From Dehalococcoidia bacterium (GTDB lineage: Bacteria; Chloroflexota; Dehalococcoidia; UBA2979): a DNA stretch of 32,700 bases. Location of the stretch: NCBI GenBank assembly GCA_029246995.1, contig JAQWMB010000025.1, forward strand, positions 1-32,700, written 5' to 3'. The notes below the pieces were generated by a model that was given only the letters and a program-made list of their open reading frames with translations, was not told the origin of the DNA and did not search any database. Below, in pieces: positions 1 to 32,700 of the stretch (its first letter is position 1; every line of letters begins with the position of its first letter). The translations under genes and the position numbers were made by a program.

Positions 1-2765
1 CATTAGATGCTAATATCGGCGACAAATTAACATTTACCTTTAATGAAAATATCTACGATATTACTATTGCCCACATAACGACAGAAAGCGTCTTAGCCTC
101 TTCTCAAACAGAGGGAGATGATTCTCAATATCTCCAAGGAAGAGTAATCCAGGTAGGTGGAGGTATTATATTAAGCGATAGCAGTTATGCCTTATTTGAT
201 CCTAAAGATGCAAAGCAGTTTCAACTAGGTACATTTGGTATTATATCAGTCGATGGAGGGGTAAAAAATAACCTTGATGATATAAAGGATGTTGGCAAAC
301 AACTTGAAGAAAAAGATGTGTCCGTCTTATTTTTAAAATCTGAAGTAATAGAAATCGCCGAAACAGTTGGCTCTATATTTGTAACTTTTTTCCTAGCTTT
401 TGGTTTATTTTCTATAGGTGCGGGATTAATGCTTATTTTCTTAACGTTTGTCATGCTTGCTGCTGAAAGAAACTCGGAAATGGGTATGGCTCGTGCGATA
501 GGCATGAAACGAATTAATTTAACTGAAACCTTCATTGCCGAAGGTATTGGATACAATCTAGGCTCTGCGCTTATTGGAGCATTTTTAGGACTTGGAGTTT
601 CATATGGTTTAATTCAAGTTTTATCTCAATCTTTTTCAGGTTTTGGCGTAGTATTATCATTTAATATGCAGCCACAAAGTTTAATTATTGCCTATACTGG
701 TGGAGCGGTATTAACATTCATAACTGTAGTTTTTGCTTCTTGGCGTGCAGCAAATCTGAATATCGTGCGTGCAATTCGTAATATTCCCGAACCGCAACTA
801 TTTAGTGAATCTGCAAGTTCATGGAAAAATATTCTCTTTGCAACAGTGGCAAGCATCATTAGTATTTTACGTTTTATTCCTCCAATTATTGGTTTCCTTG
901 TAGTGAAATTTCTCAGACTGAATGGATTTCGAAAAAAGTATAGTAGTTCAGTTGGATGGGCTATGCTAGGAATTCTTTTTGGCTTATATCTCATTTATTG
1001 GGGAGGTTGGAGTAATAATCAATTATTTGCCTATACATCAGGAGCATCCATAGTCTTGCTTGCATTACCAATTATTGGCGTATACTTTGGTCAAAGCCCT
1101 GCAAGATTGTATACGATAAGCAGTATAATCTTGCTATGGTTCTGGTTGTTGCCTTTACCATTTAATATTTTTTTTGAAGAAGCAAATACATGGAATGATC
1201 CTATTAATGCTTTTTTTAATTTATTTGGTCTTGGGCATGAGCAGCTCGACGGAAGCATAGAAATGTTTTTTGTCAGTGGCATTTTCATGACAGCAGCAAG
1301 TACGATGTTTATCATCTTTAACGCGGATAGAATTGTTGGTGTTATTGGATTAGGTGGCAGATGGTTTAAAGAGCTAGTGCCTGCATTAAAAATTGCTGTC
1401 TCCTTTCCACTTGCATCTAAATTTAGAACAGGCATGACAATTGCAATGTTTACACTTGTTGTATTTGGTATCGTTGTTACAACAATCTTAAATGCAAACT
1501 TCACAAGATTATTTTTAGGAGGAGAAACATCAACTGGTGGATATCAAATCCTTGTTGAGACTCCTCCTGGTGTCAAGCCAATCAAAAATCTTGCTTCTAC
1601 GTTACAAGCATCGGGTGCAGTAGATATTGCTAGCATAACTAAGTTTAGTCGACTAGACACATGGGGAATAAATGCTGAAGCACAAGATCATCCTGACATA
1701 GAACAAGTTGATGGGATAGTTGAAGGAAAACTCAATATCTCAGGTGCAAATTCATCATTTTTAGAATCTAATGCATTAAACATCAAAGGGATGGCGGAAG
1801 GATATAACACAGCTGAAGATATATTCACTGCTCTAACAATAAATAAAAACTATGCAGTTATTGGTGAAAGAGTCATTGAGCCAAGAGGTCCATTTGGTGA
1901 TCCTAGTGCTAACAATATAGCATTGCCTGCATATGAAGAATTAAGAAACACAAGTGGATGGAAACCATTCACAATGATTGTAGAACCAAAACGGCCTGAT
2001 TATCTAGAATCCTCAAACCCATCAGAAAGATCCGGATTAGAAGAAACGTGGCCCGAACAAGTAGAGAAAACACAGATCACAGTTATAGGTATAATAGATG
2101 CTGCAAGTGAAAGTTTTATTGCAGATTTTGGAAATATGATTGTCAGCAATCGCACTCTTAATCAAATATTTGATAAAAGATTTGATGAAGGAGAACAATT
2201 TTTTATGAAATCAACACACTATTTACAACTAAAAGATGCCTCTGATCAAAATGCATTAGTTGTGGCTAGCGACATAGAGTCAACGTTATTTGGCACAGGC
2301 GTACAAGCAACTTCAATTGCAAAAGTACAAGCTGATCAAACAAGACAATCTCAAAGTTTTCAAATTTTATTTGAAGCATTTATGGGACTTGGTCTTTTTG
2401 TCGGTATAGCTGCTTTGGGTGTTATTTCCTTTAGGGCTGTAGTAGAACGTAGACAACAAATAGGCATGCTTCGTGCAATCGGTTTTACAAGGAGGATGAC
2501 AGCAATTGCATTTTTTGTTGAGGCTTCATTTATTGCATTTATCGGTATTGGCTTAGGAATAGTATTAGGTATTGGTCTTTCTTACAATTTACTCTCCTCT
2601 CCAGATGCCCTCGGGGGTGGAGGAAATGAGTTTTCATTTTATGTACCTTGGTTTCGTGTATTTTGGTTCTTAACTCTAGCATACATAGCTGCAATGCTCA
2701 TGACCTTAATACCAGCAAGAAAAGCCTCTAAGGTTGCTGTTGCTGAAGCGTTAAGGTATGAGTAG
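1..2765 (+). CDS. FtsX/MacB-like ABC transporter permease, 5'-truncated by window edge
   Basis: Membrane permease of an FtsX/MacB-type ABC exporter, a family that moves lipoproteins, lipids or peptides or transmits force across the membrane. The reading frame is open from base 3, the first full codon, to TAG at 2763-2765, giving about 920 residues. The first ATG/GTG-type codon near 318 is therefore not the real start. A soluble periplasmic-type segment comes first. Hydrophobic helices then flank ERNSEMGMARAIGMKR, the hallmark after the first FtsX helix. More helices, a second extracytoplasmic segment and a second FtsX core with ERRQQIGMLRAIGFTRR follow. The C-terminus ends in PARKASKVAVAEALRYE, a usual family ending. 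Two FtsX cores in one chain are typical of long permeases of this class. The ATPase partner must lie outside the window. The substrate cannot be told from the sequence. It ends one base from the convergent gltB stop. Confidence 0.9.
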   Translation, partial: LDANIGDKLTFTFNENIYDITIAHITTESVLASSQTEGDDSQYLQGRVIQVGGGIILSDSSYALFDPKDAKQFQLGTFGIISVDGGVKNNLDDIKDVGKQLEEKDVSVLFLKSEVIEIAETVGSIFVTFFLAFGLFSIGAGLMLIFLTFVMLAAERNSEMGMARAIGMKRINLTETFIAEGIGYNLGSALIGAFLGLGVSYGLIQVLSQSFSGFGVVLSFNMQPQSLIIAYTGGAVLTFITVVFASWRAANLNIVRAIRNIPEPQLFSESASSWKNILFATVASIISILRFIPPIIGFLVVKFLRLNGFRKKYSSSVGWAMLGILFGLYLIYWGGWSNNQLFAYTSGASIVLLALPIIGVYFGQSPARLYTISSIILLWFWLLPLPFNIFFEEANTWNDPINAFFNLFGLGHEQLDGSIEMFFVSGIFMTAASTMFIIFNADRIVGVIGLGGRWFKELVPALKIAVSFPLASKFRTGMTIAMFTLVVFGIVVTTILNANFTRLFLGGETSTGGYQILVETPPGVKPIKNLASTLQASGAVDIASITKFSRLDTWGINAEAQDHPDIEQVDGIVEGKLNISGANSSFLESNALNIKGMAEGYNTAEDIFTALTINKNYAVIGERVIEPRGPFGDPSANNIALPAYEELRNTSGWKPFTMIVEPKRPDYLESSNPSERSGLEETWPEQVEKTQITVIGIIDAASESFIADFGNMIVSNRTLNQIFDKRFDEGEQFFMKSTHYLQLKDASDQNALVVASDIESTLFGTGVQATSIAKVQADQTRQSQSFQILFEAFMGLGLFVGIAALGVISFRAVVERRQQIGMLRAIGFTRRMTAIAFFVEASFIAFIGIGLGIVLGIGLSYNLLSSPDALGGGGNEFSFYVPWFRVFWFLTLAYIAAMLMTLIPARKASKVAVAEALRYE

Positions 2766-2766
2766 C

Positions 2767-5700
2767 TTACAGCTGCATTCTATGTAATTTTTTTAAATGT
2801 TTCCTAGCAACTATTTGAGCGCCTTCTTCTGAGGCAGCAAATTTTGGTGCTACTTTCCAAAATTTTGGTAAATATAATTCCCAATCAGATAAAATATTAT
2901 TTGCAATTGTAGAATGCGTAAATTCTGCATGACGTTGAATAAGTTCTTGTAGTAGTTCAATATCTTCCTGGTTGCTAATTTGTTCTAAACCTACTAACTC
3001 TTCATTAATCCTTGTTCTAAAATCACCTTTTTCATCAAGGACAAATGCCATGCCATTAGACATGCCAGCTCCAAAGTTTCTGCCAGTTTCTCCTAAAATA
3101 ACAATAACACCGTCAGTCATATATTCGCAGCCATGATCTCCGATTCCTTCAACTACTGCGCGAGCACCAGAGTTCCTAACAGCGAATCGCTCGCCTACTT
3201 GACCTCGTACAAATAAATTGCCACCTGTGGCACCATATAAGATAGTGTTACCAGCTAAGACAGGAATTATCTTCGTTTGATTCTCATTCATAGGATAAAT
3301 AACAATTTCACCTCCACGCATTCCTTTACCAACATAATCATTTGCTTCACCAATTAAAGTTAATCGCATCCCTATAGAAGCAAAAGCACCAAACGATTGA
3401 CCAGCAGATCCTTTAAATGTTAAGTCTATGGTTCCATACGGTAATCCATCATCACCAAATTTTTTAGCTATGAAACCAGAGATGCGTGCGCCAGTTGTCC
3501 TATCTGTATTTTTAATTTTGTATGTAGCTTCAAATTTTTCAGAGCCATCAATATTTTCATCAATACTAGAAAGTATCTCGTCATCCAAAATTTTATGAGG
3601 AGGCCGCTCATTCCTAGCTACCTGTACAAAATGAGCTCTAGTATTTTCGGGATCTACTGCAGCAATTACTTTTGAAAGATCAATATTACGATATCTATCA
3701 GATTCATAGTTTTGAACCTGTGATAATAAATCTGCTCTACCTATAATCTCATCAATAGAATTGTAGCCAAGCGATGCTAGGATTTCTCTAACCTCGGTAG
3801 CAACATAATTTAGATAATTAACAAGCATTTGTGGAGTACCAACATATTTTGCACGCAAGTCTTCACGTTGAGTGGCTATGCCAACTGGACATGTATTTAA
3901 GTGACATTGACGTGCCATTTTACATCCTAATGCAATAAGAGCAGAAGTACCAAAACCATATTGATCAGCTCCCAGCATTGCAGCAACAACGATATCTTTT
4001 CCAGTATGCATACCGCCATCTGTCCTGAGGGTCACTCGTCCACGAAGATCATTCATTACAAGCACTTGTTGAGTCTCAGCCAGACCTAATTCAAATGAGC
4101 TCCCAGCATATTTTATTGATGATAGCGGCGATGCACCAGTACCACCGTCAGCCCCTGAAATTTGAATAACATCTGCGTATCCTTTTGCAACTCCTGCAGC
4201 AATCGTACCAACTCCTTCTGCAGAAACTAGCTTGACGCACACTTTTGCATCGGGATTAATCATTTTTAAATCATAAATTAATTGTGCTATATCTTCGATG
4301 GAATAAATATCATGATGAGGTGGAGGAGAAATTAATGGCGTGCCGGGCATAACATGTCGTAATTCAGCTATATATTCATTTACTTTATGGCCAGGCAATT
4401 GGCCACCTTCACCTGGTTTTGAACCTTGAGATATTTTTATTTCAATTTCATTTGCTGCAACTAAATAAGAAGGCGTGACACCAAATCTTCCAGATGCTAC
4501 TTGCTTGACTTGTGAATTCGCATCTTGTTTTTTACCATTAGGCAAGTATCTTTCCGGATCTTCACCCCCTTCACCTGTATTTGATCTTCCTCCTAAAATA
4601 TTCATTCCACGTGCTAAATCTTCATGAGTCTCTGGGCTTAATGCACCTAAAGACATAGCACCTGTTTGAAATCTTTGAACAATTTCAGTAATTGGCTCAA
4701 CATTAGAAATATCGATTGCCTTTCTATCAGATTCAAATGACAATAGATCTCTTAATTTTGTAGGTGGTCGAGAATATGCAAGATCAGTAAATTCCTTATA
4801 TTCTTCATAATTATTTTGAGCAGCTCTTTGTAACGCACGCCAAACTTTTGGATTATACGCATGATAATCACCGTCTCTACGATATTTATACCATCCACCA
4901 TGCTTCAACTTAGCTTCATCATTAAATGCACTAATAAATTTAAGATGCATGTCATTGGCTATTTCATCAAATCCAATACCAGAAATATTTGAAATGGAAG
5001 ATGTACCAAAAAAAGTTTTTGTAACCTCGTCATTAATACCAATAATTTCAAAAATCTGAGCGCCATGATATGATGAAACAGTGGAAATACCCATTTTAGA
5101 CATTATTTTTAAGATACCTGTATCAACTGCTTGATTGTAATTTCTTGTGATGTCATTTAGCACAAGAGATTCAAATTCATTATTAGCAGATAGATCTTTT
5201 AGGATCTCGAACGCGAGATATGGATTAACGGCACTAGCTCCAAAACCAATTAATGCACTAAAATGATGGACGTCTCTTGCATCTCCGGCTTCAGCAATAA
5301 TACTTACATCCATTCTAATCTGCTTATTAATTAAAAAATTATGGACAGCTGAAACAGCAAGAATCATAGGAATTGGAGCTTGATCTTTTTTATTAATACG
5401 ATCACTAATTATTAAAATTGAGGCGCCTTTTTGTACAGCTTCATAAGCATTATTGCATAAAATCTTAATTCTACTTTGTAAATTTTTACCAGTAATTATT
5501 CCTTCAAGCACAGCATCTAACCTAACAATCCTAACCCCCTCTTGATTCATAGTTTCTAATTTATTAATTTCATCATTAGTAAGTAATGGACTAGTTAGAT
5601 GTATTAACTTTGCTGCTTCTGGATTAGACTCTAATAATGATCGACGTGGTCCAAGATAAGTATCTAAAGACATAACAATTTCTTCACGAATTGAATCAAT

Positions 5701-7320
5701 TGCTGGATTTGTAACTTGAGCAAATTTCTGTTTAAAGTATGAATACAAAAGCCTAGGATCATCTTGTAAGGTTGATAAAGGAGTATCATCTCCCATTGAG
5801 CCTACTGCTTCTTTAGCTGAGGTAGCCATTGGTTTAATAATATATTCTATTTCTTCATGAGAATATCCATATAAAATTTTCATTTGTTCAAGGGATAGAT
5901 CTCGCTTGCTATGTAGTGTCTGAATTGATGATTCTTGAGTAATATCAGATAAATGGACAAGATGCTTATCGATCCAATTTTTATATGGCTTACGAGTAGC
6001 AATTTCTAATTTAATTTCATCATTATGAAGAAACTTCTTTCTTGCATTATCTACTGCTATCATTTGCCCAGGCCCCAGTCTTCCTGATTCAACAACTTTT
6101 TCTAAATCAATATTAACTAAACCGACCTCAGAAGCAACAACAACAATGCCATCATCAGTAACTTGATACCTTGCTGGCCTTAAACCATTTCTATCCATAA
6201 TAGCAGCCGTAGTTGTGCCATTAGTTGCTACAACTGCTGCAGGTCCATCCCATGATTCAGTTAAACAAGCATGATATTCATAAAAAGCATGTAGTGCTGA
6301 ATCTAGATTTGGCATATTTTCCCAGGCCTCAGGCATTAACATCATAAGTGAATGAAGCAAACTTCTTCCTGAGTATGCAAGTAATTCAAAAGCTTCGTCA
6401 AACGAAGCTGTGTCAGAGCCAATTGGCCAAATGATCGGAAAAAGATCTTTAATATCTTCTTCCCAGACTGCAGAAGAAAGCGCAGGCTCTCTTGCATTCA
6501 TCCAATTGCGATTACCAAGCAAAGTATTAAATTCTCCATTATGAGCAACTACTCTAAAAGGTTGAGCTAGTTTCCAATTAGGCATAGTATTTGTGGCAAA
6601 CCTTTGATGTAACAATGCTGTAGATGAAAGTGTATTCTTATTTTTTAAATCTAAATAAAATTCTGCTAATTGATCAGCAACCATTAATCCTTTATAAATC
6701 ACAGTTCTTGCCGACATTGATACAATATATGCATCCAATTTATTTTTACGAAATAAACTCTCAGCACGTTTTCTTGCTAAATATAACGATCGATCAAAAG
6801 CAGCTCCTGCACTTATAGTTTTTGGCCTACTTATAATGGCCTGAGTAATTGATGGCAACGAATTTATTGCTGTTCCGCCAAGTACTGTGTTGTCAATTGG
6901 AACATCTCGCCATGCAAATATTTCAATGCCTGTTATTTTGATTGCTTCTTCTAAAAGTTTTTTTGCATCATTAAATTCTTTTTCTTCTTTAGGCATAAAA
7001 CACATTGCAAGGCCAATATCATTTTCTGGAATTGCTTTTAAAGATGGAAGTTCGCTTTCTAATAATACTCGTGGTATTTGAATTGTAATTCCAGCTCCAT
7101 CACCAGATTTTGCATCAGCAGAAACAGCACCTCTATGAGTCAAATTAACAACACCTTCTACAGCTAATTGCACAATTTTATGTGTTTTATCGCCGTTAAT
7201 GGAAGCCACAAAGCCCATGCCACATGCATCATGTTCTTGTTGAACATGATAAAGATATTTGCCTTCTTGTATATCTTCTATTGAAGCATACTTATTCAAT
7301 GAACTATCATCCTTCCACAT
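2767..7320 (-). CDS. gltB: Glutamate synthase large subunit
   Basis: Glutamate synthase (GOGAT) large subunit, 1517 residues. It makes two glutamates from glutamine and 2-oxoglutarate, completing ammonium assimilation with glutamine synthetase. A 32-residue propeptide precedes Cys33 (ACGMGF), the N-terminal nucleophile of the class II amidotransferase domain. The central domain, the FMN-binding synthase domain (PGEGGQLPG, SPPPHHDIYS, SGADGGTGASP) and a C-terminal GXGXG beta-helix follow. Cys1133, Cys1139 and Cys1144 fit the 3Fe-4S site. The loop after GEGGEDPERY is short, as in the NADPH type and unlike plant or cyanobacterial ferredoxin enzymes, but this is a judgement by eye. No gltD small subunit is adjacent, so the electron donor is unknown. 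The ATG at 7320 gives a propeptide of normal length. No Shine-Dalgarno sequence is visible in front of it. Confidence 0.97.
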   Translation of the reverse strand: MWKDDSSLNKYASIEDIQEGKYLYHVQQEHDACGMGFVASINGDKTHKIVQLAVEGVVNLTHRGAVSADAKSGDGAGITIQIPRVLLESELPSLKAIPENDIGLAMCFMPKEEKEFNDAKKLLEEAIKITGIEIFAWRDVPIDNTVLGGTAINSLPSITQAIISRPKTISAGAAFDRSLYLARKRAESLFRKNKLDAYIVSMSARTVIYKGLMVADQLAEFYLDLKNKNTLSSTALLHQRFATNTMPNWKLAQPFRVVAHNGEFNTLLGNRNWMNAREPALSSAVWEEDIKDLFPIIWPIGSDTASFDEAFELLAYSGRSLLHSLMMLMPEAWENMPNLDSALHAFYEYHACLTESWDGPAAVVATNGTTTAAIMDRNGLRPARYQVTDDGIVVVASEVGLVNIDLEKVVESGRLGPGQMIAVDNARKKFLHNDEIKLEIATRKPYKNWIDKHLVHLSDITQESSIQTLHSKRDLSLEQMKILYGYSHEEIEYIIKPMATSAKEAVGSMGDDTPLSTLQDDPRLLYSYFKQKFAQVTNPAIDSIREEIVMSLDTYLGPRRSLLESNPEAAKLIHLTSPLLTNDEINKLETMNQEGVRIVRLDAVLEGIITGKNLQSRIKILCNNAYEAVQKGASILIISDRINKKDQAPIPMILAVSAVHNFLINKQIRMDVSIIAEAGDARDVHHFSALIGFGASAVNPYLAFEILKDLSANNEFESLVLNDITRNYNQAVDTGILKIMSKMGISTVSSYHGAQIFEIIGINDEVTKTFFGTSSISNISGIGFDEIANDMHLKFISAFNDEAKLKHGGWYKYRRDGDYHAYNPKVWRALQRAAQNNYEEYKEFTDLAYSRPPTKLRDLLSFESDRKAIDISNVEPITEIVQRFQTGAMSLGALSPETHEDLARGMNILGGRSNTGEGGEDPERYLPNGKKQDANSQVKQVASGRFGVTPSYLVAANEIEIKISQGSKPGEGGQLPGHKVNEYIAELRHVMPGTPLISPPPHHDIYSIEDIAQLIYDLKMINPDAKVCVKLVSAEGVGTIAAGVAKGYADVIQISGADGGTGASPLSSIKYAGSSFELGLAETQQVLVMNDLRGRVTLRTDGGMHTGKDIVVAAMLGADQYGFGTSALIALGCKMARQCHLNTCPVGIATQREDLRAKYVGTPQMLVNYLNYVATEVREILASLGYNSIDEIIGRADLLSQVQNYESDRYRNIDLSKVIAAVDPENTRAHFVQVARNERPPHKILDDEILSSIDENIDGSEKFEATYKIKNTDRTTGARISGFIAKKFGDDGLPYGTIDLTFKGSAGQSFGAFASIGMRLTLIGEANDYVGKGMRGGEIVIYPMNENQTKIIPVLAGNTILYGATGGNLFVRGQVGERFAVRNSGARAVVEGIGDHGCEYMTDGVIVILGETGRNFGAGMSNGMAFVLDEKGDFRTRINEELVGLEQISNQEDIELLQELIQRHAEFTHSTIANNILSDWELYLPKFWKVAPKFAASEEGAQIVARKHLKKLHRMQL

Positions 7321-7343
7321 ATAGCAGTACTGAATTCACAAAG

Positions 7344-7364
7344 TTTGTGTATTTAGTACACAAA
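7344..7364. repeat. 21-bp inverted repeat upstream of gltB (candidate operator or 5'UTR hairpin)
   Basis: Perfect 8-bp arms TTTGTGTA and TACACAAA are separated by 5 bases. The nearest edge is 23 bases in front of the gltB ATG. An overlapping element starts with CACAAAGT at 7337, and the same octamer recurs at 7359, exactly 22 bp or about two helical turns away. The dyad lies just downstream of the candidate gltB -10 box, around the expected transcription start. That placement suits a repressor site or a leader hairpin. The cognate regulator is unknown. It does not match the Crp/NtcA spacing. Confidence 0.5.
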
Positions 7365-7374
7365 GTGTCTTATT

Positions 7375-7403
7375 AGTATCAATTAACATTGATTATCTTG
7401 CAA
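7375..7403 (-). promoter_or_regulatory. Candidate sigma-70 promoter of gltB
   Basis: On the minus strand, a TTGCAA -35 (7398-7403) and a GATACT -10 (7375-7380) are separated by exactly 17 bases. Each hexamer matches four of six consensus positions. The predicted start falls near 7366-7369, beside the inverted repeat in front of gltB. The call rests on spacing and position only; such matches occur by chance in AT-rich DNA. Confidence 0.4.
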
Positions 7404-7436
7404 GCTAGAAAAAAAAATAAAATATTACATTCTATA

Positions 7437-8666
7437 TTATTCTAACTCAGGCTCTGCCCTTTGATCCCAAATTATTTTTTGATCAATTAATGAATCAATT
7501 AATGAATCACTCATACCTAAGTTATTTTTTAAAATTTCTTTTGTATGTTGACCCATGTCTGGTGCAGTACCTTGTATTTTAGCAGGAGTTCTGGATAATT
7601 TAATAGGACTATTAATTAATTTAACTTCACCAAAAGTTTTATGTTTAACATTTACGAACATTTCTCGTGCTTCAGCTTGTTCAGATTGGCTAACCTGCGG
7701 TATTGAGTTAACAGGACCACAAGGAATATGCATCGGCAACAACATATCAATCCAGACATTTGTATTCTTCTTTTTAAAAGCATCATTTAAGATTGGTTCT
7801 AATTCAGAATGGTTATCTGTGCGATTCTCAGCTGTTTTAAACCTTTTATCGTCAACTAATAAATCAAGTCCAAGCACAGCGCAAAGTAAATTCCATTGTT
7901 CAGGTACTCCCCAAGAAAGCGCAACAACAATCCATCCATCTGCAGTTGGAAAAGCTTGGAAGGGCACAGCTGTAGGATGTCTCGTGCCAAGTTTTTGTGG
8001 CTCTTTGCCCGTTAAGTGCCATCGCATAAATGCATTCTCTTGAATAGCAATTTGACAATCCATCATAGAAATATCAATAAATTGTCCTTCTCCAGATTTG
8101 TTGCGTTCGATGATAGATGAAAGAATTCCAATTACGCAATATATTCCTGCACCAATATCACCCAGTGAAGTTCCGGGTCGAATAGGCGGTCCATCTTTTT
8201 CACCAGTAACTGACAAAATACCACCAGAACCCTGTGCAATAACATCAAGCGCAGGCCTGTCTTTCCAAGGACCGGTTTGACCATAACCAGATATAGCAGC
8301 ATAAATAATTTTTTTATTTACTGATTGAATAACATCAAATGATAAGCCAATTTTTTCCATGACTCCTGGAGTAAAGTTTTCAACAATAACATCATATTCC
8401 TTAGCAAGTTCTAGAAATAACGCTTTACCTTTTTCAGTTTTCAAATCAATAGAAATAGATTTCTTCCCACGATTCACAGAAAAGAAATATCCCGATTCAC
8501 CATCAATAATAGGTCTTGTTGTTCGTCCTAAATCACCAAACGGAGGTCTTTCAATTTTTACAACGGATGCACCTAGATCTGATAAAGTCATTGTTGCAAA
8601 TGGACCTGACAATATCCAGCTTAAATCAAGAATTTTAATTCCTGCCAACGGACCATCATTATTCAT
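7437..8666 (-). CDS. Family III CoA-transferase (CaiB/BaiF)
   Basis: Family III CoA-transferase, 409 residues. It moves CoA between an acyl-CoA and a free acid through an enzyme-bound mixed anhydride. Family features are the N-terminal GIKILDLSWILSGPFATMTL, GASVVKIERPPFGD, NRGKKSISIDL, ISGYGQTGPW, and GTSLGDIGAG with the likely catalytic Asp170, close to the Asp169 of formyl-CoA transferase. The size is normal. I chose the ATG at 8666 over the TTG one codon upstream because AAGGAG lies six bases before it. The substrate cannot be assigned; formyl-, succinyl- or other dicarboxyl-CoA transfer are all possible. The gene starts 14 bases after the thioredoxin-like gene on the same strand, so the two are probably co-transcribed. 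Confidence 0.92.
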   Translation of the reverse strand: MNNDGPLAGIKILDLSWILSGPFATMTLSDLGASVVKIERPPFGDLGRTTRPIIDGESGYFFSVNRGKKSISIDLKTEKGKALFLELAKEYDVIVENFTPGVMEKIGLSFDVIQSVNKKIIYAAISGYGQTGPWKDRPALDVIAQGSGGILSVTGEKDGPPIRPGTSLGDIGAGIYCVIGILSSIIERNKSGEGQFIDISMMDCQIAIQENAFMRWHLTGKEPQKLGTRHPTAVPFQAFPTADGWIVVALSWGVPEQWNLLCAVLGLDLLVDDKRFKTAENRTDNHSELEPILNDAFKKKNTNVWIDMLLPMHIPCGPVNSIPQVSQSEQAEAREMFVNVKHKTFGEVKLINSPIKLSRTPAKIQGTAPDMGQHTKEILKNNLGMSDSLIDSLIDQKIIWDQRAEPELE

Positions 8667-8680
8667 CAAATTCTCCTTTA

Positions 8681-9283
8681 CTATTTATCTAAAATTCCAT
8701 CTTCTTGTAACCTCTTTAATGAAGCCTTAACCCGACTTGGACTTATTGGACCTGACCATCGGTCATATACTTCACTATTATAGATCAAAAAGGTAGCAGG
8801 AATTCCTGTTACCTTGTAATCCTTTGAAAGTTCTGAATCTAAATCAAGTAGTATTTCAAATGTTGAACTTTTCGATTCTACAAAACTTTTCGCTTTTTTT
8901 TCATCTTCGGCAACATTAACACCGATTATTGCTAATCCATTTAAAGCAGAGGATTCTTGCCATAATTCTTCTAATTCATCAAATTCTGCTCTACATGGAC
9001 CACACCATGTGGCCCAAAAATTAAGCAAATAAGGCCTACTATCCAAATCTACTGAAGATAGAAATTTTTTATCTTTTTTAAAGAGTGTCCCTGTTTCTAA
9101 TCTCATCAAATTAAAATCATGAAATGCAATGCCTGTTTTATCAATTAGGTAACCTTGAGTTTCTAAAGAATTTTTATTTGATGAACTTGAAAAGAATACT
9201 GCATAAATTACCATTATCAATATCAAGATTAATATAAATATTAATCTTGAATTCATTTTTAAAAGATTTTTACTATTTCTCAT
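8681..9283 (-). CDS. TlpA/ResA-like membrane-anchored thioredoxin
   Basis: Thiol-disulfide oxidoreductase of the TlpA/ResA type, 200 residues. An N-terminal hydrophobic segment (about residues 13-31) after a basic start makes it a signal anchor or signal peptide, so the domain acts outside the cytoplasmic membrane. The thioredoxin fold carries NFWATWCGPCRAEF with Cys94 and Cys97, and the cis-proline loop TGIPATFLI with Pro162. Family members reduce apocytochrome c or other exported proteins. No cytochrome maturation gene is adjacent, so the exact partner is unknown. The start at 9283 has AGG seven bases upstream. A second Met at residue 10 would shorten only the basic leader. Confidence 0.9.
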   Translation of the reverse strand: MRNSKNLLKMNSRLIFILILILIMVIYAVFFSSSSNKNSLETQGYLIDKTGIAFHDFNLMRLETGTLFKKDKKFLSSVDLDSRPYLLNFWATWCGPCRAEFDELEELWQESSALNGLAIIGVNVAEDEKKAKSFVESKSSTFEILLDLDSELSKDYKVTGIPATFLIYNSEVYDRWSGPISPSRVKASLKRLQEDGILDK

Positions 9284-9308
9284 ATTTTACCTATTTACTA
9301 GAGATTAA

Positions 9309-9314
9309 ATTATA
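9309..9314 (-). promoter_or_regulatory. Candidate -10 box of the tlpA-like gene
   Basis: A perfect TATAAT is read on the minus strand, 26 bases from the ATG at 9283. The corresponding -35 region (about 9332-9337) is a poor match and coincides with the palindrome at 9331-9342, which would suit an activated or repressed promoter. Weak evidence. Confidence 0.3.
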
Positions 9315-9330
9315 CTCTGGCCTTTATCTT

Positions 9331-9356
9331 TAAACATGTTTAGAATATGTATTCTA
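9331..9356. repeat. Two adjoining palindromes in a divergent promoter region
   Basis: TAAACATGTTTA (9331-9342) is a perfect 12-bp palindrome. It overlaps TAGAAT-ATGT-ATTCTA (9341-9356), a 6-bp inverted repeat with a 4-base spacer. They lie between the divergent thioredoxin-like gene and the Asp-box gene, where a dimeric regulator could control both. No regulator is identified. Confidence 0.4.
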
Positions 9357-9382
9357 ATTATAAAAAAGACTAATGGAAAGAT

Positions 9383-10306
9383 ATGAATGGATTATTTGCT
9401 GGCACAATAGAAGGTATCTTTCTCATAGAGCCAGAAAAATCAACAACTTGCGAGATTGCAAACAAAAAAATCGAACTCATCAAAACCAACCATAGTGGCC
9501 TAGCAGTAGCAAATATTAAAGATGAAGGCATTTTTATTAGAAATCATGAAAATAATTGGGAAAAAAAATGGAGCGGGCAAGCAACTGCAATAGAAGTAAC
9601 TGAAAAAGATGAAATTATCGTTGGCATATTTCCAACTGGTCTAATAATTTCTTCTGACAGAGGCAAGACATGGAGAGAATCTAAAGGGATACATTCGTAT
9701 ATTAACATAAGTGCAATTGAAAGCCTTTCGAATAAGAAAAATGTAAAAAGAATTAATTCAATTAATTCAGTTGCAGGAAGTATTATGATTGCAATTGAAG
9801 AGGTTGGAATTCTCATTTCCCATAATCTTGGAAGTAGTTGGATTAGAAGTTCTGATGGAATAGAAATGAATATCAAAAAAATTATTGAAAATCAATCTAA
9901 TCCAGAGTCACTTTATGCTATCACTGATGATGAATTATTTATTACTCATGACTTTGCATTAAATTGGGAAAAAATCACTCTCACTGAAGATAAAATGTAT
10001 ATTAAAGATATCATTATATTTTCACAACAATTCAATACAGAATTATTAATACTAGCTAAAAAAGAGAACAGTCAAGCAAATGGACTTTTCTTTATAAACA
10101 AAACCAATGAGTCAATGTTAGAAATAAATTTAAAAAAAATTACTAAGCTTGATGCCTATTCTTGTTTAGTAAAACTACCTTATAGCCAAGATAGTGCTTT
10201 TTTAGCATCAGATAAAAAAATATGGGCAACTCATAATCAAGGAAAAGAATGGCTACAGATTAAAGAATTAAATTCCAATATACTGTCTATGGCAGTTTGC
10301 TTTTAG
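9383..10306 (+). CDS. Asp-box (BNR/sialidase-like) repeat protein, probable beta-propeller
   Basis: Uncharacterised protein of 307 residues with at least one clear Asp-box, SSDRGKTW at 90-97. Degenerate copies are SHNLGSSW (146-153), THDFALNW (188-195) and THNQGKEW (283-290). Such repeats build beta-propellers in sialidases, Ycf48/HCF136-like proteins and VPS10-type proteins. No sialidase catalytic set is apparent and there is no signal peptide, so it looks cytoplasmic and probably binds rather than cuts. The start at 9383 follows GGAAAG. It stands alone between a divergent thioredoxin-like gene and the next operon. The fold is inferred from the repeats; the function is unknown. Confidence 0.75.
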   Translation: MNGLFAGTIEGIFLIEPEKSTTCEIANKKIELIKTNHSGLAVANIKDEGIFIRNHENNWEKKWSGQATAIEVTEKDEIIVGIFPTGLIISSDRGKTWRESKGIHSYINISAIESLSNKKNVKRINSINSVAGSIMIAIEEVGILISHNLGSSWIRSSDGIEMNIKKIIENQSNPESLYAITDDELFITHDFALNWEKITLTEDKMYIKDIIIFSQQFNTELLILAKKENSQANGLFFINKTNESMLEINLKKITKLDAYSCLVKLPYSQDSAFLASDKKIWATHNQGKEWLQIKELNSNILSMAVCF

Positions 10307-10351
10307 ACAAAACGTCAAGTAGATTTAATATTGGTCTTAGACAAATCAATT

Positions 10352-10378
10352 TTGAAATGCTAGCATAATCAGTATACT
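10352..10378 (+). promoter_or_regulatory. Weak candidate promoter for the six-gene run
   Basis: TATACT (10373-10378) would be a good -10 box, 42 bases before the hydrolase ATG. The nearest -35-like hexamer, TTGAAA at 10352-10357, is only 15 bases away, shorter than the usual 16-18. It is the best candidate in the 114-base gap but is weak. Confidence 0.25.
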
Positions 10379-10420
10379 TATTTATGAGAAGTACTGACTA
10401 AATATGAAAGAGGGAAAACT

Positions 10421-11299
10421 ATGGTGGTTTCTGATAAAGCAAAAGAAGAACTCATTGATGTAAATGGCTTAAGTATTAATGTAAGAAGTTGGGGAAATCG
10501 TAAATCAAAATCAGCAATTATTATGCTACATGGTTATGCAGAAACCTCAAGAATTTGGGATGATTCAGCACAAGATCTTTCTAGGGATTACCATGTTATA
10601 GCAATCGACCAAAGAGGTTATGGTGGTAGTGGCTATTCTAAAGATTTAGAATACGGAAGAACTATACAAGTTGAAGACTTAAGAAAAATTATTGAAGAAA
10701 AAAAGCTAACAAGTATTTCAATGATAGGTCATGATATGGGCGCTGCAAATGCAATTGCATACACTGCTGATAATCCAGAAATCGTAACAGCCATGGTTAT
10801 TATTGAATCATCTCCAGATGTATTACGTAATGGTATAGAAAATATTAGAAAACTAGTTGCTATAGGAAACAAATTTGCATCTATTGAAAGTGCAATGGCT
10901 TTATTTAAAGAATACTTCCCGTATGCAAATAACGATCAATTAAGAAGGCGAGTACAATCAATCCTAAAAGTTGGTGATAAAGATCAATTTTTTTATTGGG
11001 ATTTTGATCCTATTTTTAAAGATCCAACTGCTCGTCCAGCTATTAACAATACAACTCAAAAAAGAGTACCTGATTTATGGGAACTTATTGACCGTATTCA
11101 ATGTCCTACGATGATCGTTAGAGGTACACATTCAGATCTTGTTACACCAGAAGCAATGGAGCGAATGCATAGAAGAATACCTGGTTCTAGAATTTCATTA
11201 ATTGAAGAAGCAGGTCATGCTGTACCAACAGATCAACCTGGTCAACTTGCTTTAAATATTAGAGAATTTTTACAGAATTTATCCAATAATGTTTTTTAG
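10421..11299 (+). CDS. Alpha/beta hydrolase with an Asp nucleophile elbow
   Basis: Alpha/beta-hydrolase fold enzyme, 292 residues, cytoplasmic. The oxyanion region is MLHGYAETSRIW (His37-Gly38), followed by DQRGYGGSGYS. The nucleophile elbow is IGHDMGAA with Asp105, not the Ser of esterases. The acid is probably Asp239 and the general base His266 (EEAGHAVP). An Asp nucleophile in GHDxG is the hallmark of epoxide hydrolases and haloalkane or haloacetate dehalogenases. Which reaction it performs cannot be told; some GHDMG homologues are annotated only as hydrolases. GAGGG lies upstream of the ATG. It is first in a run with gaps of 8 and 7 bases to the ketosynthase and thyX genes. Confidence 0.88.
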   Translation: MVVSDKAKEELIDVNGLSINVRSWGNRKSKSAIIMLHGYAETSRIWDDSAQDLSRDYHVIAIDQRGYGGSGYSKDLEYGRTIQVEDLRKIIEEKKLTSISMIGHDMGAANAIAYTADNPEIVTAMVIIESSPDVLRNGIENIRKLVAIGNKFASIESAMALFKEYFPYANNDQLRRRVQSILKVGDKDQFFYWDFDPIFKDPTARPAINNTTQKRVPDLWELIDRIQCPTMIVRGTHSDLVTPEAMERMHRRIPGSRISLIEEAGHAVPTDQPGQLALNIREFLQNLSNNVF

Positions 11300-11307
11300 G
11301 TTGTAGG

Positions 11308-12561
11308 ATGCCAAATCAAAATAATATTCGTGAAAAAGTTTTCATTACAGGCATAGGTACTGTAAATCCAATTGGTGAAAATCCAATAGATTTTTGGGAT
11401 AATTTATCTCAAGGTATAAATGGCATTGATTTAGTAAGCGTGTTTAATGTTGATGATCTACCTGTGCGTATTGCTGGTGAAGTGAAAGAATTTAAGCCAG
11501 AAAATTACCTTGAAAAAAAGGTAGCTAGAAGAACTGGAAGATTTGCACAGTTAGGCTTTGCTGCTGCTGCTCAAGCAATTGAAGATAGCGGATATATAAT
11601 AAATAATAGTACTCGCGATAACATTGGTGTCATAATCGCAACTTCTGGAGATGCATTCAATATGGGTACTGAATGGGACAAGCTTACCCAACATGGTGCA
11701 AATAGAGTCGACCCATTTATAATCACTAGGATGAGTCAACATATGGCGGCAGCAAGAATTGGTAGAGAGTTTGGTATAAGAGGCCCTAATACTACAATTA
11801 ATACTGCTTGTGCATCAGGCACAGATGTTTTTGGGCATGCGCTAAACATTATACAAAATGGTCAAGCTGATGCATTAGTGGTTGGTGGCGCTGAATCAAT
11901 GATTTCCCGACTTTCTTTAGCATCTATGGGCCGACTTGGAGCCTTGTCAAAAAACTATCAAAACCCTACTACTGCTTCACGTCCATTTGATATGTCACGC
12001 GATGGATTTATCCTGGGGGAAGGTGCAGGAGTTGTCATTTTAGAATCTGAATCATCAGCAAAAAAGAGAAAAGCAAAAGTGTATGCAGAACTTTTAGGGA
12101 TGGGTTGGTCCTTTGATGCAACTGATGATACAGCTCCTGATCCTGATGGACAATCTTTAGCTATAAGCAGAGCCCTGCAACATTCTAATATCGGTGCGGA
12201 GCAAGTAGACTATATTAATGCTCATGGTACCAGTACTCAATTTAATGATAAAACTGAAACAAAAGCAATTAAATTAGCATTAGGAGAAAAAAATGCCTAT
12301 CAAACACCTATCTCTTCTACAAAATCAATGATTGGACATCTAGCTGCTGCTGCCGGAAGTGTAGAAATTATTGCAACAATCCTATCTATGCAAAATAACT
12401 TTATTCCACCGACAATAAACTACGAACACCCAGATCCAGATTGTGATCTAGATGTTGTGCCAGTTACTGGACGTGATCATGGAATTAATATCGCAATTTC
12501 TAATTCATTCGGATTAGGTGGTCAAAATGCATGTTTAGTTTTAAAAAAATTCAGTAGTTAG
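11308..12561 (+). CDS. Beta-ketoacyl-ACP synthase II-like ketosynthase (FabF family)
   Basis: Ketosynthase of 417 residues that condenses an acyl thioester with malonyl-ACP. The full Cys-His-His set is visible: Cys168 in NTACASGTD, His306 in AHGTSTQFND and His344 in GHLAAAAG, with Lys339 in STKSMIGH. Spacing and length match FabF (KAS II). The name fabF is likely, but the neighbours are not other fatty acid synthesis genes. A specialised condensing enzyme, for instance for an unusual lipid or polyketide, is possible. It starts 8 bases after the hydrolase, with AGG just before the ATG, and is followed 7 bases later by thyX. Confidence 0.92.
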   Translation: MPNQNNIREKVFITGIGTVNPIGENPIDFWDNLSQGINGIDLVSVFNVDDLPVRIAGEVKEFKPENYLEKKVARRTGRFAQLGFAAAAQAIEDSGYIINNSTRDNIGVIIATSGDAFNMGTEWDKLTQHGANRVDPFIITRMSQHMAAARIGREFGIRGPNTTINTACASGTDVFGHALNIIQNGQADALVVGGAESMISRLSLASMGRLGALSKNYQNPTTASRPFDMSRDGFILGEGAGVVILESESSAKKRKAKVYAELLGMGWSFDATDDTAPDPDGQSLAISRALQHSNIGAEQVDYINAHGTSTQFNDKTETKAIKLALGEKNAYQTPISSTKSMIGHLAAAAGSVEIIATILSMQNNFIPPTINYEHPDPDCDLDVVPVTGRDHGINIAISNSFGLGGQNACLVLKKFSS

Positions 12562-12568
12562 ATAAAAA

Positions 12569-13516
12569 ATGAAAAAAGAAAACAACATTGACCAAGAACA
12601 ATTAGCTGAAATCAATGAATTAAGAAAAAATTCTTATACAACATTACGCGCCACATCTCCCGAAGTTGAAGAAATTTTGTATAAACCAATGAAAGTATTA
12701 GATCATGGCTTTGTTAGGGTAGTAGATTATATGGGTAATGATTCAGCAATCGTTCAAGCCGCTCGAGTATCATATGGTAAAGGAACAAAAAAAGTATCAG
12801 AGGATGCTGGATTAATTAAATATCTCATGCGTCACTCCCATTCTACTCCGTTTGAGATGTGTGAAATTAAACTGCATGTCAAATTACCAATTTTTATAGC
12901 AAGGCAATGGGTTCGACATAGAACAGCTAATATTAATGAGTATTCTGCTAGATATTCTATTCTTGATAAAGAATTTTATATACCTAATGAAAATAATCTA
13001 GGTGCTCAATCATCTAATAACCGTCAAGGCAGAGATGCAGTACTTTCTGGACAAGAAGCAACAGATGTGCTAGAAATATTAAAAAATGATGCATCGCAAG
13101 CATATGAAAACTATGAAAAAATGATGAACATCGACAAAGAAGGCAATGCTCTAAATTCAGAGAAGATTGGGCTTGCAAGAGAATTAGCAAGAATGAATCT
13201 TTCATTAAATTATTATACCCAATGGTATTGGAAGATAGATTTGCATAACTTATTACATTTTCTCAGATTACGAGCTGATACCCATGCACAACTTGAAATT
13301 CGAGAATATGCTGATGTGATTTTAAATGTTGTAGAAAAATGGGTACCAGAAACATATAATGCTTTTGTTGAATATCAATTAAATGGTGTAAAACTATCAT
13401 CAACTGCTTGGGGTGCAATAAAATCTTTAGTAAATGGAAAATTACCGACTCATGAGGAACTTAATATCTCAAAGAGAGAGTGGAATGAACTTAAGGAGCT
13501 CTTAGATGGAAAATAA
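12569..13516 (+). CDS. thyX: Flavin-dependent thymidylate synthase ThyX
   Basis: Makes dTMP from dUMP using methylene-tetrahydrofolate, FAD and NADPH, replacing ThyA. The ThyX signature is [14 protein letters not shown] at residues 116-129. [23 protein letters not shown] precedes it, and [17 protein letters not shown] near the C-terminus completes the FAD/dUMP site. At 315 residues it belongs to the longer subtype, with an N-terminal extension before the core, similar to alphaproteobacterial-type enzymes. It sits between the ketosynthase and the CoA-transferases, an unusual place for a nucleotide gene. The stop overlaps the next gene by 11 bases, pointing to translational coupling. The dUTPase at 17961 supplies dUMP in the same pathway. 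Confidence 0.97.
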
Positions 13517-14801
13517 TTCTGCTCTTGCAGGTATAAAAGTTTTAGATGCATCCAATGCTATTGGTCATTATGCTGGTAAATTACTTGCAGACTTAGGTGC
13601 TAAGGTTTATAAGATTGAGCCAATTATTGGAGACGAATCCAGAACATATCCTCCCTATCTGCCTAAAGTAGAAAAACTTGAAAATAGTCTACAATTTTTA
13701 TTATTAAATGCAAATAAAGAAAGCTTATGTATTGATATCGCTCATCCAGATGGTCATGCAATTTTCAAAAAACTAGTAGCTGAAACAGATATTTTACTTG
13801 AATCCTGGACATTAGAAGAAAAAGAAGAACTAAAAATTAATCATGACGCATTGATAGATATTAATCCAAATTTAATCCAAGCATCAATTACTGGATGGGG
13901 CCTAACAGGTCCAAAAGCTAATTGGGCATATGCAGATATCATAGGAATTGCAATGTCTGGAGTAATGAATTTAGCTGGCTTTTTAGATGGTCCACCTGAA
14001 AATCTACCTGACCAACAAGGATATCACTGTGCATCTATTCACGCTGCTGCTGGAGTATTAACAGCTCTATTAAGTCAAGATTTACAAGATTCAGCAGGAC
14101 AATTAATTGAAGTATCAATGCAAGAATCTTTATCTATTGCGCAAGAAATCTCAATGCAAAATTGGGATATAAGAGAATTTATTCCTCAAAGAACTGGAGA
14201 AAGTAGCCAAGTTAACCCAATGAATTTACCAGGTTTTGGACTATATGAATGCAAAGAAGGCATGGTCTATATCATGACAACTGGAACAGCTGGAGCAGGA
14301 TTTGCAGGATTAGTTGAAATGATGGATGAGCATCAAATGGCAGGTGATTTAAAAGAAGGCACTAACTGGGATTTTATTCAAACTCAAATGAATGGTGCTA
14401 ATTTAAGAAACTTATTAACTGACGATGCTACAAAAAAAGAAACTAGGATATTCTTAGACCATCTTGAAGAACTAGTAACAAAATTTATGCAATCTTTTTC
14501 TGCAACATACATCTATGAATATGGCCAATCAAATAGAGTTCTAGTTGGAATAATTAGTACGCCATCAGATATATCTAACGATAATCATTTAAAAGAGCGA
14601 CAATGGTTTCAAGAAATTAATGATAAAGGACGTAATGTAAAGTTAAGATATCCTGGATTTCCTTACAAATTAAGTGCAAATCCTCCTTCATTAAGGTCAG
14701 CTGCACCTTTACTAGGTGAACATTCAGAAAAAATTCTTGCTGAAGTGGGTATCTTAAAAGAAGAGTTTGTAAAACTCCAAATGCAAGGAGTAATTAAATG
14801 A
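13506..14801 (+). CDS. CaiB/BaiF-family CoA-transferase subunit lacking the usual catalytic Asp
   Basis: Family III CoA-transferase homologue, 431 residues. Family landmarks are [57 protein letters not shown], and [15 protein letters not shown]. Where the catalytic Asp normally stands, this protein has [13 protein letters not shown]; by alignment from the HAA motif the site is Tyr173, and the nearest Asp is Asp169, four residues earlier. The gene overlaps thyX by 11 bases. Its last four bases (ATGA) overlap the next CoA-transferase gene, which keeps the Asp. A heteromeric enzyme with one catalytic subunit is the likely arrangement. The substrate is unknown. Confidence 0.88.
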
Positions 14802-16024
14802 ATAACAGACCTCTAAAAGGCTTAAATGTTCTTGATATGTCATGGTTTGGTGCTGGACCTATTGCTGGGCGTGCACTAGCAAATGCTGGAGCAAATGTAA
14901 TTAAATTAGAAACTGAAAAAAGAATCGATGGCTTGAGAGCAATGGCTCCACGACCAAAAGGAGGAAGAGGCTATAACTTATCAGGCTATTTTAATAATTA
15001 CAATTCTGATAAAAAATCAATTACTATAGATTTAACAACTGAAAAAGGATACCAACTTGGTTTAGAGCTGATTAAATGGGCAGATGTTATGTTGACTAAT
15101 ATGACAAATAGAGCAACTAATCAAATAAAAATGGACTGGGAGACAGTATCTAAAGTAAATCCAAAATTAGTTGCAGCATATATGCCTATGATGGGTATGT
15201 CTGGTCCTTATAAAGACTTTCAAGGCTTTGGTGCTATGTTGACTGCAATTTGTGGTATGAACTATCTAGCAGGTTTTGAGAAAAATAGACCAGTAGGCGT
15301 TGGAACAAATTATCCAGATTATGTTATAAATCCAATGCATGCCTACATTGCAATTTTAAGTGCAGTTCGTATAGCTAAAAAAACTGATCTGGGTCAAAAA
15401 ATTGAGTTGTCCCAAAATGAATCTTCAATTGCTGCAATGGCTCTACCAATATTTGCATTCGATAATGCAAATATTGACTATAAAAGAAATGGCAATAGTA
15501 TAGATTTTGCTGCCCCTCATGGTGTCTATAAATGTAAAGATGATCATAATGGTTCTGAAAGATGGATAGCCATAACTTGTATCAATGAAGATCAATGGAA
15601 TAATATCGTTAAAATTATTGATGATAAATCACTAGCCACAAAAGAATATCTAACTTTAGATCATAGAAAAGAGAATGAGCAATTTATTGACCAAACTATT
15701 TCTGCTTGGACTGCAAAACATACCGCCGAAGAATTACAAGCCAAGTTACAATCTTTAATGATTCCCGCTGGTATTGTTCAAAATGCTCAGGAAGTTGTAG
15801 AAGATGAACATATGATAGAAAGAGGTTATTTTGTCAAATTAGATCACGCTGAAGCAGGTCAAAGACTTTATGATGGAACTGGATGGAAGATGACAAAAAC
15901 ACCTATTGGGATGGATAGCGCTGCGCCTTTATTAGGTGAACATACTTTTGAAATATGTACATCGATTTTAAACCTGCAGCCTGAAAATATTGCAGATCTA
16001 GTTGCAGAGCAAGTTTTATACTAA
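14798..16024 (+). CDS. CaiB/BaiF-family CoA-transferase, Asp-containing partner
   Basis: Family III CoA-transferase, 408 residues. Landmarks are LKGLNVLDMSWFGAGPIAGR, GANVIKLETE, NSDKKSITIDLTTEKG, MMGMSGPYKD, and GVGTNYPDYVINPMHA with the likely catalytic Asp174. The length is normal. The ATG overlaps the stop of the preceding CoA-transferase gene by four bases (ATGA), so translation is probably coupled and the two products may form one enzyme. The activated acid cannot be named from sequence. A 15-base gap leads to a small helical protein that may belong to the same transcript. Confidence 0.92.
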   Translation: MNNRPLKGLNVLDMSWFGAGPIAGRALANAGANVIKLETEKRIDGLRAMAPRPKGGRGYNLSGYFNNYNSDKKSITIDLTTEKGYQLGLELIKWADVMLTNMTNRATNQIKMDWETVSKVNPKLVAAYMPMMGMSGPYKDFQGFGAMLTAICGMNYLAGFEKNRPVGVGTNYPDYVINPMHAYIAILSAVRIAKKTDLGQKIELSQNESSIAAMALPIFAFDNANIDYKRNGNSIDFAAPHGVYKCKDDHNGSERWIAITCINEDQWNNIVKIIDDKSLATKEYLTLDHRKENEQFIDQTISAWTAKHTAEELQAKLQSLMIPAGIVQNAQEVVEDEHMIERGYFVKLDHAEAGQRLYDGTGWKMTKTPIGMDSAAPLLGEHTFEICTSILNLQPENIADLVAEQVLY

Positions 16025-16039
16025 TTACAGGTAAAGCCA

Positions 16040-16345
16040 GTGGATAAAAAAATTTATGAAGAATGTGCAAATTGGATTGCTGAACAAGCTAGCGATCAAT
16101 TAGGTGGCTTTATCCCAGCAGAATTATTAGATTTGATGTTTGAATTAGAACCTAAGATTCGTAGTGATAAAAATGATCAAATGATGAGCCATAAAGTTAT
16201 GTCTCAGTTTTTATATAATGCCCTAATAGATGAAGGTGTCCCTGTTGAAAAAACTGGTCTTTCAAGAGAAATATTAGAAGAACTATTGCATTGGGAAGAT
16301 GAATGTTTAAGTCTTTCAGGAAATCCTAGAGAAATACACAACTAA
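16040..16345 (+). CDS. Small helical protein of unknown function
   Basis: A 101-residue protein that I do not recognise. It is acidic, rich in Glu, Asp and Leu, with no Cys pairs beyond two scattered Cys, no membrane segment and no signal peptide. It reads as a chain of amphipathic helices, for example GGFIPAELLDLMFELEPKIR and LSREILEELLHWEDECL. The start is GTG with AGG eight bases upstream. It lies 15 bases after the CoA-transferase pair on the same strand and is probably the last gene of that operon, since the next gene is convergent. An accessory role to the pair is a guess from position only. Confidence 0.7.
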   Translation: MDKKIYEECANWIAEQASDQLGGFIPAELLDLMFELEPKIRSDKNDQMMSHKVMSQFLYNALIDEGVPVEKTGLSREILEELLHWEDECLSLSGNPREIHN

Positions 16346-16367
16346 TAGGCACACAAATAGATCGTGC

Positions 16368-17234
16368 TCATTTTAAAAGCGATTTTAATCTCTCTACATT
16401 TTCAATATCAGGTCCTTTTGACTTCCTTGATTTATTTTGAAAACCTGGTACTTCAAGTATAAAACTGAGTTCTCTAAAAAATTTATTATGTAATAAATTT
16501 TTAAAACCTACATTACCAATATATCCTTCATTGATATTTTCATGCCTATCTTTATTACTACCAATGTCCATTAAGGAGTCATTAGCGTGAACAACAAAAA
16601 GTTTATCTACTGAAATTGAATCCTGAAAACCCTGAATAATTTTATCTATCTCATCTTTTTTTCTTAAATCATAACCTGCGGCAAAAGCATGGCAAGTATC
16701 TAGGCATACACCTAAGCGCTGATCATTAACTCGATCAATTAAATAATATAATTCTGAAAAATCACCACCAATAGCGCCACCTTGACCTGCAGAATTCTCT
16801 AAAGCAAGTTTGACGTCTCCGGGGGCTAAGCTAAGAATTTTCTTTAACGAGCTTATGACTTTTCTTTGAACTTTATTAAACCCTTTGCCTTTATGAGAAC
16901 CTGTATGTAAAACAACCCCTGCTCCATTGATCTTAGAGGATAGATTTAATGCATGTACGACTGAATTAATAGACTTATCTAGTTGTTCTGAATTGTCAGC
17001 TGCCATATTAGCTAAATAAATATTATGAAGCCATACTTCATGAATCTTATTATGTTCACGTAGACTTTTAAATTTTTCGATTTCCTCATGAGTGTGATTA
17101 GCTGGCTTCCAGACTTGCGGAGCACCTGGAAAAATTTGAATTGATTCAGCATCAATTTTGATAGCATTTAAAATTGCATTACTTAATCCACCACTAGCAG
17201 ATACATGGGCTCCTATATATGGTCCTTTAGTCAA
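16368..17234 (-). CDS. nfo: Endonuclease IV (AP endonuclease family 2)
   Basis: Cuts DNA 5' to abasic sites in base excision repair, using three zinc ions. The protein is a TIM barrel with GAHVSASGGL, LHTGSHKG, LALENSAGQGG, CLDTCHAFAAGYD, VVHANDS, DRHENINEG and LEVPG. I start at the TTG at 17232-17234 rather than the TTG at 17246, because GGAG lies six bases before it. With that start (288 residues) the ligands fall at His70, His110, Glu146, Asp179, His182, His216, Asp229, His231 and Glu261, nearly the E. coli numbering, which supports the choice. It is divergent from the ferredoxin gene and convergent with the CoA-transferase operon. Confidence 0.96.
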   Translation of the reverse strand: MTKGPYIGAHVSASGGLSNAILNAIKIDAESIQIFPGAPQVWKPANHTHEEIEKFKSLREHNKIHEVWLHNIYLANMAADNSEQLDKSINSVVHALNLSSKINGAGVVLHTGSHKGKGFNKVQRKVISSLKKILSLAPGDVKLALENSAGQGGAIGGDFSELYYLIDRVNDQRLGVCLDTCHAFAAGYDLRKKDEIDKIIQGFQDSISVDKLFVVHANDSLMDIGSNKDRHENINEGYIGNVGFKNLLHNKFFRELSFILEVPGFQNKSRKSKGPDIENVERLKSLLK

Positions 17235-17349
17235 TGAAAACTCCAAAAAAATATATAAAAAGAAAAATTCTAACTTTATTTAACAATCAATATTAATTTA
17301 TAATTATACAGATTAATAATTATAAAACTTATTATAATTATATCTGTTA

Positions 17350-17378
17350 AAAAAATTAATAAAAATTATTAATTTTTT
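17350..17378. repeat. 12-bp-arm inverted repeat in front of the polyferredoxin gene
   Basis: Perfect 12-base arms (17350-17361 and 17367-17378; core AATTAATA/TATTAATT) surround a 5-base loop. The repeat ends 15 bases before the ferredoxin ATG, in the very AT-rich gap between nfo and the ferredoxin gene. It could be an operator or a leader hairpin. A TATAAT at 17333-17338 may be the -10 box of the ferredoxin gene, which would put the repeat around or just after the start of transcription. No good -35 is seen. Confidence 0.4.
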
Positions 17379-17393
17379 AGATGTGAGAAAATA

Positions 17394-17897
17394 ATGGCTT
17401 ATACAATTGTTGAGAATTGCATTGGATGTACTGCATGTACAAAAAAATGTCCTGTTGAGGCAATTACTGGCCTACGTAACGAAGTTCATATTATTGATCC
17501 TGAACTTTGCATAGATTGTGGTGCATGTGGTGCTGTGTGTCCACCTGAAGCAATTTTAGATGAATTCGGTGATCTTGCAAGGACCTTTCCGAGAAAAGAG
17601 CTCCCGCTTGCTCATGTTATTTCAGATAATTGCATTGGCTCAGGTTGTGAATTATGTATGAACATTTGTCCCTTTGAAGCACTTACACTAACCGATGCTC
17701 CAAATAATAATAAAGATTACTTTGGTATTGCGGAAGTCGAAGCTAAAAAATGTGTAGGGTGTAGGTTGTGTGAGCAAGTATGTGGATGGGGTGCTATATA
17801 CATTGATCCTCCAAGAGAAATGCTAAAAAGAGATATTTACCCTATAGAAGTTTTAACTCCTAAGAGTGGCAAAGGTCTAGAAAAAACATCATCTTAA
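17394..17897 (+). CDS. Polyferredoxin with four 4Fe-4S motifs
   Basis: Soluble electron carrier of 167 residues made of two ferredoxin-like halves, each with room for two 4Fe-4S clusters. Cysteine sets are 9/12/15/19, 39/42/45/49, 80/85/88/92 (a variant with two extra residues, CIGSGCELC) and 120/123/126/130. The last set is followed by Gly-Trp instead of the usual Pro. There is no signal peptide and no fused catalytic domain. It stands alone, with nfo divergent upstream and dUTPase 63 bases downstream, so its redox partner is unknown. A bifurcating or ferredoxin-dependent oxidoreductase elsewhere is likely. GTGAG precedes the ATG. Confidence 0.92.
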   Translation: MAYTIVENCIGCTACTKKCPVEAITGLRNEVHIIDPELCIDCGACGAVCPPEAILDEFGDLARTFPRKELPLAHVISDNCIGSGCELCMNICPFEALTLTDAPNNNKDYFGIAEVEAKKCVGCRLCEQVCGWGAIYIDPPREMLKRDIYPIEVLTPKSGKGLEKTSS

Positions 17898-17960
17898 TAT
17901 TAGGTCAATGCAAACTATATATTAGAATAAACAGAACATAAAAATTATTAATAAAATATA

Positions 17961-18398
17961 ATGATAAAAAAAATTAATGTCCTAAAATTACGCCCATCCG
18001 CAATTTTGCCAAGTAAGCAATCTGAATTTGCTACTGGCTATGACTTGTATGCTTGCCTAGACAATAATTCAATGACAATAGGCATGATGCCAGAACTAGT
18101 GCCGACAGGTATCGCCTTATCAATTCCTAAGGGTTTTGATGTACAAATAAGACCAAGATCAGGCTTAACTGCAAAAGGCTTAATGTCTGGATATGGAACA
18201 ATTGACGCTGATTATAGAGGAGAGCTATTTGTTACTTTATACTGCATACCATTTTTAAAGCAATACAAAATTCAAAATAACGAACGCATTGCACAATTAG
18301 TTTTTTCTCAGTCAGTAGCATTTAAATGGAATCAAGTTAATTCACTTGATAATACAAATAGAGGAAAAAAAGGACATGGTTCAACTGGTAAAAAATAA
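17961..18398 (+). CDS. dut: dUTP diphosphatase
   Basis: Hydrolyses dUTP to dUMP and pyrophosphate, keeping uracil out of DNA and feeding thymidylate synthesis by ThyX. This is the trimeric dUTPase fold, 145 residues, with motif 1 ATGYDLYA (24-31), motif 2 RPRSGLT (64-70), motif 3 GTIDADYRGEL (79-89, catalytic Asp82), motif 4 RIAQLVF (109-115) and motif 5 RGKKGHGSTG from 134. In motif 5 the usual stacking Phe is His139, as also found in mycobacterial enzymes, so activity is expected. The final Lys-Lys-stop codons form, on the other strand, the U-rich tail of the aquaporin terminator. Confidence 0.96.
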   Translation: MIKKINVLKLRPSAILPSKQSEFATGYDLYACLDNNSMTIGMMPELVPTGIALSIPKGFDVQIRPRSGLTAKGLMSGYGTIDADYRGELFVTLYCIPFLKQYKIQNNERIAQLVFSQSVAFKWNQVNSLDNTNRGKKGHGSTGKK

Positions 18399-18399
18399 C

Positions 18400-18425
18400 G
18401 AGAGGATGACCTAGGTCATCCTCTC
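18400..18425 (-). terminator. Intrinsic terminator of the aquaporin gene (perfect 26-bp palindrome)
   Basis: A perfect 26-base palindrome (12-base arms around central TA) lies in the convergent gap between dut and the aquaporin gene. Read on the minus strand it is followed by GTTATTTTTT, the U-tract of a rho-independent terminator. That tract is the complement of the last codons of dut. On the plus strand no T-run follows, so it should work mainly for the aquaporin transcript, although the hairpin may also protect the dut mRNA end. Confidence 0.65.
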
Positions 18426-18446
18426 TAACTAATATCTACCATGCGG

Positions 18447-18492
18447 CGGGGGTTTCAAATGCAGCAGACATTAGTTTATAAATGTACCCCCG
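18447..18492. repeat. G/C-run inverted repeat at the 3' end of the aquaporin gene
   Basis: CGGGGGT (18447-18453) pairs with ACCCCCG (18486-18492) across 32 bases, directly beyond the aquaporin stop. The region from 18443 to 18452 is strikingly G-rich for this genome. It could extend the 3' hairpin structure of the aquaporin mRNA. No coding signal was seen in it. Confidence 0.4.
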
Positions 18493-18493
18493 G

Positions 18494-19156
18494 TTATTTC
18501 TTATCAAACACATATTTATGTGCTAAAGCAGCAACAACTGCTCCTAGGATTGGGCCAGTCCAATAAACAATATGATTATCCCAATTTCCTTGCAATAAAG
18601 CTGGGCCGAAAGCACGAGCTGGATTCATTGCAGCTCCAGTTAATGCACCACCAGCAAAAATATCCATTGCGATGACAAGGCCAATAATTAAGCCTGCAAT
18701 CTGAGATGGCCCATTCTCATCAATAACAGAAAGAATCACAATCATTAGAAAGAAAGTTAAAATTGCCTCGATAAATACTCCTTCAGCCATAGAAAGAGCA
18801 TCATTAAGTGCAGGGACTGCTAAGTTTGCCATGGAAGCCTCTCTTAAAAGCAACATTTTCACTGCCAAAAAACCAACAATTGCACCACTTAATTGTGAAA
18901 CAATATATTTAATTGCCTTTAATCCATCAATTTTTCCTATGGACCATAATGCAATCGTTAGCGCAGGATTAAATACTGCTCCAGAAATATAGCCAAAAGC
19001 TGCAACCATTGTAGCAATAGCAAGGCCATGAGCTAATGCGACTCCAACAATATTTGTACCACCTGATACAACCACAAAACCAGCACCAACAAATAACAAA
19101 GTAAAAGCACCTAAAAATTCAGCGAGTGATTCAGAGTCGTAAATGTATTTCTTCAC
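18494..19156 (-). CDS. Aquaporin (MIP family) with a His-Ile-Ala-Arg filter
   Basis: Six-helix channel of the major intrinsic protein family, 220 residues, in the cytoplasmic membrane. The two NPA boxes are SGAVFNPALT (Asn63) and AAMNPARAFGPAL (Asn178). By spacing from these boxes to E. coli AqpZ, the selectivity filter is His43, Ile166, Ala175 and Arg181. AqpZ has Phe, His, Thr, Arg, and GlpF has Trp, Gly, Phe, Arg. The set found here is like plant tonoplast aquaporins, some of which pass water, urea, ammonia or peroxide. The start is GTG at 19156, with GGA six bases upstream. It has its own promoter and terminator, so it need not depend on the MFS gene 116 bases upstream. Confidence 0.94.
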   Translation of the reverse strand: MKKYIYDSESLAEFLGAFTLLFVGAGFVVVSGGTNIVGVALAHGLAIATMVAAFGYISGAVFNPALTIALWSIGKIDGLKAIKYIVSQLSGAIVGFLAVKMLLLREASMANLAVPALNDALSMAEGVFIEAILTFFLMIVILSVIDENGPSQIAGLIIGLVIAMDIFAGGALTGAAMNPARAFGPALLQGNWDNHIVYWTGPILGAVVAALAHKYVFDKK

Positions 19157-19191
19157 TAATTGTCCAATCAGATAAAAGTTTCTTATTTGGG

Positions 19192-19221
19192 AATATAATC
19201 AAATAAATGCTAAAGTGTCAA
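19192..19221 (-). promoter_or_regulatory. Sigma-70-type promoter of the aquaporin gene
   Basis: On the minus strand, a perfect TTGACA -35 (19216-19221) is followed after 18 bases by a TATATT -10 (19192-19197), five of six to consensus. It lies in the gap between the MFS gene and the aquaporin gene. Transcription would start near 19185, giving a leader of about 28 bases. This is the best promoter match noticed in the window. Confidence 0.6.
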
Positions 19222-19272
19222 TACATTTAAGCATTTATTAAATATTTAAATATAATTAAATAGAAAGACAAT

Positions 19273-20532
19273 TTATTCTAAAGTGGTTTTTTTTAACTCA
19301 GGATACTTAGCTAAAGCAAAAGAAAGTGCTGCAATAATAAATAAAAATGCATATAAAGTAAAAGGGTTAGTAAAAGAGGCAGTCTGATCATACCAAAGTC
19401 CTCCCAAAAAGGGGCCCACTGCATTCATTGATAATTGAACAGGTCTACTAATTCCTTGAATGGTACCTACTTGCCTTCTCCCAAAATAATCTGCATAAAT
19501 AGACTGAAGCATAGTAAAATTGGAGCCAAAAAATGTTCCATAGACCAAGCCATAAATAATGCCATCAAAAAAACTGTCTGCATGAATCAATAAAAATATT
19601 CCAAAACTCATACCTAGCATTGAGAATGCTTGCACCCACCTCATTCTTATTTTTACACTCATAATTCCTGCCAAAATTCCTCCTACAGAAGCAGTAATAG
19701 AAAAAACACTTACAACCACAGTAGATTGAGTCAGTGAAAGGCCTTGATCGATTAAATGTGGTATTTGTAAAAAGTTAACTGAACCTTGACCAAATAGGCC
19801 GAGTCCTACACCTAGACCTATAAACCAAAAAGCTCTAGTACGTATAGCCTGGCTGACGGAATAGTCGTTCTCTAGAGCAAATTCATTGTTTGCATCACTA
19901 GAATCATTTTGTTTGCTTAAACCATCTGGTAATAGTCCCATGTCTTCAGGTCTCTTGCGAATAAAAAAAAGTGCAGGTAAAATACCTAGTAACGCAACTA
20001 AAATAGCCAAGCTACCCCATCCTAACCTCCATGAACCAGTCAAACTAATAATCAATGCTAACAGTATAGGTATGGTTCCCATTGCTACCCTTGTGCCTGC
20101 TGCAACAATGCCAACAGTAAGTCCGCGTTTTTGTATAAACCAATTATTTACAGCAATGTAGGCACCTGAGGTCATACCAAAAGTTAAAGACCGACCAATT
20201 GAATAAAATATATAAAGCTGCCAAATATGATTTAAAAATGCTAAAGCAATTAAACAAAAGAACATAATAATTGAAGAACCTGCTATTACCCACCTTCCTC
20301 CCCATTTATCTAATGCAACTCCTGTCAAAGGAGCCAAGGCAGCAGCACCAATGCTACCAAAAGTAATAGCCAATGCTATTTCAGACATCTTCCATTGAAA
20401 CTGATCTTGAAAAATATTAGCAAATACACCAAGAATTGGATTATAAAAAACCACTGCCGAATAGGCAGCCGTTGTGCATGCAGCTACCACAACCCATCCA
20501 TAAAAACTGAAAATGCTACTCAACTTATTCAT
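19273..20532 (-). CDS. MFS transporter, monocarboxylate/oxalate-formate-like
   Basis: Secondary transporter of 419 residues with about twelve membrane helices and a central cytoplasmic loop (about residues 200-225, rich in Asp and Asn). The N-terminal YGWVVVAACTTAAYS and the ALDKWGGRWV loop between helices 2 and 3 resemble the monocarboxylate transporter and oxalate/formate antiporter branch of the major facilitator superfamily. A carboxylate substrate would suit the acyl-CoA genes in the window, but this is inference. The start at 20532 is an ATG. It is divergent from the PlsY-like gene across 93 bases that hold an imperfect palindrome. Confidence 0.9.
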   Translation of the reverse strand: MNKLSSIFSFYGWVVVAACTTAAYSAVVFYNPILGVFANIFQDQFQWKMSEIALAITFGSIGAAALAPLTGVALDKWGGRWVIAGSSIIMFFCLIALAFLNHIWQLYIFYSIGRSLTFGMTSGAYIAVNNWFIQKRGLTVGIVAAGTRVAMGTIPILLALIISLTGSWRLGWGSLAILVALLGILPALFFIRKRPEDMGLLPDGLSKQNDSSDANNEFALENDYSVSQAIRTRAFWFIGLGVGLGLFGQGSVNFLQIPHLIDQGLSLTQSTVVVSVFSITASVGGILAGIMSVKIRMRWVQAFSMLGMSFGIFLLIHADSFFDGIIYGLVYGTFFGSNFTMLQSIYADYFGRRQVGTIQGISRPVQLSMNAVGPFLGGLWYDQTASFTNPFTLYAFLFIIAALSFALAKYPELKKTTLE

Positions 20533-20558
20533 TAATTATTCTTTTGATTTTTTTAATA

Positions 20559-20588
20559 TAGTAGTCATAATAATCCTTATAACTACTA
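20559..20588. repeat. 30-bp imperfect palindrome between divergent MFS and PlsY-like genes
   Basis: Outer arms TAGTAGT/ACTACTA and inner arms ATAA/TTAT are separated by one mismatched pair and a 6-base loop, making a 30-base dyad. It sits midway between the two divergent starts, so it could be a shared operator. No regulator is known. Confidence 0.4.
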
Positions 20589-20625
20589 AGATGCTACAAT
20601 AAAAATATCTCAAAAAGGTTGTAAA

Positions 20626-21216
20626 ATGGATTTGTTCTTAATTTTGATTATTTCCTATCTACTGGGTTCTTTCCCAACAGCATACTTATTAGTAAAAAAA
20701 GTATTCCAAAAAGATATACGAGAAATCGGTAGTGGAAATCCAGGCATGATGAATGTACTAGATAATTTTGGAATCAGATATGCATATGTTGTTGGAACAG
20801 TAGATATCCTAAAAGGAATACTTGCTGTAACAATAGCAAAATTATACATTGCCAACGAACCAATAGCTGTATTAGCTGGCTTAACTGCTATAGCAGGTCA
20901 TGATTTTACACCTTTTTTAAAATTTAAAGGAGGCAATGGTACAGCTACTGGAGGCGGTGCCGTATTAGCTTTAATGCCCTTAGCATCTAGTATTGCTTGT
21001 GTGACTGGATTAATTGTTGGTATCGTTGTTAAATCGAGGCGGCTTGGTGGAAATATAGCAGTAATATTAGTCCCTATTATGGGATTTTATTTAAATGAAA
21101 CAAATATGCTAGTTGTTGGAAGTAGTCTTATAGTAGCAAGTATTGTACTAAAGGTTCTCTTTTTTGAAGGATTTTCTCTTTATCATCAAAAAAATAAACG
21201 AGTTAACCGAGATTAA
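20626..21216 (+). CDS. PlsY-like glycerol-3-phosphate acyltransferase
   Basis: Integral membrane protein of 196 residues related to PlsY, which transfers acyl from acyl phosphate to glycerol 3-phosphate in phospholipid synthesis. Visible are LLGSFPTAYLL, motif 1 as GSGNPGMMN (35-43), DILKG (60-64) and motif 2 as GHDFTPFLKFKGGNGTAT (91-108). Usual PlsY has GSGNxGxTN and GGKGVAT, so here Lys is replaced by Asn104 and Val by Thr. Several membrane helices span the rest. It may be a diverged PlsY or a paralogue with another acceptor. AAGG stands seven bases before the ATG. It is first in a long same-strand run, 22 bases ahead of the methyltransferase gene. Confidence 0.85.
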   Translation: MDLFLILIISYLLGSFPTAYLLVKKVFQKDIREIGSGNPGMMNVLDNFGIRYAYVVGTVDILKGILAVTIAKLYIANEPIAVLAGLTAIAGHDFTPFLKFKGGNGTATGGGAVLALMPLASSIACVTGLIVGIVVKSRRLGGNIAVILVPIMGFYLNETNMLVVGSSLIVASIVLKVLFFEGFSLYHQKNKRVNRD

Positions 21217-21238
21217 TTTAATATAGAATGTATTTTAT

Positions 21239-22375
21239 ATGTTTGAAACACCAACAGAAATTTTGATTAAAAAAACTATTCAAGAACAGAATGGTAGTAT
21301 TTCTTTTTATGATTTTATGGATACATGTCTTACAAATGAGCATTTTGGTTACTACTCGACAAAAGAACTATCTTGGAATCATCTAGGCGACTATCAAACT
21401 TCACCAGAAGTGCATCCAATTTTTGGATTCTTATGGGCAAAGCAAATTCATGAATGTTGGATAAAAATGAATCAACCAAAAAAAATAACAATTATTGAAG
21501 TTGGTGGTGGCTCAGGTATATTTATGTCAAGTATTGCAAGTTGGCTTAAAAAAGAACATCCAAATTTTTTTCATATAATTAATTTTATCATCGTAGATGT
21601 TAGTGAAAAAAGATTGGAGCAACAACAGAAGCTCTTACAAATGTATGATGTTCATCCTCAAATAATGTTAATAGATGATTTTTTAAATAAACAAAATACA
21701 TTTGAAGGTATATTAATTAGTAATGAATTCTATGATTGCCTCCCTTTTCATTTAATTAAAAAAACTCAATCCAATTTAAACGAAATCAGAATATCAAATT
21801 CTAAAGAAAATCGCCTTTTCTATTCGGAGCAATCGCTCACAAATAAAAACATATCTAATTTTATTAATAAAATGAATTTACAATTATTTAATGATTGCAT
21901 TGTAGAAATTCCTTTAAAAACATATGAAGTAATAACTAAAATTGCATCAATGATAAATAAAGGATATATCATTAATATTGATTATGGCGATTCAACAAGC
22001 AATTTACTCCAAGCATGGAGGAAAGATGGTACATATAAAGGAATAACAAGAAACATGTTAGATGATCCAATAAATAATCCAGGTGAGATTGATATAACGG
22101 CGGATGTAAATTTTAGCATTTTACAAAAAGGGCTTGAAGAAAATAATATGGCAGTAAATCCAATAATAACTCAATGGCAATGCCTAAGTAATTTAGGTAT
22201 ATTTAATATGCTTGCTGAAATCCCAGAAGTCAATTTAAACAACTCATCAACTTATTTAAAAAATAAAAAAGCTGTTGAAAGACTAACAGAACCAGAACTT
22301 TTAGGAAAAATTAAAGTTCAAGTTGCTGCAAAAGGGTGCCCATTAGAAGAATTAAGTTATTTTATAAGTGCATAA
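21239..22375 (+). CDS. MidA/NDUFAF7-type SAM-dependent methyltransferase
   Basis: Class I methyltransferase of the COG1565/MidA family, 378 residues. DYQTSPEVHPIFGFLWAKQI (51-70) is the family block ahead of the SAM motif IIEVGGGSG (85-93). LISNEFYDCLPFHLI and GYIINIDYGD follow in the usual order. The human member NDUFAF7 dimethylates an arginine of a complex I subunit and is needed for its assembly; bacterial targets are poorly known. The nuoI and nuoG genes lie about 1.5 kb downstream on the same strand, which supports a complex I role here. No clear ribosome-binding site precedes the ATG. The gene end is followed after one base by the next ATG. Confidence 0.9.
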   Translation: MFETPTEILIKKTIQEQNGSISFYDFMDTCLTNEHFGYYSTKELSWNHLGDYQTSPEVHPIFGFLWAKQIHECWIKMNQPKKITIIEVGGGSGIFMSSIASWLKKEHPNFFHIINFIIVDVSEKRLEQQQKLLQMYDVHPQIMLIDDFLNKQNTFEGILISNEFYDCLPFHLIKKTQSNLNEIRISNSKENRLFYSEQSLTNKNISNFINKMNLQLFNDCIVEIPLKTYEVITKIASMINKGYIINIDYGDSTSNLLQAWRKDGTYKGITRNMLDDPINNPGEIDITADVNFSILQKGLEENNMAVNPIITQWQCLSNLGIFNMLAEIPEVNLNNSSTYLKNKKAVERLTEPELLGKIKVQVAAKGCPLEELSYFISA

Positions 22376-22376
22376 A

Positions 22377-22823
22377 ATGAAAAATCAAAAATTACAAACT
22401 AGAAATGGAATGGAGCTTTTAAGTTCATTATGCAAAGAAAAATTTTTAATCCTGTTATATTTTACTGAACAAAATACACCTTCCTGCACAAAGCAATTAC
22501 TATCATTCAAAGAAGAAATTAAAACTTTAAAACAATATCCTATGCAGGTATTAGCAGTTTCAGTAGATAAATTCACTGATTTAATTTTATTTGAAAAAAA
22601 ATTAAATGGATTGCCTTTTGAAATTGCTACTGACGTTAATGGATCATTAGCTAAAAAAATTGGGATATTTGACAATGATTTACAAAAAACAAATAGAAGT
22701 GTAATTATATTAAATCAATTATGTGAAGTAATTTATTTAAATCCTTTTTATCAACCCGACAATATTAATGACTTTACAGCTGTTTTTTCATTTTTAGAAA
22801 AAATGAACTTTATTACGGAATAA
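22377..22823 (+). CDS. BCP-like peroxiredoxin
   Basis: Small AhpC/TSA-family protein of 148 residues, likely a thiol peroxidase. The peroxidatic site is LLYFTEQNTPSCTKQL with Cys37 in the TPxCT context of BCP/PrxQ enzymes. No Cys occurs five residues later, where many BCPs keep the resolving Cys, so it may be a 1-Cys type or use another thiol. LAVSVDKFTDLILFEKKLNGLPFEIATD is the usual following block. I start at the ATG at 22377, one base after the preceding stop, rather than at the GTG at 22368 inside that gene. Two bases separate it from the scaffold gene, so it is part of the same operon. Confidence 0.8.
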   Translation: MKNQKLQTRNGMELLSSLCKEKFLILLYFTEQNTPSCTKQLLSFKEEIKTLKQYPMQVLAVSVDKFTDLILFEKKLNGLPFEIATDVNGSLAKKIGIFDNDLQKTNRSVIILNQLCEVIYLNPFYQPDNINDFTAVFSFLEKMNFITE

Positions 22824-22825
22824 CT

Positions 22826-23200
22826 ATGACTAAATATTACAGTGATAAATTTTATGAATATTTTAATCAAACAACTAATAGAGGAAAATTAAAAAATATT
22901 TCTACTAGTGCATCAGCAATGAACCCAATATGCGGTGATAACATTGAACTCTTTTTAGAAATTGATAAATTGGATACTATTAAAAATGTAAGTTACTTAA
23001 GTAACGGATGTGCTGCAACTTTGGCAATTGCATCACTTGCTAGCGAAAAAATTTCTGGTCAAACAACTAAAGATGCTTTAGCAATATCAAAAGATGATTT
23101 AATTAAAGATATTGAGGGATTGCCAGAAAACAAATTTCATGCATCAACATTAATGATACAGGTAATTCATCAAGCTATAGATAAGTGGAGTTCATCATGA
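22826..23200 (+). CDS. NifU/IscU-like Fe-S scaffold protein missing the third cysteine
   Basis: Iron-sulfur cluster scaffold homologue, 124 residues. E. coli IscU uses Cys37, Asp39, Cys63, His105 and Cys106. Here the matches are Cys36 (NPICGDN), Asp38, Cys62 (SNGCAAT), His105 and Ala106 (KFHASTL). The third ligand and sulfur-acceptor Cys is therefore absent, with GCA at 23141-23143. The rest of the fold looks intact (LASEKISGQT, EGLPENKFH), so this is a variant rather than a broken gene. It might be a carrier or a scaffold for a cluster with another ligand. It lies two bases after the peroxiredoxin gene and overlaps the next ATG by four bases. Confidence 0.85.
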   Translation: MTKYYSDKFYEYFNQTTNRGKLKNISTSASAMNPICGDNIELFLEIDKLDTIKNVSYLSNGCAATLAIASLASEKISGQTTKDALAISKDDLIKDIEGLPENKFHASTLMIQVIHQAIDKWSSS

Positions 23201-23811
23201 ATACTGCAGGATTAATTCTTGCTGCTGGTCAATCATCAAGAATGCATAAACATAAGGCTTTATTACCATGGGCTAACAGCACTATTATTGAATGGGAAAT
23301 AAAGTGTTTAAAGTCAGCAGGCATTTCAGATATTTTTGTAGTACTTGGATATAATGCCAAAAACATTATTAAATTAATTGCTAACTTAGATGTCAATGTC
23401 ATTATAAATGAAAACTGGATTACAGGTCGTTCAAGCTCTATTGCAAAAGCTATGATCGAAATCATAAAAGTTACAGAACTTAAAAAAATATCGCATTTAC
23501 TAATTCAGAATGTTGATCAACCACTTAACAATGAAGTTATTATACAGCTAAATTTATTTATAAAAGAAAATAATTTAAAAAATAAAATAGAAGTGCTGCA
23601 GCCAATTTATAAAGAAAAAATTACTCATCCAGTAGTTATACATAAAAGTGTTTTTAAAAATTTACTTCGAGTAGAGGATTACAAATTAGGGCTTAAGGAA
23701 GTTATTCAAGATTTAAAAAGAACAACAATCGCAATAAATTCTCCATTACTGGCACTTAATATAAATACAAAACAAGATTATCAGAATGCTCAAAAGATAC
23801 TCAAGGACTAA
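23197..23811 (+). CDS. MocA/MobA-like nucleotidyltransferase
   Basis: Nucleotidyltransferase of 204 residues with the signature GLILAAGQSSRMHKHKALLPW at its N-terminus, closest to MocA, which adds CMP to molybdopterin. GRSSSIAKAM and VDQP (the metal-binding Asp region) follow in the usual order. MobA or another sugar or cofactor nucleotidyltransferase is possible. I prefer the ATG at 23197 to the GTG at 23185, because GGAG lies six bases before it and the ATGA overlap with the scaffold stop suggests coupling. Its place two genes before NuoG, a molybdopterin-oxidoreductase-fold protein, is notable, though NuoG itself usually holds no molybdenum. Confidence 0.85.
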   Translation: MNTAGLILAAGQSSRMHKHKALLPWANSTIIEWEIKCLKSAGISDIFVVLGYNAKNIIKLIANLDVNVIINENWITGRSSSIAKAMIEIIKVTELKKISHLLIQNVDQPLNNEVIIQLNLFIKENNLKNKIEVLQPIYKEKITHPVVIHKSVFKNLLRVEDYKLGLKEVIQDLKRTTIAINSPLLALNINTKQDYQNAQKILKD

Positions 23812-23890
23812 AAGATGAAAATTTTATGTAAATATTAAAAATTTAAAGATAAATATGTGCTAGAATTTCTTCTGAAAGATTGGAAAGTTC

Positions 23891-24445
23891 ATGATATATG
23901 GCATAGGCATATTACGCTCAATGCTAGTCACCTTAAAGCATGTTTTTAGAAAACCAATTACTGTTGAATTCCCAGAAAAAAATAGAAGTGTGCCAATCAG
24001 GGCTAGAACAAATCTACTTTGGTTTGAAGAAAGATGTACTGGTTGTTCAACTTGCGCGCAAGCCTGTCCTGATGGTTGCATTTTAGTAGAAACATCACCT
24101 AGAGAAGATGGGACTTTAAATATTGAAAGATATGAAATAGACTTTAGGATATGTATGTATTGTGGTCTTTGCACAGAAGCCTGTCCATATCAAGCAATAC
24201 AGTCAGGCGGAAGATATAATGATGCAGTTTATACATTTGAAGAAATGTACAGGAATAAAGTATCTCTCGCTGCAGAGTCTAAGCAATACTTAAAAGAAAC
24301 TGATGGCAGATATCCAAATGGTCAAACGCAAGAAGAAATAGAGCCAGATATTACGACAATTCCTACTGCTCGTTCGAGAATGAAGCCAGCAGGACAAGAT
24401 GGCCCTATTGGCCCTCATCATCTGCCAACAAAAAAAAACTTATAG
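23891..24445 (+). CDS. nuoI: NADH-quinone oxidoreductase subunit I (NuoI)
   Basis: Ferredoxin-like subunit of complex I, 184 residues, which passes electrons through clusters N6a and N6b towards quinone. An N-terminal amphipathic membrane-contact helix region (GIGILRSMLVTLKHVFRKPITVEFPE) precedes two 4Fe-4S sets: Cys49/52/55/59 in CTGCSTCAQACP and Cys88/91/94/98 in CMYCGLCTEACP. An extra Cys63 follows the first. GGAAAG precedes the ATG. It lies 79 bases after the MocA-like gene and 16 bases before nuoG. In most bacteria nuoG, nuoH and nuoI occur in that order in one large operon; here I precedes G and the rest are not in view. Confidence 0.92.
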   Translation: MIYGIGILRSMLVTLKHVFRKPITVEFPEKNRSVPIRARTNLLWFEERCTGCSTCAQACPDGCILVETSPREDGTLNIERYEIDFRICMYCGLCTEACPYQAIQSGGRYNDAVYTFEEMYRNKVSLAAESKQYLKETDGRYPNGQTQEEIEPDITTIPTARSRMKPAGQDGPIGPHHLPTKKNL

Positions 24446-24461
24446 ATTAAGGAAAATCGCA

Positions 24462-27065
24462 TTGGTCAACATAATTGTCAATGGTAAAAATATTAGTGGA
24501 TCAAATGGGAAGCCACTTGTCGAGGTTTTAAAAGAAAATGGATTCCCAATTACAAATTTATGCTACCTAGATGACCTTGATCCATATGCTGGTTGCAGAA
24601 CCTGCGTAGTTGAAATTGAGGGGGCAAAACCCACCCCTTTACAATTATCTTGTACGACAGTTATTAGTGAAGGCATGGTTGTCAACACAGAGTCTAACCA
24701 AGCAAAAGAGATTAGGCAATCTGTCATGTCTTTTATTACTACTAATCACCCAGATAGATGTCTGACATGTCACAGAAGAGTCCATTGTCAACCTGGAGAA
24801 ATATGCCTTAGAGACGATGTTGTCACTCATAGATGTCTAACGTGTGCTAAAAATTATCGTTGTGAATTACAAACTGCTACTGAATTGGTTGATTTAGGTG
24901 ATTGGCAAGAACCATGGGTTGGTGAAGAAAGATCATACTATGAAGCTGTTCCACCAAAGCCAGACCGAGCAAATCCATTTCTTGAATTTGATCCACAAAT
25001 GTGCATTCTATGCACAAGATGTGTTAGAGCGTGTGCTGATATAAGGCACACAGGTGCAATTTCGCTATCTGGTAAAGGCTTTGATACGAAAATATCATTT
25101 GGTGCTGGCGGCCCAGTTCAAGAATCTAATTGTGATTTTTGTGGTGCATGCATAGATGTATGCCCGACTGCTACACTAATGGAAAAACCAAATAAATGGA
25201 ATGGTCTTGCTTCGGATTGGACAAATTCTGTTTGTAATGGATGCTCAATGAACTGTACGATTTCCTATGGTATCGCAAATAAAGGTGAACCGGTAATTGT
25301 CAGACCAGTTGCTATAAATAAAACTAGCCAAGAACAAATTTGTGTTAGAGGCAGGTTTGGATATTCGGAAGTTAATCTTAAAGATAGATTACATGCCCCA
25401 TTAGAAAAAATTAATGGAAATTTGCGATCAATAAATATTGAAGATGCAAAATTAAAAGTTGCAAATTATCTTAAAAATGTTATTTCAGAAAATGGCTCCC
25501 AATCTATAGGTATTATTGCTTCACCTTTTTCAACGAATGAAGATGCTGCATTTTTGCATTATTTTGCAAAAGATATTATTCAAACAAATAATTTAGACTA
25601 TATTGATGGAGAAAATTATAGAGCTGTAATTGAAACATGGGAATCTATATCTGGATATAGAAAACTTCCTTCAGATACACAAAATATTAAAAATGCAAAA
25701 TTAATATTTGCAATTGGTCCTGACCTTGAAGATTCTCATCAAATAGCAGCTTTGAGAATCAAAGACGCCGTAACAAATAATAATGCAGAACTCATAGTTG
25801 TATCCCCGAAGTGGAATGAACTTGTGCCATTTGCAAAAAACTGGATTCAGACAAAGCCTGGTGATGAAGCAATCATCCTAGAAGAAATTAGTGCCCATAT
25901 TGAAAAGAATAATCAAGAAGATTTTACAAGCCAATTAACTTATCTCAACAATAATGATATTAAAAATATAATTAGTAGTAGTAGTAATTTCCAACATGCA
26001 ATTGATAAAAAACCAGAAATTTTCAATCAAATTGCAATTATTTATGCGCATCCAAATTATTATATTGATGATACAAAAAACATACTTATTAACCAAGCAA
26101 GCAGTGTAGCAAAGCTTGCAACAGTGCTTGTAAAGGAGCAAGCCAGCGAAGTCATTTATTATCTACCAAATGAAGCCAATGTAGTAGGGCTTGATGATAT
26201 GCACATAAAACCGATTGATAATGGAAAAAATTTCTATCAAATGTTGAATTCTATTATGAATGGAAAAATAAAATGTTTAATTATTCATGCAGATAACCCA
26301 CTAATTCGAGCTGCGGATCAAGTTTTAGTAAAAAATGCACTTAATAAGCTTGATAAATTAATTTTAATCGATTCAACATTATCAACCTTAAGCGATTATG
26401 CTCATTTTATTTTTCCTGATTTACCATTCTATTTAAAATCAGGAACAACAACCAATTCAAGTAGTTACATTTTTAAACATAATTATAATCAGGCAGAATT
26501 ATTTACAACTATTAATAAAGTTAATCACTTACACATTATTTTTAATGATATTGCTAAATTAATTTCTACAGATAAGAAAACAGTTGATTATTCAAATGAA
26601 AAATTTATTATTAACTTAAATAAAAATTATAGAAAATATCCAAATTTTATGTCAGGAAGCTACAGATCAATTGATGAAAATAATAGTAAATATAGCTTAA
26701 TGCCTGTAAAAACGGGTAAAAATAATGCACTGTCAAAAATAAAAGGCATCAGCGTGCTTGCAGGTAAAACACTATTTACATCTCGTGAACTTACTTCGAT
26801 TGGAGCCCCAAATGCAGACTTAATGGGTCGGGAACAAAAAGGAGTCATCAATCCTATAGATGCAAAAGAACTTGGATTAAATGATTTGACTGATTCAAAA
26901 ATCATTATTTCTAATAATGATAAAGTATTAGCAATTAATGTAGATATTTCTGATCGTATTGCACCAGGAACTATTTTTATACCACAATATTTTCAAAATG
27001 GGCAAATACTTGAATTTCTTAATCAATCTAAAAATAAAAATAATTTCGTTGAAATCAAAACTTAA
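24462..27065 (+). CDS. nuoG: NuoG-like complex I subunit with a doubled His/Cys motif
   Basis: Large Fe-S subunit of NADH-quinone oxidoreductase type, 867 residues. In order: a 2Fe-2S ferredoxin domain (Cys34, 45, 48, 64); a His/Cys motif HPDRCLTCHRRVHC (His96, Cys100, 103, 109) with Cys115; a second copy HRCLTCAKNYRCELQ (His123, Cys125, 128, 134); two 4Fe-4S sets (Cys181-191 and Cys224-234); the CNGCSMNC site (Cys258, 261, 265, 294); and a molybdopterin-oxidoreductase-fold region without an evident Cys or selenocysteine molybdenum ligand. I start at the TTG at 24462, eight bases after AAGGA; an in-frame ATG at 24399 lies inside nuoI. A formate-dehydrogenase-like role cannot be excluded. Confidence 0.9.
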   Translation: MVNIIVNGKNISGSNGKPLVEVLKENGFPITNLCYLDDLDPYAGCRTCVVEIEGAKPTPLQLSCTTVISEGMVVNTESNQAKEIRQSVMSFITTNHPDRCLTCHRRVHCQPGEICLRDDVVTHRCLTCAKNYRCELQTATELVDLGDWQEPWVGEERSYYEAVPPKPDRANPFLEFDPQMCILCTRCVRACADIRHTGAISLSGKGFDTKISFGAGGPVQESNCDFCGACIDVCPTATLMEKPNKWNGLASDWTNSVCNGCSMNCTISYGIANKGEPVIVRPVAINKTSQEQICVRGRFGYSEVNLKDRLHAPLEKINGNLRSINIEDAKLKVANYLKNVISENGSQSIGIIASPFSTNEDAAFLHYFAKDIIQTNNLDYIDGENYRAVIETWESISGYRKLPSDTQNIKNAKLIFAIGPDLEDSHQIAALRIKDAVTNNNAELIVVSPKWNELVPFAKNWIQTKPGDEAIILEEISAHIEKNNQEDFTSQLTYLNNNDIKNIISSSSNFQHAIDKKPEIFNQIAIIYAHPNYYIDDTKNILINQASSVAKLATVLVKEQASEVIYYLPNEANVVGLDDMHIKPIDNGKNFYQMLNSIMNGKIKCLIIHADNPLIRAADQVLVKNALNKLDKLILIDSTLSTLSDYAHFIFPDLPFYLKSGTTTNSSSYIFKHNYNQAELFTTINKVNHLHIIFNDIAKLISTDKKTVDYSNEKFIINLNKNYRKYPNFMSGSYRSIDENNSKYSLMPVKTGKNNALSKIKGISVLAGKTLFTSRELTSIGAPNADLMGREQKGVINPIDAKELGLNDLTDSKIIISNNDKVLAINVDISDRIAPGTIFIPQYFQNGQILEFLNQSKNKNNFVEIKT

Positions 27066-27099
27066 CAACTCATACAAGGAAGGCAATATTAAGGAATTA

Positions 27100-27753
27100 A
27101 TGACTACATTACGGCTATTCCCGCTTGGAACAATTTTATTCCCAAATATGATCCTTCCTTTACAAGTCTTTGAGGAAAGATATAAAATATTAATCGCAAA
27201 TTGTATTGAAGATGCTACTCCATTTGGAGTCGTATCAATAAAATCTGGCAATGAAGTCGGTGACCCATCCCCAGAAATTCATATGGTTGGTACAACTGCA
27301 AAAATTAATAAAACAATCTTCGATAAAAATGGCGTTATTTTACTTGAAGCATTAGGCGTTCAAAGATTCCAGATATTAGAAATAATAAATGATAAACCAT
27401 ATTTAACTGCACAAGTAAAACCATTGAATGAAATAGAATCATCAAATGTTATTTTATTGAATGAAATGCAAAAATCATTTGAAAAATTTCTTCAAAACAG
27501 TGAAATTGCTAGTGGCAGCTATGCTTTTAATAGAACAATCCCTAAGCAATCCGGAGAATTAGCTGACCGCATTGCAGCAAAAAGTATTGCATTTTGGGAT
27601 AAAAAAAAATTACAACTAATTTTAGAAAATTTAGACGAAGAAAGTAGACTAGAGGACGTTAAACCAATTATGAATGCTTTATCACAATTTGCTGAATCTG
27701 AAGCTAAAGAAAAAATTAGAAAACTAAAAGCTGAATCAATTCACTTGAATTAA
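27100..27753 (+). CDS. Lon N-terminal (substrate-binding) domain protein
   Basis: Stand-alone Lon-type substrate-binding domain, 217 residues, without the ATPase or protease parts of Lon. LRLFPLGTILFPNMILPLQVFEERYKILI is the start of the PUA-like beta fold, and FGVVSI, GTTAKI and LEALGVQRFQI follow. The C-terminal third is helical and charged. Such proteins are widespread with no settled function; roles in protein quality control have been proposed. I start at the ATG at 27100 with AAGGA four bases upstream. In-frame codons further upstream overlap nuoG and give an unrelated, Lys-rich leader. It is convergent with the rhodanese gene two bases away. Confidence 0.87.
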   Translation: MTTLRLFPLGTILFPNMILPLQVFEERYKILIANCIEDATPFGVVSIKSGNEVGDPSPEIHMVGTTAKINKTIFDKNGVILLEALGVQRFQILEIINDKPYLTAQVKPLNEIESSNVILLNEMQKSFEKFLQNSEIASGSYAFNRTIPKQSGELADRIAAKSIAFWDKKKLQLILENLDEESRLEDVKPIMNALSQFAESEAKEKIRKLKAESIHLN

Positions 27754-27755
27754 AG

Positions 27756-28088
27756 CTATTCAATCTCGTATTTAGAATCTATCCAAGCATCATGCCCGCC
27801 ACTAACATTATATAAATCATTCTTTAGACCAGCAGCAAATGCAAATTCTGCAGCTACAGCAGACCGTTGACCAGATTTACAAATAAATAAAATAGGCTTT
27901 GTCGTATCAATCTCTGAAATTCTAGAAAAAGTTTCCATATGTGGAATATTAATAGCACCTGGAACATGTCCAGATTGATGTTCGTCCTCTTCTCTGCTAT
28001 CTATAACTTGAACATCTTCATTTTCAATCATAGTCTTAGCTTCATGTATATCAATCTCTTTAAATGCAATTTCTTTTTGAGAATCCAT
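27756..28088 (-). CDS. Rhodanese-like sulfurtransferase
   Basis: Single rhodanese domain of 110 residues, cytoplasmic. VQVIDSREEDEHQSGHVPGAINIP is the conserved N-terminal block, and the active loop is ICKSGQRS with Cys70, which carries persulfide in thiosulfate or other sulfane-sulfur transfer. VSGGHDAW closes the domain. I chose the ATG at 28088 because GAGG lies eight bases upstream; a GTG three codons earlier has no such site. It may deliver sulfur for Fe-S or cofactor work, as the 22-27 kb genes would need, but it is on the opposite strand, so this is speculation. Confidence 0.93.
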   Translation of the reverse strand: MDSQKEIAFKEIDIHEAKTMIENEDVQVIDSREEDEHQSGHVPGAINIPHMETFSRISEIDTTKPILFICKSGQRSAVAAEFAFAAGLKNDLYNVSGGHDAWIDSKYEIE

Positions 28089-28189
28089 AATAATCACCTC
28101 ATAATATGTTAATTTGTTGAAATTCTAGGATATTTAAATGAGAATAAAAAGTAAAGATAATATAAAAAATTCTTTAAGAAGGATAGGAA

Positions 28190-29137
28190 ATGGATAAAAT
28201 CTTTATAACCAGGATGTTACCTGATCCTGAATTAATAGAAAAATTAAAAGAACATTTTAAAGTTGAAGTTTGGGAAAAATCATTGCCTCCTAATCCTGAA
28301 GAATTGCTTATTAAAAGTAAAAATTGCTGGGGGATGCTTACCATGCTAACAGAAAAGATTGACAAAGATTTCATAAAGAAAAATCAAGAACTAAAAATTA
28401 TAGCAAATATGGCAGTTGGTTTTGATAATATAGACATTGCCGCAGCAAAAAAACAAAAAATAATGATTACTAATACTCCTGATGTACTAACAGAATCAAC
28501 AGCAGAACTAACTTTTGCTTTATTATTATTAATGGCTAAACGATTACCAGAAGCGAACACTGCAGTATTTAAAGATCAATGGGGCCCCTGGCACCCTAAC
28601 TGGATGCTTGGAAAAGATTTAAAAAATGCAAACCTTGGCATTATTGGCCCTGGTAAAATAGCTACCGCTGTTGCGAAAATAGCAAAAAGTTTTTCTATGA
28701 AAATTAATTATTATGGGAGAAAACCAAAAGTTAATTTCCCAGGCACTTATATGAAGCTTGATCAATTGCTAGCAACATCAGATTATCTTTCAATACATTT
28801 ATCCTTGAATCAAGAAACACATCATTTTCTTAATTCAAGTCATTTCAAAAAAATGAAAAAAGATGCAATCTTAATCAATACATCTAGAGGAAAAATCATT
28901 AATCAAAACCATCTATTGCAAGCAATAAATAGCAATGACATTGGAGGTGCTGCCCTAGATGTCACAGATCCAGAACCTATAGGTTCTGATTCACCGCTTT
29001 TAAAGATGCAAAAGATTTTTATTTCCCCTCATCTTGGTAGTGCAACGCAAGCAACAAGATACAAAATGGCTTCAATGGCCATCGATAATTTAATATTATA
29101 TAAAACCAAAAATTACTGTCCAAATGCAATCGTATAG
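28190..29137 (+). CDS. D-2-hydroxyacid dehydrogenase (glyoxylate/hydroxypyruvate reductase-like)
   Basis: NAD(P)-dependent D-2-hydroxyacid dehydrogenase, 315 residues, that interconverts a 2-oxoacid and its D-hydroxyacid. The catalytic set is Arg233 (NTSRGKIIN), Glu262 (DVTDPEPI) and His281 (SPHLGSAT). The nucleotide loop is LGIIGPGKIATA (149-160), with Ala in place of the last Gly of GxGxxG. VGFDNID and TPDVLTESTAELTFALLL are typical of glyoxylate reductases. The residue that chooses NAD or NADP follows INYYGRKPK, where Arg177 and Lys178 might favour NADPH. AAGGA precedes the ATG. The pyrE-like gene follows 21 bases downstream in the same frame. Confidence 0.92.
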   Translation: MDKIFITRMLPDPELIEKLKEHFKVEVWEKSLPPNPEELLIKSKNCWGMLTMLTEKIDKDFIKKNQELKIIANMAVGFDNIDIAAAKKQKIMITNTPDVLTESTAELTFALLLLMAKRLPEANTAVFKDQWGPWHPNWMLGKDLKNANLGIIGPGKIATAVAKIAKSFSMKINYYGRKPKVNFPGTYMKLDQLLATSDYLSIHLSLNQETHHFLNSSHFKKMKKDAILINTSRGKIINQNHLLQAINSNDIGGAALDVTDPEPIGSDSPLLKMQKIFISPHLGSATQATRYKMASMAIDNLILYKTKNYCPNAIV

Positions 29138-29158
29138 AATAGATACAGGAGTATAGCT

Positions 29159-29803
29159 ATTAATAATAAAATAAACTCAGGAAAATTATGGTTAGTTGAT
29201 TTACTTTGGGATCTAGGAGCGATTGAATTAGGTAATTATAACCTAGGGCATACTGCAAAAGATTCTCCTATATATATTAATACAAAAATTGCACTATTAA
29301 GACCTGGACCACTAAATAGAATAGTTGGGTTATTAAAACAAGAAATTGAACTTGTAAAATCAAGAAGGGATAGCTCATTGCAATCTTTTGATATTATTGC
29401 AGGAGTACCAGTTGGTGGATTATTATTAGCAACTGCCCTTGGTTTAGAAACTGGCCAATCAACAATTTATGTCAGAGATGATAAAAAAAATCAATTTAAT
29501 GATCATCAGCAAATTGAGGGAAGTTACTTGCCAGGTCAAACTGTTTTAGTTATTGACGATCTTACAACAGGGGGACATTCGATACAAAATTGCGTAGATA
29601 TATTACGAAATAATGGACTTTATGTAAAAAATGCTATAAGTCTAATTGATAGAGCAGAAGGATCTAGTAAAATGCTTGCAAAGAACGGAATTTCTATGCA
29701 CTCAATAATTAATTTAGAGACACTAAGTGTGTATTTAAAAGAAACAAAAAAGATTACTGAAAACGAATTTATTAGAATAAATCAATATTTAAATGAAAAA
29801 TAA
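29159..29803 (+). CDS. pyrE: Orotate phosphoribosyltransferase-like, probable ATT start
   Basis: Phosphoribosyltransferase of about 214 residues, likely OPRTase, which joins orotate and PRPP in UMP synthesis. DLLWDLGAIELGNYNL and KDSPIYINTK match the OPRTase N-terminus, IIAGVPVGG is the next block, and VLVIDDLTTGGHS is the PRPP loop. The catalytic loop reads YVRDDKKNQFNDHQ, a divergent form. The frame from the previous stop has no ATG, GTG or TTG until a TTG at 29378, which would delete the whole N-terminal domain. AGGAG at 29147-29151 stands seven bases before ATT at 29159, the best start. ATT initiation or a base error in the sequence are the alternatives. It follows the dehydrogenase gene closely. 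Confidence 0.8.
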   Translation: MNNKINSGKLWLVDLLWDLGAIELGNYNLGHTAKDSPIYINTKIALLRPGPLNRIVGLLKQEIELVKSRRDSSLQSFDIIAGVPVGGLLLATALGLETGQSTIYVRDDKKNQFNDHQQIEGSYLPGQTVLVIDDLTTGGHSIQNCVDILRNNGLYVKNAISLIDRAEGSSKMLAKNGISMHSIINLETLSVYLKETKKITENEFIRINQYLNEK

Positions 29804-29819
29804 TAAAATTAGTCAATAA

Positions 29820-30035
29820 TTATAAAAGTGTACCTAAATGTTTTCTACCAGGCCTGGGATCATAATTAGATTTAAAAATTGCTAATTTATCTCGTTTAAT
29901 TAAATATTTACCCGCAAACATAGTTGCTGGAATTCTATCTTGTTTAATTAGCCTACGTAAACTTTGAGGATGTATGCCAATTTCCCTAGATGCCTGGACT
30001 AAATCTAGATAGTCATCAAAAGCTTGCTCTGCCAT
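29820..30035 (-). CDS. Small excisionase/MerR-like helix-turn-helix protein
   Basis: DNA-binding protein of 71 residues with a winged-helix fold of the excisionase/MerR-like type: YLDLVQASREIGIHPQSLRR is the helix-turn-helix, and LIKQDRIPATMFAGKYLIKRDKLAIF is the wing and last helix. A basic C-terminal tail, DPRPGRK, follows. No integrase or att site lies nearby, so it is more likely a small regulator than a phage excisionase. GGTGA precedes the ATG at 30035. Upstream lie a palindrome and a TTGACT hexamer that could form an autoregulated promoter. It is convergent with the pyrE-like gene. Confidence 0.8.
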   Translation of the reverse strand: MAEQAFDDYLDLVQASREIGIHPQSLRRLIKQDRIPATMFAGKYLIKRDKLAIFKSNYDPRPGRKHLGTLL

Positions 30036-30102
30036 AAATCACCATTCTGACTTGTTATTAACTATAAGTAGGATATATGTAAAGACTTTTATGAGAAAGT
30101 CA

Positions 30103-30116
30103 ATTGTATATACAAT
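30103..30116. repeat. 14-bp perfect palindrome upstream of the helix-turn-helix gene
   Basis: ATTGTATATACAAT is a perfect palindrome 67 bases upstream of the small regulator's ATG. On the minus strand its end overlaps TTGACT, a five-of-six -35 hexamer. The -10 is unclear. It is a candidate operator for autoregulation. Confidence 0.4.
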
Positions 30117-30158
30117 ATAACAATTATTTTATTAATTGAAAATAGATTTAAGAACTGA

Positions 30159-31595
30159 CTATTTTGCAACCAAGCGCATAGCTTTTGCAGCATCATGAAA
30201 ACTTTGAAATACTGGTAAGCCATTAGCTATTGCTAATTGAGTGACTTCAGAGGCTATGGATTCTCTAGACGTGGCATCTTGATCTGTCATCATTATTGTG
30301 CTCGTTAACGTATGAATAATAAGCACAACAGGCATTTTATAGGTATGTTTAAATTTACGCAAAGCATTCAAAAATTCATAAAAATTTTGCTTTGAGTCAG
30401 TATAAGTTCTTGTATTCATATCTATAACAAGGGCACCACGAATATTTTTATCTTCACCAATAATATTTAAAATTTTATTAAGATTTACTACTTCATTACC
30501 AATAGTTGAACCTGCATCAAAGGGATTGCGATAAGAGCCACCAATAACATTAAAAAATTGAGAGAGTTCATTATAAGAAGTATTTGAAAGTTGAGGTATT
30601 ACAAAATCATGATCTTCAAAAGTATCAGTAATTGCAACAGACTGGCCCCCTGTCATAGTAATCAGGGCGAGAGTATTGCCAATTTCATATTCTTGAAAAT
30701 TAATTAGTTTAGCAACATTAATTAATTCGTCCAACGAATTAACATTGATACCACCTGCATCGATAATTAACTTGCTCCATACAGTATAATTGGATGCCAT
30801 TGATGCTGTATGAGAAGCTACTGCACGAGCACCTGCATTATTTCTACCACCTTTCCATATAAGAACTGGCTTTTTTGATTTATTAAGAAGCTGAAGAAAC
30901 CGAGGCCCATCTTTAACACCCTCTAAATAAAAGGCAATAATGTCAGTTGATTTATCATTAATTAAGTATTCTAATAGATCGCATTCATTAACAAATAAAG
31001 CATTACCAAAAGAAATCGATCGACTAACATTAATACCACTACGCTGCGCTCCAACAGTAACGTTTACTCCATGCGTACCACTCTGTGATAAAAAAGATAA
31101 GTTCATTTTTTTTAATGCAGGCATAGCACTTGCAATATTTTGTGCTTGATGGAATCTCAATGAAGATTTCTTATTATAAATTCCCATACAATTTGGACCA
31201 ATAACAGGAATGTCAGTATCTTTAAAAAGCTCTACTAATTTATCTTGTAATTCATATCCAATTTTTTCCTTTGTTTCTTCAAATCCAGCTGTAAAAAAAT
31301 GAACTCCATTTACTTTGCGCTTAATTGCTTCGACCGCTATAAAAGGTGCAACTTGTCTAGGTACAGCAATAATCAACAAGTCAATTGCTCCAGGCACCTC
31401 TTCTAAAGAACTGTAATTTTTAATACCTAGTTTTTTTATGCCTGGAATTTCTTTTTTATCAATCTGTACTGAATATAAATTACCTGTAAAATCAGACTGA
31501 GCCTTTAAAAACTGATAATTTGGTCCTTTTTCACCAACAACTACTACTGTTTTTGGATTCAGCATTTTATGTAGTTTTTTATAATTAATTGCCAT
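30159..31595 (-). CDS. ADP-forming acyl-CoA synthetase, alpha subunit
   Basis: Alpha part of a NDP-forming acyl-CoA synthetase, 478 residues, which links acyl-CoA hydrolysis to ATP formation or the reverse. An N-terminal CoA-binding Rossmann domain (TVVVVGEKG, IPVIGPNCMG at 129-138) is followed by two succinyl-CoA-ligase-like domains with LSQSGTHG and IWKGGRNNAGARAVASHTAS. His262 in that stretch is the expected phosphohistidine. In many bacteria this unit is fused to the ATP-grasp part; here the ATP-grasp subunit is a separate gene ending 8 bases upstream. AAGG lies six bases before the ATG. The acyl substrate (acetyl, propionyl, aryl and others) cannot be told from sequence. Confidence 0.9.
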   Translation of the reverse strand: MAINYKKLHKMLNPKTVVVVGEKGPNYQFLKAQSDFTGNLYSVQIDKKEIPGIKKLGIKNYSSLEEVPGAIDLLIIAVPRQVAPFIAVEAIKRKVNGVHFFTAGFEETKEKIGYELQDKLVELFKDTDIPVIGPNCMGIYNKKSSLRFHQAQNIASAMPALKKMNLSFLSQSGTHGVNVTVGAQRSGINVSRSISFGNALFVNECDLLEYLINDKSTDIIAFYLEGVKDGPRFLQLLNKSKKPVLIWKGGRNNAGARAVASHTASMASNYTVWSKLIIDAGGINVNSLDELINVAKLINFQEYEIGNTLALITMTGGQSVAITDTFEDHDFVIPQLSNTSYNELSQFFNVIGGSYRNPFDAGSTIGNEVVNLNKILNIIGEDKNIRGALVIDMNTRTYTDSKQNFYEFLNALRKFKHTYKMPVVLIIHTLTSTIMMTDQDATSRESIASEVTQLAIANGLPVFQSFHDAAKAMRLVAK

Positions 31596-31603
31596 GATAA
31601 ACC

Positions 31604-32326
31604 TTATTTTTTTAAAACAATCCTCGCATCAACAGCAATAATCTTTTTTTCATTAGCAATTATAGGATTTAAATCGATTTCTTCAACTTCTGGATTCATA
31701 ACAACAAAACTTGATAAACTAAGTAGAATTTTTTGTAACTTATCTAAATCTACTTTGGGTAAACCACGCGCACCCATTAATAATTGCTTTGATTGAATCT
31801 CATTAATAATATTTTTTGCATCTATTTTTCTTAGTGGAAGCAACTTAAATGAAACATCTTTCATGAATTCAATAAAAACACCACCCAAGCCAAACATTAA
31901 TACAGGACCAAACTGTTTATCTGTTGTGACACCAGCAACTAACTCGATTCCATCTTCAACCATTGGTTGTATTGATATACCAATAATCACAGCTTTACTA
32001 TTTACTTTTTTAACTCTTTTAATCATTGCTTTATATGTTGACTCAACTTCTTTTATATTGGCAATATCTAATTGAACACCACCTACATCAGATTTATGAG
32101 ATATATCATTGGATACAATTTTCATAGCCAAAGGAAAAGATAACTTTGATGCTATTGATTTTGCTTGTGAAACGTTTTGAGCCAATTTTGTGTTTACTAC
32201 AGGAATATCGAAAGATTTAATAAGAGATTTTGACTCGACTTCATTTAGTAAATAACGATTTTCTTTTAGGGCATCTTTAATTATTTTATTCAATTTATCT
32301 TCCTTAAATTCAGCAATACTAATCAT
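31604..32326 (-). CDS. ADP-forming acyl-CoA synthetase, beta subunit (ATP-grasp)
   Basis: ATP-grasp partner of the alpha subunit, 240 residues. LLNEVESKSLIKSFDIPVV is the family opening. The nucleotide site includes FPLAMKIVSNDISHKSDVGGV, where His77 is the second histidine that relays phosphate. FGPVLMFGLGG and VEEIDLNPIIA carry metal-binding residues. The ATG at 32326 has no ribosome-binding site. A TTG at codon 12 has AAGGA with seven bases' spacing and would give 229 residues without losing conserved parts, so the start is uncertain. It is first in a two-gene operon with alpha and divergent from pth, across a gap holding a long inverted repeat. Confidence 0.9.
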   Translation of the reverse strand: MISIAEFKEDKLNKIIKDALKENRYLLNEVESKSLIKSFDIPVVNTKLAQNVSQAKSIASKLSFPLAMKIVSNDISHKSDVGGVQLDIANIKEVESTYKAMIKRVKKVNSKAVIIGISIQPMVEDGIELVAGVTTDKQFGPVLMFGLGGVFIEFMKDVSFKLLPLRKIDAKNIINEIQSKQLLMGARGLPKVDLDKLQKILLSLSSFVVMNPEVEEIDLNPIIANEKKIIAVDARIVLKK

Positions 32327-32378
32327 AGCAATTAATTCATATAAATTATATCTATTTATCCATAAAAAGGTTTTTCAT

Positions 32379-32414
32379 ATTATAGATTATCTATTAGCAT
32401 AATTAATCTATAAT
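32379..32414. repeat. 11-bp-arm inverted repeat between divergent acyl-CoA synthetase and pth genes
   Basis: Perfect arms ATTATAGATTA (32379-32389) and TAATCTATAAT (32404-32414) are separated by 14 bases. Each arm contains a TATAAT pointing outward, towards pth on the plus strand and towards the synthetase on the minus strand. No good -35 hexamers accompany them. The pth ATG is only 8 bases beyond its TATAAT, so a transcript from there would be nearly leaderless. Confidence 0.45.
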
Positions 32415-32422
32415 CAATAATC

Positions 32423-32700
32423 ATGGATAAAAATATTAAAGAAAATTTTGCAGTCATCGGCCTTGGGAACCCTGGTAAAAAATATATGCCTACAAGACAT
32501 AATTGTGGACAAATATCAGTTAATAAATTTATTAAAAATAACAACCAAGTATATAAAAAATGGAAAAATATTTTACTAGCAGATTTTAAATTAAATAAGC
32601 AAAAAGTATTCTGCATGCAATCTCAAGAATTTTTAAATGTCAGTGGCCATAGTTATTATCAATTGATTAAAGAAAAAAACATTAAAAATAAGAATATTAT
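32423..32700 (+). CDS. pth: Peptidyl-tRNA hydrolase, 3'-truncated by window edge
   Basis: Releases tRNA from stalled peptidyl-tRNA. Only the first 92 codons are in view and the frame is open to the window end. FAVIGLGNPGKKYMPTRHNCG carries the catalytic His26 and the binding residue Asn16, and FLNVSG carries Asn72; all three fit the E. coli enzyme (Asn10, His20, Asn68) after a six-residue longer N-terminus. The ATG at 32423 is the only sensible start. No Shine-Dalgarno sequence is visible, and a TATAAT lies just upstream. It is divergent from the acyl-CoA synthetase genes. Confidence 0.93.
   Translation, partial: MDKNIKENFAVIGLGNPGKKYMPTRHNCGQISVNKFIKNNNQVYKKWKNILLADFKLNKQKVFCMQSQEFLNVSGHSYYQLIKEKNIKNKNI

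Follow-up and report, generated by a model that had tools for sequence, protein, structure and literature searches.

A PyrE-like reading frame without a canonical start codon

Where does translation of a gene begin when its frame offers no canonical start codon ahead of the conserved part? The question is raised by a PyrE-like phosphoribosyltransferase gene in the window, by which we mean the whole stretch of 32,700 nucleotides analysed; positions are those of the window unless another locus is named. The frame runs from stop to stop over 221 codons (29138-29803), and its first ATG, GTG, or TTG is the TTG at 29378. Reading through the codons from 29138 to 29377 reveals that CTG is also absent, as a sequence-only reading of this DNA had stated. 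The features concerned are the following.

28190-29137, plus strand: upstream 2-hydroxyacid dehydrogenase gene, 315 aa; its TAG (29135-29137) shares the frame of the PyrE-like ORF
29124-29126, plus strand: out-of-frame ATG that overlaps the end of the dehydrogenase gene; translates as MQSYRIDTGV-stop, lacks a Shine-Dalgarno sequence (SD); rejected
29147-29151, plus strand: SD-like AGGAG, 7 nt 5' of the ATT; GGAG at the corresponding place in G007
29159-29161, plus strand: ATT, proposed initiation codon, from SD spacing, start positions in relatives, and alignment with G007
29159-29803, plus strand: predicted PyrE-like phosphoribosyltransferase coding sequence from the ATT, 214 aa; PF00156, NF010382, TIGR00336, and 2wns matches
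29378-29380, plus strand: TTG, first canonical in-frame start; only AAGG, gap 9; rejected as main start

The dehydrogenase TAG is the previous stop of the PyrE-like frame and lies 21 nt 5' of the ATT. The genome carrying the window is designated G000. G001 is a sister species and the only same-genus genome in the comparison; G007, G021, and G031 represent other genera of the family, and G002 and G011 are also from other genera.

The region ahead of TTG 29378 is real coding sequence. In our start-codon survey, a sample of G000 comprising about 430 kb and 390 coding ORFs, the codon-usage score 5' of this TTG is the second highest for coding before the first canonical start. In the family alignment, invariant residues are spread throughout the segment that the TTG would drop. 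The sequence-only reading put this loss at the N-terminal third, in accordance with the 73 of 214 residues counted here, which are conserved in relatives. A standard gene caller would pick TTG 29378, the first canonical codon, but the resulting short form (141 aa) would lack the conserved third, including the N-terminal W..G..(Q/E)FG and SP.Y.N segments, and only a weak AAGG precedes it. That the short form alone is made is hardly credible.

ATT 29159 as the probable start

The AGGAG is positioned seven bases ahead of the ATT (spacer 29152-29158), as reported before. Among genes of this genome whose SD match at the start spans 5 nt or more, the SD-to-start gap peaks at 6-7 nt, and the gap of 7 is within this preferred spacing. 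The genome background is low: AGGAG at a gap of 4-9 nt precedes 37 of 9,114 internal in-frame Ile codons (0.4%). Codon-wise SD enrichment for ATT was left out as evidence, because it is confounded by ATT immediately 5' of ATG or TTG. An exact-pattern search did not find the 16S 3' end in the assembly, and the pairing with the anti-SD is presumed. Two ATA codons were rejected as starts, one (29153) being 1 nt from the SD and the other (29171) having no SD.

Relatives in the family are 39-43% identical, and their alignment starts at residue 14 (29177); the homology previously placed from about 29189 is real, but its onset is slightly earlier. Each of the 29 family relatives examined begins with ATG, GTG, or TTG, located a few codons 5' of a conserved G-[KR]-L-W motif. 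G007 is the nearest locus match: its MASNNLNHGKLWLAD aligns with INNKINSGKLWLVD of the window, and its TTG start, 6 nt after GGAG, is offset by one codon from ATT 29159. At this ATT, conserved coding begins without any usable ATG, GTG, or TTG, the pattern of an AUU start. For the sequence-only reading, relatives with a canonical codon here would refute the AUU start. Such codons do occur in other genera, but none of the relatives that carry the gene exceeds about 43% protein identity. The gene is absent from the sole same-genus genome.

Could the frame instead be entered from upstream? ATG 29124, in another frame, precedes the ATT by only 35 nt and could be joined if a base were missing; the dehydrogenase TAG 29135 is in frame with the ORF and could be read through. 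However, the ATG lacks an SD, would need an indel, and opens a frame that ends after 10 codons, all of which speaks against the frameshift to another start that the earlier reading had entertained. As for readthrough, the dehydrogenase ortholog in G001 stops at about the same place with no PyrE after it, and an in-frame juxtaposition has a one-in-three chance. Either route is very improbable.

Because the homologous start position, the SD, and other non-canonical starts in the genus (below) all point to it, translation from AUU 29159 is the best-supported reading, with a probability of roughly 0.7. The earlier proposal of an AUU start is thus favoured, although loss of the start in a dispensable gene is still a live rival.

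Other non-canonical starts in the lineage

As a positive control for non-canonical starts in the family we used infC, which starts at ATC, ATA, or ATT in 31 of 31 family genomes read (L068-L098) and has no suitably placed canonical codon. The infC gene of G000 reads AAGGAG-tatgta-ATC (L073, minus strand, about 2003-1509; G000:C23:34343-34834). Further cases were kept only if hand-checked, automatic ortholog flagging having produced many false positives with starts just inside the alignment onset.

An MFS transporter gene of G000 (L100:11981-13144, plus strand) has AGGA, 7 nt, and then ATT AAT CAA ATA. Its ortholog in G001 (L129; G001:C2:91650-92789) has AGGA, 6 nt, and ATT at the aligned position, where a sister genus has TTG: G007, G021, and G031 read TTG AAT CAG ATA. 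The glyA gene of G000 (L103:13498-14784, minus strand), with GAGGAG-gttatt-CTG, appears to start at CTG; the G001 ortholog has ATG there. In G001, a second MFS gene (L153:11768-13081, minus strand) has GAGGA, 6 nt, and ATT, and a LON-domain gene (L156:6023-6706, minus strand) has AAGGA, 7 nt, and CTG; both have ATG in G000. A MIP-type channel gene of G001 (L156:14569-15279, plus strand) has a probable CTG or ATT start. Across these three further probable cases in G001, G000 has ATG or GTG.

In G021, the frame at L175:421-1260 (minus strand) has no canonical start for 73 codons, and GGAG-ttaat-ATT is a possible start. Because this possible case belongs to another genus, an excess of non-canonical starts in the genus of the window relative to the family is suggested rather than established. 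Tentatively, start choice may be relaxed in this genus, such that, besides infC, roughly at least 1% of genes start at AUU or CUG, among them the MFS transporters, glyA, the LON-domain gene, the MIP-type channel, and the PyrE-like gene, some of these starts persisting across species. If so, standard gene callers would truncate or overlook the genes that start at AUU or CUG.

These cases bear on whether an assembly base error turned an ATG or TTG into ATT. Errors or true indels do exist in G000, since ahcY is frame-broken (L102, near 1894). Nevertheless, no frame break is present among 159 G001-matched queries in G000 stretches, indicating that the assembly is good. In addition, other genes of the genus have this kind of start, and for one of them two independent assemblies agree on its position. 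A base error is improbable, and less likely than decay of the gene (below). The ahcY gene itself (S-adenosylhomocysteine hydrolase; L102:1451-2736, plus strand) is split over two frames at the AAACAAAAAAAA run (A8), by an assembly indel, a real mutation, or slippage.

Identity of the protein and possible decay of the gene

In profile searches, the PyrE-like protein matches PF00156 and, over nearly its full length, orotate phosphoribosyltransferase (OPRTase) models, albeit below their cut-offs: NF010382 with E 8e-30 and 103.7 of 208 bits, and TIGR00336 with 85.1 of 106.8 bits, short of the curated equivalog cut-off. The best match among solved structures is the OPRTase domain of human UMPS (2wns, E 3e-25). 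The PRPP-binding motif DD..T.G is intact (VIDDLTTGGHS in the window, VDDLATGGGS in relatives). Absent are the lysines of the OPRTase flexible loop RKExKD(H/Y)G (VRDDKKNQF in the window, RPPREADEV in relatives) and the lysine of LKSG (NLGHT in the window, LGRT in relatives). A second PyrE, of the TIGR01367 type, is encoded on contig C17 of G000 (147.6 bits versus a cut-off of 150.25) and is common to G001; G002 and G011 have TIGR01367 matches above the cut-off. Because of this separate PyrE and the missing lysines, the window gene, judged by its sequence, is a PyrE-like paralogue with uncertain substrate and not the housekeeping PyrE. The sequence-only reading, which described a pyrE-like gene with OPRTase homology, is corrected accordingly: the PyrE of the genome is on C17, and the sister species has no copy of the window gene at this locus.

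G007 keeps the PyrE-like gene in the same neighbourhood of LON-domain, rhodanese, HTH, and ATP-grasp genes. In G001, the neighbourhood is kept and the PyrE-like gene is missing; the dehydrogenase and HTH genes are separated by only about 105 bp. In this genus, and not in G007, the dehydrogenase gene lies between the rhodanese and PyrE-like genes (window 28190-29137; L055:3130-4077). The PyrE-like gene was subsequently lost in G001. The small HTH/excisionase-like protein (71 aa; window 29820-30035, minus strand) is conserved beside the locus in both G001 and G007. An alignment-based scan for PyrE-like relatives returned 24 loci, of which Dehalococcoidia/Chloroflexi MAGs account for 23, and a single-protein scan of named genomes gave no match.

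Because the sister species lost the gene, decay is a serious rival: a redundant paralogue may recently have lost its start and, in early decay, yield little or no protein. The second, TIGR01367-type PyrE, the clean deletion from the same locus in G001, and the lack of a match to the gene in G021 and G031 are in line with such a loss. However, the frame is unbroken over its 221 codons and has normal codon usage, and the SD is preserved at the optimal distance. The identity to G007 (42%) is within the range of the neighbouring genes (34-67%). Moreover, AUU-type starts occur elsewhere in the genus, one being retained in two species. As the main rival, decay of a dispensable gene takes a real but minor share of the probability.

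A model for initiation at AUU

Under the favoured AUU start, the vertically inherited PyrE-like phosphoribosyltransferase would be the second cistron behind the 2-hydroxyacid dehydrogenase. The AGGAG would pair with the presumed 16S anti-SD, recruiting the 30S subunit and placing AUU in the P site, where fMet-tRNA would read it with a third-base mismatch. Initiation would perhaps be assisted by ribosomes that terminate at the end of the dehydrogenase gene, 21 nt upstream. IF3 disfavours initiation at AUU. Because IF3 discriminates against such codons, expression would be low and IF3-sensitive. In S. aureus reporters, AUU and AUA starts give about 10% of AUG (PMC13009471). For the PyrE-like gene, actual initiation, a low yield, and any regulatory purpose are inferred. 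The suggestion that the AUU serves translational control is unproven: RNA structure at the start is nothing special (z +1.1), an Rfam search gave no match at the gathering score, and the relatives carrying this gene, from other genera, start it at ATG, GTG, or TTG.

Relation to known systems

To our knowledge, few bacterial genes other than infC are documented to start at AUU. In E. coli, pcnB is a non-IF3 gene that starts at AUU with reduced yield. Like infC of E. coli and S. aureus (AUU, AUC, or AUA), the PyrE-like gene has an Ile codon behind a good SD as its putative start. Whereas the infC start is conserved and autoregulatory, the AUU here is on a metabolic paralogue whose relatives use ATG, GTG, or TTG. 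S. aureus cvfC1 (AUU) and ccpN (AUA) are likewise non-IF3 genes with reduced yield (PMC13009471). They have an extended SD, in contrast to the 5-base SD here, and were demonstrated by ribosome profiling and reporters (PMC13009471), whereas the PyrE-like case is predicted from sequence. The start is thus of a known kind (infC, pcnB, cvfC1, ccpN), of which the PyrE-like gene is probably a new member. At the protein level, homology to the PRK13809/NF010382 OPRTase and the human UMPS domain (2wns) covers nearly the whole chain, and the DDxxTGG PRPP motif is common to them. Unlike OPRTase, the PyrE-like protein falls below the NCBIfam cut-offs and lacks the catalytic-loop lysines, and its genome has a separate TIGR01367-type PyrE.

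More interesting than the single gene is the possible accumulation of such starts in one uncultured Dehalococcoidia genus. The PyrE-like gene, a case well supported at the sequence level, led to others in this lineage, among them an ATT start that aligns between two species. Should non-canonical starts be common there, such MAGs would have systematically truncated gene catalogues, and the lineage would offer a natural setting in which to test how strict the control of start codons by IF3 has to be.
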